Source: Microbacterium sp. Marseille-Q6648 (GTDB lineage: Bacteria > Actinomycetota > Actinomycetes > Actinomycetales > Microbacteriaceae). From it: a stretch of DNA of 64,000 nucleotides. Where the stretch lies: the NCBI RefSeq assembly GCF_943181415.1, contig NZ_CALPBZ010000001.1, positions 1,488,001 through 1,552,000 of the forward strand. The letters are read 5' to 3'. The notes below the pieces were generated by a model. It was not told the origin of the DNA. It was given only the letters and a program-made list of their open reading frames with translations, and did no database searches. The position numbers and the translations under genes were made by a program. This document shows positions 1 to 64,000 of this stretch, piece after piece. Numbering within the stretch: position 1 is the first letter of the stretch; each line of letters begins with the position of its first letter.

Positions 1-1140
1 GCCACCCTGGATCTGCTGGGCGGCGCTGCGATCGATCGCGAAGTTCAGTGCCTGACGCACCTCGGTCTTACCGAAGGCGCCGTCCGCGTTCGGGCTGAGC
101 GTGTTGATGACGACGTAGGGACGGATGGCGCCGTCGCTGCCGATCACCAGACGCTCGTCCTCCGCGGCGAGGAGCGCGGGCACCGAGGCGGTGGGAGTGA
201 CGGTGTCCGCCCACTGCATGTCGACCGTTCCGGCCTCGAGCTGCTGCTGCACGGCCGCGGCATCCTGGCCCATCGAGATCTCGATCGCGTCGACGTACGC
301 CTCGCGGATCGGGTCGAGGTCGGCATCCCACACGGGGTTGCGCTCTAGGGTGAAGCTCTCCTCGGGGACGTACTCGGCGATGCGGTACGGGCCGGTGGAG
401 ATGATGTTCTGGCGGAGCTCGGGCGAGTCGGGCAGGTAGTCCAGGTACTCCACCGGCTGCGGCGCCAGGAAGACGCCCAGCGCCATGATCTCGATGAAGT
501 CCGCCGCAGGCTGGGTGATGGTGAACTCGACGGTCCGCTCATCGACGGCCCGCACGCCCTCCAGCTCCGTGCCCTCGACGTACTCCCTGATCGCCTCGAT
601 GCTCGGGTCCACTTCGGCGAACCCTTCGCAGTACGCGGCGAGACCGACGATCGTGTCGGTGAAGTAGCCCAGCGCGTTCGACGGCGAGACGGGGTTGCAG
701 ATGCGCTTGATCGCCCGCACGACGTCCTCGGCGACGACCGCGCGTGCGCCGTCCGGCGCGTCGAACTCGACGCCCTCCTGCAGCTCCACGGTGTAGACCA
801 GGCCGTCCTCGGAGATGCCGCCGTTCTCGCGGGTGGGGATCTCGAGGGCCAGGTCGGGCACGATCTCGGTGTTGCCCGTGTCGTCCCCTGCGGGCACATG
901 GGCGAAGAGCGTGCGGGTGAGGGCCCGGTGGACCTGGTAGTCCGGTGCCGAGTACGCCGCCGCGGGGTCGAGATACAGGACGTCGGAGTTGCCGGCCAGC
1001 ATGAGGGTGCCGCCGGTGTCGCCGTCGCCCTGGTCGGCGTCGCCCGAGTCCTCACCGCCGCCGCCGGCGCAGCCGGTCAGCACGAGGGCGGGGATCGCGA
1101 AGGTCGCTGCCAAGAGCGCGAGCCGTGATCGGTAGTGCAT
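1..1140 (-). CDS. Family-5 (peptide-type) ABC substrate-binding lipoprotein, 3' end outside window
   Basis: Binds a peptide-like or related solute outside the membrane and delivers it to an ABC importer. The frame is open from an ATG at 1140 to the window edge, giving 380 codons. The protein begins with a short basic N-terminus, a hydrophobic stretch and the lipobox LTGC (Cys24), followed by a Gly/Asp-rich linker, as in lipoproteins. Downstream it has the usual family-5 features, such as a segment reading ADIVRAIKR-like around residues 125-140 and a closing FAIDRSAAQQ near the cut. No permease is visible here; it may lie beyond the left edge. The 217-base leader upstream (1141-1357) is AT-rich for this genome and should hold its promoter. 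The exact ligand cannot be read. Confidence 0.88.
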   Translation of the reverse strand, partial: MHYRSRLALLAATFAIPALVLTGCAGGGGEDSGDADQGDGDTGGTLMLAGNSDVLYLDPAAAYSAPDYQVHRALTRTLFAHVPAGDDTGNTEIVPDLALEIPTRENGGISEDGLVYTVELQEGVEFDAPDGARAVVAEDVVRAIKRICNPVSPSNALGYFTDTIVGLAAYCEGFAEVDPSIEAIREYVEGTELEGVRAVDERTVEFTITQPAADFIEIMALGVFLAPQPVEYLDYLPDSPELRQNIISTGPYRIAEYVPEESFTLERNPVWDADLDPIREAYVDAIEISMGQDAAAVQQQLEAGTVDMQWADTVTPTASVPALLAAEDERLVIGSDGAIRPYVVINTLSPNADGAFGKTEVRQALNFAIDRSAAQQIQGG

Positions 1141-1303
1141 GAGTTTTCCTCTCGAACGGTGAGTGCAAGCGGGCCGGCGAGGGCCGGGGATCCGTCGCAC
1201 CGCTTAAGACCTGCTCCAGTGCAAGGTCTCTTCGGTAACGGAACTGCTGAAAGACTCAGTTATTGGGTCGCAGGGTTTTGCTTTGCCAAGTCTAGTCACA
1301 ATC

Positions 1304-1332
1304 TAACCTTTCAAACGATATCGAGAAGGTTA
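1304..1332. promoter_or_regulatory. Inverted repeat in leader of the substrate-binding protein gene
   Basis: TAACCTT (1304-1310) and AAGGTTA (1326-1332) are perfect 7-base inverted arms. The central palindrome CGATATCG (1316-1323) lies between them. The element sits 164 bases upstream of the lipoprotein ATG and just beyond the stop of the DUF885 gene. It could be an operator or a weak terminator; no T-run follows on the minus strand, so an operator is slightly preferred. Confidence 0.4.
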
Positions 1333-1357
1333 CGATCATGAAACAGACGAACTCGTT

Positions 1358-3004
1358 TCAGGACGCGGTCAGCGGCCGGTCGAACGCGTCGAGCTCGTCG
1401 ACGTCGGCGCGGTCTCCGAGGATCTCCCAGCGCTGGAGGGCGAAGGGCACGTTGCCGTTGCGCCATACCCGGTCGTGCACCTCTCGGAGCGAGAACTCCG
1501 CCCCGTCCGCCACCACGGCGTCGGTGACCAGACGCAGCAGCTGCTGCTTGCCCACGTGGTACGACATGGCCAGGCCGGGCGTGGCCAGGTACATCGCACA
1601 CTCTTCTCGCGCGGTGTCGACGTCCATCGGCACCAGCCGGACGAAGAAGTCGATCGCCTCGTCGAGCGTGAAGGCGCCGGTGGCGAGGTTCACATCGACG
1701 ACCACCCGCAGGCTCCGGAGCCGGTTGAAGTTGTGGATGACCTCCTGGGAGTGCGGAGCATCGTCGAAGAGTCCCGCGAGCAGCATCAGCTCTTCGTTGT
1801 AGAACGCGATGCCCTCGTTGGCGACCGAGTCCACGTACCGGCGCCGGACGGGATCGGGGTTGGCCCACGACAGCGCCAGCTGCTTGTAGTGCGCGCCCTC
1901 GTGCACGATGCCCAGTCGGGGGTCGCGCGCGTTCGCGGCGTAGAAGTAGGGCAGATCCGGTCGCGGCGCCGGCATGTACGACACGCTGTCCACGTCGAGC
2001 CGGTCCTGGTCGGTCAGGTCGTCGGTGACGCCGAGGAACTGGAGCGGCTCCAGGTACGGCGGCATGGGCGCCACGTGATAGCGCTGGAGGGAGTCGGGCT
2101 GCGACAGCAGCCCCTCCCGCTCCGAGAAGGCGCGGACCTCGGCCTCCTGGTCGCGCTCGCGCGCGACCTGCGCCTCGATGCTCTCGGCGATCGGATCGGT
2201 GGGCACCGCGCGGAAGCGATTGCGCGTGACGACCTCGGCGACGACTGCCCGCCGGTAGTCCTGCAGCGCCGCGCGCACGAGCTCCTCGGGCTCTTCGGCG
2301 ATGAGGGCGACGCGGCGCAGGAACCACACGAACCGCTCCCGTCCCGCGGGGACGGACGGCGAGAGGCCCGGTGCGGCCTCGTTCAGCCAGGCGGCGAACG
2401 CTTCGAGCGCCTCGCCCGCCGCAGGGGCGACGGCGCGCAGGTCGCGCATCGTCGAATCCGACACCACCCCGTCCAGGCCGGCAACCGACGCCGCGAAGCG
2501 CGCGGCGATGTCCTCGAGGTCGACCGCCGCCACGCGCGCCAGGTCCGCGACCCCCGCGCGGGAGAGGTTCAGGCGTGCCGCCTCGACCCGCTCCGGGATC
2601 GATCGCGCGACGACGACGAGACCGCGCTCGACGTCCGCCCCGTAAGGGGGCAGGGGCAGGAGCAGGTCGAACCAGGGTCCGAGGATCTGCCCGACCAGGA
2701 ACACCGCATCGCGCTCCCAGTTGCGCAGCACATCGAGATCCCATTCCACGCGATCGAGCACGGAGCCCAGGATCCGGTGATCGACCTGGGCTGCGACGTC
2801 GTCGGCGGGGGGCTCGATCCCGGCGAGCCGTTCGCGGAAGCCCTTCAGTGCGGCACGGCGCTCCTCGACCGACTCCGGGGTGAACTCCGGCAGCCAGTCG
2901 GATGCCCGGCGCAGACGCGGGATGTCATCCGACGACCGGAAGGCGGCGTCACGCGCCCACTCGTCGATGTCGTCGGACAGTGCCACCAGGTCGGGGACGC
3001 TCAT
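1358..3004 (-). CDS. DUF885 family protein (putative metallopeptidase-like)
   Basis: A 548-residue protein of the DUF885 family, a group of presumed zinc peptidases of uncertain substrate. It shows HEGAH at residues 368-372, an HExxH-type zinc motif. NEGIAFYNEEL follows at about 396-406, which would supply the third ligand and matches the family's eGxAxYxEEL segment. No signal peptide is seen, so it is probably cytosolic. Its ATG overlaps the stop of the upstream luciferase-like gene by four bases (3001-3004), so it is the third gene of the unit that begins with the aminotransferase at 5189. That context fits breakdown of an amino-acid or peptide derivative. Confidence 0.8.
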   Translation of the reverse strand: MSVPDLVALSDDIDEWARDAAFRSSDDIPRLRRASDWLPEFTPESVEERRAALKGFRERLAGIEPPADDVAAQVDHRILGSVLDRVEWDLDVLRNWERDAVFLVGQILGPWFDLLLPLPPYGADVERGLVVVARSIPERVEAARLNLSRAGVADLARVAAVDLEDIAARFAASVAGLDGVVSDSTMRDLRAVAPAAGEALEAFAAWLNEAAPGLSPSVPAGRERFVWFLRRVALIAEEPEELVRAALQDYRRAVVAEVVTRNRFRAVPTDPIAESIEAQVARERDQEAEVRAFSEREGLLSQPDSLQRYHVAPMPPYLEPLQFLGVTDDLTDQDRLDVDSVSYMPAPRPDLPYFYAANARDPRLGIVHEGAHYKQLALSWANPDPVRRRYVDSVANEGIAFYNEELMLLAGLFDDAPHSQEVIHNFNRLRSLRVVVDVNLATGAFTLDEAIDFFVRLVPMDVDTAREECAMYLATPGLAMSYHVGKQQLLRLVTDAVVADGAEFSLREVHDRVWRNGNVPFALQRWEILGDRADVDELDAFDRPLTAS

Positions 3005-4017
3005 GCGGTTCTCCTGAGTTCGGGAAGGACGCGGCGACCGAGGAGGTCGATCGCGGCCACGGGGTCGGGGCCCAGAGGCGGCCCGAAGGACAGATGCCGT
3101 GCCCCCTGCCGCTGCAGGGCGCGGCAGCGGGCGATCACGGTGTCGGGATCGCCGCAGATGCCCAGCGACAGCATCGCCGGAGTGATAGCGGCGACGGCGG
3201 CGTCCTCGTCTCCGCGTCGGAGAGCTGCGGCCGCCGGCGCGAAGTCTTCGGAGACCAGCCCGGCTCGCGCGAGGAGGTAGGGGGAGAATGCGGCCCCGTA
3301 ATATGCGAGCTTCAGCGCCATCGCGCGCTCGGCGCGTTCGCGGTCCTCATCGAGGGCGAGCCAGACGCAGGCCGGCATGTCGAGCTCCGAGGGCTCGCGC
3401 CCGGCCGCGCGGGCGCCGTCGAAGACGAGTCCGGACGCCGTCTCGAAGTGCTCTGGCGGGAAGAGAAGAGCCAGCACGCCGTCCGCCTCGGCGCCGGCGA
3501 AGGCCAGCATCCGCGGACTCATGGCGCCGATGTAGACGGGCACGTGAACGGGGGGCAGCCCCCATGGCACGTGCGCGGCCCAGCCGTCGCCCGCCCCGGC
3601 GACATCCGCGGGCTGATCCCCCGCGAGCAGCGCGCGGACGGCGCGCAGCGCCTCTCTCGTCGCCGTCAGCGGGCGCTCCTGCTCGATGCCCGCCCACGAC
3701 AGGAACTCCGCCGACCCCGCGCCGAGTCCCAGCAGGAAGCGCCCGCCGGAGATCTCCTGCAGGGTCGCGGCCGTCATCGCCAGTTCGGCCGGATGGACCG
3801 TGTAGGGGTTCATGATGCCGATGCCCAGCTGCAGCCGTGTCGTGCGTTCGAAGAGGGCGCCCAGCAGGACCGGTGCGGCGCGCAGCATGAGGTCGTTCGA
3901 CACCCACAGCTGGTCGATGCCGGCAGCCTCGGCAGCCACCGCCAGCCCTGTCAGCGCAGTGAGATCGAGGTCGTTGTTGACGCGCAGCGAGAAGCGCGTT
4001 CCGGTGCCGTCGGTCAT
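3001..4017 (-). CDS. LLM class flavin-dependent oxidoreductase (first copy)
   Basis: A 338-residue luciferase-like monooxygenase of the bacterial luciferase/F420-dependent TIM-barrel superfamily. It would use reduced FMN or F420 on an unknown substrate. Typical features are the early barrel segment LWVSNDLM, a strand ending NPYTVHPAELA, and the GGRFLLGLGAGS motif near residue 100 that lines the cofactor phosphate. It overlaps both neighbours by four bases (aminotransferase stop, DUF885 start), indicating translational coupling. A second, diverged copy lies at 7456-8472 and shares the NP-aromatic-T-x-HP motif. The sequence alone does not decide between FMN and F420. Confidence 0.85.
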   Translation of the reverse strand: MTDGTGTRFSLRVNNDLDLTALTGLAVAAEAAGIDQLWVSNDLMLRAAPVLLGALFERTTRLQLGIGIMNPYTVHPAELAMTAATLQEISGGRFLLGLGAGSAEFLSWAGIEQERPLTATREALRAVRALLAGDQPADVAGAGDGWAAHVPWGLPPVHVPVYIGAMSPRMLAFAGAEADGVLALLFPPEHFETASGLVFDGARAAGREPSELDMPACVWLALDEDRERAERAMALKLAYYGAAFSPYLLARAGLVSEDFAPAAAALRRGDEDAAVAAITPAMLSLGICGDPDTVIARCRALQRQGARHLSFGPPLGPDPVAAIDLLGRRVLPELRRTA

Positions 4018-5189
4018 CGTGCGTGCGCTCCTGCCAACGGCGAGGCCAGGCCGCCCGCAGCGCGCCAGGCCAGGAAGCGCTGGAGACCCTCGCGGATGCG
4101 GTCCTCGCTGCTGGCGAGCGACACCCGGAGGTGGTGCGGCGCCGATGCCCCGAACGCCGAACCCGGGGCGAAGGACACGCCGGCGTTCACCAGGTCCAGC
4201 GCGGCGGCGCGCGAGTCCGTGTGCGGGTCCAGCGGGAGCATGAGATAGAAGGCGCCACGCGGGACCACGATGTCGATTCCGGCCTGGGCGAGCACACCGA
4301 CCGCCACGTCGCGGCGGGACCGGTACGCGTCGCGCATCTCACCCACCACGTCCTGCGGTCCGGTGGTGGCCGCGAGCGCCGCCGCCTGCGTGACGCTCGA
4401 GACGCAGGACGTCTCGAGCTCCAGGATGCGGGTGACGGTGTCGGCGAGCCACGCCGGAACGAGGGCGTATCCGACCCGCCACCCGGTCATCGCGTAGGTC
4501 TTCGAGAAGCTGTGCACCGAGACCACATGGTCGGAGGACAGCGCCGCGGCGTAGGAGTGGACGCCTTCGAAGACGATCTCGTCGTAGACCTCGTCGCTGA
4601 CGACGAGGAGGTCGCGCTCCACCGCGAGGTCGACCACGGCAGCGAGGATGTGCGGAGGAAGCACGGCTCCGGTGGGATTGTTCGGCGAGTTGAGCACGAT
4701 CGCCCGCGTCCGCGGTGTCACCAGCCGGCGGATCTCGTCGATGTCCGGCTGGAAGGCGTCGTCGGGCCGCAGCGCATAGGTCACGGCACGGGCGCCGAGG
4801 AGCGTCGCCTGCATCTGATAGTTCGGCCACGCCGGATCGGGCACGAGGACCTCGTCCCCGGGCGCGAGCACGGCCGAGAGCACCGCGTCCACGGCCTGCA
4901 CCGCACCGTGCGTGATCAGCACGCGCTCCATGGGCACGGACGTCGCCGTCGCGCGTGTCAGCCGGGCGGCCAGGGCATCCCGCAGCTCGGGGATGCCCGC
5001 GGTCTGGACGTAGGAGGTCCGCACGCGAGCGGCTTCGAACGCGGCATCCACGACGTGGGCGGGCGTGGCGAAGTCCGGCTCGCCGATCTCGAGGCGGATC
5101 ACCGGGTGCGGTGCCGCGATCGCGAGGTCGACGATTTCGCGGATGCCCGAGTGCGGCAGACGCGTGGCCGCGGTCGTGGCGTGAGGCAA
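4014..5189 (-). CDS. Class I/II PLP-dependent aminotransferase
   Basis: Transfers amino groups between an amino acid and a keto acid using pyridoxal phosphate. The 391-residue protein shows SPNNPTG (168-174), SDEVYDEI (about 198-205, with the cofactor-binding Asp and Tyr) and the Schiff-base lysine in HSFSKTYAMTGWR (Lys230), all in family order. The frame starts with TTG at 5189, preceded by AAGGA at about seven bases; no better ATG lies nearby. It is the first gene of the unit 5189-1358 and is followed with four-base overlap by the luciferase-like gene. The AT-rich 144-base gap above it should hold the promoter. The amino-acid substrate is unknown. Confidence 0.9.
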   Translation of the reverse strand: MPHATTAATRLPHSGIREIVDLAIAAPHPVIRLEIGEPDFATPAHVVDAAFEAARVRTSYVQTAGIPELRDALAARLTRATATSVPMERVLITHGAVQAVDAVLSAVLAPGDEVLVPDPAWPNYQMQATLLGARAVTYALRPDDAFQPDIDEIRRLVTPRTRAIVLNSPNNPTGAVLPPHILAAVVDLAVERDLLVVSDEVYDEIVFEGVHSYAAALSSDHVVSVHSFSKTYAMTGWRVGYALVPAWLADTVTRILELETSCVSSVTQAAALAATTGPQDVVGEMRDAYRSRRDVAVGVLAQAGIDIVVPRGAFYLMLPLDPHTDSRAAALDLVNAGVSFAPGSAFGASAPHHLRVSLASSEDRIREGLQRFLAWRAAGGLASPLAGAHAR

Positions 5190-5333
5190 GGAGCGTCCTT
5201 CCGTGTCGTCGGATGGGCGTTCATCCAGCCCGACCCGTCACGCCCGTCGCGTGTAAGTCTTTTCCGACTCAGACATTGTCTTACGAAAGGTGCAAAGTCC
5301 ACAACAGTGAACGTTTGAAAAGTCGAGAAGCCC

Positions 5334-5930
5334 TCAGTCTTCGCGGGGAAGGGCCTCGATCTGAACCGAGTTCTCGAGCAGATCGCGCACGGTGCGCTCC
5401 CCCACCACTTCGCCGAGCCCCAGGAAGGTCTCGATGCGCTGCAGCCCCCGGATCGGCCAGATCCGGTCGAGGAGCAGAGCCTGGAGGTGAGCGTGATCGC
5501 GGATCCTGAACCGCGCGATCATGTCGTAGCTGCCGGTGACGACGACCAGCTCGGTGAGTTCGGCGATGCCGCGCAGCTCGGCGAGGATCTCACCCAGGTC
5601 GGCATCGGTGGCCAGGGTCATCGGGATATACACGAGTCCGGGATAGCCGAGCGCCGACCAGTCGACGGTCGTCGTGTAGCCGCGGATCACCTGCTGGCGC
5701 TCCAGCCGCGCGATCCGCTCACCGACGGCCGGTGGCGACATGCCGACGGCCTTCGCCAGCTGGCGCTGGGAGACCCGGGGGTCGTCGCTGAGGAGGAACA
5801 GCAGTTTCCGATCGATCTCGTCGAGCTCGACGACCGGGCGCGGCTTCTGCACCTCGCGGGTCATGTTCGACATCGGGGAGCGAGGCGGGCGATCGCCGGA
5901 GAGATCCCGCTGCGCATCTGATGGAGCCAT
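5334..5930 (-). CDS. Lrp/AsnC family transcriptional regulator
   Basis: Amino-acid-responsive DNA-binding regulator. An N-terminal helix-turn-helix (LDEIDRKLLFLLSDDPRVS onward) reads SQRQLAKAVGMSPPAVGERI through the recognition helix. A C-terminal RAM/ligand domain follows, with the VVTGSYDMIARFRI strand that forms the dimer and effector surface. The frame is open to a possible start at 5984, but the ATG at 5930 has AGGA six bases upstream and is preferred, giving 198 residues; an ATG at 5873 is also possible. It lies between the aminotransferase unit and the M24 peptidase, so control of one or both is the simple guess. It is somewhat longer than the usual 150-165 residues because of its N-terminal tail. 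Confidence 0.88.
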   Translation of the reverse strand: MAPSDAQRDLSGDRPPRSPMSNMTREVQKPRPVVELDEIDRKLLFLLSDDPRVSQRQLAKAVGMSPPAVGERIARLERQQVIRGYTTTVDWSALGYPGLVYIPMTLATDADLGEILAELRGIAELTELVVVTGSYDMIARFRIRDHAHLQALLLDRIWPIRGLQRIETFLGLGEVVGERTVRDLLENSVQIEALPRED

Positions 5931-6078
5931 GCCGTGTCCTGTCTGTGAGAGAGGTGGTGCCGTCGCGCCGGTCGTGCAAAGCATACGGTCGCGCGATTAT
6001 CGCCGCGCCCGCGACGCGCACGCCGCGGGACCCGGTCGCGCGTGCCGCAGCCCGACAGGGGCGCCGGCACCCGCCGGA

Positions 6079-7326
6079 TCAGTTGATGACGGCGTCATTG
6101 GGATGATCGTTGATGGACCGGCATCCGTCCTCGGTGAGCAGGAAGACGTCTTCGACCCGCACGCCGACGCGGCCCGGCCAGAACACGGACGGCTCGATGG
6201 TGAACAGCATCCCCGCCTCGAGCGGCGTGTCGTCCTCTTCGGAGATGTACGGCAGCTCGTGCACATCCAGACCGATGCAGTGGCCGGTGCGATGGCGGAA
6301 CCAGTCGCCGTAGCCTGCTTCCTCGATGACGCGACGGGCGGCGCGATGCACGTCGCCGCCGGTCGCACCGACGACGGCGGCGCGACGCCCCGCCTCCTGC
6401 GCGGCCATCACGATGTCGTACACCTCGAGGTACTCGTCGTTGGGATCGCCGATGTGCACGGTCCGCCCGAAGTCCGAGCAGTAGCCGCGGGTGATGGCCC
6501 CGAAGTCGAAGCTCACACCCGATCCCGGCCCGAGGGTGCCCGTCGACACGCGCACCGAGGCGTCACGGCCGAGGTCGGGACCCATCGCCCAGACGCCCGT
6601 GTCGAAGGAGGCGCCCGGCGAACCCATTCTGCGCATCCGCAGATCGACCTCTGCGGCGAGGTCGAGCTCGGTGACTCCCGCGACGACGCGAGGGGCGACG
6701 TCGGCCATGACGGCATCGACGATGGCTGCGGAGTGGCGCATCAACGCGATCTCCTGCGGGTCCTTGATGCGTCTGATGCGGTTGAGGATGGTGTCGGCGA
6801 CGACGAGGTCGGCGTCGGGCCGGTGTCGGCGCAGCTCGATGGTGGTCTCGGCCCACGTGCGCCCGGCCAGGGCGATCCGTTCCGCCCCGTCGCGCTCGTG
6901 CGCGCAGTGTTCCTGGATCGGACGGCCGCCGACCGCGATCCGTCCCGGACGCGAACGGTAGGCATCGAACGCACGGCGGAACACGGCGCCGCCGTCGTCC
7001 GTCTCGGTCGCCGTCACGACCTCGCCGGCGACGCCGTCGGGAAGGTCGAATTCCTGGAAGTGCCGGGTGAGGACGAACAGCGGAGCCTCTCCAGGGCGGA
7101 TGAACGCTCCGGAGATCCAGTGATTCGTGTAGCCGATGTTGCCGAACGAGGGCGCCCGGCGCGAGACGCCGGTGAAGTATTCGAGGTCGGACTGCGACGC
7201 CGGCAGGAAGAGCACGTCGATGCCCTCGGCGTCGAGCCCGTCCCACAGGCGCTCCTGACGCGATGCGAAGTCGAAGGGGGCGTCGCGGAGGGTTTCGGCG
7301 TCGGTATCGGGGTCAGTGGTCAGCAT
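6079..7326 (-). CDS. M24 family metallopeptidase (Xaa-Pro peptidase type)
   Basis: Pita-bread-fold dimetal hydrolase that typically removes an N-terminal residue next to proline or cleaves related C-N bonds. Counting from the ATG at 7326, the five metal ligands fit Asp274 (VSFDFG), Asp285 (CSDFGRTVH), His349 (HRTGHCIGLDVHE), Glu378 (TIEPS) and Glu392 (VEDV). The N-terminal creatinase-like domain (about 20-170) is present. An in-frame GTG at 7344 is an alternative start; neither site has a convincing Shine-Dalgarno, so leaderless translation is possible. Its neighbours are peptide transport and amidohydrolase genes, which fits use of proline-containing peptides or a creatine-like compound. Confidence 0.88.
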   Translation of the reverse strand: MLTTDPDTDAETLRDAPFDFASRQERLWDGLDAEGIDVLFLPASQSDLEYFTGVSRRAPSFGNIGYTNHWISGAFIRPGEAPLFVLTRHFQEFDLPDGVAGEVVTATETDDGGAVFRRAFDAYRSRPGRIAVGGRPIQEHCAHERDGAERIALAGRTWAETTIELRRHRPDADLVVADTILNRIRRIKDPQEIALMRHSAAIVDAVMADVAPRVVAGVTELDLAAEVDLRMRRMGSPGASFDTGVWAMGPDLGRDASVRVSTGTLGPGSGVSFDFGAITRGYCSDFGRTVHIGDPNDEYLEVYDIVMAAQEAGRRAAVVGATGGDVHRAARRVIEEAGYGDWFRHRTGHCIGLDVHELPYISEEDDTPLEAGMLFTIEPSVFWPGRVGVRVEDVFLLTEDGCRSINDHPNDAVIN

Positions 7327-7396
7327 GGAACCAGTCTGCACCACAGACCCTGCAATTGAGAAGCATGTGAAATGTTCTCGACCATAATTACTTATG

Positions 7397-7425
7397 AATG
7401 TAAGCCGTAACGGGGCAGTTACATT
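7397..7425. promoter_or_regulatory. Inverted repeat upstream of the M24 peptidase gene
   Basis: AATGTAA (7397-7403) and TTACATT (7419-7425) are perfect 7-base arms with a 15-base spacer. They lie in an AT-rich patch between the stop of the second luciferase-like gene (7456) and the start of the peptidase gene (7326). The position about 70 bases upstream of the start suits a regulator-binding site. It could also act as a weak terminator for the operon above. Confidence 0.4.
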
Positions 7426-7455
7426 TCCTACGTTGAGCCCGCGGGGCGTCGCGCA

Positions 7456-8472
7456 TCACGACTGAGGGTAGGCGGCGCCGCGCAGCCGAGGCAGGACCGC
7501 GCGTCCGAGCAGATCGATGCCCTCGCCCTCGTCGAGCCCGTGGGGTGTGCCGAACTCGATGCGATCGACCCCGGCATCGATGAGGCGCTGCGCCTGTGCC
7601 GCGACGTCCTCCGGATCGCCTGCGAAGGCGAAGAGATCCAGGACGTCGTCCGGGATCAGCGCCCCGGGATCGTCGTGACCGTCGCGGAGCCGATCGCGGA
7701 GCCCGTCCAGCAGGCCCTCGGGCAGCTCGACGGTGACGTCGAGTTCGGCGACCACGTCCAGGTACATCGCCACTTCGCGTCGAGCCGCCCGTCGGGCGAG
7801 CCGGCGATCGCGGTCGACCACCGTCACCGCTCCGAGGACGATTCCCACGTCGCTCACCGGACGACCGGCCGCGTCAGCGCCCGCCCGCACCCGCTCCCGG
7901 GTCACGCCGATCATCGCCGGGTTCGCGGACCCCCCGATCTTTATCTCGTCCGCGAATCGGCCCGCGATCGCCGCTCCCCGGGGTCCCCACGAGCCGACGA
8001 GCATCGGCAGCGGGCGGGTTGCGCCGACCAGGCGCGCACCGGCATCCACCCGGAAGTGCTCGCCCTCGTATCCGCGGCCGTCTCCCGCGAGCAGCGCGTC
8101 GATCACGCCGATGGCATCGCGCAGCTGAGCGAGCGGCCGCTGCGGTTCGAGCCCCACGGATCCGAGCCAGGAACCCCGTGCGAGGCCGACGTAGGCCCTG
8201 CCCCCGCTGTGGTCGTCCAGGAGCGCGGCCTGGTTCGCGATCTCGTACGGGTGCAGGGTGAACGGGTTCCAGCAGGCGCATCCCAGCCGGATGCGTCTGG
8301 TCGCCCATGCCATCTCCATCAGCGGGACGATGGCCGATTGGTACATCAGATCGCTGAACACCGTCACACCGGAGAATCCCCGCTCCTCTGCCAAGGTGGC
8401 CAGTCGGGCGTAGGCTCCGCGCGGCTTGTCCGTCTGCAGCCCGAGCGTGATCGGAACGCCGTCGCCGGTCAC
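7456..8472 (-). CDS. LLM class flavin-dependent oxidoreductase (second copy)
   Basis: A 338-residue luciferase-like TIM-barrel oxidoreductase, probably using reduced flavin or F420. Recognisable segments are GFSGVTVFSDLMYQ near the N-terminus, WNPFTLHPYEIA, and SGGRAYVGLARGS near residue 100. It is last in the long operon that starts at 16648. The start is GTG at 8472, overlapping the TIGR04076 gene stop in a GTGA. It is a diverged paralogue of the protein at 3001-4017: same length and the same HP motif, but different remaining barrel sequence. The substrate may be a product of the amidohydrolase two genes upstream; this is inference from position only. Confidence 0.84.
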   Translation of the reverse strand: MTGDGVPITLGLQTDKPRGAYARLATLAEERGFSGVTVFSDLMYQSAIVPLMEMAWATRRIRLGCACWNPFTLHPYEIANQAALLDDHSGGRAYVGLARGSWLGSVGLEPQRPLAQLRDAIGVIDALLAGDGRGYEGEHFRVDAGARLVGATRPLPMLVGSWGPRGAAIAGRFADEIKIGGSANPAMIGVTRERVRAGADAAGRPVSDVGIVLGAVTVVDRDRRLARRAARREVAMYLDVVAELDVTVELPEGLLDGLRDRLRDGHDDPGALIPDDVLDLFAFAGDPEDVAAQAQRLIDAGVDRIEFGTPHGLDEGEGIDLLGRAVLPRLRGAAYPQS

Positions 8473-8795
8473 GTCAGATCACCCGAGCGCAGTCGCGACA
8501 CCCCGGTTCGCTCGATCCTCATGATCAGCCTCTCGTCCGGGTCGGGGCACGCGACGAAGCTGTCACGCTCGAGCCAGTCGGCCTCCGGCATCCGGCGCTG
8601 CTTCGCCGGAAGCAGCGGCAGAACCGCGGCCAGGGCGTAGAGGCAGAAGTGCCCGCCCTCGGGTATCCGCACGCGGTTGCTCTCGGTCACGGTGAACCGG
8701 TCCCCCGGGTGCAGCCCGCACACCGGGCGTCCTTCGACGCGATCGACGACGACCTCGAGGTCGAACAGCTCCATGTCGGCGTCGGGCTCGCTCAC
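8469..8795 (-). CDS. TIGR04076 family protein
   Basis: A small 108-residue protein whose core (CGLHPGDRFTV at about 26-36, GHFCLYALAAVLPLLPAKQR at about 48-67, then VACPDPDERLIMRIER) matches the TIGR04076 family of short Cys-containing proteins with no assigned biochemical role. Members often sit beside amidohydrolases or oxidoreductases, as here. The start is GTG at 8795, overlapping the amidohydrolase stop. The two conserved cysteines (GHFC and ACPD) suggest metal binding or a structural role, but nothing more can be read. Confidence 0.75.
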   Translation of the reverse strand: MSEPDADMELFDLEVVVDRVEGRPVCGLHPGDRFTVTESNRVRIPEGGHFCLYALAAVLPLLPAKQRRMPEADWLERDSFVACPDPDERLIMRIERTGVSRLRSGDLT

Positions 8796-10039
8796 TCGTT
8801 CTCCCTGTCGTCGCGCACGATGACGCCGTTCTTCATGACCATCCCGATCCCGCGGAGCGCCGAGATGTCATCGAGCGGGTTCCCGCGCATCGCGATGAGG
8901 TCGGCCCGCTTGCCGACCGCGATGCTCCCGGTCTGCGCGTCGATCCCGAGCCAGCGAGCGGGCGAGAGGGTGGCGGCCCGCAGCGTCGCTGCGCGGTCGA
9001 GGCCGAATGCGTGCATGTGCTCGAGCTCACGCACCACCGCCGTGGTGCCCTCGAACGCCCAGAACGGCGGCATGTCGCTGCCCAGGAGCACCTCGACCCC
9101 GGCTTCCAGGGCCATCCGGTACGACGCGACATGGCGCTCCCCCGCCCCCAGTGAGCGCTCCTGCATCCAGGCGGGGACGCCGAGCTCATCGAAGAACGCA
9201 CTCGCGCGTGTCACGACCAGGGTCGGAACCAGCGCCGTGCCCTGCGCGGCCATCGCGGCGCACACGTCCGGTGTCAGTTCGTAGCCGTGCTCGATGCCGT
9301 CGATCCCGAGCGAGACCGCCTCGGCGATGACGTCCGCGGGACCGGCGTGGGCGGTCACCTTCCGTCCCCAGGCATGGGCCGTCGAGATGGCCGCGGCCAT
9401 CTCGTCCCGAGTGAGCTGGGGCGTCGAGATCGTCTCGTGCTCGCCGGCGATGCCGCCGGAGATCATCAGCTTGATGAGGTCGGCACCCGCTTTGATCTGC
9501 GCGCGCACACCGTGGGTGAACGCATCGGCCCCGTCGCACTCGAGAGTGTCGTCCGAACCGCTGCCGTGACCGCCGGTGCACGCCAGGGCGCGCCCGGCGG
9601 TGTAGATGCGAGGGCCCTGGACCCATCCCGCGTCGATCGCCCGTCGCAGGGCGAAGTCCGCATGGCCCTTCTCGGCCACGCACCGCACCGTCGTGACTCC
9701 GCTGTGCAAGGTGCGGCGAGCACCGTCGGCCATGTAGAGCGCGAGACCCGCCTCGCCGAACGCCTCGACATCGGCGCCGCTGGGACCCGGCAGAGACAGC
9801 GAGAAGTGGGTGTGCATGTTGATGAGCCCCGGAAGGACGTACGCGCCGTCCAGGTCGGCGGTCGGCACCTGCGCGCCCTCCGAGGCGTCCTCGGCGATGC
9901 GCTCGATCAGGCCGTCCCGCACGAGGATGGACGTGCTCGGGCCCACCGTGCCGTCGACGACGTCGACGACACGGACGTTCCGCAGCACCGCATCCCCCCG
10001 CGTCGCCCACCGGGGTACGGCACCACCGACCGACGTCAT
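8792..10039 (-). CDS. Amidohydrolase family protein (prolidase/imidazolonepropionase-like)
   Basis: Metal-dependent TIM-barrel hydrolase of the COG1228-like amidohydrolases, 415 residues, cytosolic. The expected ligands are all visible: HTH (76-78), a lysine suited to carboxylation (Lys190 in ADLIKLM), His231 (VTAHAG), His251 (GIEHGY) and Asp322 (LGSDMP). The C-terminal GKRADLIAMRGNPL segment is typical of the beta-sandwich that closes the fold. The ATG at 10039 overlaps the stop of the transporter ATPase gene; the open frame upstream is only shadow sequence. Relatives include Xaa-Pro and Xaa-Arg/Lys dipeptidases, which agrees with the peptide importer encoded just before it. The exact substrate is not readable. 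Confidence 0.88.
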   Translation of the reverse strand: MTSVGGAVPRWATRGDAVLRNVRVVDVVDGTVGPSTSILVRDGLIERIAEDASEGAQVPTADLDGAYVLPGLINMHTHFSLSLPGPSGADVEAFGEAGLALYMADGARRTLHSGVTTVRCVAEKGHADFALRRAIDAGWVQGPRIYTAGRALACTGGHGSGSDDTLECDGADAFTHGVRAQIKAGADLIKLMISGGIAGEHETISTPQLTRDEMAAAISTAHAWGRKVTAHAGPADVIAEAVSLGIDGIEHGYELTPDVCAAMAAQGTALVPTLVVTRASAFFDELGVPAWMQERSLGAGERHVASYRMALEAGVEVLLGSDMPPFWAFEGTTAVVRELEHMHAFGLDRAATLRAATLSPARWLGIDAQTGSIAVGKRADLIAMRGNPLDDISALRGIGMVMKNGVIVRDDRENE

Positions 10040-10911
10040 GCTTCCACCAGCGCCTCTGCCGCGACGAAGTGCCCCGGCCCGCACGGCACCAGGCGGGCCT
10101 CGGACTCCGCGACCTCGACCCGCTCCCGGCGCTCGGGTTCGGCGGGCATGGGCGCATCGCGACCGAGCCGCGGGATCGCGCCGATGAGCGCCCGGGTGTA
10201 CGGATGCTGCGGGCGCTCCCACAGCTGGTCGGTCGGGCCCACCTCGACGATCCGGCCGAAGTACATCACGGCGATCCGATCGGCGATCACCCGCAGACCC
10301 GACAGGTCGTGCGAGATCATCAGCAGCGCGGCGCCCCGCGCGGAAGCGGTCTCGGACAGCAGTCCCGCGACCTGCAGGCGGGTGGAGGCGTCGAGCGCCG
10401 AGACCGGTTCATCGGCGACGATCACGCGCGGCTCGGACGCGAGAGCCCGCGCGATGGCGATCCGCTGCCGCTGGCCGCCGGAGAACTGATGAGGGAATCG
10501 CGCCGCAGCCGCGGCGGGGAGACCCACCGCTTCGAGGAGCTCGCCCACCCGTGCGGCGGCTCCGCTCCGGGCTGCGATGGCATCCTGCAGCTGCCGGCCG
10601 ATGCGTCGGCGGGGGTTGAGCGAGGAGTAGGGGTCCTGGAAGACCATCTGCACCGCCCGGTCGGCCCGAGGCCGCGCGCGGCGGCCGAGCGGAGCGATGG
10701 CGCGGCCGTCGACACGCACCTCGCCGGCGGCCAGCGGGTTGAGTCCCACGATGGCGCGGCCGAGCGAGGATTTGCCGCACCCGGACTCGCCGACCAGCCC
10801 GAGCACCTCGCCGGCGGCGACGTCGAGGGTCACTCCCGACACCGCACGGACGGACGGTCGGCCGGGAACCTTGTACTCGACGACGACGTCGTCCACCTCG
10901 AGCGCCGTCAT
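10036..10911 (-). CDS. Oligopeptide/dipeptide ABC transporter ATPase (DppF/OppF type)
   Basis: One of two nucleotide-binding subunits that power the importer encoded with it. The 291-residue protein has Walker A GESGCGKSS (about 39-47), Q-loop FQDPYSSLNP, signature FSGGQRQR, Walker B VIVADEPVSALD and the switch histidine in LMISHDLSG. The FQDPYSSLNPR wording is characteristic of the DppF/OppF subfamily. A short C-terminal extension follows. Its start overlaps the stop of the partner ATPase gene by four bases. Confidence 0.93.
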   Translation of the reverse strand: MTALEVDDVVVEYKVPGRPSVRAVSGVTLDVAAGEVLGLVGESGCGKSSLGRAIVGLNPLAAGEVRVDGRAIAPLGRRARPRADRAVQMVFQDPYSSLNPRRRIGRQLQDAIAARSGAAARVGELLEAVGLPAAAAARFPHQFSGGQRQRIAIARALASEPRVIVADEPVSALDASTRLQVAGLLSETASARGAALLMISHDLSGLRVIADRIAVMYFGRIVEVGPTDQLWERPQHPYTRALIGAIPRLGRDAPMPAEPERRERVEVAESEARLVPCGPGHFVAAEALVEA

Positions 10912-11690
10912 CGCGCCCCCTCCGTATCGGGCAGCGCCTCCACGAGCGCTCGCGTGTAGGCATGCTGCGGATCGGCGAGCACGTCGCGGCTCGGCCCGGA
11001 CTCCACGACCCGCCCGTCCCGCATGACGTACAGGCGATCCGAGACGACGTTCATGACCGCCAGGTCGTGGGTGATGAAGAGCATGGCCATCCCCGACTCC
11101 CGCCGGAGGTCCTCCAGCAGCCGGAGGATTCCCGCCTGGACGGTGACGTCGAGCGCGGTCGTCACCTCATCGGCGATGAGGAGTTCGGGTTCGCACGCCA
11201 GCGCCGAGGCGATGGCGATCCGCTGACGCATGCCCCCCGAGAACCGATGCGGGTAGGAGCGCACCGCCAGATGCGGGTCGGGGATGCGCACCCGGTCGAG
11301 CAGCTCGACGGCGCGTTCGCGGGCTTGACGACGCGTCATCGCCCGGTGGACCCTCTGGTGTTCGGTGAGCTGTCGCTCGATCGTCAGCATGGGATGGAGC
11401 GAGGTCATCGGGTCCTGGAAGACCACCGCGACCCGATCGCCGCGAAGCCGGCGCAGTTCGCCCGCACTGAGCGCCAGGACATCGCGCCCGTCGAAGCGGA
11501 CCTGTCCGCTCGCCGCGGCACCGTGGGGGACGAACCCGAGCGCGGTGAGCGCGGTCAGCGTCTTGCCGCTGCCGCTCTCGCCCGCCAGGCCGACGACCTC
11601 CCCCGGGCCGACGGTGATGTCCACTCCGTCGACGAGCGCACGCCCGCCGAGCTCGATGCGGAGACCGGAGATGTCCAGAAGCGCACTCAT
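10908..11690 (-). CDS. Oligopeptide/dipeptide ABC transporter ATPase (DppD/OppD type)
   Basis: The second nucleotide-binding subunit of the importer, 260 residues. Walker A is GESGSGKT, the Q-loop reads FQDPMTSLHPM, the signature FSGGMRQR and Walker B LLIADEVTTALDVTVQ. The last form, with EVTTALD in place of EPTTALD, is a small departure from the common sequence. The C-terminus is short: it ends at LVEALPD and appears to lack much of the OppD-type cysteine-bearing extension. The ATG at 11690 shares one base with the stop of the upstream permease gene. Confidence 0.93.
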   Translation of the reverse strand: MSALLDISGLRIELGGRALVDGVDITVGPGEVVGLAGESGSGKTLTALTALGFVPHGAAASGQVRFDGRDVLALSAGELRRLRGDRVAVVFQDPMTSLHPMLTIERQLTEHQRVHRAMTRRQARERAVELLDRVRIPDPHLAVRSYPHRFSGGMRQRIAIASALACEPELLIADEVTTALDVTVQAGILRLLEDLRRESGMAMLFITHDLAVMNVVSDRLYVMRDGRVVESGPSRDVLADPQHAYTRALVEALPDTEGAR

Positions 11691-12604
11691 CACAGCTCCA
11701 TCGCCTGGACGGCGCGCGACGTGCGCGGATCGAGGGCGTCCCTGAGAGAGTCGCCGATGAAGTTGAACGCCAGGACGACGCTCAGGATGGCCACGCCCGG
11801 GAAGAGCGCCACCCAGTAGTTGTAGAACACGCGCGAGCCCTCCGACACCATCGCGCCCCACTCCGGGGTCGGCGGAACCGCTCCGAGCCCCAGATAGCTG
11901 AGACCGCTGAGCAGCAGGATGGCGTTGCCGAGTTCGAGGGTGCAGATCACCGCGATCGGGCCCAGGATGTTGGGAGCGATGTCTCGGCGCAGCGTCGTGA
12001 AGGACGACGCGCCGATCAGCCGCGAGGCCGCGATGAAGTTGCTGTCGCGCAGCCCCAGCACCAGGGATCGCGTCACGCGGGCGTAGGCGGGCCACGAGAC
12101 CACCACGATCGCCAGCACGGCGTTGACCAGCGAGGGGCCGAGGGCGGCGGACACCGCCATCGCCAGGATGATCGCCGGGAAGGCGAAGAAGAGGTCCACG
12201 ATGCGCATCAGCACGGCGTCGACCAGGCCGCCGAAGTAGCCCGCGATCGCTCCGACCGTCGCTCCGATCAGGAGCGAGAGTGCGACGAGCATGACGGCGA
12301 TGGGGATGCTGATGCGGGCACCGTGGATCACGCGGGACAGCACATCCCGCCCGACGCCGTCGGTGCCGAAGGGATGCGCCAGCGACGGCGGCAGGAAGCG
12401 GGCCGAGTCCTGCGCGAGCGGATCGTACGGCGAGAGCAGGGGGCCGAACAGGATGACCAGCACCCAGAAGGCGATGATCACGATCCCGAGGATGGCCAGC
12501 GGGCGCCGCCAGGCGGCGGGCAGCCGCCAGCGCGGCATCCACTTCCTCGACTCGACATCGCGGATCGGGTCGACAGCCTCGAGGGCCTTCTCTGTGGTGG
12601 TCAT
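11690..12604 (-). CDS. Dipeptide ABC transporter permease (DppC type)
   Basis: Inner-membrane permease subunit, 304 residues. An N-terminal cytoplasmic tail is followed by a first membrane helix near residues 40-60 and the OppC/DppC N-terminal segment ending in HPFGTDGVGRDVLSR. Five further helices carry the binding-protein-dependent transport fold. The EAA-type loop that contacts the ATPases is around FIAASRLIGASSFTTLRRDIAPN. The ATG at 12604 overlaps the upstream permease stop by four bases; the longer frame upstream is spurious. Confidence 0.92.
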   Translation of the reverse strand: MTTTEKALEAVDPIRDVESRKWMPRWRLPAAWRRPLAILGIVIIAFWVLVILFGPLLSPYDPLAQDSARFLPPSLAHPFGTDGVGRDVLSRVIHGARISIPIAVMLVALSLLIGATVGAIAGYFGGLVDAVLMRIVDLFFAFPAIILAMAVSAALGPSLVNAVLAIVVVSWPAYARVTRSLVLGLRDSNFIAASRLIGASSFTTLRRDIAPNILGPIAVICTLELGNAILLLSGLSYLGLGAVPPTPEWGAMVSEGSRVFYNYWVALFPGVAILSVVLAFNFIGDSLRDALDPRTSRAVQAMEL

Positions 12605-13614
12605 GCGCGGCGGATCCTCGGATCGATGACCCCGTACAGGATGTCGGTGATCAGGTTGACGAAGATGTAGATGAGGGCGACGAAGATCGTCACTCCCACG
12701 ATGGCGGACAGGTCGAGTGTGGATGCCGCCCGGTACGCGTAGGACCCGATACCGGGCCACGCGAAGATCTGCTCGACGAGCACCGTACCGGCCAGCAGCG
12801 AGGCGAACGCGGTGCCCACCACCGTGATGACGGGCACGAGGGCGCCGCGCAGCACGTGCCCGAAGACGACCGTGCGGGAGCTCAGCCCCTTCGCCTCGGC
12901 GGCGCGGATGTACTCCTGTCCCAGCACGTCGAGCACGGAGGCCCGGGTGAAGCGCATGAGGAGGCCGACCATGGGCGCCGAGAGCACGATGGCGGGAAGG
13001 ATCAGGTGGGTGACCGCCTGTGTGAAGAGGTCGAGATCGCCCACGAGCAGCGAGTCGATCGTGAAGAATCCGGTGACACGCGGCGGGGGGATCGCCCCGG
13101 CATCCAGCCTTCCCGAAGAGGGGAACCAGCGCAGCTGCGTGGAGAAGACGGCCGTGGCGATGAGGGCGAACCAGAAGATCGGGATCGAGACGCCGCCCAG
13201 GCTGACCGCGCGCAGGACGTTGTCCACCGGACCGTTGGCGCGCAGCGCCGCGACGATGCCCAGCCCGCCGCCCACGATGACCGCGATGAGCGTCGCGAAG
13301 AGGGCCAGCTCCGCAGAGGCGGGGCCGAACAGCTGGAGGTCGACGAGGACCGGTCGCGTCGTCTGGATCGAGGTGCCCAGATCGCCGCGGACGATGCCTC
13401 CGAGGTAGATGAAGAACTGCTCCCAGAGAGGCCGGTCCAGCCCCATCCGCTCGCGCATGGCGGCGACCAGTTCCGGGTCTGCGGCGGCGCGCTCGCCGAG
13501 CCGCGCCGTCGCGGCGTCACCGGGGAGCACCGCGGTGAGGACGAAGGCGACGAGAACCGTCCCCACGACCAGGAGGGCCGCGGCTCCGAGCCGTTTGCCG
13601 ATGAAGAGCACCAC
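12601..13614 (-). CDS. Dipeptide ABC transporter permease (DppB type)
   Basis: Inner-membrane permease subunit, 337 residues, partner of the DppC-type protein. It begins with the family's short lead-in and first helix (GKRLGAAALLVVGTVLVAFV), then the LPGDAATARLGERA and MGLDRPLWEQFFIYL segments seen in DppB. The EAA loop reads YIRAAEAKGLSSRTVVFGHVLR. The start codon is GTG at 13614, with GAGG eight bases upstream. A strong intercistronic hairpin separates it from the binding-protein gene above. Confidence 0.92.
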   Translation of the reverse strand: MVLFIGKRLGAAALLVVGTVLVAFVLTAVLPGDAATARLGERAAADPELVAAMRERMGLDRPLWEQFFIYLGGIVRGDLGTSIQTTRPVLVDLQLFGPASAELALFATLIAVIVGGGLGIVAALRANGPVDNVLRAVSLGGVSIPIFWFALIATAVFSTQLRWFPSSGRLDAGAIPPPRVTGFFTIDSLLVGDLDLFTQAVTHLILPAIVLSAPMVGLLMRFTRASVLDVLGQEYIRAAEAKGLSSRTVVFGHVLRGALVPVITVVGTAFASLLAGTVLVEQIFAWPGIGSYAYRAASTLDLSAIVGVTIFVALIYIFVNLITDILYGVIDPRIRRA

Positions 13615-13645
13615 AGGTCGACCTCGTTCTCGTGGGGGGAGGGAT

Positions 13646-13679
13646 GCGGTGCCCCCGGGTGGTGGACCGGGGGCACCGC
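13646..13679 (-). promoter_or_regulatory. Strong intercistronic hairpin between binding-protein and permease genes
   Basis: Arms of 13 perfect base pairs, 13646-13658 with 13667-13679, close an 8-base loop. The hairpin lies seven bases after the substrate-binding protein stop and 32 bases before the permease GTG. No T-run follows. It most likely stabilises the 3' end of the upstream message or attenuates read-through, giving more binding protein than permease. A similar element stands after the maltose-type binding protein at 41847. Confidence 0.7.
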
Positions 13680-13686
13680 TCGCGCG

Positions 13687-15288
13687 TCAGCGACCGATGG
13701 CGGCGATGTCGAGCGAGAACACCGGGTCGTAGCGCACCTCGCCGACGGACGAGGCTGCCACGACCGAAGCGGCGGGCTGGAAGAGGGGCACGATGACCCC
13801 CTCCGCGTTGTGCAGCTCCTGGAACTCACGGTACAGAGTCTCGCGGGCATCGGCGTCGGTCTCGGTCGACACCTCGGCCATGACCGCCTCGAGCTCGGGC
13901 GCCGAGCCGGCCGTCCAGCCGGCGCGCTCGCCCACGATCCCGCCGGGACCGAAGGCGAGGTAGTCGGCGGAATCCGGGTAGTCCGGGTTCCACAGCCACA
14001 GGCCCATCTCCTCCTGACCCGCGCGGTAGCTCTCGAGGGTCGTCGAGATCGGACCGGGCGCGAGGTTCACGGTGATCCCGACCTCGGCCAGCTGCGCCGC
14101 GATGCGCTCGGCGAACGGGCCCATGCTCAGGCCGTTGCTCGAGAAGTCGCTGGCGTACTCGAGCTCCACGGTGACATCGCCGCCGAGCCGCTCGACCGCA
14201 GCGGTGGCTCGCTCGACGTCGCGCTGGATCGCCGCGTCGGCATCGAGGGCGCCCACGTAGAACGACGGAACGATTCCGTACGAGCGCTCCGCGCCCTCAC
14301 CGGCGAGTTCGACGATCGCGTCGCGATCGAGCCCGTACATGACCGCCTCGCGGAAGTCCGGGGACGACGTGATCTCGGACACCTCGGGGTTGGCGTTGAG
14401 GAAGAAGAAGAAGATCGTCGGCGACTGCGACGTGCTGACGATGACGTCTTCGCCGAGCCCGGCGATCTGGTCGGATCCGAGATCCAGGGCGACGTGCGCG
14501 GTGCCGCTCTGGACGTCCATGAGCTGCGCCTCGGCGGTGGCGTTGCGGAGCACGACGCGGTCGTACACCGGCGCCTCGCCCCAGTACTCCGGGTTGGCGA
14601 CGAGGACCGTCTCGGTGGTCGTGTCGAAGGACTCGAGCATGTACGGGCCGCTGCCGGCCGACGTCTCGTTCAGGAAGGCCTCGGCGGTGTCGGCTTCCGC
14701 GGCACCCTCGGCAGCGGTGCCGCCGTTCTCCTCCACGAGCGCGCTGTTGACGATGCCGAGCGTGGGGCTCGTCACGATCGCGGGCACGGCGGTGTTGGGG
14801 GCATCCGACGTGATGATCACCGTGGACTCGTCGGGGGCCTCGACCGAGAGACCGGCCATGAGGAACGAGCCGTTGCCCTGGATGTTCTTCACGCGGTCGA
14901 GCGAGAACACGACATCCGCGGATGTCAGCGGCGTGCCGTCCGAGAACGTGATGCCGTCGCGGATCGTGAACGTGTACTCGGTCGCGTCATCGTTGACGGA
15001 CCACTCGGAGGCGACGCTCGGCAGCGGCTCCTCGGCGTTTCCGTCCTCGAAGGTGAGCAGGCTGTCGTAGACGGCGTGCAGCACGATGCCGCCCGTCGTC
15101 TCGAACATGCGAGCCGGGTCGGCGGTCACCAGGTCGAACGACTTGTCGATGATCAGCGACTCGACCTCGGCACCACCGTCGGGGTCGGTGGCGTCGCCTT
15201 CGATGTCAGGGGCGGCACAGGCGCTGAACGCCAGTGCGGAGGCGGCGAGAATCGCAGCCGCTCCGATCAGCCGGGGGGACAGTTTCAT
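13687..15288 (-). CDS. Dipeptide-type ABC substrate-binding lipoprotein (family 5)
   Basis: Extracytoplasmic receptor of the importer encoded directly downstream, 533 residues. The signal peptide ends in the lipobox FSAC (Cys24). The mature part contains the SBP_bac_5 pattern: PSVASEWSVNDDATEYTF near residues 95-115, TFTIRDGITFSDGTPLTSADV, and later VMYGLDRDAIVELAGEG. The ATG at 15288 has AGAGGA at a good distance and overlaps the stop of the NTF2-like gene; the longer upstream frame is not real. The gene order (binding protein, two permeases, two ATPases) is standard, so the transporter looks complete. The ligand is probably a peptide or small amino-acid derivative. Confidence 0.93.
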   Translation of the reverse strand: MKLSPRLIGAAAILAASALAFSACAAPDIEGDATDPDGGAEVESLIIDKSFDLVTADPARMFETTGGIVLHAVYDSLLTFEDGNAEEPLPSVASEWSVNDDATEYTFTIRDGITFSDGTPLTSADVVFSLDRVKNIQGNGSFLMAGLSVEAPDESTVIITSDAPNTAVPAIVTSPTLGIVNSALVEENGGTAAEGAAEADTAEAFLNETSAGSGPYMLESFDTTTETVLVANPEYWGEAPVYDRVVLRNATAEAQLMDVQSGTAHVALDLGSDQIAGLGEDVIVSTSQSPTIFFFFLNANPEVSEITSSPDFREAVMYGLDRDAIVELAGEGAERSYGIVPSFYVGALDADAAIQRDVERATAAVERLGGDVTVELEYASDFSSNGLSMGPFAERIAAQLAEVGITVNLAPGPISTTLESYRAGQEEMGLWLWNPDYPDSADYLAFGPGGIVGERAGWTAGSAPELEAVMAEVSTETDADARETLYREFQELHNAEGVIVPLFQPAASVVAASSVGEVRYDPVFSLDIAAIGR

Positions 15289-15719
15289 TTCGGATCCTCT
15301 TTCTGGTGGGGGGTGTGCGACGGCGGGCCGGGGAGGACGTCCTCGTGGTTGTGCACCATGAGCCAGCGCCCGTCGCGGCGCTGCCATACGCCGGTGTTGC
15401 GCACCCGCTCATCGGATGCGCCGGGGTCGGTGAAACGCACGGTGAAGGTGTGGCGGACGACGGCGATGTCACCGAAGACGTCGATCACCGGCTCCGTCGT
15501 GACGTCGATGCCCGCGACAGCTGCCACGCTGCCGGCCGGGCGGGAATCCCGAAGCTGGTTCAAACCGGAGAGGCCGTGGACGAGCGGCTCGTGCTCGGTG
15601 TCCTACAGCGTGACGTCATCGGCGATGAAGGAGTCGGCGCGCGCGCGATCGGACGCCATGTAGGCGTCGTACATCTCGTAGACGGCGTCCCGCAGCCACG
15701 TCACATCGGCCGCGCTCAC
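15285..15719 (-). pseudogene. NTF2-like (SnoaL/DUF4440 type) protein interrupted by an in-frame TAG
   Basis: The frame opens with GTG at 15719, overlapping the DapA-family stop, and encodes 38 residues ending ADSFIADDVTL. A TAG follows at 15605-15603, then the same frame continues (DTEHEPLVHGL and onward) to a TGA at 15285 that overlaps the next gene's ATG. The two parts join into one cone-shaped NTF2-like domain. At this position relatives usually read VTLWD, so TGG to TAG is the simplest change. Both outer junctions keep the coupled overlaps of an intact operon gene. It is either a recent nonsense mutation, a base-call error, or an amber codon read through at some rate; a restart inside the second half is possible. 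Confidence 0.75.
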
Positions 15720-16648
15720 AGTCCGAGCTCCGCGGTGACGACGTCGAGTTCGTCGATGATCGCGCCGATGCGGGCCAGGCGCTCCTCGCCCTCGGCGCCG
15801 AGCTGCGCGAACGACGTGAGCGGCGGCCGGACGGTGCCGACCGGGTAGCCGGCCCGCGCCGCGAGGCGCTTCGAGTAGCACTGGTGCCCATAGGTGGGGT
15901 GTCCTGCGGCGATGATCGCGTCGAGGCGCTTGATGAGCCCGTCGATTCGACGCGCGTCGTCGATGCGCCCGGCTTCGAGCAGGTTCCAGATGCCCGCCGA
16001 CGCCCGCGGGATGTAGTTGCCGTAGGGGTTCACATAGCCCTCGGCGCCGAGCAGGAACGAGTCGACGACCCGCTCCCCGGCGTAGACCGTGATGTCGTCG
16101 CCTGCGAGATCGATCACATCCCGCACCCGCGCGATGTCCTGCGAGGACTCCTTGATGTACGAGACCGTGGCGAAGTCCTTGGCCAGCCTGGCGACCAGCT
16201 CGGCGCTCAGGTCCACGTTCGACGTGACCGGGTTGTTGTAGAGCATGATCGGCAGGTCCTGCGCGGCGACGATCGCCTCGAAGTAGCGGTAGACCTCGTC
16301 GTCGGTGGGCGTGTAGTAGTACGGCGAGATGATCATGAGACCGTCCGCTCCCAGATCACGCGCCTCGACGCTCTGCGCCACGGCCTTCTTCGTCGACGCG
16401 TCGGCCGTGCCGATGAGGACGGGGATCCGTCCGTCGATGTGAGCCACCGTCTCCCGGATGAGGATGCGCCGCTCCTCGGGTGTCACAGTCAGGAATTCAC
16501 CCGTGGTGCCGAGCATGATGATTCCCGGCACACCCTCGTGCAGCTGCCAGTCCAGGAAGGCCTTGAGGCGATCGACGTCGATCGCGCTCAGGTCCTCGGT
16601 GAACGGAGTGACGGCGACGGTATAGGAACCGGTGAACTTCTCAGCCAT
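15716..16648 (-). CDS. DapA-family class I aldolase/lyase
   Basis: A 310-residue Schiff-base lyase of the dihydrodipicolinate synthase/N-acetylneuraminate lyase family. It shows GTTGEF (47-52), catalytic Tyr137 in MLYNNP and Schiff-base Lys166 in SYIKESSQD, in the usual order. The ATG at 16648 heads the long minus-strand operon. True dapA normally sits in lysine synthesis neighbourhoods; here it lies 57 bases from a divergent DAO-type flavoprotein and near a fused FeS/FAD protein. In bacteria that grow on hydroxyproline the same trio includes a DapA-like 1-pyrroline-4-hydroxy-2-carboxylate deaminase, so that role is a reasonable guess, with a generic keto-acid aldolase as the alternative. The lyase class is secure; the substrate is not. 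Confidence 0.88.
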   Translation of the reverse strand: MAEKFTGSYTVAVTPFTEDLSAIDVDRLKAFLDWQLHEGVPGIIMLGTTGEFLTVTPEERRILIRETVAHIDGRIPVLIGTADASTKKAVAQSVEARDLGADGLMIISPYYYTPTDDEVYRYFEAIVAAQDLPIMLYNNPVTSNVDLSAELVARLAKDFATVSYIKESSQDIARVRDVIDLAGDDITVYAGERVVDSFLLGAEGYVNPYGNYIPRASAGIWNLLEAGRIDDARRIDGLIKRLDAIIAAGHPTYGHQCYSKRLAARAGYPVGTVRPPLTSFAQLGAEGEERLARIGAIIDELDVVTAELGL

Positions 16649-16705
16649 GGATGACCTCTCTGCGCACACATGTACGTATTGTGAACGCCAGGATACGGTG
16701 TTCTC

Positions 16706-17863
16706 ATGACAAATCGAAAGACCGACGGCGAAGTCTTCGATGTCGCCGTCGTCGGCGGTGGCGCGAGCGGAACGGCCGCCGCGTACCACCTGAGCGCGGA
16801 AGGGCGCTCGGTCGTGCTCCTCGATCGCCATGACATGAACACCGAGGCGTCCGGGCGCAACGCCGGCAGCCTCCACGGCCAGATCCAGCACGAGCCCTTC
16901 CTCGAAGAGGGCGAGGATTGGGCGCGCGGGTGGCTGCCGGCGCTGCGCTTCCTCGCCGACTCGCTTCGCCTGTGGGACACCCTGGGCGAGGAGCTCGGCA
17001 CCGACCTGCAGGTCGGCAAGAAGGGCGGTCTGCTCATCGCCGACGAAGAGCACCAGCTGCCGGCGATCGAGGCCAAGGTCGCGTTCGAGAACAGCGTGGG
17101 CATCGACAGCCGGATGCTGTCCGCGGATGACGTCAAGCAGCTCGCGCCGTGGGTCACCGACGACGTGGTGGGTGGTGAGTTGTGCCCCATCGAGGGCAAG
17201 GCGAATCCCCTCCTGGTGGCCCCCGCGTTCGCCCGCCGCGCCGTCGCGCAGGGCGCCGTGCTGATGCCCCGGTCGCCGGTCGAGGGGTTCCGCGAGGAGC
17301 GCGGCCTGCACATCCTCCGCACCCCGAGGGGTGAGGTCGTCGCCCGCCAGGTCGTGCTCGCGGGCGGGGACGGGATGCCGGCGCTCGGCCGGCATTTCGG
17401 CCTCGACCTGCCGATCTCCAGCGGCGCCGTCCAGGTGAGCGTCACCGAGCGCATCGACCCCATGGTCTCGCACCTGGTGTACTACGCGGGCGGCAAGCTG
17501 ACGTTCAAGCAGGCGCAGTCCGGCACCCTCCTCATCGGCGGTGGGTGGCCGGCCCGCCGGAACGCCGCCGGCGAGTGGGTGGTCAACCCGGAGTCGCTTC
17601 GCGCCAACCTGGCGATGGCCACGCGCATCGCCCCGTCGATCGCCGATGTGTCGCTGCTGCGCACGTGGGTGGGAATCGGAAACGGCACCCCCGACCACAG
17701 CCCGATCATCGGGGCCGTCCCGGGCCACCCCGGAGTATGGCTCGGCTTCTACCCGTACATGGGGTTCACGGCATCCCCGCTGATGGGACGCATCCTGAGC
17801 GATCTGGTGCTGGGACGCGACCCGGACCGTGATCTGACGCCGTTCGCGCCCGACCGGTTCTAG
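16706..17863 (+). CDS. DAO-family FAD-dependent oxidoreductase
   Basis: Flavoprotein of the D-amino-acid oxidase/sarcosine oxidase family that oxidises a C-N bond. The 385-residue protein has the FAD-binding motif VAVVGGGASGTAAAYHLS at 13-30, an Arg/Asn stretch EASGRNAGSLHG around 48-60 typical of the beta subunits of octopine, nopaline and D-hydroxyproline dehydrogenases, and a C-terminal PIIGAVPGHPGVWLGF segment that contacts the cofactor. It converges on the gene for a fused FeS/FAD partner. The start lacks a good Shine-Dalgarno and the leader is very short, so leaderless expression is possible. It shares a 57-base divergent promoter gap with the DapA-family operon, which suggests joint control. 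Confidence 0.9.
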   Translation: MTNRKTDGEVFDVAVVGGGASGTAAAYHLSAEGRSVVLLDRHDMNTEASGRNAGSLHGQIQHEPFLEEGEDWARGWLPALRFLADSLRLWDTLGEELGTDLQVGKKGGLLIADEEHQLPAIEAKVAFENSVGIDSRMLSADDVKQLAPWVTDDVVGGELCPIEGKANPLLVAPAFARRAVAQGAVLMPRSPVEGFREERGLHILRTPRGEVVARQVVLAGGDGMPALGRHFGLDLPISSGAVQVSVTERIDPMVSHLVYYAGGKLTFKQAQSGTLLIGGGWPARRNAAGEWVVNPESLRANLAMATRIAPSIADVSLLRTWVGIGNGTPDHSPIIGAVPGHPGVWLGFYPYMGFTASPLMGRILSDLVLGRDPDRDLTPFAPDRF

Positions 17864-17869
17864 GGCGAG

Positions 17870-17913
17870 GCCGCGGGTCGGCGAGCCACGACGGATGCCG
17901 GACCGCCCGCGGC
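17870..17913. terminator. Hairpin between convergent oxidoreductase genes
   Basis: GCCGCGGG (17870-17877) and CCCGCGGC (17906-17913) are perfect 8-base arms around a GC-rich 28-base interior. It lies between the convergent stops at 17863 and 17935 and could end transcription from either side. No T-run is present. Confidence 0.45.
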
Positions 17914-17934
17914 GCGCGCGAGCACCGGCCCCGC

Positions 17935-19647
17935 TCACGGCGCTGCGACGTCGCCGAGGGGAACGGGCTTGACCGGGGCCTGCGGAGCGAAGCCGGAGCG
18001 CTCCGAGACCGGCGCGCCCTGAAGCCTGGCCTCCATCTCCATGAGCACCGGCCCGCAGTAGCGACCCTGGCACTTGCCCATGCCCGCGCGAGTGACCCGC
18101 TTGACGGCTCCGGGCGACGAGACCCCCTCCGTCATCGCGTCGACGAGGTCGCCGTGCGTCACACCCTCGCATCGGCACACGACGGTCGACGGCTCGGCGA
18201 GCTGATCGGTCAGCACCGGCGCGGCGAAGAGCGCGTTGACCCCCTCCTGGAACGAGAGGTGGCGTCGTGCCGCGCGCAGCACCCGCTTGTCCGCCGACGC
18301 CGGACGCGCGTGCAGGTCGGCGATGATCGCCGCTGCGGCGAGCGCGCCCTGCACCTGGGCGTACTTGGCTCCGCGCACTCCGGCCGAATCGCCGATCGCC
18401 CAGACCGTCGGCACCGAGGTGCGGCCGGTTTCGTCGGTCGCCGTCCGGAGCGCGCCGCGCGCGAGGTCGTACTCGTGACGGCAGCCGAGGCTCCGCGCGA
18501 GGTCGTTGCTCGGCAGGAAGCCGTAGCCGAGGCAGACGGCGTCGACGTCGAATGAGCGGGGGGATCCGATGGCGCGTCCTTCCGCGTCCCGTCGCGCGAT
18601 CGTCGCGCGGCGCACCCCCTTGTCGGCATCGCCCTCCAGCGAGGTGACGACCGAGCCGGGCAGGATGGGCACGCGCCGGCGGGCGAGTCCCGCGAGGTAG
18701 CCGATTCCGTCGCGGGTGAGACCGGGGGCGTTCCACGCCATGCGGATGCCCGCCGCGGCGCGCATCGGAGAGAGGAACGCGGCGGCCTCGACGAGCGCGA
18801 CGACGTCGACGCCGGCAGCGGCGAGCTCCGCGGCGAGCTGGATGTTGAGCGGGCCGTTGCCTGCGACGAGCACCCGCGACCCCGGGGCGACCTGGTACGA
18901 GCGCAGGAGGGTCTGGCCGGCGCCGGTGGTCATGACCCCCGGCAGCGTCCACCCGGGGATCGGCACGCCCCGCTCGTAGGCGCCCGCCGCGAGCACGAGG
19001 CGGCGGGGGCGGATCACCCACCGTTCGGTGTCGGAACGCGCCATCAGGCGATCGGCCTCGAACGCGGCCCATACCGAGACGCCCAGAAGGATCTCCGCCC
19101 CCGCGCCGCGGGCGGCCTCGATCAGCCGGCGGCCGGCGGTGTACTGCCCGTCGAGTCGGTCGGGGTCGACGGGGAAGGCGGCGTCGGGCTGCTTGTAGAA
19201 CTGACCGCCGAGCTTCTTGCGCTCGTCCACGACGAGCACATCGACTCCGCCTGCGGCGAGGTCTCGGGCTGCGGCGAGACCTGCGGGGCCCGCGCCGATG
19301 ACGAGGACGTCCGGCGTGAGCTCGGACTCGGGCCGGGGCGCGGTCACCTCGGTGGGGACGCGCCGGCGGGATGCCTGGGTCTCGACGACCTGTCCCGCAC
19401 GCGCCGGTGTGACGCACGCGAGGACGCCTTCGCGGTGGTCGACCGTGACCGCGCATTCGTGGCACACGCCCATGCCGCACCACACGCCGCGAAGGTCTCC
19501 GCGGTCGTCGCGGCGATTGCCGAGCTCGCCCGCCGCCACCATGGCCGAGGCGACGGTGTCGGATGCCGCGACGGGCACGTCACGGCCTTCGTACTTCAGG
19601 GATCCGGACTCGTCGGCGGCACCGATGCCGGGGGACGTCACCCGCAT
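17935..19647 (-). CDS. Fused [2Fe-2S]/FAD-NAD(P)/BFD-like oxidoreductase subunit
   Basis: A 570-residue electron-transfer flavoprotein. The N-terminal ~95 residues are a small ferredoxin-like domain with Cys57, Cys62, Cys65 and Cys78 (VWCGMGVCHEC ... LAC). A pyridine nucleotide-disulfide oxidoreductase fold follows, with VLVIGAGPAGLAAARDLA at about 114-131 and a second dinucleotide motif near VLVAGNGPLN. The C-terminus carries a BFD-like [2Fe-2S] segment (CRCEGVTHGDL ... GMGKCQGRYCGP). In octopine, nopaline, HcnABC and D-hydroxyproline dehydrogenases the first two domains are separate gamma and alpha subunits; here they are one chain. The nearby DAO-type protein would be the beta subunit. The ATG at 19647 has GAGGAGA at a good distance. 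Confidence 0.9.
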   Translation of the reverse strand: MRVTSPGIGAADESGSLKYEGRDVPVAASDTVASAMVAAGELGNRRDDRGDLRGVWCGMGVCHECAVTVDHREGVLACVTPARAGQVVETQASRRRVPTEVTAPRPESELTPDVLVIGAGPAGLAAARDLAAGGVDVLVVDERKKLGGQFYKQPDAAFPVDPDRLDGQYTAGRRLIEAARGAGAEILLGVSVWAAFEADRLMARSDTERWVIRPRRLVLAAGAYERGVPIPGWTLPGVMTTGAGQTLLRSYQVAPGSRVLVAGNGPLNIQLAAELAAAGVDVVALVEAAAFLSPMRAAAGIRMAWNAPGLTRDGIGYLAGLARRRVPILPGSVVTSLEGDADKGVRRATIARRDAEGRAIGSPRSFDVDAVCLGYGFLPSNDLARSLGCRHEYDLARGALRTATDETGRTSVPTVWAIGDSAGVRGAKYAQVQGALAAAAIIADLHARPASADKRVLRAARRHLSFQEGVNALFAAPVLTDQLAEPSTVVCRCEGVTHGDLVDAMTEGVSSPGAVKRVTRAGMGKCQGRYCGPVLMEMEARLQGAPVSERSGFAPQAPVKPVPLGDVAAP

Positions 19648-19698
19648 GCGCTCTCCTCTTCGGGGTGGGCGTCGGTGCCGTTCACGATCCGTCGGCAC

Positions 19699-19733
19699 GT
19701 TCGCAGTACGAACTGTTCGTCGCAAAACGAACA
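19699..19733. promoter_or_regulatory. Two adjacent GTTCG...CGAAC dyads between divergent genes
   Basis: GTTCG(5)CGAAC spans 19699-19713, and TGTTCGT(6)ACGAACA spans 19714-19733. The two perfect palindromes abut. They lie 52 bases upstream of the fused oxidoreductase start and 55 bases upstream of the leader peptide start. The IclR gene at 20691 is the nearest regulator, so these are good candidate operators for it. Confidence 0.6.
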
Positions 19734-19787
19734 CTACCGCGTAAGCTCGGGGGTGTCGTCTCGCACCCACCCCGCTGGAGGTCACTC

Positions 19788-19832
19788 ATGGATTCTGCAC
19801 TCGCCGCGCACCGGATCCCGTCACCCCGATGA
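19788..19832 (+). CDS. 14-residue leader peptide coupled to the SDR gene
   Basis: The SDR gene itself has no Shine-Dalgarno. A better site, GGAGG six bases before an ATG at 19788, instead starts a 14-codon reading frame (MDSALAAHRIPSPR). Its TGA overlaps the SDR ATG in ATGA (19829-19832). Translation of the leader would hand ribosomes on to the SDR gene. No obvious run of regulatory codons is present, so attenuation by amino-acid supply is not indicated. Confidence 0.5.
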   Translation: MDSALAAHRIPSPR

Positions 19833-20593
19833 CCGAGCTCGCAGGCCGCACCATCCTCGTGACCGGCGCGTCCGCCGGCATCGGACGCGCGATCGTCGAA
19901 CGCCTCGCGCCGACGGGTGCGCGCGTCGTCGCGCACTATCGCACGAACGAGGACGCAGCGCGCGAGGCAACGGCGCAGTTCCCGGCCGGTGCGGCGCATC
20001 TGGTCAGGGCCGACCTGTCGTCGCCCACCGGTTCCACCGACCTGTGGCGGGCGGCCACGGCGTGGGCCGGCCGCATCGACGTCGTCGTCCTCAACGCCGC
20101 CGTCATGCCGAAGGCAGAACTCGACGCACCCGACGACGTGTGGGAGGCGGCTCTCGACGAGGCGCTCCAGGTGAACACCCGCAGCCAGCTCGGACTCCTG
20201 CGGCATTCCGTCGCGCACTTCCTCGACACCGGCGGCGGGTCGATCGTCGGACTCAGCAGCTGGGCTGCCCAGCGCGGTGCGGGCAACGCCAACCTCGCCG
20301 TGTACGCGGCATCCAAAGCGGCCACCGCCGCCGCGATCAAGACGATCGCCCGCGCCTATGCCGCGCAGGGTGTGCTCGCGTACCTCATCGCACCCGGCGT
20401 CGTCGACACGCAGATGTCGGCGGCCGCGGGTGAGGATCGCGGCGGACGTCAGGCGCTCCTCCAGACGCTCGCCATGCAGGAGATGGTCCCGCCGGCCGAG
20501 ATCGCAGAGCTGGTCGCCCTCCTCGCGAGCGGACGCACGCGCCATCTGAGCGGCGCCACGATCGATGTGAACGGCGCCTCCTACATCCGCTGA
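19829..20593 (+). CDS. Short-chain dehydrogenase/reductase
   Basis: NAD(P)-dependent classical SDR of 254 residues. It has TGASAGIG (12-19), LNAAV (88-92, equivalent of NNAG), the catalytic Ser at 143-144 (GLSSWAA) and the Tyr159-Lys163 pair in YAASK. Arg/Thr residues after the second strand (HYRTNEDAA) suggest NADP preference, as in many FabG-like proteins. It lies between the oxidative catabolic genes and the IclR regulator, all on related promoters. The substrate is likely a hydroxy or keto derivative from the same pathway; this is inference. Confidence 0.9.
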   Translation: MTELAGRTILVTGASAGIGRAIVERLAPTGARVVAHYRTNEDAAREATAQFPAGAAHLVRADLSSPTGSTDLWRAATAWAGRIDVVVLNAAVMPKAELDAPDDVWEAALDEALQVNTRSQLGLLRHSVAHFLDTGGGSIVGLSSWAAQRGAGNANLAVYAASKAATAAAIKTIARAYAAQGVLAYLIAPGVVDTQMSAAAGEDRGGRQALLQTLAMQEMVPPAEIAELVALLASGRTRHLSGATIDVNGASYIR

Positions 20594-20690
20594 GGGGCCG
20601 CCCGAGAGTGTCGATGGTTCGTTCTGCGCACACTTCTCAGTAAGGTGAATCGATCCTGCAGTGCCGCGACCACTCCTGAGGGAGCACGAC

Positions 20691-21488
20691 ATGAACGACG
20701 AAGAGCCCCGGCAGCCCTCGGGCGAGTTCGTCCAATCGCTCGCACGCGGACTCGCCGTCATCCGGGCCTTCTCGGATGAGCGCACGATGCTCACCCTCGC
20801 CGATGTGGCGCGCATCGCGGGCCTCAGCCGGGCCTCGGCACGACGCTCGCTGCTGACGCTGGAGACGCTGGGTTACGTGGGCATGCAGCAGAACAGGTTC
20901 TACCTGCGGCCCCGCGTGCTGGATCTGGGCTACGCGTTCCTGTCGTCGTCGTCGAGTGTCGACATCACCCAGGATCATCTCCGCAAGCTCTCCGCGCGCT
21001 TGGGCGAGTCGTGCTCGGCGTGCGAGTACGACGACGGCGACATCGTCTACGTGGCCCGCGCCGCCGCCGAATCGGTCATGCCCCTGCGCGTCAGCATCGG
21101 CCGCCGCATCCCCGCCTTCTGCACCTCGACGGGACGCGTGCTCCTCTCGGCGATGGAACCGGACGAACTGGACGAGTTCTTCCGGACGTATCCGCGGGAG
21201 AAGTTCACACCCCAGACCGTGACCGACGAGGGCGAACTGCGGGAGCGCATCGCCGAAGTGCGCGCGCAGGGATGGGCGCTGAACAATCAGGAGCTCGATC
21301 TGGGCGCCCGGTCGATCGCGGCGCCCGTCGTCGACAAGCGCACGGGTGAGTACATCAGCGCTGTCAACGTGACCGTGTCGACATCGCGCGTCTCGGTCGA
21401 GGAGCTGATCGAGACCTGTCTGCAGCCGCTGCTCGAGGCGACGGCGCAGATCAGCTCCGACATCGCCCTCATGGGCACGCACCGCTGA
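20691..21488 (+). CDS. IclR family transcriptional regulator
   Basis: A 265-residue regulator with the N-terminal winged helix-turn-helix (SLARGLAVIRAFSDERTMLTL onward, with LADVARIAGLSRASARRSL as the recognition region) and the C-terminal effector-binding GAF-like domain (PAFCTSTGRVLLSAM, GWALNNQELDLGARSIAAPV). The ATG at 20691 has GAGGGAG well spaced; a longer in-frame GTG-led extension is not needed. It closely resembles the PcaR/PobR-like subgroup. It is flanked by catabolic genes on one side and an amino-acid importer on the other (convergent, 14 bases apart). GTTCG-type dyads upstream of the left-hand genes are candidate targets. Confidence 0.92.
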   Translation: MNDEEPRQPSGEFVQSLARGLAVIRAFSDERTMLTLADVARIAGLSRASARRSLLTLETLGYVGMQQNRFYLRPRVLDLGYAFLSSSSSVDITQDHLRKLSARLGESCSACEYDDGDIVYVARAAAESVMPLRVSIGRRIPAFCTSTGRVLLSAMEPDELDEFFRTYPREKFTPQTVTDEGELRERIAEVRAQGWALNNQELDLGARSIAAPVVDKRTGEYISAVNVTVSTSRVSVEELIETCLQPLLEATAQISSDIALMGTHR

Positions 21489-21502
21489 CGGAGCGCCCGG
21501 CC

Positions 21503-22300
21503 TCAGCTTTCGACGTCGGCGCGGGTGTCCAGGATCCGCGAGAGGAATCGGCGCGTCCGCTCCTCGCGGGGGGTGTCGAGGACCTGCGCGGCGGCGCCGA
21601 CCTCGACGATGCGCCCCTCGTCCATGAACACGACCCGGTCGGCCACCTCGCGTGCGAACTCGATCTCGTGCGTCACGACGATCATCGTGAGCCCCTCCGA
21701 GGCGAGCCGGCGCATGACGGAGAGGACCTCCCCCACCGTCTCGGGATCGAGGGCCGATGTCGGCTCGTCGAACAGCATGACCTTCGGACGCATCGCGAGC
21801 GCGCGTGCGATCGCCGCGCGCTGCTGCTGACCGCCGGAGAGCTGCCGCGGATAGGTCGACTCCTTGCCCTCGAGACGCACCCATTGCAGAAGCTGCTGCG
21901 CATGGGCCTGCGCCTCGGCGCGGGGTGTGCCGAGCACCTGGGTGGGCGCTTCGACGATGTTCTCGAGCACGGTCATGTGTCCGAAGAGGTTGAAGCTCTG
22001 GAACACCATGCCGATCTCGGTGCGCTGACGCGCCAGCTCGGCGGGTGCGATCTCGACCAGCTGCCCCCGGCTCTCACGGACGCCGACGATCTCGCCGTCC
22101 AGGCGGACGACTCCCGCGTCGGGGCGCTCGAGGTGGTTGACGCAGCGCAGGAGCGTCGACTTGCCCGAACCGGACGGACCGATGACGCAGACGACCTCGC
22201 CAGGGAAGACCTCGAGGTCGACGCCGTGCAGCACCTCGAGGGGTCCGAAGCTCTTGCTGACGGACTCGATGCGGATGATCGGGTCGGCGACGGTGCTCAT
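21503..22300 (-). CDS. Polar amino acid ABC transporter ATPase (GlnQ/HisP type)
   Basis: Nucleotide-binding subunit of the PAAT family, 265 residues. Walker A is [12 protein letters not shown], the Q-loop [17 protein letters not shown] is typical of GlnQ proteins, the signature is LSGGQQQR, and Walker B is [14 protein letters not shown] with switch [15 protein letters not shown]. The ATG at 22300 overlaps the permease stop in ATGA. It is last in the operon 25049-21503. Confidence 0.94.
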
Positions 22301-23304
22301 GAGCGTGGAGCCTCCTGGGGCGTGTATGGCATCGGCGTCCTGCGCACCAGCATCCGCCTCAGCTTCGTGGCGTAGGTGTCGGGCGCGCTCCGGGTCGCCC
22401 CGCGGGCGTAGTGCCGTTCGATGTAGCTCTGGCCGATGGAGAGGACCGTCGTGAGGGCGAGGTACCAGATGCACGCGACGACGAGGAGCGGGATGGTCTC
22501 GAACGTGCGCGCGTAGATGACCTGCACCGTGTAGAGGAGCTCGCTGATCGCGACGATGCTCACCAGGCTCGTGCCCTTGAGCATGGAGATCACCTGATTG
22601 CCCGTCGGCGGCACGATCACGCGCATCGCCTGCGGAAGCACGATGCGACGCATCGCTCGCCGGCGCGACATGCCGAGGGCCGCGGCCGCTTCGCCCTGCC
22701 CCTGGTCGACGGACTGGATGCCGGCGCGGATGATCTCCGACATGTACGCGCCCTCGTTGAGACCGAGCCCCAGCATCGCCGCGACCATCGACGTGATGAC
22801 GGTGTTGGTGTCGAACTCGACGAACTGCGGGCCGAAGGGGATGCCGATCGACAGCGTCGGGAGGAAGCTCGCGAGGTTGTACCAGAACAGCAGCTGCACG
22901 AGCAGCGGCGTACCCCGGAACAGCCAGATGTAGCCGTCGGCGGCGGCGTTGAGAAGAAGGCTGTTGGAGATCTTCATGAGGGCGAGGATCAGCCCGATGA
23001 GGCATCCGAGGATCATCGCGACGGCGGTGAGGAGAAGGGTCAGCAGAACCCCGTCCAGCACCTTGGCGTTGAAAAGGTACTCCCCCACGACGTCCCATCG
23101 CATGGCGTCGGCGGTGAGGAACTTCGACACGATCTCGAGGACGATGAGCACGACCAGGATGCGCAGCGCCCAGCCGCCGATCCGGCCCGCGATGCGGCGG
23201 CCGCTGTGGACGCGGACCTGCTTGCGCGACGACTCACGTCCGATCTGGAGCGTGGTCGTGAGCGGGCCGCGGACGGGCCCGCGCTCAGGCGCGTCGTCGC
23301 TCAT
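22297..23304 (-). CDS. Polar amino acid ABC transporter permease
   Basis: Membrane subunit of the PAAT importer, 335 residues, longer than the usual 220-250 because of a cytoplasmic N-terminal tail of about 40 residues, a first extra helix and a C-terminal basic tail. The HisM/GlnP core spans roughly residues 90-300. It contains the motifs [19 protein letters not shown] and [27 protein letters not shown], the latter being the ATPase-contact loop. The ATG at 23304 lies 20 bases inside the preceding SDR-like gene, an unusually long overlap in this window. Confidence 0.92.
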
Positions 23305-24079
23305 AGAGGTCCTCGGTCGTCGTGTTCCGCATCCCGCGCGGGCCCACCGGCAGCGAAAGGGGGAACGGGACGGGGCGCTCGGCCGCGCGTCCCGTCGAGA
23401 TGGCGAAACCCGCGCCGTGCGAACGTGCCGAGCTCGTCGGGACGCGACTGTCGTCGAGGCTCCGCAGAGCCGTCCAGCCGCCTTCCATCGCGAGAACGGA
23501 GCCCGACACATGGGCGGACGAGTCCGAAGCGAGGAACGTCACGGCGGAGGAGCACTCCACACCGGTGGCTTCGACGACGTTCACGCGGACTCCGAACGGC
23601 TGCATGTCGGCCGCGACGCTGCGCAGCATGCCGCTGGGCGTCCCCTCCGCCGACGAGGGCCCGCCCCCGCGACCTGCACAGGATGGCCGCGGGGACGAGA
23701 TCGAGATGATGGATCCCCGACGGCGTGCCGCCATCGCGGGGAGGAACGGTCGGATCGCTTCCAGACACGACGAGACGGGCGAAGGAAGATCGTCGCCGCA
23801 CTGGATCAGGACGTCCGTCTCGGGGAAGACCGCGGCGAGGTCGACGAGGTCCTCGGTGCATGACACGGGGAACGGGCGGATGCGAAAGCGCGCGTCGCCC
23901 CCGAAGCACGCCTCGAGCCGTTCGGCGTCCCCGTCGACGACGACGACGCGCGCGCCGAGGCTCGCGAGCGTGGTCGCGGCGGCGACGCCACGGTCCTGGT
24001 TCGCTCCGAGGACGAGCGCGATCCGCCCGGAGAGTCTGGAGGATCTTCTGTCTGCCCCTGCGGGCCGTGCGAATGCCAT
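23285..24079 (-). CDS. SDR-like protein lacking the catalytic Tyr/Lys, within an amino acid transport operon
   Basis: A 264-residue Rossmann-fold protein. The N-terminal nucleotide-binding strand (IALVLGANQDRGVAAATTLASLGARVVVVDGD) and the C-terminal FLASDSSAHVSGSVLAMEGGWTAL segment clearly belong to the SDR superfamily. The active site is gone: after the Ser-containing strand (GSIISISSP) there is no YxxxK, only a Gly/Pro/Ser-rich stretch before the next helix. The glycine motif is also altered, GANQDRG instead of TGxxxGxG. It sits between the binding-protein and permease genes, overlapping the latter by 20 bases. A dinucleotide- or ligand-sensing role is possible; enzyme activity of the normal kind is unlikely. 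Confidence 0.72.
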   Translation of the reverse strand: MAFARPAGADRRSSRLSGRIALVLGANQDRGVAAATTLASLGARVVVVDGDAERLEACFGGDARFRIRPFPVSCTEDLVDLAAVFPETDVLIQCGDDLPSPVSSCLEAIRPFLPAMAARRRGSIISISSPRPSCAGRGGGPSSAEGTPSGMLRSVAADMQPFGVRVNVVEATGVECSSAVTFLASDSSAHVSGSVLAMEGGWTALRSLDDSRVPTSSARSHGAGFAISTGRAAERPVPFPLSLPVGPRGMRNTTTEDLYERRRA

Positions 24080-24104
24080 GACTGTCGATGCAGGCGGACC
24101 GGCG

Positions 24105-25049
24105 TCAGCCGGAAACGTCGGGGTTGGCGACGGCTTCGTCGAGGAGACCGAAGTCGATGTCCCAGAAGCCCATGATCGTCTCGTACGAACCGTCTTCGAT
24201 GAGCTTGTTCATCGCGGCCGTGATCGCCTCCGTCATGCCGGAATCGCGGCTGACGGCGACCCCCTCGAGGTTGGGCTGATAGTCCAGCGGCTGGATCTCG
24301 AAGCCTTCGGCGCTGCTGTCCTCGCGCAGGAGCCACGAGAGCTGGCCCTTAGCCGTCATGAACGCGTCGATGCGATCCGAGCTCACCGCCAGCTGCGCGG
24401 CGCCTTGCTGCGGGAAGGAGTCGATCGTCGGAGCCGACTCGCCCGCGTCCTCGCAGAGGGTGACGATCTCCTCCATCTGGATGAGGAACGCCGATCCCGC
24501 GAGGGCGCCCACGCGGAGGCCGCAGAGGTCTTCCGGCGCGCTGATGCTGAGGCCCGCACCTTCCTTCGTGATCACGCCCGTCGTGCTCTCGTGCACCGCG
24601 ACGATGTCGACGACTTCGAGTCGCTCCGGCGTTGCGATGATCGATGCCCACGAGGTGTCGTAGCGACCGTTCTCGATGCCGGGGATGAAGGTGTCGAACG
24701 CCCCCGATACCTCGGCCTGGTATTCGAGCCCGAGGAGTCCGGCCACGGCGCGGCCGAGGTCGGGTCCCCACCCGGTGATCTCGTCGTCCTCCCCCAAGAA
24801 GGTGTCGGCCGGCGCGTTGTCGAACTGGATGGCCGTGAGCGTGCCGCGATCGACGACCTCCTGCGGCACGAGCGCGGCGAGGTCGTCATCCTTCTCGATC
24901 ACCACACCCGCGACCTCCACACTCGCTGCGTCCGTCTCAGCGGAGTCGCCGCCGGTGGAGGCGCTGGTGCAGCCGGCGAGGACGAGGCCTGACGCGGCAG
25001 CGGCTGCGAGGCCGATGAGAATCCGGCGGGGTGCGATGAAGCTGTTCAT
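24105..25049 (-). CDS. Polar amino acid ABC substrate-binding lipoprotein
   Basis: Extracytoplasmic receptor of the importer, 314 residues, with signal peptide and lipobox LAGC (Cys27). It follows the SBP_bac_3 pattern: GTLTAIQFDNAPADTFLGEDDEITGWGPDLGRAVAGLLG near 70-110, and later AAQLAVSSDRIDAFMTAKGQL. A canonical ligand arginine is not obvious at the usual site, so the substrate class is uncertain. It is the first gene of the operon; the promoter should be in the 214-base gap upstream, which holds a dyad at 25122-25142. Confidence 0.92.
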   Translation of the reverse strand: MNSFIAPRRILIGLAAAAASGLVLAGCTSASTGGDSAETDAASVEVAGVVIEKDDDLAALVPQEVVDRGTLTAIQFDNAPADTFLGEDDEITGWGPDLGRAVAGLLGLEYQAEVSGAFDTFIPGIENGRYDTSWASIIATPERLEVVDIVAVHESTTGVITKEGAGLSISAPEDLCGLRVGALAGSAFLIQMEEIVTLCEDAGESAPTIDSFPQQGAAQLAVSSDRIDAFMTAKGQLSWLLREDSSAEGFEIQPLDYQPNLEGVAVSRDSGMTEAITAAMNKLIEDGSYETIMGFWDIDFGLLDEAVANPDVSG

Positions 25050-25121
25050 CGAGACTTCTCCTTCGACGTTCGGGCGGAGCGCCGCGTGATGGCAGGGCGG
25101 GACTGATTGGCGCCATCATGG

Positions 25122-25142
25122 GTGCGTGTTCGGTGTACGCAC
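25122..25142. promoter_or_regulatory. Inverted repeat upstream of the amino acid importer operon
   Basis: GTGCGT (25122-25127) and ACGCAC (25137-25142) form perfect 6-base arms around a 9-base spacer that contains GTTCG. A further GTTCGTTCG stretch lies at about 25158-25166. The element is 73 bases upstream of the binding-protein ATG and shares the GTTCG word with the dyads at 19699-19733, hinting at common IclR control. Confidence 0.4.
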
Positions 25143-25209
25143 GAGTGTTCACTATGCGTTCGTTCGTGTCAACCACCTCGGGCGAGTCGTTCACGGTGCA
25201 CGACGACGC

Positions 25210-25237
25210 AACCCCCGCTCCGACGGGAGCAGGGGTT
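25210..25237. terminator. Hairpin downstream of the Lrp-family gene
   Basis: An 11-pair stem with one mismatch: 25210-25221 pairs with 25226-25237 around a GACG loop. It begins 27 bases beyond the stop of the minus-strand Lrp gene, so it would terminate that transcript. No T-run follows on the minus strand. Confidence 0.6.
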
Positions 25238-25263
25238 GATGAAGGGACGGGCAGACGCGCGCG

Positions 25264-25746
25264 TCAGGTGAAGGACTCGACGACGACGTTGCGGTGATAG
25301 TCGAAGATGATGTTGGTCCTCGTCGAGGCCACACGAGGATGACCCGAGATGTTCTCGACGACGAACCGCCGCAGAGCAGACGAGTCCTCCACCGCGACGT
25401 GGACGATGAAGTCGTCGACGCCGCCCAGGAAGAACATCTGCACGACCTCCGGAAACGTTCGCGTCTGCTCGGCGAAATCGACGATGCTCTCCTGCCGGGC
25501 CCCGGGCCGCAGCGTGACGCCGATGAGCGCCTGGAATCCGTGACCCAGTTTGGCTGCGTCGACACTGGTGACGAAGCCCGTGATGACGCCTCGCTCGACC
25601 AGCCCGCGCATTCGCCCGTGGGCCGTCGAAGGCGCGATGCCCACTCGGGCGGCGAGTTCTGCGTTGGTCATGCGCCCGTCGTCGGCGAGGGCATCCAGAA
25701 TGCGACGATCGATGTCGTCGACCTCGTCGGCGCGCAGATGCTTCAT
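25264..25746 (-). CDS. Lrp/AsnC family regulator, probable AldR-type regulator of alanine dehydrogenase
   Basis: A 160-residue feast/famine regulator: HTH in NAELAARVGIAPSTAHGRMRGL (about 28-49), then the RAM domain with TFPEVVQMFFLGGVDDFIVHVAVED, where the FLGGVDDF strand corresponds to the family's effector loop. Two adjacent start codons exist; the ATG at 25746 is preferred to the GTG at 25749. It is transcribed away from ald across 131 bases holding nested dyads. In actinobacteria an Lrp protein in exactly this position (AldR) controls ald in response to alanine, so the same role is inferred here. Confidence 0.9.
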   Translation of the reverse strand: MKHLRADEVDDIDRRILDALADDGRMTNAELAARVGIAPSTAHGRMRGLVERGVITGFVTSVDAAKLGHGFQALIGVTLRPGARQESIVDFAEQTRTFPEVVQMFFLGGVDDFIVHVAVEDSSALRRFVVENISGHPRVASTRTNIIFDYHRNVVVESFT

Positions 25747-25767
25747 CACATCACCCTGCTCTCGATT

Positions 25768-25809
25768 GCAGAACGCATTTTCTGCGAGTTATTGCAGATT
25801 CGGCGAATC
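25768..25809. promoter_or_regulatory. Cluster of three overlapping dyads in the aldR-ald intergenic region
   Basis: GCAGAA/TTCTGC (25768-25773 and 25780-25785), CTGC/GCAG (25782-25785 and 25794-25797) and the palindrome GATTC-GGC-GAATC (25797-25809) follow one another with shared bases. They occupy the centre of the divergent promoter region. Phased multiple sites are typical for Lrp-family octamers, so this is the likely operator set. Confidence 0.65.
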
Positions 25810-25877
25810 TTCGTCGAAAGAATACTGCGTCTGCGGTCGTTCGTTCACCATTTCGTTGTGAGCGGAAAGGACCGTGG

Positions 25878-27002
25878 ATGATGCGCATCGGCGTACCGGC
25901 AGAGATCAAGAACAACGAGGACCGGGTGGCAGCGACGCCCGAGATGGTGGACACCCTCACCCGCCACGGGCACGAGGTGCTGATCGAAAGCGGGGCGGGC
26001 GCGGGTTCGCGCATCACCGACGAAGCCTTCGCGGGCGCGGGCGCCCGGATCGTGGCGACGGCGGACGAGGTGTGGGAGCGAGCCGACCTGCTGCTGAAGG
26101 TGAAGGAGCCCATTGCGGAGGAGTTCCCGCGAATGAGAGAGGGGCAGGTGCTGTTCACCTACCTGCATCTCGCTGCGTCTCGACAGTGCGCTCAGGCGCT
26201 GCTCGCCAGCAAGACCACGGCGATCGCGTACGAGACGGTGCAGCTGCAGGACGGCAGCCTGCCCCTGCTGGCTCCGATGAGCGCGGTGGCAGGCCGACTC
26301 TCCATCCAGGTCGGCGCGTACCACCTCATGCGACCGGCCGGCGGGCGCGGAACCCTCTTGGGCGGCGTCGCCGGCACCCGCAAGGCGAAGGTCGTGGTGA
26401 TCGGCGGGGGCGTCGCGGGCGAAAGCGCTGCGCGCAACGCCGTCGGACTGGGCGCCGACGTCACCGTGATCGACCTCTCGCTGAATCGGCTGAAGACACT
26501 CGAGTCCGACCTCTCGGGCCACGTGCAGACGCGCCACTCCTCGAATCTCGAGATCGCGCGGCAGCTCGCGGACGCCGACCTCGTCATCGGGTCCGTTCTG
26601 ATCCCCGGCGCCGCCGCGCCGAAGCTCGTCACGGACGAGATGGTCGCGGGTATGAAGGCGGGCGCGGTCCTCGTCGACATCGCGATCGATCAGGGCGGGT
26701 GCTTCGAGGGGTCACGACCCACCACTCACGACGAGCCGACCTTCGCCGTTCACGACACCACGTTCTACTGCGTGGCGAACATGCCCGGGGCCGTACCCGA
26801 GACCAGCACCATGGCGCTCACGAATGCGACGGCGCCCTACGTCCTCGCCCTGGCGAACCGGGGTTGGCGGAACGCCCTGGCCGCGGACGAAGCGCTCGCG
26901 CGGGGTCTCAGCACGCACGAGGGCGTACTGACGAATGCCAGCGTCGCCGACGCTCTCGACCTCGCACATGTCCCCACCGCGTCGCTCCTGCAGGCCGCGT
27001 GA
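25878..27002 (+). CDS. ald: Alanine dehydrogenase
   Basis: Interconverts L-alanine and pyruvate plus ammonia with NAD. The 374-residue length and the opening MRIGVPAEIKNNEDRVAATP are diagnostic. Lys at about position 76 (LLKVKEPIAEEF) and the catalytic His near 97 (YLHLAASRQCAQ) are present. The NAD-binding strand VVVIGGGVAGESAARNAVGLG is near 170. The C-terminal PGAVPETSTMALTNATAPYVL segment is conserved in the family. Two adjacent ATGs (25878, 25881) both suit the AAGGA upstream; the second gives the commoner N-terminus. It is followed with overlap by an NTF2-like gene and preceded by its probable Lrp regulator. Confidence 0.97.
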   Translation: MMRIGVPAEIKNNEDRVAATPEMVDTLTRHGHEVLIESGAGAGSRITDEAFAGAGARIVATADEVWERADLLLKVKEPIAEEFPRMREGQVLFTYLHLAASRQCAQALLASKTTAIAYETVQLQDGSLPLLAPMSAVAGRLSIQVGAYHLMRPAGGRGTLLGGVAGTRKAKVVVIGGGVAGESAARNAVGLGADVTVIDLSLNRLKTLESDLSGHVQTRHSSNLEIARQLADADLVIGSVLIPGAAAPKLVTDEMVAGMKAGAVLVDIAIDQGGCFEGSRPTTHDEPTFAVHDTTFYCVANMPGAVPETSTMALTNATAPYVLALANRGWRNALAADEALARGLSTHEGVLTNASVADALDLAHVPTASLLQAA

Positions 27003-27520
27003 ATCAGGACATGCCCAACGAGCACGCCGAGGAGTCGCCCGAACTCATCGCGGACGATCTGGCGATCCGGCGTCTGTCGCACGAGTACGCGGTGGCCCTC
27101 GACACCGATGACCGGGCACGGTGGCGCGCGCTCTTCGCCCCGCACATCGCGCTCGAGAGCGGCGACACCGTTCGCGGTCACGCGGACGTCCTGCGGATCC
27201 CCGAGGATCAGCTGCGCCGCTACGACCGGACGATGCATCTCGTCACGACGCAGCGGATCGATCTTCACGGCGACACGGCGACCGGGATCGTCTACTGCAC
27301 CGCACACCACCTCTATCGGGACCACCATCAGAACGGCAGATTCCCGTTCGATCTCGACCATGCGTTCCTCATCCGCTACGAGGACGAGTACGCGCGGATC
27401 GACGGCCGCTGGCTGTTCACCCGTCGACGGATCTGCACCGAGGCGCGGTGGGTCCAGCAGGTCATTCCGCCGCCCGTGGATGCGCCAAACGACGAAACCC
27501 CCGGCGAACCGGGGGTTTGA
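26999..27520 (+). CDS. NTF2-like protein (SnoaL-like domain)
   Basis: A 173-residue protein with the cone-shaped SnoaL/NTF2-like fold: ADDLAIRRLSHEYAVALDTDDRARWRALFAP at 18-48 and HLVTTQRIDLHGDTATGIVYCTAHHLY near 83-105. Conserved acidic and His residues in the cavity resemble scytalone-dehydratase or ring-hydroxylating beta-subunit-like proteins, but the function is open. The GTG at 26999 overlaps the ald stop; the ATG at 27011 is possible but its AGGA is too close. The last codons lie inside a terminator hairpin. Confidence 0.82.
   Translation: MNQDMPNEHAEESPELIADDLAIRRLSHEYAVALDTDDRARWRALFAPHIALESGDTVRGHADVLRIPEDQLRRYDRTMHLVTTQRIDLHGDTATGIVYCTAHHLYRDHHQNGRFPFDLDHAFLIRYEDEYARIDGRWLFTRRRICTEARWVQQVIPPPVDAPNDETPGEPGV
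27495..27518. terminator. Bidirectional terminator overlapping the 3' end of the NTF2-like gene
   Basis: A perfect 10-pair stem, 27495-27504 with 27509-27518, closes a CGAA loop, with AAA and TTT at the stem base. It ends the plus-strand ald unit and, in the other direction, the tRNA transcript, where the minus strand continues with a T-rich TTTCGTCGTTT. The plus-strand arm is coding sequence to within two bases of the stop. Confidence 0.85.
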
Positions 27521-27525
27521 ATCTG

Positions 27526-27599
27526 TAGCGGGAGCGGGGCTTGAACCCGCGACCTCACGATTATGAGTCGTGCGCTCTCACCAACTGAGCTACCCCGCC
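27526..27599 (-). tRNA. tRNA-Met (CAT anticodon)
   Basis: A 74-base cloverleaf read on the minus strand: acceptor GGCGGGG, D-arm GCTCAGTTGGTGAGAGC, anticodon stem CACGA/TCGTG with loop CTCATAA, T-arm with GTTCAAG. The anticodon is CAT. The G1:U72 wobble pair and A73 fit the elongator tRNA-Met of actinobacteria; initiator features (three GC pairs in the anticodon stem, 1-72 mismatch) are not seen. CCA is not encoded. Confidence 0.95.
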
Positions 27600-27633
27600 G
27601 CACGGCATCCGCGTCGCGACGATGGATGCTGCG

Positions 27634-27705
27634 AGCCCCGAGTCAGGATTGAACTGACGACCCCTTCCTTACCATGGAAGTGCTCTGCCACTGAGCTATC
27701 GGGGC
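27634..27705 (-). tRNA. tRNA-Thr (GGT anticodon)
   Basis: A 72-base cloverleaf on the minus strand: acceptor GCCCCGA with TCGGGGC, D-arm GCTCAGTGGCAGAGC, anticodon stem CTTCC/GGAAG with loop ATGGTAA giving anticodon GGT, T-loop TTCAATC. CCA is not encoded. It lies 34 bases upstream of tRNA-Met and is probably cotranscribed with it. Confidence 0.95.
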
Positions 27706-27770
27706 GTGCTGCCTGCGAGCAGGCAACTAGAAGAGAATACCAGAGCCGCGGCATCCTGCTGAATCGCGGG

Positions 27771-29294
27771 TCAGCCTCCGGCGTACTGCCGAAGCCACGG
27801 AATCGGGTCGATCGCCGTGGTGCCGTTCATCAGGATCTCGAAGTGCGTGTGGGCGCCGAACGAGCGCCCGGTGTTGCCCGTCGTTCCGAGCATCGTGCCG
27901 ACCGTGACCTTCTGGCCGGGCTCGACCTTGAGCGAGCCGTACTCCATGTGCGCGTAGTGGCTCGAGACGAGCTGGCCGTCGATCTCGTGGTCGATGATCA
28001 CGTGCACGCCGTAGGCGCCGCCCGCGGTCGTCGCCTCGCGCACGACGCCGTCGGCGATCGCCTGGATGGGCGAACCCGCGCCGGGGGTGAAGTCGACGCC
28101 CTCGTGCATGCGACCGGAGCGCATGCCGAAGCCGTAGCTGATCGGCACGCCGACCGCGAACGGCCACTGGATCTCGGCGTTGGGGTCGTTGACGAAGAAG
28201 TTGGAGAAGTTCTGGATGCCCGACTCCGACGCGATCTCGGCCATCGTGAGCGTGTCGTACTTCTCGGTGCGGGTGAGGTCGACGCTCTCGGTACCCGAGG
28301 GGGCGACGTACGCCTGGATCTCGTCGGCGGCGATGCCGGCCTCGGTGTCGCCGGGGGCGACGACCGTGACCGCCGATTCAGCGCCGTTGGCGGCGGCGAC
28401 GGCCTCAGCGGGCGTCGTCATGCCGACGGTCATCAGCCCGACGATACCCATGACCCCCACCGAGAACGAGGCCGTGGCGAGGTTCTTGAGCACCTTGCGC
28501 CCGCGGAGCGTGCGCGGCGCGGTGTGCGCGACGACGGTCTGGGCAGACACCGGGGCCGCCGGAACCGAGACCGGAGCCTGGACCGGGGTCTCACCGGTGA
28601 ACGAGAAGAGGGCCACCGCGGCGGCGAAGGCATCGACATCGGATGCCGGGGCTGCCGCGTCCTGGTCATCAGCGGCGGCCTCGTCTGCGGGCGCGTCCGG
28701 GCCCGAGGGCTCGAGAAGCTCGAACGGCTCGGCCGGAACCAGGACGGCGTCGGGACGCGCGGCCGCGGGCTGAGGCTGAGGACGCACCCGGCGGGCTCGG
28801 CGACCGAGCGTCGGCTCGGGAAGTGCGGTCATCGCGCCGGTGTCGGCGTCGACGACGGGAACGTCCAGGCGGACGGCCTGCACTTCCGCCGTATCGGGCC
28901 CGGTGGCGTCGACCTCATCGACGACGGGGGGCGCCGGCTGGTCCGCTGTCACCGCGGGTCCGGCGGCGCGGCGCGCACGACGCGACGTGGGCACGACGAT
29001 TGCGGGAGCGGCCTCGGCAACAGGCGCGGTCGCCGGCTCGACGTCCTGCGGGAGGTCGACCCGGTCGGGCAGCGAGGCCGTGGAGCCGGTGTCTGCCACG
29101 CGACGGCGCAGTTCGGCTCGCGATACCTCGACGCGCTCCACGGTCACCTGGACAGGCGTGGCGGCGGTTCGGCTGGAACGGCGCGTAGGCGCAGGGGCAG
29201 CCAGAGGGGTATCAAGAGGCAAAGCGGGGTGGGGCTCTCGGGTCGTGTCGCTCGGGCGAGCGAGGGGCGTACTCGGAGGGAGGAAATCACTCAC
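27771..29294 (-). CDS. M23 family metallopeptidase (peptidoglycan endopeptidase type), membrane-anchored
   Basis: A 507-residue protein built as a long Pro/Ala/Arg-rich cytoplasmic region (about 1-265), one membrane helix near 270-295 (NLATASFSVGVMGIVGLMTVG), an extracellular linker and a C-terminal LytM domain. The zinc site is intact: HEGVD (first His and Asp) and the HTH of FGAHTHFEIL, with the catalytic SSHYAHM strand between. It would cut peptide cross-links in the wall. The start is GTG at 29294. The unusually long disordered N-terminal part suggests cytoplasmic partners. It is alone; the tRNA genes and the phosphatase gene lie on either side, both on the same strand. Confidence 0.92.
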   Translation of the reverse strand: MSDFLPPSTPLARPSDTTREPHPALPLDTPLAAPAPTRRSSRTAATPVQVTVERVEVSRAELRRRVADTGSTASLPDRVDLPQDVEPATAPVAEAAPAIVVPTSRRARRAAGPAVTADQPAPPVVDEVDATGPDTAEVQAVRLDVPVVDADTGAMTALPEPTLGRRARRVRPQPQPAAARPDAVLVPAEPFELLEPSGPDAPADEAAADDQDAAAPASDVDAFAAAVALFSFTGETPVQAPVSVPAAPVSAQTVVAHTAPRTLRGRKVLKNLATASFSVGVMGIVGLMTVGMTTPAEAVAAANGAESAVTVVAPGDTEAGIAADEIQAYVAPSGTESVDLTRTEKYDTLTMAEIASESGIQNFSNFFVNDPNAEIQWPFAVGVPISYGFGMRSGRMHEGVDFTPGAGSPIQAIADGVVREATTAGGAYGVHVIIDHEIDGQLVSSHYAHMEYGSLKVEPGQKVTVGTMLGTTGNTGRSFGAHTHFEILMNGTTAIDPIPWLRQYAGG

Positions 29295-29409
29295 GCCGTG
29301 CGGGCGACGAAAGTAACGATCGGGTAAACACTACCCAAGGCCGACTGGGAATGCCATGTACGAAACCGAACGGTAACAGGGTTTTCAGCTTCGGCCCCGC
29401 CGGACGCCC

Positions 29410-30207
29410 TCACTCGGCTCCGGATGCCGCGCGCCACAGCCTGTCGAAAAGGCCCGGCCCCGCGGCTACGAACAGCCGACGCACGGCGGTTCCCCCTTCG
29501 CGCCACACGCGGCCCCCGGCTTCTTCGACCAGGAGCGCACCGGCGGCGTGGTCCCACGGCTGCAGCCCGGGCTCGAAGTACCCGTCCAGTCGTCCTGTCG
29601 CAACGAAGGCGAAGTCGAGGGATGCCGCGCCGATGCGTCTCAGGTCGCGTGCGAGCGGCATCACCCGCGCGACGCGCGCGAGGTCGCCGGCGTGGGTCGT
29701 GGGGTCGTAGCCGAACCCGGTAGCCAGCAGCGCGCCGGCAGCGGTGGGCTCGGCGTTGACCGCGAGTCGCTCGTCGCCGAGCCAGGCACCCTCGCCCCGC
29801 GCGGCTCGGAACAGCTCGCCACTGACCGGATTGAAGACGGCGCCCGCGACGGCATCCCACGTCGCGGGGTCGGGCTCCCCCGACACGGCGGCGATGCTGA
29901 CGGCGTACGAGGGGATGCCGTAGGCGTAGTTGACCGTGCCGTCGATCGGATCCACCACCCAGGTGATGCCGCTCGTGCCTCGTTCGGCGCCGGACTCCTC
30001 GCCGAGGAAGCCGTCGTCGGGCCGCGCGCGAGCGAGACGGTCGCGGATCAGCTGCTCCACCTCGCGGTCGGCCTCGGTGACGATGTCGGCGACGGCGGAC
30101 TTGGTCGCCGCGATCGAGACGCCCTCGGATCGGCGGCGTCGTGCGAGTTCACCGGCCTCGCGGGCGATCTCGACGGCGAGCTGCTGCAGGTCGGCGGGTG
30201 CGGTCAC
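29410..30207 (-). CDS. Inositol monophosphatase family protein
   Basis: Mg2+-dependent phosphatase of the IMPase/FBPase/CysQ superfamily, 265 residues. All metal-site motifs are present: GEESG (about 69-73), the DPIDGTVNY box near 86-94, and WDHAAGALLVEEAGG near 220. The substrate could be inositol phosphate, histidinol phosphate or PAP; the sequence does not decide. It is transcribed divergently from the desaturase-like gene with only 38 bases between start codons. Confidence 0.92.
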   Translation of the reverse strand: MTAPADLQQLAVEIAREAGELARRRRSEGVSIAATKSAVADIVTEADREVEQLIRDRLARARPDDGFLGEESGAERGTSGITWVVDPIDGTVNYAYGIPSYAVSIAAVSGEPDPATWDAVAGAVFNPVSGELFRAARGEGAWLGDERLAVNAEPTAAGALLATGFGYDPTTHAGDLARVARVMPLARDLRRIGAASLDFAFVATGRLDGYFEPGLQPWDHAAGALLVEEAGGRVWREGGTAVRRLFVAAGPGLFDRLWRAASGAE

Positions 30208-30245
30208 ACCCCCACGCTACGCCCGACCGTTGTTACCGTGTGACC

Positions 30246-31862
30246 ATGCCCGAGGCCCCCGCCCCCGCTCGCCGCACCTACGACGTCGCGATCGTCGGCG
30301 GCGGCCACAATGCCCTCGTCGCCGCGGCCTACCTCGCGCGCGCCGGTCGCTCCGTGGTCGTGCTGGAGCGTCTCGACCATGTCGGCGGCGCTGCCGTGTC
30401 CGAGCGGCCGTGGGCGGACGTCGACGCGCACCTCTCGCGCTACTCCTACCTCGTGAGCCTCCTCCCCCGGCAGATCATCGACGACCTCGGCCTGCGCCTC
30501 ACCCTGCTGCGGCGTCGCTACTCCTCGTACACCCCCGATCCGGCCGACACCACGCGCGGCATCCTCGTCGACACGCAGGATGCCGCAGCCACGGCCGCGT
30601 CCTTCATGCGCGCGACCGGCGACGAGGCCGAGGCCGGGCGGTTCGCGGCGTTCTACGACCGACTGGCACCGCTGGCCCGACTGCTGTTCCCGACGGTGAC
30701 CGAGCCGCTGACGTCGGCGCGCAGCATCCGGGAACGGCTCGGCGACGACCGGCTCTGGAGCGAACTCGTCGAGCAGCCGCTCGGCGGCATGGTCCGCGGA
30801 GCCCTGGCTACGGATCTCGCGCGGGGCATCGCCCTCACCGACGGCCTCATCGGGACGTTCGCCGCCGCGGACGAGGCGGACCTGCGCCAGAACCGCTGCT
30901 TCCTGTATCACGTGATCGGCGGCGGCACCGGCGACTGGGATGTGCCCGTGGGCGGCATGGGCGCCGTCAGCGGCGAGCTCGCCCGGGCCGCGCGCGAGGC
31001 CGGCGCAGAGCTGAGGACCCGGGTCGAGGTCGAGTCGGTGACGCCCGACGGCGAGGTGACCCTCGCGGGCGGAGAGCACGTGCACGCGAGGCTGGTGCTG
31101 AGCGGTGTCGGCCCGGCGGTGCTGGCCCGTCTGCTGGGGGGCTCGGATGCCGCATCGGGCGGCTCAGCCGGGACCGCGCCGACCGGAGGGGCGCAGCCCG
31201 AGGGCGCGCAGGTGAAGGTCAACATGCTGCTGCGCCGACTCCCCCGCCTCCGCGACGAGCGCGTCGCCGCCGAGGCGGCGTTCGCCGGCACCTTCCACAT
31301 CAACGAAACCCTCACCCAGCTCGATGCCGCCCACGCGGCCTCGACCGCAGGGCGGGTCCCCGACCCGCTGCCGGCCGAGATCTACTGCCATTCCCTCACC
31401 GACCCGACGATCCTCGGCCCCGACCTGCGTGCGCAGGGCGCGCAGACGCTGACCCTGTTCGGGCTGCAGGTGCCGCACCGCCTGGTGGCCCGCGCCGACC
31501 GGGATGCCGCGCGCAGCGAGCTGCTGGCTGCGGCTCGTGGCTCGCTCGACTCCGTGCTGGCCGAACCGATCGACGACTGCGTCCTCGTGGCCCCCGACGG
31601 GAGCCCCTGCATCGAGGTGCGCACGACGGCGGACCTCGAGGACGACCTCGGTATGACCTCCGGCGACATCTTCCACGGGCCCCTGTCGTGGCCCTGGGCC
31701 GACGACGCGGACGTGCGGGATTCCCCGGCCCGGCGGTGGGGCGTGCAGACGGAACATGCGACGGTGCTGCTGTGCGGATCGGGCGCTCGGCGCGGCGGCG
31801 CGGTCAGCGGCATCGGCGGACACAACGCCGCGATGGCAGCGCTCGAGATCCTCGACCGCTGA
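30246..31862 (+). CDS. Phytoene desaturase-like FAD-dependent oxidoreductase
   Basis: A 538-residue flavoprotein of the NAD(P)/FAD-dependent family that includes carotenoid desaturases and the PYROXD2-like group. The FAD motif DVAIVGGGHNALVAAAYLARAG is at 12-33, followed by VVVLERLDHVGGAA. The C-terminus has LLCGSGARRGGAVSGIGGHNAAMAAL, which holds the flavin. No carotenoid genes are near, so a PYROXD2-like role of unknown substrate is more likely. The ATG at 30246 is chosen because the longer frame overlaps the divergent phosphatase gene. Its last 480 bases are antisense to the apparent extension of the next gene. Confidence 0.88.
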   Translation: MPEAPAPARRTYDVAIVGGGHNALVAAAYLARAGRSVVVLERLDHVGGAAVSERPWADVDAHLSRYSYLVSLLPRQIIDDLGLRLTLLRRRYSSYTPDPADTTRGILVDTQDAAATAASFMRATGDEAEAGRFAAFYDRLAPLARLLFPTVTEPLTSARSIRERLGDDRLWSELVEQPLGGMVRGALATDLARGIALTDGLIGTFAAADEADLRQNRCFLYHVIGGGTGDWDVPVGGMGAVSGELARAAREAGAELRTRVEVESVTPDGEVTLAGGEHVHARLVLSGVGPAVLARLLGGSDAASGGSAGTAPTGGAQPEGAQVKVNMLLRRLPRLRDERVAAEAAFAGTFHINETLTQLDAAHAASTAGRVPDPLPAEIYCHSLTDPTILGPDLRAQGAQTLTLFGLQVPHRLVARADRDAARSELLAAARGSLDSVLAEPIDDCVLVAPDGSPCIEVRTTADLEDDLGMTSGDIFHGPLSWPWADDADVRDSPARRWGVQTEHATVLLCGSGARRGGAVSGIGGHNAAMAALEILDR

Positions 31863-32956
31863 TCCGGGTTACGGCGCGGCGGCAGGGCGGGGGGGCGGAA
31901 GCCCTCGGGCGCGGGAGCCGGCGGAGCGGCGGGGCGGGGTGCCGGCTCCTCCGCGGTCGACGGCGCCGGCGGCACCGCGGGGGCGGGCGGGACGGGCGGT
32001 GCGGGGCTGGCCGGAACCGGCGGCGCGGCATCCGACTGGGATCCGTAGGGCGCGGGCTGCGGGTATCCGAAGACCTGGGCGCCCTCGGACGGGTAGCCGG
32101 TGTAGTAGGCACCCCAGTCGGGCGACCCGTCGGGCATCATCGGCAGGGGCGTGGCGCCGTCGACGAAGGTCGGCCACGGCAGCAGCTCACCGGTGTCGTC
32201 GGGGTTCGCCGCCGCCGGGGACGATGCCGTCGCAGGGACGGCTGCCGCGGGCTGATTCGCGTGCGCGGTGGCGGGGACCGCGGGGGCATGACCGTAGGCC
32301 GGCCCCGGGAAGGCCTGCGGCTTCTTCGGTGCGAAGAGCACGTTGACCAGCGGGATGAGGGCGGTGCCCACCGCCGCGAGGATCGCCGCGGCCACGACGA
32401 TGCGCCAGTACAGCTCGGGGAAGTCGACCCACTCGTTCACCACGAGCGGCACGATGAGCAGGGCGGCCAGCGCGACGACGAGCGAGATCGTGACGATCGC
32501 GACGGTCTGCGTGAACGGGGTGACGTAGCGCTGGAACGCCTTGGCGTAGAGCCGCACGTGCAGGAGCGCGAGCTGCAGGATGAGCACGATCAGCAGGAAC
32601 TGCACGAAGCGGGTGAAGCCGCCCCACGAGTAGCGCTCCGGCATCCAGATGAGCACGGCCCCGATGAGCAGGGCCGCCACCCATGACGCCATGCTCGCCA
32701 GAGCGAACCATGCGGGGCGCCGGGGCGCCAGGTGGGCGTCGAGGATCGCCACGCCCGCGAAGCCGACGAGCAGCAGGATCGTGAGGAACGCGCGCCCGAC
32801 GATCCCGTTCTGCGAGCCGATCAGCACCCACACCACGCAGACGATCGCGGCGGCGATGAGCGCGCCGATGGCGACCCAGATCGCGGCGCGCAGCAGCGGC
32901 GACGTGGACGCGTCGGAGCGTTCGGTCACCGGCGTCGTGTGGTCTGGCGCGTTCAT
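31382..32956 (-). CDS. Six-helix membrane protein with Pro/Ala-rich tail; 3' end probably displaced by a frameshift
   Basis: I do not recognise a family. Residues 25-240 carry six hydrophobic helices (for example LLRAAIWVAIGALIAAAIVC and FTRFVQFLLIVLILQLALL), then a cytoplasmic tail rich in Pro, Ala and acidic residues. The ATG at 32956 has GAGGG well placed. The reading frame does not stop at the end of the tail. It runs on 480 bases antisense through the convergent flavoprotein gene to 31382, giving 524 residues with an Arg/Ser-rich end unlike the rest. Adding one base in the G7 run at 31889-31895 would shift to a frame that stops at TAA 31869-31871, seven bases from the neighbour's stop. 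The true gene is therefore probably 31869-32956, with a sequencing or real single-base deletion. Confidence 0.7.
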   Translation of the reverse strand: MNAPDHTTPVTERSDASTSPLLRAAIWVAIGALIAAAIVCVVWVLIGSQNGIVGRAFLTILLLVGFAGVAILDAHLAPRRPAWFALASMASWVAALLIGAVLIWMPERYSWGGFTRFVQFLLIVLILQLALLHVRLYAKAFQRYVTPFTQTVAIVTISLVVALAALLIVPLVVNEWVDFPELYWRIVVAAAILAAVGTALIPLVNVLFAPKKPQAFPGPAYGHAPAVPATAHANQPAAAVPATASSPAAANPDDTGELLPWPTFVDGATPLPMMPDGSPDWGAYYTGYPSEGAQVFGYPQPAPYGSQSDAAPPVPASPAPPVPPAPAVPPAPSTAEEPAPRPAAPPAPAPEGFRPPALPPRRNPDQRSRISSAAIAALCPPMPLTAPPRRAPDPHSSTVACSVCTPHRRAGESRTSASSAQGHDRGPWKMSPEVIPRSSSRSAVVRTSMQGLPSGATRTQSSIGSASTESSEPRAAASSSLRAASRSARATRRCGTCSPNRVSVCAPCARRSGPRIVGSVREWQ

Positions 32957-33052
32957 GGCGTTCCCTCTTCCGCGGGTGCCGTCACCCGCCCGACCATCCT
33001 GGCACGCGGCCACCCCGCGACGGGATGCCGCCGACGGAACCCCGGGAACGAC

Positions 33053-33082
33053 CGAGGGGCTCCGCTGATGCGGAGCCCCTCG
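33053..33082 (-). terminator. Terminator downstream of tRNA-Tyr
   Basis: Perfect 13-pair stem, 33053-33065 with 33070-33082, and a TGAT loop. It starts eight bases beyond the 3' end of tRNA-Tyr on the minus strand. There is no long T-run, as is common in this group. Confidence 0.8.
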
Positions 33083-33089
33083 AAATCGG

Positions 33090-33171
33090 TGGCGAGTGAG
33101 GGATTCGAACCCCCGAAGGCTACGCCGGCTGATTTACAGTCAGATCCCTTTGGCCGCTTGGGTAACTCGCC
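33090..33171 (-). tRNA. tRNA-Tyr (GTA anticodon)
   Basis: An 82-base class II cloverleaf on the minus strand: acceptor GGCGAGT with ACTCGCC, anticodon stem TCTGA/TCAGC (last pair imperfect) with loop CTGTAAA giving GTA, a long variable arm, and T-loop TTCGAAT. The long variable arm and anticodon identify tRNA-Tyr. CCA is not encoded. Confidence 0.95.
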
Positions 33172-33270
33172 AGGTGCGCACCCGCCCGGCTTTCTCAGTC
33201 GACCAGAGGCGCGATCAACAATCCTACTCTGTCCCGGCCCGTGCTCCGAAATCGAGGCGGCCCGGCGGCG

Positions 33271-34188
33271 TCAGGTGCCGATGCGGTCGATGTCGTCGTC
33301 CTCGAGCGCACGCGGGAGGCGCAGCAGTGCGCCCTCGAAGCGGCACGTCGCGGCGGCGACGTCCATGGCGTACTGCAGCACGTCCCCCCATTCGTCCTGG
33401 TTGCCGGGCGAGCGGTCGAGCAGTGCCGCGAGGGTGGCCGCGAACGCGGCGTCGCCCGCTCCCATCGTGTCGACGATGCGCCCGGGCAGAGCCGAGATCG
33501 GTCGATTCACGACCGCGCCCCCGGCCTCGATCGCCGCGCCCGCCGAGCCGTAGGTCGCCAGGACCGCTCCTGCCCCGAGGTCGATGAGCCGCGCGCGCAG
33601 GGTGTCGAGCGGTTCGCCGTACAGCAGCGTCGCGTCGTCCTCGCCGACCTTGACGAGGGTCGCCGAGGCGGCGAGCCCCTCGAAGCCGCGTACGAACTCC
33701 GCGCGGTCCGACAGCATGCCGGTGCGCGGGTTCGGGTCGATCGCGAATCGGACGCCCGTGGCGCTGAGCACCTCGCCGAGCTCCCGCGTCTGTGCGAGGT
33801 CGTCGAGGGCGATGCAGCTGATGGCCACGAGCGGCGCCTCGGCGATGGCTGCGCGCTCGGCGTCGCCGTAGCGGATGCGGCGCCGCTGCGACGCCTCGTT
33901 GAAGACGTACTCGGGTTCGCCGCCGCCGCTGCGCGTGCTCACGGCGCGCGCGGTGCCCAGCGGCGATGCGGTCGGGATCAGCCGCACACCGAAGTCGGCG
34001 AGGAAGCTGCGGATGTGATCGCCCGCCTCGTCGTCGCCGACCATCGCGATGAGCGCGGTCGAGACCCCTAGTCGCGACAGGCCGACCGCGACGTTGAGGG
34101 CGGCTCCGCCGACGAACTCGCGGACGCCGCTGTCGTCGCGCAGCTCGTCGATGAGTGCATCGCCGATCACCACCACCGGTCCGGTCAT
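33271..34188 (-). CDS. PfkB family carbohydrate kinase
   Basis: ATP-dependent sugar kinase of the ribokinase/fructokinase family, 305 residues. The N-terminal VVVIGDALIDELRDDSGVREFVGGAALNVAVGLSRLG and the C-terminal DTMGAGDAAFAATLAALL (GAGD with catalytic Asp) are both present. The substrate is most likely a hexose such as fructose. The ATG at 34188 overlaps the FBP-domain gene stop in ATGA, so the two are coupled. It might feed sugars released by the nearby maltodextrin genes into glycolysis, but there is a terminator between the two groups. Confidence 0.9.
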   Translation of the reverse strand: MTGPVVVIGDALIDELRDDSGVREFVGGAALNVAVGLSRLGVSTALIAMVGDDEAGDHIRSFLADFGVRLIPTASPLGTARAVSTRSGGGEPEYVFNEASQRRRIRYGDAERAAIAEAPLVAISCIALDDLAQTRELGEVLSATGVRFAIDPNPRTGMLSDRAEFVRGFEGLAASATLVKVGEDDATLLYGEPLDTLRARLIDLGAGAVLATYGSAGAAIEAGGAVVNRPISALPGRIVDTMGAGDAAFAATLAALLDRSPGNQDEWGDVLQYAMDVAAATCRFEGALLRLPRALEDDDIDRIGT

Positions 34189-34685
34189 GTCCTGCTCCCT
34201 GCTGTTTCGAGTACGCGGCCGACGAAGGCCTCGGTGCGGCGGCGGGTGCCGTCGATGCGCATGTCGACGCTCGCCCGCACCTCGTTGGGAGCGAGGGGCG
34301 CCGCGAGGCGGACGTTCTCGTGGCACGACAGGTCGGCGCAGATGTACGTGCCGATGCTGTCGCCGTGCTCACCCGCGCGACCGGCCTTGCGGGCGCTGAA
34401 GAGCGAGACCTGATCCGCCGGCTGCATGGTGTGGCAGAGATTGCACATGGCGGCCCGCGCCCGGGAGGTGCCTTCGGCCGCGCGCAGCACGACGCCGCGG
34501 GCAGAGCCGTCCACCTCTGCGACGAGGTAGCCGCGTCCGCGGGTGCGGGGGTCCCGCCACGCGTAGAAGTCCTGGTGATCCCACTCCACGAGCGCGAAGT
34601 CGTGCGGCACCGCGACGAGCCTCATCTCCTCGGGCATCGCATTGACGAACGATTCTCGGATCTCGGCCTCGGTCAGCGAACGCAT
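34185..34685 (-). CDS. FBP domain-containing zinc-binding protein
   Basis: A 166-residue protein whose C-terminal half matches the FBP (elongation factor G-binding, FusB-type) treble-clef zinc finger. The ligands are CNLC near residue 80 and CADLSC near 119, followed by HENVRL. The N-terminal part (LTEAEIRESFVNAMPEEM) is a helical segment typical of these actinobacterial proteins. FusB binds EF-G on the ribosome; whether this form does so is not known. The ATG at 34685, with GAGG seven bases upstream, is preferred over a longer frame. Confidence 0.82.
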   Translation of the reverse strand: MRSLTEAEIRESFVNAMPEEMRLVAVPHDFALVEWDHQDFYAWRDPRTRGRGYLVAEVDGSARGVVLRAAEGTSRARAAMCNLCHTMQPADQVSLFSARKAGRAGEHGDSIGTYICADLSCHENVRLAAPLAPNEVRASVDMRIDGTRRRTEAFVGRVLETAGSRT

Positions 34686-34721
34686 GGCATCACCTCGACC
34701 CTCAGTGTACGAGCGCGGCCG

Positions 34722-34759
34722 ACCCCCGGCATCCGTCGTCGTCATCGGATGCCGGGGGT
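34722..34759. terminator. Strong terminator at the end of the maltodextrin operon
   Basis: Perfect 14-pair stem, 34722-34735 with 34746-34759, and a 10-base loop. It stands 16 bases beyond the stop of the last gene (34776) on the minus strand. It separates the maltodextrin group from the FBP/PfkB pair. The stem contains the locally frequent word CGGATGCC. Confidence 0.85.
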
Positions 34760-34775
34760 GACGGCCTCGGGGAGG

Positions 34776-35564
34776 TCAGCTCCAGCCGAGGCGCCGGGCG
34801 ACGGCGTCGGCTGCGGCGGACGGGAAGTCCGACCAGCCGGGCTCGAGGATCTCGCGGGTGAGATCGAACAGCCCGCGGGCGGCTGCTTCGAGCGGACGAT
34901 CGAGCTCGGACGCGATGCGCGCGCCCCACTCGGCGAAGTCCTGCTCGAACCGCCGCAGCGGGTCGATGGTGTCGCGGGCGGTGGTGGACGCTGCCGCGAA
35001 ACGCCCGCGGATCGCCTGCACGAGCTGCTGCACCGCCCACTGCCGGATGAAGCCGTTGGCGTTGAGCACCTCGCCGCGGCGAGCGCGTCCGACCCCGATC
35101 AGCAGCTTCACCAGCACGAGGCGGACGTCGTTGGCGGGATCGAACCGGTCTGCGGGCTCGGCGCGCGCGCGGGACCGGGCCACCAGCTCGGCTGTCGTCC
35201 CCGCGGCGTCGTCGACCACGACGGTGGCCTCACCGGCGAGCGCGCCCGCCAGCTCGTCGGCGTCCGAGAAGGCGAACTCCAGGACGTGCCCGTCGTCGTA
35301 GACCGCCGCGAAGCCGATCTCGCCCTCGCGCGCGGTGAGCACGAGTCTGTCCTGCTCGGGCAGCCACGACAGATCGGGTCGGATGCGCGCGCCCGCTCCC
35401 GATTCGGTGATGGCGAAGAAGTCGTGATCCGACCACTCGTCACGCCGTGCCTCTGCCTCATCCGACGCGGAGCCCAGGAGGACCAGCCCGACGAGCCCCT
35501 CGCGCGAGCGCACACCCGCGGCCAGGCCCGCGCTCAGCTGCGCGAACCGCTCGGGCGAGGTCAC
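34776..35564 (-). CDS. Nucleotidyltransferase-like protein
   Basis: A 262-residue protein with a minimal nucleotidyltransferase signature: GLVLLGSASDEAEARRDEWSDHDFFAI at about 27-53, in which GS and the paired acidic residues of SDHDF match the Pol-beta-type metal site. The remainder is helical, with an alpha-helical C-terminal half (KLLIGVGRARRGEVLNANGFIRQWAVQQLVQA). It resembles aminoglycoside adenylyltransferase-like proteins in layout, but no antibiotic target can be assigned. GTG at 35564 overlaps the GH13 gene stop in GTGA, and it is the last gene of the maltodextrin operon. Confidence 0.72.
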   Translation of the reverse strand: MTSPERFAQLSAGLAAGVRSREGLVGLVLLGSASDEAEARRDEWSDHDFFAITESGAGARIRPDLSWLPEQDRLVLTAREGEIGFAAVYDDGHVLEFAFSDADELAGALAGEATVVVDDAAGTTAELVARSRARAEPADRFDPANDVRLVLVKLLIGVGRARRGEVLNANGFIRQWAVQQLVQAIRGRFAAASTTARDTIDPLRRFEQDFAEWGARIASELDRPLEAAARGLFDLTREILEPGWSDFPSAAADAVARRLGWS

Positions 35565-37537
35565 TCCCCCGCCACCTCGTCGGCCGGGGTGGCGGCGTCT
35601 GCGGCCGCAACGCCCCGATCGTCGTCCGCCGCGAGGCCGCCGACCCGTGCGGGAGCGGGCGCCGTCACACCGTTCAGGCGCCACACCGCGAACGCCGGAC
35701 CGTCGGCCGAGAGCAGTACCGCGCCGTCGCCGGCGGCGCCGAGGGTGGCTTCGCCGAACAGCGCCTCGGCCGCCTCGGCGCCGGTCACCAGGCCCGGCGT
35801 CAGCTCGACGTCGACGTCGCCGCGCGCGGCGAGCACGAGGATCGTCTCGTCCGCCGACTCGCGGACGAACACGATCGCGTCGTCGTCGAGGTGCACCCAG
35901 CGCATGCCCCCGGTGGCCAGCGCGGGGTGCGCGCGCCGCAGTCCGATGAGGTCGCGGTACAGGGCGAGCCGCTCCGCCGTCTCGGGCTCGTCCTCGCTCC
36001 CCCACGGCATGGGCGTGCGACTCATCTCGCCGTCGATGCCGGTGAGACCGTATTCGTCACCGGCGAAGACCACCGGCATCCCGGGAAGGGTCATCGACAG
36101 GCCCGCGGCGACGGGGATCGTGCCGGGGCCGGCGTTGGTGGCGAAGCGGCCGGTGTCATGGGTGTCCAGCGGCTGCATGTTGCCGAGGCGCACACGCCAC
36201 GGGATGCCGGCCGTGAAGCGCACGACCGCGCCCGCGAAGTCGCGCGCGGTGTAGCGGGGGATGCCGCCGATGGGCTGCCCGAAGAACCACGGCTCGGTGC
36301 GCGTCTCGCCCTCCGCCGTCAGGTACGACTGCTCGGTCGGCTCGCAGAGCCAGCCCCACAGCGGCCGGGTGAACGACGGATAGGTCATCGCGCCGTGCCA
36401 GCCGTCGCCCTGCAGGTCGCTCGCGGCGTCGTTGGTCGACTCGGCGACCAGGATCGTCTCGGGGTTGATCTCGATCATCGTGCGCCGCATGAGCTGGCGG
36501 ACCTCGGCGTTCAGGTCGATCTCGCCCAGGCGACCGGTCATGTTCGCCACGTCGACGCGCCAGCCGTCGAGGTGGAACGGAGCCTTCAGCCACTTCGCCA
36601 CCACGGACTCCGGGCCCTCGATGAAGCGGTGCCGCAACTCTTCACTCGCCCAGTTGAACTTCGGCAGCGTGGGCGTGCCGAGCCACGACTGGTACTGCGT
36701 GTTGGCCTCGTCGGTGAAGTAGTAGAACTCCTCCTCGGGCGCGCCGGGGTGGCCGAGCGCAGCCTGGAACCACTCGTGCCGGTCACCCGAGTGGTTGCTG
36801 GTCAGATCGCCGATCACCCGGATGCCGCGGGCGTGCGCCGCCTCGATGAGCCGGACGAGTGCCTCGTCGCCGCCCAGAAGGGGGTCGACGCGGTCGAAGC
36901 TCGACGCGTCGTAGCGGTGGTTGGAGGCCGCAGGGAAGACCGGCGTGAGGTAGAGCAGGTTCACGCCCAGGCCCACGAGGTGGTCGAGCTTGTCGATCAC
37001 GCCGTCGAGATCGCCGCCGTAGAACTGCTGGGAGCGACCGGGGAAGATCGGGTCGACCGGATCGCTCCACTGCGCCGGCACCGCCCAGTCGGGCACGTCG
37101 CGCTCGTCCGCGCGGGCGGACCGGGCGAAGCGGTCGGGGAAGACCTGGTACATGACCGCGTCGTACATCCACGCGGGCGGGGCCGGCGACGCGACCAGCG
37201 CGTAGTCCTCGGCGTCGAGGGTCTCGAGCGTGTGGATGCCGGTCTGGTTCAGCCACTCGACGCGGCCGTCGGCGTGCCGCATGACCCACCGGTAGCCGTG
37301 GCGGGGGTTGCGGACCGTGACGGGGGCGTCCCACCACTCCCAGCCGTCGACCTCCCCTGCGCGGACCGCCCGGGTCCACTCCGGCTCGTGATCGGGATTG
37401 GAGCGCGTGCCCACCGCAACGATCGGGCCGTAGCCGGCGGGAACGCGCAGGCGCACGGTGACGGTCTCGCCGAGCGCCGGCTCGAGGTTCGACACGTACA
37501 GCGGCGAGCCGTCGTGGTGCGGAAGAAGGGTTGTCAT
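35561..37537 (-). CDS. Cytoplasmic GH13 glycoside hydrolase (cyclomaltodextrinase/alpha-glucosidase type)
   Basis: Hydrolyses imported maltodextrins. The 658-residue protein begins with an N-terminal carbohydrate-binding-like domain (to about 120). The TIM barrel follows with the GH13 regions: DLTSNHSG (about 244-251), GWRVDVAN with nucleophile Asp329, VAESTND with general acid Glu366, and QPLDTHDT with Asp461. In the last region the common N-H-D reads T-H-D, an uncommon substitution. No signal peptide is present, so it acts inside the cell. It follows the secreted amylase gene after a 164-base gap with a small hairpin. The start is ATG at 37537. Confidence 0.9.
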   Translation of the reverse strand: MTTLLPHHDGSPLYVSNLEPALGETVTVRLRVPAGYGPIVAVGTRSNPDHEPEWTRAVRAGEVDGWEWWDAPVTVRNPRHGYRWVMRHADGRVEWLNQTGIHTLETLDAEDYALVASPAPPAWMYDAVMYQVFPDRFARSARADERDVPDWAVPAQWSDPVDPIFPGRSQQFYGGDLDGVIDKLDHLVGLGVNLLYLTPVFPAASNHRYDASSFDRVDPLLGGDEALVRLIEAAHARGIRVIGDLTSNHSGDRHEWFQAALGHPGAPEEEFYYFTDEANTQYQSWLGTPTLPKFNWASEELRHRFIEGPESVVAKWLKAPFHLDGWRVDVANMTGRLGEIDLNAEVRQLMRRTMIEINPETILVAESTNDAASDLQGDGWHGAMTYPSFTRPLWGWLCEPTEQSYLTAEGETRTEPWFFGQPIGGIPRYTARDFAGAVVRFTAGIPWRVRLGNMQPLDTHDTGRFATNAGPGTIPVAAGLSMTLPGMPVVFAGDEYGLTGIDGEMSRTPMPWGSEDEPETAERLALYRDLIGLRRAHPALATGGMRWVHLDDDAIVFVRESADETILVLAARGDVDVELTPGLVTGAEAAEALFGEATLGAAGDGAVLLSADGPAFAVWRLNGVTAPAPARVGGLAADDDRGVAAADAATPADEVAGE

Positions 37538-37646
37538 GACGGGCCTTTCACGAGGTCAGGCGGCAGCGCCGCCGGTGGATGCGACGTGGTTGCACAGCCG
37601 GGAAGCCGTGACAGAGCCCTTGAATTGTTGTGCAGTTGTAGACGGT

Positions 37647-37660
37647 GCCCGCGAGCGGGC
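37647..37660. promoter_or_regulatory. GC hairpin between the two GH13 genes
   Basis: GCCCGC (37647-37652) and GCGGGC (37655-37660) form six perfect pairs with only two bases between, so the loop would open to four to six bases. It lies 42 bases after the amylase stop. It may partly terminate the upstream transcript or mark mRNA processing; no T-run follows. Confidence 0.4.
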
Positions 37661-37701
37661 GGTGACGATTGTGCCATGGATGCCGCACCCTGCGCAGCCC
37701 G

Positions 37702-39186
37702 TCAGAGGCGCGCGCCGACATGGATGGCCGCGGCCGCAGCGGGCCCCAGTTCGAAGGTCGCGACGCCGTCCGCGACGGTGTATTCGGCACCCGCGCAGCG
37801 GTCGCCCGATGCCGGGTCGGCGCCGCCGGAGACGACGTCGCAGTACGACCCGTCTTCGAGGGACGTCGGAATCTCGATCACGTGCGTCTCGTCGCCGACG
37901 TTGACCGCGACGACACCACGGCCCTCGCGCTCGAAGCCGTACGCGTCGCCGTCGTCGACCCCCGGCATGCGGGGTGCGTCACCGGCATACGCGCGGAATT
38001 CCAGCATCCCCGTGATGGCCGGCCATGACTGGACGCAGGTGCGCTCGCCGTCCTCGTACTCGCCCGCGGGGCCATCCGCCTCGGCGCACGTCGTCGCCTC
38101 GACCACGCCGTCGGCGGTGGTCGGGGCGCCGGCGTCGCGGTCGGTGAAGGCATACCCGGAGTAGACGACGGGAGTTCCGTAGTCGTCGGCCAGCATGAGG
38201 GCGTTCGCGATGACGTAGAGCGGGCCGTCCCGGTAGGTCACGTCGGCCTCGCCGCGCTCGGTGTCGTGGTTGTCGACGAAGACGACGGCGCGGTCGGGCG
38301 AGACGTGCAGGGGCCGCTCCCCTTCCAGCCCGGGGTCCGAGAACACGCCGTTGGACAGCGCCGGAGCGAGGTCCCGCGCGTAGGTGAACTCGAAGACCTC
38401 GCCGAAGGCGGTGTACTCCTCGGGGACGACGGGTTCGCCTCCGCCGCGGATGACCTCGCTGATGATGCGCGTGCCTTCCGGCAGCGCGCCGACGATCGCC
38501 GCGACGTCGTCGGCGGGCATGTGCTTGGCCGCGTCGATGCGGAATCCCGCCACGCCCAGCGACAGCAGGTCGTCGAGGTAGGCGCCGATCGTCTCGCGGA
38601 CGGTCGTGCTGGCGGTGTCGAGATCGGCGAGGTTCACCAGCTCGCACGTCTGCACCTGCTCGCGAGAGGTGTAGTCCTCGATGTCGTCGAAGGACGTCAG
38701 CCCGCAGTGGTGGAAGTCGGCGTCGGTGTACAGGCCCGGGTACTCGTAGTGCTCGTACGGGGTGCCCGCGAATCCGACGCCGGGGGTGTCCTGTCCCGTC
38801 ATGTGGTTGACGACCGCGTCGGCGATGATCTCCACTCCGGCGGCGTCGCAGCGCTCGACCATCTCGGCGAACTCCTCGCGCGAGCCGAGCCGGGACTCGA
38901 GGTCGTAGCTCACCGGCTGGTACGACGCCCACCACTCCTCACGGTCGATGTGCTCCTGGGGCGGAGAGGTCAGCACCCACGCGAAGCCGTTCGGCCCGAG
39001 GGTCGTCTCGCACTCCTCGGCGATCGCGGTCCAGGGCAGCTGGAACAGCTGGATGCCGACATCCGGCGCCGCGGCCGCGGGCTCCTGCCCCACCGGGGCC
39101 GTGCAGGCGGCGAGGACGGCTGCCGTCGCGAGGACGGCTGACATCCCCCGCACCCGACGAATGCGAGAAGCGGTACGTCCCGGCAT
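37702..39186 (-). CDS. Extracellular alpha-amylase lipoprotein (GH13)
   Basis: Cleaves starch outside the cell so that the importer can take up the dextrins. Of 494 residues the first ~28 form a signal peptide with lipobox LAAC (Cys28). Catalytic regions of a classical alpha-amylase follow: DAVVNH (about 123-128), GFRIDAAKH with nucleophile Asp218, IISEVI with Glu244, and FVDNHDTER with Asp308. The domain C tail ends in a short beta-sandwich. An in-frame ATG at 39144 is an alternative start, but it would leave a shorter signal. It is only three bases after the MalG-type stop, so cotranscription with the transporter is certain enough. Confidence 0.93.
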   Translation of the reverse strand: MPGRTASRIRRVRGMSAVLATAAVLAACTAPVGQEPAAAAPDVGIQLFQLPWTAIAEECETTLGPNGFAWVLTSPPQEHIDREEWWASYQPVSYDLESRLGSREEFAEMVERCDAAGVEIIADAVVNHMTGQDTPGVGFAGTPYEHYEYPGLYTDADFHHCGLTSFDDIEDYTSREQVQTCELVNLADLDTASTTVRETIGAYLDDLLSLGVAGFRIDAAKHMPADDVAAIVGALPEGTRIISEVIRGGGEPVVPEEYTAFGEVFEFTYARDLAPALSNGVFSDPGLEGERPLHVSPDRAVVFVDNHDTERGEADVTYRDGPLYVIANALMLADDYGTPVVYSGYAFTDRDAGAPTTADGVVEATTCAEADGPAGEYEDGERTCVQSWPAITGMLEFRAYAGDAPRMPGVDDGDAYGFEREGRGVVAVNVGDETHVIEIPTSLEDGSYCDVVSGGADPASGDRCAGAEYTVADGVATFELGPAAAAAIHVGARL

Positions 39187-39189
39187 CCG

Positions 39190-40182
39190 CTATTTCACGC
39201 TGCCGGCGGTCAGGCCTCCCACGATGTAGCGCTGGAGGGCGAGGAAGAGACCGACCGGGAGGATGGCCGCCAGCACCGCCCCGGCGGCGAACACGCTCCA
39301 GTTCTTCGAGAACTCGTCCGAGATGAACTTGTAGAGACCCACGGCGAGCGTCTGCTTGTCGGGGTCGATGAGGATGACGCTGGCCAGCACGAACTCGCTC
39401 GAGGTCCCGATGAACGACAGCAGTCCGACGACGGCCAGGATCGGCGCGACCAGTCGCAGGATGATCGTGAAGAAGATGCGGGCGTGGCCCGCGCCGTCGA
39501 TCTTGGCGGCTTCGTCGATCGAGGCGGGCACCGTGTTGAAGAACCCGTACATGAGGTACGTGTTCACCCCCAGCGCGCCGCCGAGGTAGACCATGATGAG
39601 ACCGATCTGCGAGTTCAGGCCGATCGCCGGGAAGATGTCGCCGATCGCGACCATCAGCAGGAAGATCGCGACCATCGCCAGCATCTGCGGGAACATCTGC
39701 ACCACCAGCAGGGTGGTGAGCCCGAACCGGCGGCCGGTGAAGCGCATGCGCGAGAACGAATACGCCGCGAGCGCGCCGAGGATCACGGTGCCGGCGGACG
39801 TCACGAGCCCGATGATGAGGGTGTTGAGATACCACGCGCCGTAGGGCTGCTGGTTCGAGGTGAACAGCGTCGCGTAGCTCTCGAAGTTCACGTTCTGGAA
39901 CAGGCCGTTCGCCGTCAGCAGTGTGCCGCCGGGGTTCAGCGATGCCGAGAAGACGTACATCAGCGGGAAGATCGCGAAGATCGCCACGACCACGCCGACG
40001 ATGTGTCGCCAGCCGGTCTCGCGGAAGTAGCGCTTGAAGGGCCGGGGCGGTGCCTTGTGCTCGCCGCGGACCCCCGCGTCGCTGTGGCCGCTGCCGGCGG
40101 ATGCCACGGTGTCGTCCTTCGCGGTGGCCACCGATTCGACGAGGGCTCCGGATGCCGGGGCGCCGGGTTGGAGGTTGCTCAT
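39190..40182 (-). CDS. Maltose/maltodextrin ABC transporter permease (MalG type)
   Basis: Inner-membrane permease of 330 residues, with a long hydrophilic N-terminus of about 55 residues before the first helix (HIVGVVVAIFAIFPLMYVFSASL). The EAA loop for the ATPase is in the segment VPASIDEAAKIDGAGHARIFFTIILRL. The C-terminus LALQRYIVGGLTAGSVK is the signature end of MalG-like proteins. Its ATG is one base from the MalF-type stop. Confidence 0.94.
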   Translation of the reverse strand: MSNLQPGAPASGALVESVATAKDDTVASAGSGHSDAGVRGEHKAPPRPFKRYFRETGWRHIVGVVVAIFAIFPLMYVFSASLNPGGTLLTANGLFQNVNFESYATLFTSNQQPYGAWYLNTLIIGLVTSAGTVILGALAAYSFSRMRFTGRRFGLTTLLVVQMFPQMLAMVAIFLLMVAIGDIFPAIGLNSQIGLIMVYLGGALGVNTYLMYGFFNTVPASIDEAAKIDGAGHARIFFTIILRLVAPILAVVGLLSFIGTSSEFVLASVILIDPDKQTLAVGLYKFISDEFSKNWSVFAAGAVLAAILPVGLFLALQRYIVGGLTAGSVK

Positions 40183-40183
40183 G

Positions 40184-41806
40184 TCAGTTCAGCTCCTCGA
40201 GGGCCTTGGTCCGTCGGAACGCGATGACCGAGATCGTCGCGACCAGGATGAAGATGATGATCGAGAACGCGCTGGCCAGTCCGTAGTCGGCGGTGGAGCC
40301 GACGAACGCGACCTTGTAGACCATCGTGATGAGGATGTCGGTGGCTCCGACGTTGACCCCGGCGGTCGCATCGCGCGGGCCGCCGCCGGTCAGCATGTAG
40401 ATCAGGCTGAAGTTGTTGAAGTTGTAGGCGAACGAGGCGATCAGCAGCGGTGCGACGGCGACGAACAGCAGCGGCAGCTTGATGTTGCGGAAGACCTGCC
40501 ACGCGGTCGCGCCGTCGACGCGGGCCGCCTCCTGCAGCTCATCGGGGATGGCCTGGAGCGCGCCCGTGCAGATGAGGAACATGTAGGGGAATCCGAGCCA
40601 CAGATTCACCAGCAGGATGCTGAACTTCGCCAGCCATTCGTTGGTGAGCCAGGGGACGTCGGCCCCGCCGAGCAGGACGTTGTTGATGAAGCCGAACTCC
40701 TGGTTCATCATTCCCGCCCACACCAGCGCCGAGAGGAACCCCGGGAAGGCGTACGGCAGGATCATGATGAGCCGGTAGTACTTCTTGGACTTCATCCGCG
40801 GATCGTTGAAGACGATCGCGACGAACAGGCCCATGACGAACGTCGTCGCCACCGAGAGGAACGCGAACGCGAACGTCCACACGAGCACGGTGAAGAACGG
40901 GCCGCGGATGGACTCCTCCGCGAACGCGCGGGTGAAGTTGTCGAAGCCGACCCAGATCTGCCAGCCGGGCATGAGCTCGGTGCCGTCCTCGGCCGTGAAC
41001 GCTCCGGTGCCGATGTCGGTGTAGACGACACCGTCTCGCGTGTCGGTCATCGTGTCGGCATCCGCGTCGTAGACGAGGTTCGACAGATAGACGTAAGCCG
41101 ACGACCCGTCCGGAGTGCGCAGGGCGCCGTCGTTGGGGTCCTCGCTGAGCGGCACGGCCATGTCGGCGATGACGTTCTGGTTGGCGACGATCCCGGCGAA
41201 GTCGAGCGTGTTGTACCCGGTGAGCCCGACCGCCTTGCCGCCGTCCATCTCGGCGCCGTCGACGGGGGTCAGCGGACGCTCGTCGCCGCCGATCTCGACG
41301 TTGCCCTCGGGGTCGGTGACGAGGAACGAGAACTCGCCGAGCTGCTCGACGATGGTGAGGCCGTAGGCGGGCGAGTCGGGGACGCGCTCCTGCGCCGACA
41401 GCAGCAGCGAGTTGACCGCGCTGTCCTTGGTGCTGTTGTGGCCGGTGCCGTAGTTGGTGAACGCGACATAGCCCGTGTAGAGGGCGGCGAACACCTGGAA
41501 GACGAAGAGGAAGATGAGCCCCGGGACCAGGTACTTCGCGGGCAGATGGCCGCGGCTGAAGTAGATCCAGTTGGCGTAGAGGGTGACGACGGCGATGATC
41601 GCGGCCGGGATCCACTGCTCGCTCTGGATGAGCACGAAGATCGAGTACAGCGCGAGGGCATCGATGATGCCGAGCGCGATGACTTTGACGAGGAGGACCT
41701 TCCAGCCCCCTCCGGCGGCCTCCGCCATGCGGGCGGCTTGCTTGGATCGCGTCTGCTTCTTGCGATCGACCGCGGCCGGGCGGTCCTGTGTGGTCGGCGT
41801 CGTCAT
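40184..41806 (-). CDS. Maltose/maltodextrin ABC transporter permease (MalF type)
   Basis: Inner-membrane permease of 540 residues with the large extracellular domain typical of MalF. Helices near 35-75 and 90-115 are followed by about 170 soluble residues (to about 305), then the core with the EAA loop IPDELQEAARVDGATAWQVFRNIKLPL. The ATG at 41806 has AAGGAGG seven bases upstream, the strongest ribosome site in this operon. No ATPase gene is in the operon; a shared MsmK/MalK-type ATPase encoded elsewhere is expected. Confidence 0.94.
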   Translation of the reverse strand: MTTPTTQDRPAAVDRKKQTRSKQAARMAEAAGGGWKVLLVKVIALGIIDALALYSIFVLIQSEQWIPAAIIAVVTLYANWIYFSRGHLPAKYLVPGLIFLFVFQVFAALYTGYVAFTNYGTGHNSTKDSAVNSLLLSAQERVPDSPAYGLTIVEQLGEFSFLVTDPEGNVEIGGDERPLTPVDGAEMDGGKAVGLTGYNTLDFAGIVANQNVIADMAVPLSEDPNDGALRTPDGSSAYVYLSNLVYDADADTMTDTRDGVVYTDIGTGAFTAEDGTELMPGWQIWVGFDNFTRAFAEESIRGPFFTVLVWTFAFAFLSVATTFVMGLFVAIVFNDPRMKSKKYYRLIMILPYAFPGFLSALVWAGMMNQEFGFINNVLLGGADVPWLTNEWLAKFSILLVNLWLGFPYMFLICTGALQAIPDELQEAARVDGATAWQVFRNIKLPLLFVAVAPLLIASFAYNFNNFSLIYMLTGGGPRDATAGVNVGATDILITMVYKVAFVGSTADYGLASAFSIIIFILVATISVIAFRRTKALEELN

Positions 41807-41846
41807 CGGCGGCCTCCTTGGTCGGGATCCTAGGGCTCGGAACGAC

Positions 41847-41873
41847 GGGGCGACACCCTGTGGGTGCCGCCCC
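41847..41873 (-). promoter_or_regulatory. Intercistronic hairpin between MalE-type and MalF-type genes
   Basis: GGGGCG-A-CACCC (41847-41858) pairs with GGGTG-C-CGCCCC (41862-41873) around a TGT loop, with a single A/C mismatch. It is 14 bases after the binding-protein stop. Like the element at 13646, it would protect the upstream message or cut read-through, raising binding protein over permease. Confidence 0.65.
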
Positions 41874-41886
41874 GCCTGGAGGGGTG

Positions 41887-43134
41887 TTACTCGATGGCCG
41901 TCTGGATGTCGGCCGCCATCTTCTCCCACAGCGACGCCGGGTCGCCGCCGTTGATGATGGCCGCCTCGGTGACGCCCCAGAACTGCCACACCGAACCCAT
42001 CTCGGGGATGCTCGGCATCGGCACAGCCTCAGCACCGACCTCACCGAAGCCCGCGGTCAGCGGGTCTGCGGCGACAGCGGCCTCGAAGGCTGCGGTGAGG
42101 GCCGGGGTGCGCCCGCCGACCTCGTAGAGCGCGGTCTGCACTTCTTCGCTGCCGAGGTAGTTCACGAGGAACTCGTTGGCCGCGAGGCGGTTCTCGCTCT
42201 CGGCGCTCAGGAAGAAGCCCTGGACGCCGGCGAAGGGCTGAGCGGTCTCGCCACCGGCCGACGGGATCGGGTCGACGGCGAGGTTGATGCCCGCCTCTTC
42301 GGCTGCGGGAACGTTCCACGGACCGGTGAGGAAGAAGGGCGAGTTGCCCGAAGTGAAGTTCTCGACGGCGAGGTCACCGGTGATGTTCGTGTTGAACACG
42401 CCGGCGGCACCCTGCTCGCCCAGCCACTCGGCGAACGCCTGGCCGCCTTCGTTGCCGATCTGCAGGTCGTCGGCGTTGTACGAGCCGTCTTCGTTGGTGC
42501 CGAAGACGGGAGCGCCGAACGACGTCTGGAACGGGTAGAGGTGGTACGGGTCGGCGGCCTCGGGGTCGAGACCGACCAGGAACGGGTACTCGGTGCCCGC
42601 CTCTTCGCCCATCGCGACCATGTCTGCGAAGTCGGCCGGCGCCTCGGGCGCGAGGTCGGTGTTGCGCAGGAGCGCGATGTTCTCGATGGCGTACGGGACG
42701 GCGTAGGTCTGGCCGTCGTAGGCCCAGGCGTCGACCGCGACCTGCTCGAACTCGGAGGCCTTGTCGCCGAGCTCGACCGGGGCGACGACGCCGTTGGTGA
42801 CGAGCACGCCGAGCCAGTCGTGCGCACCGACGGCCACATCGGGGCCCTCGCCGGTCGGAACCTGCTGGACGAACTGGTCGCGGATCTCGCCGAACTCCTT
42901 CTGCACGAGGTTGACCTCGACGCCGGTGGTCTCGGTGAAGTCTGCGGCGGCCTCTTCGAGGACGCCTGCGCGGTCCGCGTCCACCCAGACGGTGATCTCG
43001 CCCGAGAAGTCGGCGGACGGGGCTTCGGTCTCGCTGCCGCTGTCACCGGTGCTGGACGAGCAGCCGGCGAGCGCGAGCGAGGAAACAGCGGCGATCGCGC
43101 CGAAGGCGACGATGCTCCTCTTGTTCACCTTCAT
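41887..43134 (-). CDS. Maltose/maltodextrin ABC substrate-binding lipoprotein (MalE type)
   Basis: Extracytoplasmic receptor of 415 residues: signal peptide with lipobox LAGC (Cys25), then the SBP_bac_1/MalE pattern with ITVWVDADRAGVLEEAAADF at about 47-66. The GSEEVQTAL-like end of the fold and GVTEAAIINGGDPASLWEKMAADIQTAI at the C-terminus are also present. It is first in the operon 43134-34776. Two LacI-type operators lie upstream. Confidence 0.95.
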   Translation of the reverse strand: MKVNKRSIVAFGAIAAVSSLALAGCSSSTGDSGSETEAPSADFSGEITVWVDADRAGVLEEAAADFTETTGVEVNLVQKEFGEIRDQFVQQVPTGEGPDVAVGAHDWLGVLVTNGVVAPVELGDKASEFEQVAVDAWAYDGQTYAVPYAIENIALLRNTDLAPEAPADFADMVAMGEEAGTEYPFLVGLDPEAADPYHLYPFQTSFGAPVFGTNEDGSYNADDLQIGNEGGQAFAEWLGEQGAAGVFNTNITGDLAVENFTSGNSPFFLTGPWNVPAAEEAGINLAVDPIPSAGGETAQPFAGVQGFFLSAESENRLAANEFLVNYLGSEEVQTALYEVGGRTPALTAAFEAAVAADPLTAGFGEVGAEAVPMPSIPEMGSVWQFWGVTEAAIINGGDPASLWEKMAADIQTAIE

Positions 43135-43220
43135 TGGTGTGTGCCTCTCTTGAATGCGTGTAACCGGACTCTCGGGCCGGTAGGCACGTGAAGTCCGTTC
43201 TTCAAGCCCGCAGCAATGAC

Positions 43221-43234
43221 TGCAAGCGCTTACA
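43221..43234. promoter_or_regulatory. LacI/GalR-type operator upstream of the maltodextrin operon (proximal)
   Basis: TGCAAGCGCTTACA at 43221-43234 fits the LacI-family pattern TGNAANCGNTTNCA at every fixed position. It is 87 bases upstream of the binding-protein ATG. Repression by a MalR-type protein is expected, but the gene for it is not in the window. Confidence 0.75.
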
Positions 43235-43308
43235 TTTTTACGTCACCGAAGCCGATCGCGCAAACAGTACGTTCGCTTCGATATCAGGCCGTGACCTTTG
43301 ATGGATGC

Positions 43309-43322
43309 TGGAACCGCTTACA
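43309..43322. promoter_or_regulatory. LacI/GalR-type operator (distal copy)
   Basis: TGGAACCGCTTACA at 43309-43322 also fits TGNAANCGNTTNCA at every fixed position and is 88 bases from the proximal site. It lies 57 bases upstream of the YajQ-family gene on the other strand. The pair could support looping. Confidence 0.65.
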
Positions 43323-43379
43323 GAGGCGTCGCGGCCACAGCAGGGTGGTGGCGGCGTCCGCGTCGCTAGACTTCCCCGC

Positions 43380-43868
43380 ATGGCTGATTCTTCGTTCGAC
43401 ATCGTGAGCAAGGTGGACCACCAGGAGGCCGACAACGCCCTGAATCAGGCGCGCAAGGAGGTCGAGCAGCGGTACGACTTCAAAGGCACCGGCGCCTCGA
43501 TCGAGTGGTCCGGCGAGAGCGTCCTGATCAAGGCGAACTCCGAAGAGCGCGCGAAGGCGGTTCTCGACGTCTTCCAGACCAAGCTCATCAAGCGCGGGAT
43601 CTCGCTCAAGAGCCTCGAGTCCGGCGAGCCGGCCGCCAGCGGCAAGGAGTTCCGGATCGTCTCGACGATCAAGGACGGCATCTCCTCCGAGAACGCGAAG
43701 AAGATCTCGAAGATCATCCGCGACGAGGGGCCCAAGTCCGTCAAGTCGCAGATCCAGGGCGACGAACTGCGCGTGCAGTCGAAGTCGCGCGACGACCTGC
43801 AAGAGGTGCAGCGTCTGCTGAAGGCCGCCGACCTCGACGTCGACCTTCAGTTCATCAACTACCGGTAG
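43380..43868 (+). CDS. YajQ family nucleotide-binding protein
   Basis: A 162-residue protein of the YajQ (formerly UPF0234) family. The start [20 protein letters not shown] and the later [12 protein letters not shown] are diagnostic, as is the end [10 protein letters not shown]. The fold is two RNP-like domains. Relatives bind nucleotides, including c-di-GMP in some Gram-negative species, but the role in actinobacteria is unknown. It is divergent from the maltodextrin operon and convergent with the BTAD regulator gene, from which a hairpin separates it. Confidence 0.95.
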
Positions 43869-43900
43869 CGCACAGGGGCCGCGCGGAGCCTCCGTCGCTC

Positions 43901-43920
43901 CCCTCACCACTCGGTGAGGG
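43901..43920. terminator. Bidirectional hairpin between yajQ-family and BTAD genes
   Basis: CCCTCACC (43901-43908) and GGTGAGGG (43913-43920) are perfect 8-base arms with an ACTC loop. The hairpin overlaps the last codons of the minus-strand regulator (stop 43904) and begins 33 bases after the yajQ-family stop. Confidence 0.65.
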
Positions 43921-46633
43921 TCCACACCTCGGGCCGCACCGCCGCGCCCTGCACGTCGGCGAAGGCGGCCGCCGCGAGCTTGAGCTCCGCAACCGCCTCA
44001 TCGTTTCGACCGGCGGCGTGCAGCAGGTCGGCGGTCTGCGAATGCAGAGCCGCGAGACGGTGACGGTCGCCCTGCCGCTCGGCGAGCACCAGGGCCTCGC
44101 GCGCCGCGTCCAGCGCGAGCGGACCGTCACCGGCGGCGGCGAGCGCCCGTGAGAGATTGTTCAGCGCGGCGATCAGCAGATCGGTGTTGCCGTGGGCGCG
44201 AGCGCGCGCGACGGCATCCCGCAGATGCTCTTCGGCGCGCACGACCTGCCCGTCGGCCAGGGCGATCATCCCGAGGACGTTGCCGGCCTGCGTGCGTGCC
44301 GCATCGTCACCCGATGCGACGGCGGCGCGCTCGGCCGCACTCGCGGCCTCCCTCGCTTCGAGGTCGTGACTCCGGCGATGCAGTACGAGTGCGAGGTCTG
44401 CCGACACCCGCGCTCGGCGACCCCCCGGCCCCTCTGCGGCGAGATCGCGTGCCGCCTCCAGATGGGCCTGAGCCAGTGCCCAGTCACCGAGACGGTCGTG
44501 CACCCCTGCGATGGCGTGCTCGATCTCGGATCGACGTCGAGGTTCGCCCTCGGCCATGGCCGAGGCCTGGTCGAGCGCGATGAGCGCCTCGGGATAGCGA
44601 CCGAGTCGGACGAGAGCGGCTCCGATCGCCGAGTACTCGTCGACACCGCCTCGGCCCAGGGCCAGCGCTGCCCGCAGCTGGAGGATCGATTCCTCGTGGG
44701 CGGACACGCTCGCCGACTCAGCCGCCGCTTTCAGGAACCACGATGCCGCCTCCGTTTCGCGACCCGCCTCCGCGAGATGCTGGGCTACCGAACCGGCAGG
44801 CGTGGCACGCGGATCGACCGCGTGCCGCCGCGCGAGGACGTCGGCGACGCGGGCGTGCAGGAGGCGACGCCGAGCCAGCGACAGCCCCTGCAACGCCGCG
44901 CTCCTCACGAGGTCGTGCGGCGCGTCGTAGCCGGGCGTGTCGTCGTGCTCGACGAGAAGGCCCCGGGCGACCGCCTCCTCGATCGCTTCGACGGTCTCGG
45001 TCTCGTCGCGCCCACTCACCGCGCGCAGCAGTTCCGGCGTGGCGACCGAGCCGATCACGACGGATGCCGCTACGACCTGTCGTGCCGTTTCGGACGCCGC
45101 GGTGAAGCGAGCCGACACGATGTCGCGCACCTGGCCGCCCTCCGCTTCCGAGGGCGCTGCGACCACTTCTCGCACGAGCAGCGGGACGCCCCGGGTTCGG
45201 CGCAGGACCTCCGCCGCGTCGACGCCTTGTCCGGCGAGTTCGACGATCTGACGCTCGTCGAACGGCTGCAGCAGGATCGTCTCGCCGGACTCCGCGACCG
45301 CCTGCTGGAGAGGCCCGTCCGTGAGCCCCGGTGCCCACGCGACGACAAGGAGCACGCCCGCCGGAAGCCGCCGCGCGATGTACCCGAGCAGCGCCGCAGA
45401 GGGCCTGTCCAGCAGTTCCGCGTCATCGACCACGAGCAGCAGGGGCTCCCCGACCGTCAGTCTCTCGATCGCTGTGCGGACGGCCTCGTGCACGCGCTGC
45501 AGGTCGCCAGGGGTACGGATCGTTCGCGGTGCGGGACCGTCGACCTGTGTGGCCAAAGCCGCCAACGGCGCCGCGGACGACCCCAGGGTCACCACGAGAT
45601 CCGGCTCCACGGTCAGCAGTGAGCGCACCAGGTCGTTAGCGGCTGCGTAGGCGAGCATCGATTCCGACGCCCGTCCGGCGATCCGGATGGTCCGGCCCCC
45701 CGCATGCTCCGCTACCGCCGCAGCCAGGACGGTCTTGCCGAGTCCAGGTTCGCCGACGATGCCGATGAGGCGACCGGATGCCGGCACCGCACTCCACGCA
45801 TCGGCCAGTCGCGCCAGGTGATCCTCTCGCCCGACGAGCCTCGTCGCCGGCTGAGCGGGGGACGCGTCCGGTGTGACGGTGGGCTGCGGCGCTTCGGGGA
45901 CGGATGCCGTCGCGGGTCGCGCGAGTCGATCGGCGCGGATGTCTTCGTGCAGCGCCGACGTCTCGGGGAGGGGCGCCACCCCGAGCTCGCGGTCGAGGAG
46001 TCGCACCAGACTCCGGTAGGCGCGCAGCGCCCCGGGCCGGTCACCGGCCCATGCCGACACCCGGATGACGTCGGCGTGTGCGGGTTCCGAGAGCGGATCC
46101 ACCTGTACGCGCCTCCGGGCCCATTCGACCGCTTCGGGCCACGAGCCGCCGTCGGTGGCCGTGGCGACGAGCCGGGCAAGGGTGCGAGAAAGCTCGTTGC
46201 GCAGCTCGTCGGCGACGCCCAGCATCCAATCGTCGAACGGCGGGCTGTCTCGCAGCGCGAAGCCTTCCGCGAACCGTTCGGCTGCGAAGTCTGCAGCGCG
46301 GCGCCAATCGGCTGCGTCGGGCGACGCGGCGAGTCGGCGGAACTCGACCACATCGCAGTCCACCGCCCCGGCATCCATACCGACGCGATCGGCGTGCACG
46401 ACGAGCGATGGACCGACGGCGGCCGCGACGGACAGCGTGCGCCTCAGAGCGGCGCGAGCGCGCGTCCTCTCCAGGTCCGGCCACAGCATTCCCGCGAGCG
46501 CGTCTCGGCCGAACTCCCGCCCCGTGACCGCCAGCAGGGCCAGGAGAGCGACTGCCTTGCGCGTGTCGAACCGCACGTCTGCGCCGTCCCGCCGCACGCG
46601 AGGCGGTCCCAGCAGCTCCAGTCGCACGGACAC
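43904..46633 (-). CDS. BTAD/AAA/TPR large transcriptional regulator (SARP-like)
   Basis: A 909-residue regulator. The N-terminal ~90 residues form a winged helix of the OmpR/SARP type (VRLELLGPPRVRRDG, with ALAGMLWPDL as the recognition region), followed by the bacterial transcriptional activation domain to about 235. A linker leads to a STAND/AAA module with Walker A GEPGLGKT near 293-300 and Walker B LLLVVDDAELLD. The C-terminal half is TPR-like helical repeats (about 650-900). The GTG at 46633 has AAAGGGG at a good distance and begins the domain exactly; a longer frame exists. It is divergent from the SpoIIE-like gene, so control of that cluster is an obvious guess. Confidence 0.85.
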   Translation of the reverse strand: MSVRLELLGPPRVRRDGADVRFDTRKAVALLALLAVTGREFGRDALAGMLWPDLERTRARAALRRTLSVAAAVGPSLVVHADRVGMDAGAVDCDVVEFRRLAASPDAADWRRAADFAAERFAEGFALRDSPPFDDWMLGVADELRNELSRTLARLVATATDGGSWPEAVEWARRRVQVDPLSEPAHADVIRVSAWAGDRPGALRAYRSLVRLLDRELGVAPLPETSALHEDIRADRLARPATASVPEAPQPTVTPDASPAQPATRLVGREDHLARLADAWSAVPASGRLIGIVGEPGLGKTVLAAAVAEHAGGRTIRIAGRASESMLAYAAANDLVRSLLTVEPDLVVTLGSSAAPLAALATQVDGPAPRTIRTPGDLQRVHEAVRTAIERLTVGEPLLLVVDDAELLDRPSAALLGYIARRLPAGVLLVVAWAPGLTDGPLQQAVAESGETILLQPFDERQIVELAGQGVDAAEVLRRTRGVPLLVREVVAAPSEAEGGQVRDIVSARFTAASETARQVVAASVVIGSVATPELLRAVSGRDETETVEAIEEAVARGLLVEHDDTPGYDAPHDLVRSAALQGLSLARRRLLHARVADVLARRHAVDPRATPAGSVAQHLAEAGRETEAASWFLKAAAESASVSAHEESILQLRAALALGRGGVDEYSAIGAALVRLGRYPEALIALDQASAMAEGEPRRRSEIEHAIAGVHDRLGDWALAQAHLEAARDLAAEGPGGRRARVSADLALVLHRRSHDLEAREAASAAERAAVASGDDAARTQAGNVLGMIALADGQVVRAEEHLRDAVARARAHGNTDLLIAALNNLSRALAAAGDGPLALDAAREALVLAERQGDRHRLAALHSQTADLLHAAGRNDEAVAELKLAAAAFADVQGAAVRPEVWTLTEW

Positions 46634-46788
46634 GATCACCCCTTTGAGGACACCGTAACGGTGTGAGGGCATCCACAGCGTTCCGAGTTCGCAGATCAAC
46701 TCGAATCCGTAACGCTTTCGGAACGCCGGCCGGAGCATCATCGTTGCAGTACCGGCCGCTGTGCAGCGGTCCGGTCGAGGAGGATCGG

Positions 46789-48471
46789 ATGACCGACACG
46801 CTCGAGACAGCGACGCAGACGGCGGCGGATCCGCAGCGGCTCGACGTGCAGGACGGGCCGGACGGCGGCGAGCGCGGGCGCCGACGGGCCGGAGACCGAA
46901 GGACGTCCAGGGCTGCCCGTCGCGGTCACCAGAGTGCGGTTCCGTCGCGGGCTCGCCGGATCGAGATCGAGATCGAACCCGGTGATCCGCTGCTGGTCTA
47001 TCTGCAGTCCGCCTCGGGACCCGTCGACATCGGCGCGCTGCCCGCGTACTCTCCCGCGGTGGCGAGGATGATCGCCCAGGAAGTGCAGCTGGTCGTGCCG
47101 CTCGTCACGAGCGGCGAACTCGTCGGCATCCTCGCTCTGGGACAGCGGCTCTCGGAGAGGACGTACTCCCGCAACGACCGCCGACTGCTCGACAGCCTCG
47201 CACGGTACGCGGCGCCGGCCCTGCGGCTGGGCCAGCTGATGCGGGTGCAGGAGCGTGAGGCCCGGGAGCGGGAACGCATCGAGCAGGAGCTGCATGTCGC
47301 TCAGCTCATCCAGCAGCAGTTCCTTCCGGCCCAGCTGCCGGAACTGGGCGGGTGGAATGTGGCTGCCTTCTACCGGCCCGCGCGCACGGTCGGCGGGGAC
47401 TTCTACGACCTCATCGAGCTGCCCGACGGCAGGATCATGGTCGTCACCGGCGATGTCACAGACAAGGGCGTGCCGGCTGCGCTCGTGATGGCCAGCACGC
47501 ACGCGCTGCTGCGATCGGCGGCTTCCGCGGTGACCTCACCGGGCGAGGTGCTTCGCCGCGTGAATGAACTGCTCATTCCGCAGATCCCCACCCACATGTT
47601 CGTGACGTGCCTCGTGCTGGTGCTCGACCTCGAGTCCGGCCGCACGCACTTCGCGAACGCGGGACACAATCTGCCGTATGTGCAGCGCGGCGAACGGGTC
47701 GTCCAGCTGCACGCGCGCGGGATGCCGCTGGGACTGATGTCCGGCAGCGTCTACGAAGAGCACGAGACCGTCATCGGGCCGGGCGAGATCGTGCTGTTGT
47801 ACAGCGACGGCATCACCGAGCAGCACCGCGCCGATGGTGAGATGTTCGGATTCGGGCGGACCGCAGCGCTGGTCGCAGGGGCCGACACCGGCCAGCAGCT
47901 CGTCGACGACGCCGTCCACGCCCTGGGTGCGTTCTCCGCGGGCGTCGACCAGGAGGACGACATCACCCTGGTGACACTCCAGCGAGGTCGCCGCGGCGGA
48001 GTCGCCGATTCGCTGTCGTTCTCTGTTGCGAGCGAGCCGGGCAACGAGCGCGATGCAATGGACAAGGTCGCCTCGATCGCGGCCACGGCGCTGGAGGGTG
48101 CGCGCCTGGACGCCCTCAAGACCGCCGTCAGCGAGACGGTGATGAACGCCATCGAGCACGGCAACCGCGCAGACGCCGCGCTCGACGTGCTCATCACCGC
48201 CCGGCGAACCTCGGAGTACGTGACCGTCGAGGTGTCCGACTTCGGCCGGGGACTTCGGCAGGATGCCGAGACGCCGGACCTGGACCTGAAGCTGGCCGGA
48301 CTGCAGCGACCCCGTGGGTGGGGGCTGTTCCTCGTGCGCGAGCTCGTCGACCACGTCGAGGAGTTCGGCGACGGCGATCGGCACGTCGTCCGACTCGTGA
48401 TGCGTGTGGATGGAACGGATGCGGCGGCCACGGTCGCGCGGGGCGGAGGGAACCATGGGAATGACTCATGA
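46789..48471 (+). CDS. PP2C (SpoIIE) phosphatase fused to an anti-sigma serine kinase domain
   Basis: Partner-switching protein of 560 residues. An Arg-rich N-terminus (1-57) is followed by the second half of a GAF-like domain (about 60-145: DPLLVYLQSASG, VVPLVTSGELVGILALGQRL), a coiled coil (148-178), and a SpoIIE phosphatase domain (185-395) with VGGDFYD (201-207) and GDVTDKG (221-227). A C-terminal RsbW-like HATPase domain (410-550) has the N-box TVMNAIEHGN and a G-box DFGRGL. It would both phosphorylate and dephosphorylate STAS partners. AGGAGG is six bases before the ATG. The truncated GAF start suggests that the missing upstream sensor half is encoded by the separate membrane proteins in the same cluster. 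Confidence 0.92.
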   Translation: MTDTLETATQTAADPQRLDVQDGPDGGERGRRRAGDRRTSRAARRGHQSAVPSRARRIEIEIEPGDPLLVYLQSASGPVDIGALPAYSPAVARMIAQEVQLVVPLVTSGELVGILALGQRLSERTYSRNDRRLLDSLARYAAPALRLGQLMRVQEREARERERIEQELHVAQLIQQQFLPAQLPELGGWNVAAFYRPARTVGGDFYDLIELPDGRIMVVTGDVTDKGVPAALVMASTHALLRSAASAVTSPGEVLRRVNELLIPQIPTHMFVTCLVLVLDLESGRTHFANAGHNLPYVQRGERVVQLHARGMPLGLMSGSVYEEHETVIGPGEIVLLYSDGITEQHRADGEMFGFGRTAALVAGADTGQQLVDDAVHALGAFSAGVDQEDDITLVTLQRGRRGGVADSLSFSVASEPGNERDAMDKVASIAATALEGARLDALKTAVSETVMNAIEHGNRADAALDVLITARRTSEYVTVEVSDFGRGLRQDAETPDLDLKLAGLQRPRGWGLFLVRELVDHVEEFGDGDRHVVRLVMRVDGTDAAATVARGGGNHGNDS

Positions 48472-48778
48472 AATTCGTCGAAAGGGCGATCGTGTCGATG
48501 TCGTCCTGGTGGGCAGGATCGACAGGGACGCGACGACGGATCTGGACGCGGCGTTCTCCGCGGCATCCATCGACTCGCCCGCGTCGATTCAGCTGGACTT
48601 CACGGACGTCGACTACATCAACTCGACGGGGATCGCCCTCATCGTCAGCCTTCTGGCGCGGGCACGCGCGGAGGGGATCGGCGTGCGGGCCTCGGGCCTC
48701 ACCGAGCACTACCGACACATCTTCGAGATCACCCGGCTGAGCGACTTCATCGACATCGTGCAGCCGGTGAAGGGGTAG
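48455..48778 (+). CDS. STAS domain anti-sigma factor antagonist (first)
   Basis: A 107-residue SpoIIAA/RsbV-like protein. The phosphorylatable Ser/Thr lie in DYINSTGIAL (Ser57, Thr58), and the family's C-terminal VRASGLTEHYRHIFEITRL follows. Its ATG at 48455 has GGAGGG upstream and starts inside the last codons of the phosphatase gene. It is the natural substrate and partner of the fused kinase/phosphatase. Confidence 0.93.
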   Translation: MGMTHEIRRKGDRVDVVLVGRIDRDATTDLDAAFSAASIDSPASIQLDFTDVDYINSTGIALIVSLLARARAEGIGVRASGLTEHYRHIFEITRLSDFIDIVQPVKG

Positions 48779-48787
48779 GGAATCGTC

Positions 48788-49150
48788 ATGGCATCCGCAG
48801 CGCGCATGGACGTCACTCACCCCGCACCGGGGGCGGCGGCGATCACCATCGCGGGCGACGTCACCGCAGCGTGCGAGGACGACCTGATGGCGGCGCACGA
48901 GAGCGCATCCGACCGCGGCGCGAAACTCATCGTCCTCGACTTCTCGGGCATGGCCTACATGAACAGCGGCGGGATCGGCATGCTCGTGACGCTGCTCGTC
49001 CGCGGACAGCGCCGACAGCAGCGGATCGCCGCGGTCGGCCTGACCGATCATTACCGGCAGATCTTCGAGCTCACCCGGCTCGACGAGGCGATCGCGCTCC
49101 ATGACGACACCGAATCGGCGATCCGGGCGCTCTCCACACAAGGAGGATGA
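48788..49150 (+). CDS. STAS domain anti-sigma factor antagonist (second)
   Basis: A 120-residue paralogue of the previous protein. The phosphosite is YMNSGGIGML (Ser60), with Gly replacing the Thr that follows in the first copy. The segment AAVGLTDHYRQIFELTRLDEAIAL is closely similar to its neighbour, pointing to a tandem duplication. Its end overlaps the ribosome site of the next gene. Confidence 0.92.
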   Translation: MASAARMDVTHPAPGAAAITIAGDVTAACEDDLMAAHESASDRGAKLIVLDFSGMAYMNSGGIGMLVTLLVRGQRRQQRIAAVGLTDHYRQIFELTRLDEAIALHDDTESAIRALSTQGG

Positions 49151-49152
49151 GC

Positions 49153-49872
49153 ATGGCAGAACAGAACGGTGCGGTACCTCGGGACGCGGCCTTCTGGGCC
49201 GCGAAGGTGGATCGCCTGCAGGTGAGCGACCCCACCGAACCGCACGGCTACAACGTTCAGGGCAAGCGCGTCGCAGGCCCCATGAACGGCTTCGGCCGCT
49301 TATGGCAGCGCACCTACGTCGCCGACCTCGGCGATTCGGTCACCCCCGAGACCCTGATCGCCGACTGGCGCGCGCACTTCGGCCGGTACTGGCCGCGAAT
49401 GGGGCGATTCCACGGCTCGGTGTCTGCGATCGAACCGGGCGATGTCACGGCGCTGACGGCGGGCGGGATGACGACCGGCATCATGGTGCTCTACGCCGAC
49501 GACACCTCTTTCACCTTCCTCACACCAGAGGGGCACATGTTCGCGGCGATGATCACCTTCTCCGCCGAGACCGACGGCACGGGCCGCACGATCGCCCAGA
49601 TCCGGATGCTCCTGCGCTGCTCGGACCCGCTCTTCGAGAGCATGTGGCCGCTCGCACGACGGGGCGAGGACGTCTTCTGGCCGGGTGTCCTGCGCAACCT
49701 TGCCGCCGCCCACGGTGTCGGAGAGGTCGAGGTCGGCGAGCAGACGATCTGCGTCGACCGCCGGCGGCTCTGGGCGAACTGGAGGAATGTGCGTCACAAC
49801 GCGGGCATCCGCACGCTCACCCACGCTGTGACCGCGCCGCTCCGCCTTCGTCGAACAGGGACGGCGACCTGA
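49153..49872 (+). CDS. Protein of unknown function in the partner-switching cluster
   Basis: A 239-residue soluble protein that I do not recognise. Its middle (about 75-160) alternates short beta strands and loops (GSVSAIEPGDVTALTAG, TSFTFLTPEGHMFAAMITFSA), which could be a START/SRPBCC-like ligand pocket. A conserved-looking FWPGVLRNLAAAHGV helix follows near 175. No signal peptide or membrane helix is seen. ATG 49153 lies six bases after AGGAGG and is better than the ATG at 49147. Its position between the STAS genes and the membrane proteins suggests a signalling or ligand-binding part of the same system. Confidence 0.75.
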   Translation: MAEQNGAVPRDAAFWAAKVDRLQVSDPTEPHGYNVQGKRVAGPMNGFGRLWQRTYVADLGDSVTPETLIADWRAHFGRYWPRMGRFHGSVSAIEPGDVTALTAGGMTTGIMVLYADDTSFTFLTPEGHMFAAMITFSAETDGTGRTIAQIRMLLRCSDPLFESMWPLARRGEDVFWPGVLRNLAAAHGVGEVEVGEQTICVDRRRLWANWRNVRHNAGIRTLTHAVTAPLRLRRTGTAT

Positions 49873-49912
49873 TGGATCCGGTGATGGGGCCGGCGGCGGG
49901 GAGCGCGCCATC

Positions 49913-51100
49913 ATGATCCCCCGCGGTGCGCGCGACAATGCTCGTCGAGCGGCCATCTGGGTGGGAGTGGGCGTGCTCCTCGCGCTGAACGCCGCTCTCG
50001 CGGTCGGATTCGGTGCGGTCACGGGCCTTCTCGGCTTCAGCGGATTCCCGATCGTGGGCGCGATCATCCTGATGACGCGTCCACGGAACGGCGTAGGGAG
50101 GTACCTCTACGCCGTCGGGATCCTCTGGGGTGTCAGCGCTGCGATGGCTCTCGCGGGCGGGTTCGCCGACACCGGAGGCTGGTCGGGGGTCGCAGGCGTT
50201 GCGACGGGACCGGCCTGGGCCGAAGCCATCCAGGCCGCTCTGGGCTGGCCCGCCTGGGTGATGCTTCCGCTCATCGGATTGATCTTTCCGACCGGTCGTG
50301 TCGAGACGCGGAGCGGCCGCGCTCTGTTCTGGCTGCTCATCGGTTTCGCAGCGCTCGCAGGCGCGGCCGAGGCGGTCCGACCCGGCCCCCTGCCGGTGAG
50401 CGCGCGACCGAACCCACTGGGCGTCCCCGCTCTCACGGGGCTGACCGACGCCGTCACGGGCCCTGTCGGACTGGTGTGCTTCCTGGGGATCATCGTCGCC
50501 GTCATCGTCGATCTCGCGGTGCGGTGGCGACGCTCTTCCGGCGCCGACCGCCTGCAGTACCGGTGGCTGGTGTTCGGCCTTGTCTCCACGATCGCCATCG
50601 TCGCGCTTTCGGGCGCCATCAACGCGGTGTTCCCCGGCCGGGCCTGGGTCGAGATCTGGTCGGCGATCGCCGTGCTCTCGACGAACCTGATTCCCGTGGC
50701 CATCGGCATCGCCGTCACACGACACGGCCTGTACGAGCTCGGGCGGGTCGTCTCGCGGACCGTGTCCTATGCGATCGTCACTGCATTGGTCATCGGGATC
50801 TACGCCGCAGCCGTGACCTCGACCACGCGGCTCCTGCCCGATCTGCCGACAGTCGGAGTCGCCGTGGCCACCCTCGTGGCCGCGGCGCTCTTCCTCCCTG
50901 CGCTCAGAATGGTTCAGCGCCGGATCGATCGGCGCTTCGACCGCGAGCATTACGACGCGCAGGAAGTCGTCGACGAGTTCGGCGAACGTCTCCGCATCGG
51001 AACCGACCCGCTCACGACATCCGACGACCTCACTCGCGCCGTCGAGCGCACTCTGCAGCCGACGGCGATCGGCCTCTGGACGACAGGAGCCGGGTCGTGA
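49913..51100 (+). CDS. Multi-helix membrane sensor-like protein, detached from any kinase (first)
   Basis: A 395-residue protein with about eight membrane helices over residues 10-320, then a short cytoplasmic end: RRIDRRFDREHYDAQEVVDEFGERLR ... TRAVERTLQPTAIGLWT. In multidomain actinobacterial sensors this same membrane-plus-coil segment is followed directly by GAF, kinase or SpoIIE domains; here the protein stops. It therefore looks like the input half of a split receptor. The next gene encodes a paralogue with an overlapping GTGA start. Confidence 0.78.
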   Translation: MIPRGARDNARRAAIWVGVGVLLALNAALAVGFGAVTGLLGFSGFPIVGAIILMTRPRNGVGRYLYAVGILWGVSAAMALAGGFADTGGWSGVAGVATGPAWAEAIQAALGWPAWVMLPLIGLIFPTGRVETRSGRALFWLLIGFAALAGAAEAVRPGPLPVSARPNPLGVPALTGLTDAVTGPVGLVCFLGIIVAVIVDLAVRWRRSSGADRLQYRWLVFGLVSTIAIVALSGAINAVFPGRAWVEIWSAIAVLSTNLIPVAIGIAVTRHGLYELGRVVSRTVSYAIVTALVIGIYAAAVTSTTRLLPDLPTVGVAVATLVAAALFLPALRMVQRRIDRRFDREHYDAQEVVDEFGERLRIGTDPLTTSDDLTRAVERTLQPTAIGLWTTGAGS

Positions 51101-52293
51101 GCGACCGGACCCGTCGCCGCAACGATCGTGCGCGGGCCTGGCCCGCTTTTCTGTGCGCCGGAGTGGTCCTGTCGATGCTCATGGTGACGATCGCGGCGTA
51201 CGTGGCGGACGGACGCCCCGCAGGGGACGCCGCGCCGTTCCTCACTTTGTTGACGATCTTCGTCGGCGTCGGCTGCCTGCTTTCGTGGAAGCGTCCGCTC
51301 AATCCGATCGGCTGGCTGCTTCTGCTGATCCCGGCCCTCTTCACGATCGGGACGCCCGCGACCCTCCTCGGCGAAGCTCTCCTCCCGTCGGCGCCCGATC
51401 TCTCGGCATGGTTGTTCTGGTACGGCTACGACCGCGAGGACACGTGGAGCTGGCTCCCGCCGATCGGACTGCTCCTCACCCAGATCCCCCTCCGATTCCC
51501 CGACGGCGCATTGCCGTCGCCACGATGGCGGTGGTTCTCTCGGTATACGATCGCCGCACTCGTCATGGCGAGCGCGGGACTGTCGACGCTGTCCGCAGAG
51601 GTCTATCCCGGTATCCCCAACCCCGCCCATCTGTCCGCGCTCGCCGAGAATCCGCTCATCATCCCGGTGTCCTTCGCCGCGCTGGCGGTAGCATTCATCG
51701 GCTCGCTCGCCTCGCTCATCGTGCGCTACCGGCGCGCGGACCCGGTCCAGCGCGCGCAACTGCGGTGGATGCTGTGGGCGGTCGGGCTGGCCGTGGCGAT
51801 TCTGATCGCGAGCTGGATCATCCCCGACCCGTGGATGGGTATCACCGGCGTCGTGCTCGTGTCGTACGGGCTGATCCCCGTCGCGATCGCCATCGCCGTG
51901 CTTCGCTACCGCCTGTACGAGATCGATCGCATCATCTCGCGCACGGCCGCCTACGCGCTGGTGACCGCCGTCGCTGTCGCGATCTACACGATCGTCGTGA
52001 CCTCGGTCGCGTGGCTGCTTCCTGACGCCACCACCCTCGGCGTCGCCCTGGCGACGCTCCTGGCAGCGGGGGTCTTCCTTCCGGTCCTGCGCGTGTCGCG
52101 TCGTCTCCTCGACCGCAGGTTCAATCGCGCGCAGTACGACGCCGAGCGTGTCGTGGATGCCTTCGGGGATCGGCTTCGGACCGGCGTCGACCCGCACACT
52201 GCCGCCGCCGACCTCACGGGCGCGGTCGAACGGACCCTCGAGCCTTCCGTCGTCGGCATCTGGACCCGTCCACCGCCTCGGGACGACGAGTAG
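51097..52293 (+). CDS. Multi-helix membrane sensor-like protein, detached from any kinase (second)
   Basis: A 398-residue paralogue of the preceding protein. The tail aligns closely: YEIDRIISRTAAYALVTAVAV, LLDRRFNRAQYDAERVVDAFGDRLR, TGAVERTLEPSVVGIW. The outer parts of the helices differ more, with a Trp/Tyr/Asp-rich loop (FWYGYDREDTWSWLPP) that could contact a ligand. GTG at 51097 overlaps the previous stop. No kinase domain follows. Confidence 0.78.
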   Translation: MSDRTRRRNDRARAWPAFLCAGVVLSMLMVTIAAYVADGRPAGDAAPFLTLLTIFVGVGCLLSWKRPLNPIGWLLLLIPALFTIGTPATLLGEALLPSAPDLSAWLFWYGYDREDTWSWLPPIGLLLTQIPLRFPDGALPSPRWRWFSRYTIAALVMASAGLSTLSAEVYPGIPNPAHLSALAENPLIIPVSFAALAVAFIGSLASLIVRYRRADPVQRAQLRWMLWAVGLAVAILIASWIIPDPWMGITGVVLVSYGLIPVAIAIAVLRYRLYEIDRIISRTAAYALVTAVAVAIYTIVVTSVAWLLPDATTLGVALATLLAAGVFLPVLRVSRRLLDRRFNRAQYDAERVVDAFGDRLRTGVDPHTAAADLTGAVERTLEPSVVGIWTRPPPRDDE

Positions 52294-52395
52294 CGCATGC
52301 GGAACGATGACGAATGTCCGAAGCTCGCCGGCATAGGGAAGGTCGCGCCCCGCGGGATTCGAAGCGATGTCCGAGGGTGGTGTGATGATGTTCGC

Positions 52396-53871
52396 ATGAC
52401 GACGACGGTTGCGACTCCGGCAGCGGTGGCCGCGGCGCGGTTGCAGCCGATCGTGGATGAGGTCGTGGACGTGCGGGCGCAGATCGCCTCTTTGCAGGCG
52501 CGCGAGGCGCAGCTGTTCGCGCAGGCCGCCGTGATCGCGCAGGACTGGGCGGCGACGGCATATACCCGCTCCGACGCCGAGCTCGCCCACCGGTCGGTCG
52601 CGGCCGACATCGCCGCGGCGCTGCGGGTGTCGGACCGGACCGTGCAGCGTCAGATCGGCGACGCCGACCGCATGGTGACCTGTTTCCCCGAGACCGTCCG
52701 CGCGTTACGCGCCGGACGGATCTCGCTGACCCACGCCCGGGTCATCGCCGACGCGGGCGAGCGGATCACCGAGCCCGAGCTGCGCGCGGACTACGAGGCG
52801 AGCGTGCTGCCCTACGCCGAAGCGGAATCCGCGTCACGGCTGCGGCCGGTCGCGAAACGCCGCGCGCAATGGTTCCTGAACGAGACCACGCAGCAACGCC
52901 ACACGTCCGCGGGTGCGAGTCGCGCCCTGCAGCTGCACGACCTCGACGACGGAATGGCGATGCTGCAGCTGACCGGCCCCGCGGTGATCGTCCACGGCAT
53001 CTACGACCGTGTCTCCCGCATGGCCCGCGACGTCACCGACGCCGACACCCACGCCCAACGGGACGCGAAGACCGCCGCCGCCCACGCCGAACGCGCCGCG
53101 AAAGCCGCGGAACGAGAAGCCCGCGCCATCCAGCGTGCAGCGGGGACCACAGCCACCGATGACGAGGCCGCTGCCGCACGTCACCGTGCGGACACCGCAT
53201 GGGAACACGCCGCCACACTCCGCACCCGCGCGGACGACCTCTCCGCCGCCCACCGCACCATGGACCAGCTGCGCGCCGACCTCATCGCCGACATGATCCT
53301 CACCGCCGACCCCACCGCGCACAACGGCACCCGCGACACCGGCCTGCGCGCGATCCACGCGACGGTGAACATCACCGTTCCCGCCCTCGCCCTCCTCGAC
53401 TCCCCCCTCGACGACCCTTTCGACACCGCCACTCTCACCGGACACGGCCCCATCGACGCCGACACCGCACGACACCTGACCGCCGGCGCCCCCACCTGGA
53501 ACCGCATACTCACCCACCCCATCACCGGCTCCGTCCTGGCCGTCGACCGCCACGACCCCACCGCCGCGATGCGCCGACACCTCGACATCCGAGATCAGCA
53601 CTGCCGGTTCCCCGGATGCCGCCAACCCACCACCCGCACCGACATCGACCACACCGTCGACTGGGCCGAAGGCGGCCCCACCACCATCGGCAACCTCGCC
53701 CACCTCTGCCGCCGCCACCACACCCTCAAACACCACACCCCGTGGACCGTGGAACAACACCCCGGCGGCATCCTCCACTGGACCAGCCCGACCGGACACC
53801 GCTACCCGTCCCACCCGACGAGCCGCACCCACTTCACCACCGACCCCGAACACGACCCCCCACCCTTCTGA
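52396..53871 (+). CDS. DUF222 and HNH endonuclease domain protein
   Basis: A 491-residue protein of the DUF222-HNH (13E12-like) family, frequent and multicopy in Microbacteriaceae. The N-terminal DUF222 helical region spans about 10-330. The HNH nuclease lies near 390-445, with HCRFPGCRQPTTRTDIDH as the beta-hairpin and NLAHLCRRHHTLKHH as the metal-binding helix. The coding strand becomes strikingly C-rich in the last 700 bases, unlike neighbouring genes. The role is not established; relatives are sometimes linked to repetitive or mobile DNA. ATG 52396 is chosen because the upstream extension has ordinary non-coding composition. Confidence 0.9.
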   Translation: MTTTVATPAAVAAARLQPIVDEVVDVRAQIASLQAREAQLFAQAAVIAQDWAATAYTRSDAELAHRSVAADIAAALRVSDRTVQRQIGDADRMVTCFPETVRALRAGRISLTHARVIADAGERITEPELRADYEASVLPYAEAESASRLRPVAKRRAQWFLNETTQQRHTSAGASRALQLHDLDDGMAMLQLTGPAVIVHGIYDRVSRMARDVTDADTHAQRDAKTAAAHAERAAKAAEREARAIQRAAGTTATDDEAAAARHRADTAWEHAATLRTRADDLSAAHRTMDQLRADLIADMILTADPTAHNGTRDTGLRAIHATVNITVPALALLDSPLDDPFDTATLTGHGPIDADTARHLTAGAPTWNRILTHPITGSVLAVDRHDPTAAMRRHLDIRDQHCRFPGCRQPTTRTDIDHTVDWAEGGPTTIGNLAHLCRRHHTLKHHTPWTVEQHPGGILHWTSPTGHRYPSHPTSRTHFTTDPEHDPPPF

Positions 53872-53884
53872 ACGAGCAGGAGAA

Positions 53885-53906
53885 CGGCGACGGGCGATCC
53901 TCGCCG
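53885..53906. terminator. Weak hairpin between convergent HNH and XRE genes
   Basis: CGGCGA (53885-53890) can pair with TCGCCG (53901-53906); GGCGA/TCGCC at 53893-53905 is an alternative with a three-base loop. It lies between the convergent stops at 53871 and 53909. Confidence 0.4.
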
Positions 53907-53908
53907 GG

Positions 53909-54463
53909 TCAGGGGGAGGCGCGTACGTGCATCCGTTCCCCCGAGGCGCTGAAGATGCTAAGCACCTCGACCGGCCCGTCGGCCGTGGCACTCAGACTGT
54001 GCGGGGTGCGTGTGTCGAACTCGGCCGCCTGACCGCGCTCGATGATGTGCTCGCGGTCATCGAGCGACAGTCGCAGGGAACCGCTGAGGACGTACACCCA
54101 CTCGAACCCGTCGTGCACGCGCGGCGTCGGCGCGAACTCGGCGGCAGGATAGGTGACCTTGTAGGTCTGCACGGGCGAGCTCTCGAGCGTGAGCGGGGCG
54201 AACACCATCCCGTCCCTTCGCTCCACGGCCCGGCGGACCCGCGGATCCGCCGGCGCCGGCGGGAGCAGATCGTCGATGCGCAGCCCGAGCTGACGGGTGA
54301 GGGGAACGAGCAACTCGAGAGACGCCTGACGCTTGCCCGACTCCAGACGAGAGAGGGTGCTCGGCGACATCGACGCCCGCGACGCGAGGTCCTCGAGAGT
54401 CCAGCCACGTTCGCGTCGGGCGGCGCGCAGGCGAGGACCGATCTGTGCCAGGTCGTCAGTCAT
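53909..54463 (-). CDS. XRE family regulator with C-terminal cupin domain
   Basis: A 184-residue regulator: HTH at about 8-62 (IGPRLRAARRERGWTLEDLASRASMSPSTLSRLESGKR) and a small beta-barrel cupin at about 105-175 (VHDGFEWVYVLSGSLRLSLDDREHIIERGQAAEFDTRTPHSL), which may bind a small ligand or metal. It is divergent from the thioredoxin-reductase-like gene. A perfect inverted repeat 7 bases upstream of its ATG is a likely autoregulatory site. The ATG at 54463 is preferred to a TTG at 54487 that would lie inside that repeat. Confidence 0.92.
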   Translation of the reverse strand: MTDDLAQIGPRLRAARRERGWTLEDLASRASMSPSTLSRLESGKRQASLELLVPLTRQLGLRIDDLLPPAPADPRVRRAVERRDGMVFAPLTLESSPVQTYKVTYPAAEFAPTPRVHDGFEWVYVLSGSLRLSLDDREHIIERGQAAEFDTRTPHSLSATADGPVEVLSIFSASGERMHVRASP

Positions 54464-54469
54464 CCCCCG

Positions 54470-54490
54470 ATCTTGCCATTTCCGCAAGAT
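54470..54490. promoter_or_regulatory. Inverted repeat operator between XRE and reductase genes
   Basis: ATCTTGC (54470-54476) and GCAAGAT (54484-54490) are perfect 7-base arms with a 7-base spacer, 14 bases centre to centre. The site is 6 bases from the regulator start and 38 bases from the reductase start, so one protein bound there could control both. Confidence 0.75.
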
Positions 54491-54528
54491 GGTTTGCGCC
54501 GCTCACTCCCCCTACACAGGCTGGTGCC

Positions 54529-55464
54529 ATGACGAACGAATGGGATGCCGTCATCATCGGCGGGGGCGTGGCCGGTCTGAGTGCTGCCCAGATGCTCGGC
54601 CGTTCACGTCGCCGCACACTGGTGATCGACGGTGGACAGCCGCGCAACCGCTTCGCGACGCACATGCACGGCGTGCTCGGGCACGACGGTCTCGATCCGG
54701 CCGAACTGCTCGACCGCGGGCGGGCGGAAGCCCGCGGATACGGCGTGCAGATCATCGCCGGCACCGTGAGCACGGTCGCCGACGACGGTGATCGGATGCT
54801 GGTGTCACGAGTCGACGGCACGGTCGACGCTGCGCGCGCGGTCATCCTGGCCACCGGCATCCGAGACGACCTGCCCGACCTTCCGGGGCTCGCCGACGGG
54901 TGGGGCCGCACGGTCCTGCACTGCCCCTACTGCCACGGGTGGGAGGTCGCTGACAGGAGACTCGGCGTGCTGGCGACGTCGGCCGCGAGCCTGCACCAGG
55001 TGGAACTGGTGCGTCAGCTCTCGCCGACGGTGACGGCATTCATCGCCGCGGCGCGACCGTTGAGCGACGAACCCGCCGACCGCCTCGCATCGCGCGGGGT
55101 GGAGCTCGTCCCCGATCCGGTGCGCGAAGTCGTCCCACGCGGCGACGGGATCACCGTGGTGACCGACGAGGGCACCGAATACGAGCTGGACGCGATCTTC
55201 ACCGGCGGCACTCCCGTGATCGACCTCGGCTTCGCCGGGGGCCTCGATCTCGCCCGTTCGGACCAGCCCGGCGCTCCCCTGATGGCCGACATGCGCGGGG
55301 CCACGAGCCACCCGCGCATCTTCGCCGCCGGCAACGTCACCCTGCCGTTCGCGAACGTCCCCGTGTCGATGGGGACCGGCTCCATGGCGGGAGCCGGCGC
55401 GAACGCGATGCTCGTCGCCGAGGACTTCGACCGCGCGGTCGCCCAGGTCACGACCGGTCGCTGA
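54529..55464 (+). CDS. Thioredoxin reductase-like NAD(P)/FAD-dependent oxidoreductase
   Basis: A 311-residue flavoprotein with the two-dinucleotide-domain layout of thioredoxin reductase. The FAD motif is WDAVIIGGGVAGLSAAQML (5-23). The redox motif CPYC near 133-136 (LHCPYCHGWEV) replaces the usual CAxC. The C-terminal FAAGNVTLPFANVPVSMGTGSMAGAGANAML matches the FAD-binding tail, where thioredoxin reductase has FAAGDV. The second glycine motif is weak (LGVLATSAAS), so NADPH use may be reduced. It resembles low-identity reductases found beside XRE-cupin regulators. Its 3' end overlaps the convergent ABC permease gene by 17 bases. Confidence 0.88.
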   Translation: MTNEWDAVIIGGGVAGLSAAQMLGRSRRRTLVIDGGQPRNRFATHMHGVLGHDGLDPAELLDRGRAEARGYGVQIIAGTVSTVADDGDRMLVSRVDGTVDAARAVILATGIRDDLPDLPGLADGWGRTVLHCPYCHGWEVADRRLGVLATSAASLHQVELVRQLSPTVTAFIAAARPLSDEPADRLASRGVELVPDPVREVVPRGDGITVVTDEGTEYELDAIFTGGTPVIDLGFAGGLDLARSDQPGAPLMADMRGATSHPRIFAAGNVTLPFANVPVSMGTGSMAGAGANAMLVAEDFDRAVAQVTTGR

Positions 55465-56227
55465 CCCCGCCCGCTCGGCGCCGGTAGACCGCCATCGCCG
55501 CAGCGTAGGCGACGATCAGGATGCCCGAGCACCACGCCAGCGCGACCCAGATGTCCGTGCCCACCGGCTGCTCGGCGAGCAGCGCGCGGATGGCGTCGAC
55601 AATCGGCGTGACCGGCTGATTCTCAGCGAACCAGGCCACAGGAGCCGGCATCGTGGCGGTCGGCACGAACGCCGAGCTGATGAACGGAAGGAAGATCAGC
55701 GGGTAGGAGAACGCGCTCGCGCCGTCCACGGTCTTGGCGGTCAGACCCGCGATCACCGCCAGCCACGTGAGCGCCAGCGTGAACAGAACCAGGATGCCGG
55801 CGACAGCCAGCCACGCGAGCGGATCCGCGCCGGAGCGGAACCCCATCACGAGGGCGATCGCCACGACGATGGCCACCGACACGAGATTGGCGGCGAGCGA
55901 TGTGAGCACATGCGCCCACAAGGCGCTCGACCGTGCGATGGGCATCGACTGGAGGCGCGAGAACATCCCGCCCGTCAGGTCCATGAAGAGCCGGTACGCC
56001 GTGTAGGCGATCCCCGATGCGATGGTGATCAGCAGGATGCCGGGAAGCATGTAGTCGATGTACGACGACGTTCCGGTGTCGATCGCTCCCCCGAACACGA
56101 AGACGAAGAGCGCCATGATCGCCACGGGAGTCACCGCCGTGGTGATGATCGTGTCGGGGCTGCGCAGGATGTGACGAAGCGAGCGTCCCGTCAGAACGAG
56201 CGTGTCACCGGCGAAATGCGCGGTCAT
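55448..56227 (-). CDS. ABC-2 type transporter permease
   Basis: Membrane subunit of a drug-efflux-like exporter, 259 residues, with six helices and the ABC-2 pattern (FVFGGAIDTGTSSYIDYMLPGILLITIASGIAYTAYRLFMD, and LPFISSAFVPTATMPAPVAWFAENQPVTPIVDAIRALL) of the daunorubicin-resistance DrrB family. The ATG at 56227 overlaps the ATPase stop in ATGA. Confidence 0.92.
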   Translation of the reverse strand: MTAHFAGDTLVLTGRSLRHILRSPDTIITTAVTPVAIMALFVFVFGGAIDTGTSSYIDYMLPGILLITIASGIAYTAYRLFMDLTGGMFSRLQSMPIARSSALWAHVLTSLAANLVSVAIVVAIALVMGFRSGADPLAWLAVAGILVLFTLALTWLAVIAGLTAKTVDGASAFSYPLIFLPFISSAFVPTATMPAPVAWFAENQPVTPIVDAIRALLAEQPVGTDIWVALAWCSGILIVAYAAAMAVYRRRAGGVSDRS

Positions 56228-56994
56228 GAGAGTCCTCCTCCGTGGTCGCCGACGACGGCGAGGAAGATCTCCTCGAGGGTCGGCCGCTTCTCGACGTACT
56301 CGACCGTCGAAGCCGGCAGGAGCTGCGCCAGCTCGACTAGTGTCCCGTTCACGATGATGCGTCCCTCGTGGAGGATCGCGATGCGATCGGCGAGCTGCTC
56401 GGCCTCGTCGAGGTACTGCGTCGTGAGGAGAACGGTCGTGCCCCCATCGGCGAGCGCGCGAACGGTGCGCCACACCTCGGCGCGCGACTGCGGATCCAGC
56501 CCGGTGGTCGGCTCGTCGAGGAGGATCACGGGAGGATCGGCGACCAGGCTCATCGCGATGTCGAGTCTGCGACGCATCCCGCCTGAGTACGTGCCGGCCC
56601 GCCGCGTGGCGGCATCCGTGAGATCGAAGCGCTCGAGGAGGTCATCGGCGACCCGCCCCGGGTCGGGCACATGACGCAGCCGAGCGATGAGGACGAGGTT
56701 CTCCCGACCGGTGAGGACCTCGTCGACGGCGGCGAACTGCCCCGTCAGACTGATCGACTCGCGCACCTTACCCGGCTGCGAGGCGACGTCGAACCCCGCC
56801 ACACGGGCCGACCCGGCGTCGAGGCGGAGCAGCGTCGAGAGGATGTTCACGAGCGTGGTCTTGCCCGCGCCGTTCGACCCGAGGAGGGCGAGGACGCTGC
56901 CGCGCTCGACGTCGAGGTCCACGCCGCGGAGCACCGCCAGATCCCCGAAGGACTTCTCGACAGCGGAGACGTCGATCACGGACGGAACGGTCAC
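56224..56994 (-). CDS. ABC transporter ATPase (DrrA type)
   Basis: Nucleotide-binding subunit of the exporter, 256 residues: Walker A GSNGAGKTTLVN, signature YSGGMRRRLDIAMSLV, Walker B VILLDEPTTGLDPQSR. The C-terminal TVEYVEKRPTLEEIFLAVVG is the DrrA-type extension. It starts with ATG 56994, overlapping the stop of the DUF1048 gene. Confidence 0.94.
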   Translation of the reverse strand: MTVPSVIDVSAVEKSFGDLAVLRGVDLDVERGSVLALLGSNGAGKTTLVNILSTLLRLDAGSARVAGFDVASQPGKVRESISLTGQFAAVDEVLTGRENLVLIARLRHVPDPGRVADDLLERFDLTDAATRRAGTYSGGMRRRLDIAMSLVADPPVILLDEPTTGLDPQSRAEVWRTVRALADGGTTVLLTTQYLDEAEQLADRIAILHEGRIIVNGTLVELAQLLPASTVEYVEKRPTLEEIFLAVVGDHGGGLS

Positions 56995-57359
56995 GTCGAC
57001 TCACCTCGTTCCGCGGCCTCGACGGCGCTGGTGAGGCGGGCACGCTCCTTGTCGATCCACTGCGTGCCCGAGTAGGCGCGGGCGAAGGACTCGGCGAACT
57101 CCACCGGGTCGTCGCCAACGATGTCGCGGATCGGCGTACGGTCCACCGCCGCTCGTTCCCACAGGTCGGCGAGGTCTCCGAACATCGTGATGAGCGTGTC
57201 ACCGTCGGTGATGCCGCCGAACATCATGAAGTACCGGTGCATCGCCTTGGCGACGCCCGCGTACGGCTCGGGGAGGGCGTCGATCCGGGCTTTGTCCCGC
57301 TTGTACTGCTTCTTCTGCTCGAGCGGCCCGGTGAGGGTCTCGATCCATCTGGCGACCAT
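56991..57359 (-). CDS. DUF1048 family protein
   Basis: A 122-residue helical protein of the DUF1048 family, commonly encoded between PadR regulators and ABC-2 exporters. The core reads WIETLTGPLEQKKQYKRDKARIDALPEPYAGVAKAMHRYFM. No activity is known. Its ATG at 57359 is one base below the PadR stop and depends on the AGGAGG formed by the last PadR codons, so the two genes are tightly coupled. A longer in-frame start into the PadR gene is rejected. Confidence 0.86.
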   Translation of the reverse strand: MVARWIETLTGPLEQKKQYKRDKARIDALPEPYAGVAKAMHRYFMMFGGITDGDTLITMFGDLADLWERAAVDRTPIRDIVGDDPVEFAESFARAYSGTQWIDKERARLTSAVEAAERGEST

Positions 57360-57360
57360 G

Positions 57361-57723
57361 TCAGTGTCCTCCTCGGTGTTCGTGTTCGTGTTCGTGTTCG
57401 TGTGTGGTGCGAAGTTCTTCGATGCGTGCGGCCAAGAATCCCCATGTGCCCCAGAACTCGGCGAGCTGAGCACGCCCTCGGGAGTTGAGGGAGTACACCT
57501 TGCGGGGCGGCCCCTTCTCTGACGGGACCTTCTCGACGTCGACGAAGCCGCGCTGCTCGACGCGGATGAGAAGCGCGTACACCGTGCCCTCGACCAGGTC
57601 GGTGAATCCGCGCTCGCGGAGGTCGGCCGTGATCTCGTACCCGTATGCGGGGCGTTCCTCGAGAATCGCCAGCACGATCCCCTCGAGCGTTCCCTTGAGC
57701 ATCTCGGTCAGTTGACTGGCCAT
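57361..57723 (-). CDS. PadR family transcriptional regulator with His/Glu repeat tail
   Basis: A 120-residue winged-helix repressor of the PadR type: LKGTLEGIVLAILEERPAYGYEITADLRERGFTDLVEGTVYALLIRVEQRGFV with the wing KGPPRKVYSLNSRGRAQL. After the dimerisation helix comes THEHEHEHEHRGGH, encoded by a six-base tandem repeat. The tail could bind Zn, Cu or Ni; whether this is regulatory is unknown. It probably represses its own operon through the repeats at 57745-57805. Confidence 0.92.
   Translation of the reverse strand: MASQLTEMLKGTLEGIVLAILEERPAYGYEITADLRERGFTDLVEGTVYALLIRVEQRGFVDVEKVPSEKGPPRKVYSLNSRGRAQLAEFWGTWGFLAARIEELRTTHEHEHEHEHRGGH
57376..57402. repeat. Six-base tandem repeat in the PadR gene (GTGTTC x 4.5)
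   Basis: GTGTTC is repeated four times from 57376 to 57399 with a further GTG to 57402. On the minus strand it encodes alternating His and Glu. Such a tract can change length by replication slippage in steps of two residues. Confidence 0.85.
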
Positions 57724-57744
57724 CGCCCGGCTCTTCTCTACTCA

Positions 57745-57805
57745 GCAACACTTGCTACCACTAGACGGTAACACTGAGTACCAGTACCTGGCAACACCAG
57801 GTACT
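57745..57805. repeat. Three 15-base direct repeats spaced 23 bases, PadR operon promoter
   Basis: The units begin at 57745, 57768 and 57791, each 15 bases, with consensus GYAACACYNRSTACY. The third lies inside an 8-base-arm palindrome (57784-57791 with 57797-57804). The first starts 22 bases upstream of the PadR ATG. Equal 23-base spacing, about two helical turns, puts all copies on one DNA face. Confidence 0.75.
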
Positions 57806-57855
57806 CCGAGGATCGGGCCTGGTGGCGCGGCGGACTCCGGGCCAGAATGTGCCCC

Positions 57856-58566
57856 ATGACCCTGGACCCGACCAGCGGTGACGACGACCGCCGTCCGAGC
57901 GACGCCGCCCTCGGCCGCCGCGCGCAGATCCTGGCCACGGAGCATTGGGGGCTCCTGGCCGCCCGCGGCACCGCGCAGAGCGAGGTGCTCACCCGCATCA
58001 CGATCTACCTGACGCTCGTCTCGGCCGGCCTCGTGACGATCAGCATCCTGGGCCAGGCCTCGCGGTTCGGCGAGTGGTTCGCGCCGTCCGCCCTCGGCAT
58101 CCTGGCGTTCCTCGTGATCGTGGGCTTCATGACGCAGACACGCGTCGCCAACGTCGCCGAAGAGGACATGATGTACGTCGTCGCGATGAATCGCCTGCGC
58201 GGAGCGTACGTCGACCTCGACCCGGCCGTGCAGGATGTCTTCCTCTCGTCGATCACCGACGACCAGACCGGGCTCGAGCGCACCTACTCGTTCCTGCGCA
58301 CACGCTCCTTCAGCCACCTGTTCGGCAGCTCGGCGATGCTGATCGTCTTCGTCAACGCCACCGTGACCGGCCTCTTCTGCGGGTCGCTGGTCTACGCCCC
58401 CTCGGGCGTCATGCCGCTGGCCATCGCCGTCGGCGTGCTCGTCGCCCTGCTCGTCTTCGCCGCGAGCATCACCTACGGGTACTGGACCTTCCGCACCGCC
58501 TGGCGCAATTACCGCCCCCGGCGGCGCAGCACCGAGCGGCCCGTGTTCTGGCGCGCGCGACGCTGA
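57856..58566 (+). CDS. Membrane protein of unknown function
   Basis: A 236-residue protein with four hydrophobic helices (two near 50-95, two near 160-215) and a central soluble part containing MNRLRGAYVDLDPAVQDVFLSSITDDQTGLERTY. No family is recognised with confidence. Start choice is uncertain: the ATGs at 57847 and 57856 both lack a good Shine-Dalgarno. It is divergent from the PadR operon and may share its promoter region. Confidence 0.78.
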   Translation: MTLDPTSGDDDRRPSDAALGRRAQILATEHWGLLAARGTAQSEVLTRITIYLTLVSAGLVTISILGQASRFGEWFAPSALGILAFLVIVGFMTQTRVANVAEEDMMYVVAMNRLRGAYVDLDPAVQDVFLSSITDDQTGLERTYSFLRTRSFSHLFGSSAMLIVFVNATVTGLFCGSLVYAPSGVMPLAIAVGVLVALLVFAASITYGYWTFRTAWRNYRPRRRSTERPVFWRARR

Positions 58567-58596
58567 GCGGATGCCGCGACCGACGCGTCGGGCCGA

Positions 58597-59565
58597 TCAC
58601 GCGAGTGCGTACCGCACCCAGCGCTCGGTCACCGCATAGGCGTTCGCGCGCGGCACCGTGCGCGACAGGAACACATCGTGGATCGCCCCGTCGATGCGGG
58701 CGACGGTGACCATCGCTCCGATGCGCACGGCGCTGCGGGCGATCTCGTCGACGGCGAGCACCGAATCGCTCGCCGTCATCGACTCGGACCAGTTCAGCGG
58801 CGGTGTCGAACGCGCAGAGAGGAGCACGAGCGCGGGGCAGCCGACCTCGACGCCGCCAGCGACGCGACGGTGTCCCTCGAGGATGGCCGCGAGCCAGCCG
58901 GGGTGGGTCGGAAACCCCATGTCGGGGCGCCAGCGCACTCGCTCCTCCCCCACCGGCAGCACCTCGAGTTCGCGCTGCGCGCGTGAGTAGAAGCCGAGGT
59001 CGACCGCGGGATGCGGACCGAGCGGGTCGAAGCGCGCACGCACGCCGACGAGCGGAGCGATGGCCTGACGCGCGACGGCGCCGAGCTGCAGCTCGAGCCA
59101 AGGACTGTTCAGCACCACGGCCGCCGCCCGCCCCGGATGCCTCGCCGCCCACAGCGTCAGGGTGAGCCCACCCGTCGAGTGGCCCAGCAGCACGAGCCGG
59201 CGCGACCCCGGCCTCATCGCGGCGATCGCCGCCTCGATGTCGTCGTCGTACTCGTCGAGCGACGACACGTAGCCCGGTTCCTGACCGTCGCGCAGGCTCC
59301 GCCCGTAGCGACGCAGGTCCAGCGCATAGAACCGCGCGCCCAGCCGATTCCAGAAGCGGGCCAGCTCGACCTGGAAGAAGTAGTCGCTCCAGCCGTGCAC
59401 GTACAAGACGTCGACGTCCGAGAGCGGTCGCCCGAGGGCGGCGATCCACGACGGGATGCTGCGCACGAGCGTCGCGGTGAGCGGGCCGCGCTCGTCTTCG
59501 CCAAGGGCGAGTTCGAGCTGCTCGAAGGGCTCGCCGAGCAGATCGGGTGTCCATTCGTCGGACAT
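58597..59565 (-). CDS. Alpha/beta hydrolase
   Basis: A 322-residue serine hydrolase. The nucleophile elbow GHSTGG is near 126-131 (LVLLGHSTGGLTLTLWAARHPG), an oxyanion-hole segment YVHGWSDYFF near 55-64, and a late His in DGAIHDVFLSRT near 298-309 completes a plausible triad. The protein resembles lysophospholipase-like hydrolases with large lid regions. No signal peptide is seen. It is divergent from phoD. Confidence 0.9.
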   Translation of the reverse strand: MSDEWTPDLLGEPFEQLELALGEDERGPLTATLVRSIPSWIAALGRPLSDVDVLYVHGWSDYFFQVELARFWNRLGARFYALDLRRYGRSLRDGQEPGYVSSLDEYDDDIEAAIAAMRPGSRRLVLLGHSTGGLTLTLWAARHPGRAAAVVLNSPWLELQLGAVARQAIAPLVGVRARFDPLGPHPAVDLGFYSRAQRELEVLPVGEERVRWRPDMGFPTHPGWLAAILEGHRRVAGGVEVGCPALVLLSARSTPPLNWSESMTASDSVLAVDEIARSAVRIGAMVTVARIDGAIHDVFLSRTVPRANAYAVTERWVRYALA

Positions 59566-59652
59566 GGCGCCCAGCCTATCCAGGTGGCGAGGCGATTCCG
59601 GCGGCGGGCGCAAGCCGTGCGCGCACCGCCGCCCGAGGGGGACAATGGGCCC

Positions 59653-61335
59653 ATGGCATCCTCTCCCCTCGTCCTCGGACCGATGCTGCGCTACACCGAT
59701 GAGACGTGCGCGGCGGTGTGGGTCGAGACCGCGACGGACGCCGAGGTGAGCGTGCACGCCGACGGGCGCGTCTGGCGGACGCGGACCTTCACGGTGCACG
59801 GCCACCACTACGCCCTGGTGGAACTCGACGAGCTCACCCCCGGCGCGGTCCTGCCCTACGAGGTCCGCGTGGGCGGAACCCTCGTGTGGCCCGAGGCCGA
59901 CGCCACCCTCCCCGCACCGGTCATCGCCACACCCGCGCCGGAGCGCCGGCTGCGGATGGCCTGGGGATCGTGTCGCACCAGCGTCGACCACGACGCAGCG
60001 GGAAACCGCAGGCACGGCGTGGATGCGATGCGCACCTTCGCCCTCGCCCTCGGCGAGGACTCCTCGCTGCGCCCCGACCTCATCCTGCTCCTCGGCGACC
60101 AGGTGTACGCCGACGTCACGACGCAGCCCATGCAGGACTTCATCGCGCAGCGCCGCGACATCGAACAGCCGCCGGGCGAGGAGCTCAAGGACTACGAGGA
60201 ATACGCCCACCTCTACCGTCTGGCCTGGTCGGACGACGCCAACCGCTGGCTGCTCTCGACCGTCCCGAGCGCCATGATCTTCGACGACCACGACGTGCGC
60301 GACGACTGGAACGCGTCGCTGGACTGGAAGAAGCAGATGGAGGCCACCTCGTGGTGGCACGGCCGCATCGTCGCGGGCCTGGCGTCCTACTGGGTGTACC
60401 AGCACCTGGGGAACCTCTCACCCGCGGAACGCGCAGAAGACGAGATCTGGCAGCGGGTGCTGGCCCACACGGGCCCGGACGAGCTGGACCTGAGCACGGT
60501 CCTCGACGACTTCGCCGATCGTGTCGATAGGGAGCCCACCACCTACCGTTTCAGCTACCGTCGTGACTTCGGCGACATCCGCCTGGTCGTCGTCGACTCC
60601 CGCGCCGCCCGCGACCTCACCCCCACCGCGCGCGCCCTGGTCGACGCGACCGAATGGGCCTGGCTCGACGCGCAGCTGCAGGGCGGCGTGCGACACCTGC
60701 TGGTTGCCACCTCGCTGCCGTACCTCCTCCCGATCGGACTCCACCACGTCGAGTCGTGGGACGAAGCGATCTCGCAGGGCGCGTGGGGGCGCCGCGCCGC
60801 GCGGGTCGGCGAGCGTCTGCGTCAGATGGTCGACCTCGAGCATTGGGCGGCGTGGCAGAACAGCTTCCAAGCCCTCGCCCGCGTGATCACCGAGATCGCC
60901 GACGGCGGGCGGGGCACCGCGCCCGATACGCTCATGTTCCTGTCCGGCGACGTGCACTTCTCGTACATCGCCGAGGTCGACAGGTCCCGGGGCTCGCGAA
61001 TTCTGCAGGCGGTGTGCTCGCCGGTTCGCAATCCGCTCCCGCGCGTGATGCGGTGGTTCTCGGTGGTGATGTCGTACGGCGTCGCGCGCCCGATCGGCGC
61101 CTTGGTCGCGCGGTCGGCGAAGGTGCCCGACCCGCCCTTCGAGTGGTCGACGGTGAAGGGCCCGTGGTTCGACAACAACCTCTCGGTGCTGCAGGACACC
61201 GCGGGCGGCCTGCAGCTGACATGGCACACGGGCGTCGTCGAGGACGGCGAGGAGCGGCATCCGCGCATCGACGAGGTGTCGCGGATCGTCGTGGGGCCGC
61301 GCACCGCGGTGGAGTCGCGGACGTCAGCGCGCTGA
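59653..61335 (+). CDS. phoD: PhoD-like alkaline phosphatase
   Basis: Metallophosphoesterase of the PhoD family, 560 residues. It begins with the PhoD N-terminal beta domain (about 1-95). The metal site lies in WGSCRTSVD, LLLGDQVYAD (near 145-154), IFDDHDVRDDWN (near 213-224) and SGDVHFSYIAEV (near 435-446). No signal peptide or Tat motif is evident, unlike many secreted PhoD enzymes, so it may act in the cytoplasm. The ATG at 59653 is chosen; longer frames overlap the divergent hydrolase gene. Confidence 0.9.
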   Translation: MASSPLVLGPMLRYTDETCAAVWVETATDAEVSVHADGRVWRTRTFTVHGHHYALVELDELTPGAVLPYEVRVGGTLVWPEADATLPAPVIATPAPERRLRMAWGSCRTSVDHDAAGNRRHGVDAMRTFALALGEDSSLRPDLILLLGDQVYADVTTQPMQDFIAQRRDIEQPPGEELKDYEEYAHLYRLAWSDDANRWLLSTVPSAMIFDDHDVRDDWNASLDWKKQMEATSWWHGRIVAGLASYWVYQHLGNLSPAERAEDEIWQRVLAHTGPDELDLSTVLDDFADRVDREPTTYRFSYRRDFGDIRLVVVDSRAARDLTPTARALVDATEWAWLDAQLQGGVRHLLVATSLPYLLPIGLHHVESWDEAISQGAWGRRAARVGERLRQMVDLEHWAAWQNSFQALARVITEIADGGRGTAPDTLMFLSGDVHFSYIAEVDRSRGSRILQAVCSPVRNPLPRVMRWFSVVMSYGVARPIGALVARSAKVPDPPFEWSTVKGPWFDNNLSVLQDTAGGLQLTWHTGVVEDGEERHPRIDEVSRIVVGPRTAVESRTSAR

Positions 61336-61349
61336 GCCCGCGCGCGACC

Positions 61350-62723
61350 TCACTCGCCGCGTGAGATCGCGACCATCTCGTCGCGGGGGACCACCTTGAC
61401 GCGCGCACGCTCGTGCGGTGCGCCGAGGGCGACTTCGTGCTGGTCCAACCGGTGCCAGCCCTCGAGGTCGGTCCAGCGCACGCCGCGCGAAGCCAGCAGC
61501 TCGGGGATCGCCTCTTCGGACGGGTCGACAGGCTGCCACCACGAGCCCTGGTCGTTGATGATGTGACGCACCGTCTCCATGGCGTCGGACTTGGTGTGAC
61601 CGATGAGCCCGACGGGTCCGCGCTTGATCCATCCCGTCGCGTAGACGCCGGGGACGCGCTCGTTGGAGTCCTTGCGCAGCACCTGGCCCTCGTGGTTGGG
61701 GATCACGCCGTGCCGCTTGTCGAAGGGGACGCCGGGGAGGGGCGAGCCGAAGTAGCCGACAGCCCGGTAGATCGCCTGAACGGCGACCTCGCGGATCTCA
61801 CCGGTGCCGACCACGCCGCCCTCGCCGTCGGGACGCGTGCGCTCCCACCGGAAGCCCGAGACCCGCCCGGCGTCGTCGGTGAGGACCTGGAGCGGCTTGG
61901 CATAGAAGTGCAGGTGCAGCCGGCGCGACGCCGTGCCGCCGGCGTTGTTCACCGAGTCCCGCCTGCGCCACGACTGCAGCACGCGGTCGATGACCATGAC
62001 CTGCTTGTTGGACGCGATCGCCGCCTTGGAGGCGTCGTCGTAGTCGAAGTCCTCGTCGTAGACCACCATGTCGACGTCGTGGAGCTCGCCGAGCTCCCGC
62101 AGCTCGAGCGGCGTGAACTTCACCTGCGCGGGACCGCGGCGTCCGAACACGTGGACGTCGGTGACGGGGGAAGCCTTGAGCCCCCGGTAGACGTTGTCGG
62201 GCACCTCGGTGGGCAGCAGGTCGTCGGCGTGCTTGGCGAGCATGCGCGAGACGTCGAGCGCGACGTTGCCGTTGCCGATGACGGCGACCGACTCCGCCTC
62301 GAGCGGCCACTCCCGCGGCACGTCGGGGTGACCGTCGAACCAGCTGACGAAGTCGGCGGCGCCGTACGATCCCTCGGCCTCGATGCCGGGGATCGCCAGG
62401 TTCGTGTCGCGGATCGCGCCGGTGGCGAAGATGACGGCGTGGTAGTGGCGCTTGAGGTCCTCGAGGGTGACGTCCTCACCGAAGCGGACGTTTCCGAAGA
62501 TGCGGATGTCGCCGCGGTCGAGGACTTCCCGCAGGGCCGTGATGATGCCCTTGATGCGCGGATGGTCGGGCGCGACGCCGTAGCGGACGAGGCCGTACGG
62601 TGCGGGGAGCTGCTCGAACAGGTCGATCGACACGTCGAACTTGCGCTCCGCCTTCAGCAGGATGTCGGCGGCGTAGATGCCCGCGGGTCCCGCTCCGACG
62701 ATCGCCAGGCGCAGCTTGGTCAT
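61350..62723 (-). CDS. fprA: FprA-type ferredoxin/adrenodoxin-NADP reductase
   Basis: Passes electrons between NADPH and ferredoxin through FAD. The 457-residue protein is of the adrenodoxin-reductase type: LRLAIVGAGPAGIYAADILLK (5-25), LFEQLPAPYGLVRYGVAPDHPRIKGI, VAVIGNGNVALDVSRML (NADP site) and GYFGSPLPGVPFDKRHGVIPNHEGQVL. The C-terminal GPVGLIGHTKSDAMETVRHI is conserved. It lies ten bases after the polyprenyl synthase stop. Confidence 0.95.
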   Translation of the reverse strand: MTKLRLAIVGAGPAGIYAADILLKAERKFDVSIDLFEQLPAPYGLVRYGVAPDHPRIKGIITALREVLDRGDIRIFGNVRFGEDVTLEDLKRHYHAVIFATGAIRDTNLAIPGIEAEGSYGAADFVSWFDGHPDVPREWPLEAESVAVIGNGNVALDVSRMLAKHADDLLPTEVPDNVYRGLKASPVTDVHVFGRRGPAQVKFTPLELRELGELHDVDMVVYDEDFDYDDASKAAIASNKQVMVIDRVLQSWRRRDSVNNAGGTASRRLHLHFYAKPLQVLTDDAGRVSGFRWERTRPDGEGGVVGTGEIREVAVQAIYRAVGYFGSPLPGVPFDKRHGVIPNHEGQVLRKDSNERVPGVYATGWIKRGPVGLIGHTKSDAMETVRHIINDQGSWWQPVDPSEEAIPELLASRGVRWTDLEGWHRLDQHEVALGAPHERARVKVVPRDEMVAISRGE

Positions 62724-62733
62724 GGGGGTCCTC

Positions 62734-63789
62734 TCAGCTGGAGCGGTCGGCGACGGCTTCGGCGAAGCGGGTCAGCGCCTCGCGGACCGGTCCGTCGGGC
62801 AGCGGCGCGAGGGCGTCGACCGCTTCGCGCGACCACGAGTGGGCGAGGGCGAGCGTGGCGTCCGTGGCCTCGTGAGTGCGCAGCTCGTTGAGGGCGTCGT
62901 CGAGGACGGCGGGATCGGCGCCGTCGGCGATGAGGGCGACCCCCTCGTCGATGCGGTCCCGCAGCGCGCGGGATGCGGCATCCGCTCGCTCGCTCAAGAC
63001 GAGGTAGGGCATGGTGGGCACGCCGGCGCGCAGGTCGGTGCCGGGCACCTTGCCGGTCTCTCCCGGATCGGCGGACAGGTCGATGACGTCGTCGAGCAGC
63101 TGGAAGGCGACGCCCGCCTTCTCGCCGAAGACGACCATGGCCTCTTCGTACTCGGCGGGGCCGTTCGAGAAGATGATTCCGGCCTGAGCGGCCGCGGCGA
63201 TGAGCGATCCGGTCTTGTCCGACAGGACGTCGAGCGAGAACGCGACGCGGTCCTGGCCCTCCTGCGGGCCGACGGTCTCGTGGAACTGCCCGAGCACGAG
63301 GCGCTCGAAGGTGTCCGCCTGCAGCCGGATGGCGCGATCGCCGTGGCGCGCCATGATCTGGCTGGCGCGCGAGAACAGCAGGTCGCCGGTGAGGATCGCG
63401 ACGCTGTTGCCCCACACCTCGTGAGCGCTCGGGACCCCGCGGCGCTTGTCGGCGTCGTCCATGACGTCGTCGTGGTAGAGCGAGCCGAGGTGGGTGAGCT
63501 CGAGAGCGGCGGCCGCCTCGATGACCTCGTCGGTGGTGCCGTCGCCCAGCTGGGCGGTCAGGAGCGCGAGCATGGGGCGCACGCGCTTGCCACCCGCCTC
63601 GAAGAGGTAGCGACTGGCCGAGTCCGCGATCGCGTCGGTCATGCGCAACTCGGCCTCGATGCGACGGTCCACACGCTCGAGTCCCGCTTCGACCGTCGAG
63701 AGGAGGCGTCGAGAACGCGGACCGGCGAAGATGCGGTCGCCGAGTCCGAGTTTGCCTGCGATGCGCGGGCCCGACGCGGGAGGAGTCAC
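62734..63789 (-). CDS. Polyprenyl diphosphate synthase (isoprenoid chain elongation)
   Basis: Builds the isoprenoid tail of menaquinone. Of 351 residues, the first Asp-rich motif is YHDDVMDDADKRRG (near 105-118) and the second LLDDVIDLSAD (near 235-245), with the intervening lysine and glutamine residues of the FPP/GGPP synthase fold. The chain length is not readable with certainty; heptaprenyl to nonaprenyl is usual in this group. GTG at 63789 follows the menG gene after 43 bases. Confidence 0.93.
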   Translation of the reverse strand: MTPPASGPRIAGKLGLGDRIFAGPRSRRLLSTVEAGLERVDRRIEAELRMTDAIADSASRYLFEAGGKRVRPMLALLTAQLGDGTTDEVIEAAAALELTHLGSLYHDDVMDDADKRRGVPSAHEVWGNSVAILTGDLLFSRASQIMARHGDRAIRLQADTFERLVLGQFHETVGPQEGQDRVAFSLDVLSDKTGSLIAAAAQAGIIFSNGPAEYEEAMVVFGEKAGVAFQLLDDVIDLSADPGETGKVPGTDLRAGVPTMPYLVLSERADAASRALRDRIDEGVALIADGADPAVLDDALNELRTHEATDATLALAHSWSREAVDALAPLPDGPVREALTRFAEAVADRSS

Positions 63790-63832
63790 GCGACCAGCCT
63801 ACCGGCGCGGGACACCCCCGGTCCCCGCCCGG

Positions 63833-64000
63833 TCAGGGGTGCGGGGACGCCGGAGGCTTCATCGCACGGTGCAGCGCGACGATCCCCATGGACAGGTTGC
63901 GATGGGCCACGCCGATCCACCCCGCCTCGCGGATCCACTGCGCCAGACGCTCCTGGCCCGGCCAGTCCTTGATCGACTCGTTGAGGTAGTCGTACGCCGC
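63833..64000 (-). CDS. menG: Demethylmenaquinone methyltransferase, C-terminal part
   Basis: The last 55 codons of a gene that runs off the right edge. The end reads [22 protein letters not shown], then [23 protein letters not shown], which is the characteristic MenG/UbiE C-terminus, with the [12 protein letters not shown] pattern of actinobacterial MenG. Stop TGA at 63835-63833. An imperfect 13-base hairpin (63801-63813 with 63821-63833) begins at this stop. Order menG - polyprenyl synthase - fprA suggests cotranscription for quinone synthesis. Confidence 0.9.

Follow-up and report, generated by a model that had tools for sequence, protein, structure and literature searches.

The gene cluster described here, located in a window of 64,000 nucleotides from Microbacterium sp. 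Marseille-Q6648, probably encodes a membrane receptor that is cut within its GAF domain, with exchangeable membrane proteins (M proteins) that would dock on one phosphatase-kinase and complete the domain, a reading that is based on sequence comparison. In many bacterial sensors a single chain holds both input and output. If a folded domain is indeed divided naturally, and this division is maintained across phyla with many inputs for one output, it would amount to a plug-in receptor system supplied by nature, in which the shared phosphatase-kinase would make specificity, competition and signal integration among receptors testable and which would also be a natural split-GAF tool. No description of a split-GAF receptor system was found among the titles and abstract starts listed in searches of an open-access library.

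The cluster lies on the forward strand, at the gene positions given in the preliminary description, which proved correct. Its first gene codes for P0001 (46789..48471, +), a soluble protein composed of half a GAF domain, a SpoIIE phosphatase (PF07228, 2.8e-48) and a HATPase kinase (HATPase_c_2, PF13581, 3.2e-19), the last two being complete according to Pfam; the start codon is the ATG at 46789, and an alternative GTG at 46663 is possible in the open frame. Two STAS proteins follow, STAS protein 1 (48455..48778, +; about 107 aa; PF13466, 5.4e-12), of the anti-anti-sigma type, and STAS protein 2 (48788..49150, +; about 120 aa; PF01740, 4.1e-11), whose serines, in YINSTG and YMNSGG respectively, we take from the motif to be at the usual place. 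Three parts of a partner-switching system of the RsbU/RsbW/RsbV type (a SpoIIE-type PPM phosphatase, a HATPase_c_2 kinase and STAS, here as two proteins) are present. The remaining genes encode P4 (49147..49872, +), a soluble protein whose family has matches to DUF1990, and M1 (49913..51100, +) and M2 (51097..52293, +), two putative stand-alone membrane receptors, which are 38% identical to each other and whose genes overlap, the GTG start of M2 lying over the M1 stop. A gene for a BTAD-AAA-TPR (SARP-type) regulator (43904..46741, -; Pfam BTAD 5.5e-16, AAA_16 1.5e-19), divergent from the cluster, is added to the earlier gene list as a member of the neighbourhood.

P0001 does not contain a complete GAF fold in its single chain. 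Three Pfam GAF models match it only from positions 46 of 133 (PF01590), 79 of 129 and 88 of 136, and a full-length PF01590 match appears only after an M tail is joined to it; the claim that this protein starts within a GAF domain was therefore confirmed, the PF01590 match beginning at position 46-48 of 133. The GAF half (46963..47223, +; first letters IEIEPGDPLLVYLQ) is preceded by residues 1-58, which have no GAF match in Pfam and are of low complexity, with an Arg-rich run that begins near residue 28. In the 42 sequences that passed the length filter, the half is preceded by a leader of about 28-60 residues, and the first 25 residues are net positive in 40 of them, the exceptions being the window protein and that of L005, in which the basic run lies further on. 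In an AF2 model built from a three-row alignment, pLDDT is 33-59 for residues 61-150, versus mostly 70-90 in the SpoIIE and HATPase domains, and two short strands and helices are placed in the GAF half with low confidence. The same model predicts a long helix at residues 128-178 (47170..47322, +), its first part with low confidence, which, by analogy with RsbU, is likely to be a coiled-coil linker between the GAF half and the phosphatase. The SpoIIE PPM phosphatase domain (47422..47985, +) carries the motifs VGGDFYD, GDVTDKG, SDG and EDD, and the HATPase domain, an RsbW-type kinase (48028..48399, +), carries SETVMNAIEHGN, DFGRG and GWGLFLV, motifs that presumably have their usual roles. The best fold match of P0001 in Foldseek is 3ke6, the RsbU-RsbW part of Rv1364c. 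A plasmid search gave no match for P0001 at 1e-60, nor for P0002 at 1e-10.

The M1 and M2 chains (C-termini ...DDLTRAVERTLQPTAIGLWTTGAGS and ...ADLTGAVERTLEPSVVGIWTRPPPRDDE, respectively) stop just past the conserved helix and strand that open the GAF domain of single-chain relatives, and the tails concerned (51005..51097 in M1, with the helix and the VERTLQP..IGLWTT strand, and 52189..52290 in M2, both +) correspond to the front of a GAF domain. Among 61 near-complete stand-alone M proteins, the tail Trp column holds Trp in 58 and the chain ends 2-42 residues (median 9) beyond it, so that these chains carry no histidine kinase domain. The tail residues T380, P383 and W389 belong to the 20 columns that are invariant in 20 diverse M proteins, so that the end point of the tail is more than chance, and these data bear out the earlier observation that the two membrane proteins end at the segment that precedes a GAF region in single-chain sensors. 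HisKA_7TM (PF16927) was matched by two of 20 M proteins (best E 2e-4), P0002 being without a match, and M had no match in solved structures up to E 10. One M locus was found in viral contigs, where no GAF half was found.

By alignment, the M tail and the SpoIIE GAF half tile one GAF domain. A GAF profile of 115 positions was prepared from 21 rows of M-GAF-histidine kinase chains, cut from a full-length alignment, on which the half alone starts at position 47-58 in 33 of 33 cases; since these halves begin at a near-identical domain position, a frameshift or a wrong start behind the missing GAF front was rejected. When tail and half of the same locus were joined, 88 of 90 joins (33 loci) aligned as one GAF domain starting at position 1-5 and running into the half, versus 18 of 450 controls with shuffled tails that did so from the front, a comparison that is partly circular because the tails of both sets share descent. 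The same number of joins (88 of 90) outscored all five shuffles of their own tail, with a mean gain over the best shuffle of 11.1 bits. An earlier profile of 294 positions, which was badly cut, gave 36.6 bits for real joins vs 35.7 for shuffles, none of the 90 real joins and one of the 450 shuffled ones starting at the domain front. PF01590 is concordant with the tiling on four joins compared with nine shuffles: the M1 tail with the SpoIIE half scores 33.7 bits over positions 1-133, the half alone 28.4 bits from position 48, and three shuffled tails with the half 28.4-30.0 bits; the M2 tail with the half reaches 34.3 bits over positions 1-133 (the Pfam shuffles were made with tails other than that of M2). 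The M tail alone has no Pfam match, and GAF_3 and GAF_2 show no clear gain from it (33.5 bits for the M1 join vs 33.7 for the half alone, and 31.4 vs 32.2, respectively), their matches remaining inside the half in the window joins; among the joins matched by these two models, only that of L089 gains (38.8 vs 36.2 bits).

In the proposed mechanism, the M proteins would contribute the input region together with the helix and strand that open the GAF domain, and the soluble protein the rest of this domain, the long helix, the SpoIIE-type phosphatase and the RsbW-type kinase. Docking of an M tail on the GAF half would complete the domain, a signal in the membrane part would change both the long helix and the dimer formed by the phosphatase, and the dephosphorylated STAS proteins would bind the kinase domain and release the kinase target, for which the BTAD regulator and a sigma factor encoded elsewhere are candidates. 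Because one tail type is common to several M proteins, these may compete for, or jointly feed, the single output. The tiling, the natural single chains, the association of M genes with half-GAF SpoIIE genes, and input regions that diverge within a locus beside similar C-terminal parts favour this mechanism, whereas half-GAF loci with no M nearby and M genes in genomes with no GAF half speak against it. More tentatively, and with less confidence than the cut itself, we propose a receptor class, present in two or more phyla, whose M proteins form a library (two here, 13 in one tandem array) that would work on one shared soluble output, each completing the split GAF domain with a strand and a helix; new or replacement receptors might arise through duplication of M genes and nothing else, they might act in trans from any site in the genome, and the last step of the cascade may be the divergent BTAD regulator and not a sigma factor.

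In the stressosome, several RsbR paralogues that vary in their inputs and share a C-terminal part act on one switch. The arrangement described here resembles them in this respect, although RsbR proteins form soluble STAS complexes without a GAF or membrane region. The single M-GAF-histidine kinase chains of related genomes (L114-L133) share with it the same membrane module followed by GAF, but they are single chains whose output is a histidine kinase and not partner switching. Rv1364c carries, like P0001, the phosphatase and the kinase on one chain; it is described as having PAS, RsbU, RsbW and RsbV parts in one chain, with its own PAS as input and the STAS part fused (PMC12143880), whereas here the two STAS proteins are separate and the P0001 chain has no complete input domain. 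In the general stress response of B. subtilis, RsbT binds near the N-terminus of RsbU and orders a helical linker, which leads to activation (PMC12143880). Both systems have a SpoIIE-type phosphatase under N-terminal control, the partner protein being a predicted one here; unlike RsbT, this partner is integral to the membrane and has a tail that would form one GAF domain with P0001, the kinase is fused to the phosphatase and there are several partners per phosphatase.

The set formed by a BTAD regulator, M genes, the SpoIIE half, two STAS genes and a DUF1990-like protein is found again, its order varying, in Actinomycetota and also in Chloroflexota. In the stretches fetched, a separate M sequence accompanies 28 of the 34 half-GAF SpoIIE genes and none of the 14 SpoIIE genes without the half (Fisher p 8e-8, uncorrected for kinship), and a BTAD-model match 20 of 34 vs 0 of 14; five of the 34 have no M nearby. 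One genome holds both kinds of locus, L094 with M and half-GAF and L098 without either. The 20 fetched stretches of Chloroflexota comprise 10 with a separate M, four with a fused form and six with none. M or a fused form is encoded in 52 of 52 half-GAF genomes examined, and M is present in 92 of the 396 Actinomycetota sampled. In most half-GAF loci, M genes are thus neighbours of SpoIIE and STAS genes (scattered M genes also exist), and none of the 52 genomes whose SpoIIE homologue has this N-terminus lacks a sensor gene. The system is wider than first described, including arrays, two phyla and orphan M genes: G527 has six stand-alone M genes far from its one GAF half, G432 has M genes away from its half, G053 (98% complete) shows 10 matches to M and none to the GAF half, and in the many-contig assemblies of G198, G213, G344 and G422, M is present with weak and partial GAF matches.

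An M sequence, a GAF half and SpoIIE occur on one chain in five natural cases (L106, L179, L180, L181 and L184). In L106 and L184 the PF01590 match extends across the junction, L179 has only a weak GAF_2 match below the cut-off, and the sequence ahead of the tail Trp is, at about 200-290 residues, shorter than M in L179-L181. L087 and L093 were discarded as fusions, being open-frame artefacts. In a tree of M sequences (L180 and L181 left out), 20 of 25 M-histidine kinase rows form a clade within the stand-alone M proteins, with an unsure root, and both fission of a receptor and fusion into single chains are compatible with it. Of the split receptor proposed earlier, it stands that input and output genes together match one single-chain receptor.

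It is rather unlikely, in our judgement, that M and SpoIIE proteins act in one pathway with no mutual completion, tail and half being shortened remnants, the half a dimerisation piece of its own and the signal passing through helices or another protein. This would agree with the conservation of the half by itself (75% mean column identity, 26 rows), with the strands and helices placed in it by AF2 at low confidence, with two of the three Pfam GAF models not reaching into the tail in the window joins, and with a similarity of M proteins within a locus that is not tail-specific. The input regions diverge and the C-terminal parts remain similar within a locus: likeness within vs between loci (86 vs 1744 pairs) is 0.30 vs 0.27 for residues 41-200 and 0.68 vs 0.47 for the tail, and it spans residues 266-390, beyond the tail, whose excess is greater than that of residues 266-330 in only five of 14 loci, so gene conversion could account for it. 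With the GAF half, the tail has a partial correlation of 0.27, the two segments before it 0.36 and the input region 0.14. Against the remnant explanation, tail end and half start fit the single-chain domain in nearly all the pairs, and the tail is conserved across the 61 M proteins with the chain ending shortly after it. That M tails pair mutually or with other GAF proteins, the proximity to SpoIIE reflecting common regulation only, appears quite improbable: G053, with M and without any GAF half, and the distant M genes of G527 and G432 are in its favour, but every half-GAF genome examined has M or the fused form, none of the 14 SpoIIE genes lacking the half has M nearby, and the natural fusions link exactly M and the SpoIIE half.

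The preliminary description had also suggested P4 as an adaptor joining the M and SpoIIE halves, which now seems very improbable. P4 accompanies 28 of the 34 half-GAF SpoIIE genes in their stretches; however, it also adjoins the unsplit M-GAF-SpoIIE chain L184 and L098, a DUF7134-SpoIIE protein with its own membrane domain and no M, and no copy was detected in L083, where M and the SpoIIE half are both present. P4 is probably not the adaptor. DUF1990 is matched at E 0.01 or better by 10 of 25 members of its family (best 3.5e-9), the window member being without a match, and a low-confidence model gave weak fold matches (none with E <= 0.001), the top one to phosphoglucomutase and most others of the Bet v 1/PR-10/PYL type, so that P4 could possibly have an SRPBCC-like fold. 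A family of proteins of about 475 aa stands beside P4 in 15 loci, and the two members scanned are FAD/NAD(P) oxidoreductases, pointing to a metabolic or ligand role.

P0001, the soluble protein encoded at 46789-48471, contains complete SpoIIE and HATPase domains and, ahead of them, only the back part of a GAF domain (the GAF half) according to Pfam, as the preliminary description had read it; the gene placement given there also held, with matching coordinates. Its closest named record comes from M. lacus (85% identity, L005), the source of the window being a Microbacterium relative. The two membrane proteins M1 (49913-51100) and M2 (51097-52293), members of a stand-alone receptor family termed M that share 38% identity over the matched part, were likewise confirmed to end at a VERTLQP-type segment (VERTLQP/VERTLEP), which is followed by a short Trp-bearing stretch and the C-terminus. 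At the sequence level, this C-terminal end (the tail) and the GAF half tile one domain.

Alone, the window GAF half matches PF01590 with 28.4 bits from profile position 48, and placing the M1 or M2 tail before it gives 33.7 and 34.3 bits, both over positions 1-133; joins at two other loci scored 32.1 bits (half alone 28.7) and 42.9 bits (half alone 31.6). With shuffled tails, nine controls covering M1, L094 and L089 (three per case) scored 27.9-32.7 bits, each under its own real join, and none began at position 1. The M tail by itself gave no Pfam match, and a clear gain was absent when joins were scored with GAF_2 and GAF_3. A custom GAF profile of 115 positions was taken out of a full-length alignment of single-chain M-GAF-histidine-kinase proteins (21 rows). 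The halves alone matched it from position 47-58 in 33/33 cases. Among the real joins, from 33 loci, 88/90 matched from position 1-5 onward and continued into the half; 18/450 shuffled joins did so with a start anywhere in the first 15 positions, and 88/90 real joins outscored all five shuffles of their own tail. An earlier, badly cut GAF profile showed no tail effect. Shared ancestry of the M sequences already predicts a tail match to the custom profile; the alignment test shows that tail end and half start fit without overlap, with an estimated gap of 15-20 positions.

M sequence, GAF half and SpoIIE also occur in one natural chain in L106 (Actinomycetota) and in L179, L180, L181 and L184 (Chloroflexota). 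The PF01590 match starts in the M tail and spans the junction in L106 and L184; L179 has a weak partial GAF match only, and in L179-L181 the stretch ahead of the tail Trp (~200-290 residues) is shorter than M. The L184 gene is adjoined by STAS and DUF1990-like genes, with no separate M within its stretch.

P0001 matches at E 1e-60 or better were found in 34/396 sampled Actinomycetota genomes (three candidates scored per genome) and M matches at 1e-10 in 92/396 (up to four candidates per genome). Forty stretches of 3.8-20 kb around 40 non-own P0001 matches, plus the window, L005-L010 and L014, provided 50 classed SpoIIE genes, from which L014 and L107, cut by contig ends, were excluded. A separate M sequence lies in the stretch of 28 of the 34 half-GAF genes (only broken or partial in L087 and L102), one gene encodes a single chain, and M is absent from the stretches of the other five (L006, L074, L079, L104 and L088, whose stretch begins inside the gene), versus any M in 0/14 stretches of SpoIIE genes without the GAF half, five of them from other phyla and one of these (L008) start-truncated (Fisher p 8e-8, kinship uncorrected). 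Neighbours of the 34 genes include STAS (32/34), a DUF1990-like gene (28/34) and a match to the model of BTAD, a domain of the divergent regulator encoded at 43904-46741 in the window (20/34). The GAF half was detected at 1e-15 in 23/301 Chloroflexota genomes; 20 of 27 matches, from 19 genomes, were fetched as stretches, with separate M in 10, a single chain in four and neither in six, whose genomes all have M elsewhere. All 52 half-GAF genomes examined (31 + 2 + 19, the last from Chloroflexota, with Chloroflexota G554, G599, G647 and G674 left out) encode M or the fused form.

In genomes G230, G261 and G116, 18/19 stand-alone M genes lie within ~10 kb of a GAF half, and in G230 and G261 nine genes with longer M frames (671-966 aa) are sited elsewhere. 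Two genomes, G527 and G053, speak against such closeness. G527 has six stand-alone M genes scattered over the genome, beside which no other cluster genes were detected in 13-kb stretches. G053, given as 98% complete, has 10 M matches on several contigs (L191-L194), some of them pieces of one gene; no GAF half was found in it, and its M partner is missing or different. G461 carries a head-to-tail array of 13 stand-alone M genes spanning 16 kb (L197, G461:C176, 466-16430), all keeping the conserved tail. In L134, a contig from a viral collection, genes resembling phage terminase and portal by eye precede a truncated BTAD-like frame and one stand-alone M gene (259-5975), representing either a chimeric contig or carried cargo.

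Comparison of 86 within-locus and 1744 between-locus M pairs gave identities of 0.30 versus 0.27 for residues 41-200 (input region), 0.73 versus 0.52 for residues 266-330 and 0.68 versus 0.47 for the tail. The within-locus excess of the tail is above that of the input region in 13/14 loci and above that of residues 266-330 in only 5/14, therefore the whole C-terminal third, and more than just the tail, is kept alike, either by selection or by gene conversion. Over 36 loci (561 pairs), M C-terminal distances track those of the GAF half, phosphatase distances given (0.27-0.36), with a lower value (0.14) for the input region.

In an AF2 model of P0001 built from three sequences, SpoIIE and HATPase are mostly at 70-90 pLDDT, residues 61-150 at 33-59 per ten-residue block, and a helix (128-178) lies ahead of the phosphatase. 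The low-confidence region fits a predicted incomplete GAF domain, and could also be due to the shallow alignment. The best PDB match of the model is the RsbU-RsbW part of Rv1364c. RsbU, according to PMC12143880, has a flexible linker that is ordered into a coiled coil on partner binding, dimerising the phosphatase; by likeness to that account, the M tail would take the partner role and order the P0001 linker in the same way. A short basic leader, often with Trp/Leu, opens the SpoIIE halves (46789-46960 in the window, and related proteins), net positive over the first 25 residues in 40/42; the window and L005 leaders are the exceptions, with the basic run coming later. It is possibly a membrane tether.

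The output is of a known kind, partner switching, and the new part seems to be the cut inside GAF together with many receptors per output; no description of a split-GAF receptor was present among the matches listed in open-access literature (titles and abstract openings). Physical docking of M and P0001, the signal and the target are putative.

P4, the DUF1990-like soluble protein encoded at 49147-49872, had been put forward as a possible adaptor joining the halves, which is unlikely because its gene also adjoins unsplit SpoIIE receptors (L098, L184). In its family, 10/25 members match DUF1990, and a low-confidence model gave weak fold matches, none at E <= 0.001, the top one to phosphoglucomutase and most others Bet v 1/PR-10/PYL-like. 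A family of ~475 aa proteins adjoins the P4 gene in 15 loci (including L089 13552-14979 and L103 10680-12107), the two members scanned, from two loci, being FAD/NAD(P) oxidoreductases. L098 (7154-11309, G230) is a second STAS-STAS-DUF1990-like cluster with HATPase as a separate gene, and its SpoIIE protein has its own DUF7134 membrane domain in place of the GAF half, an exchange of the input module.
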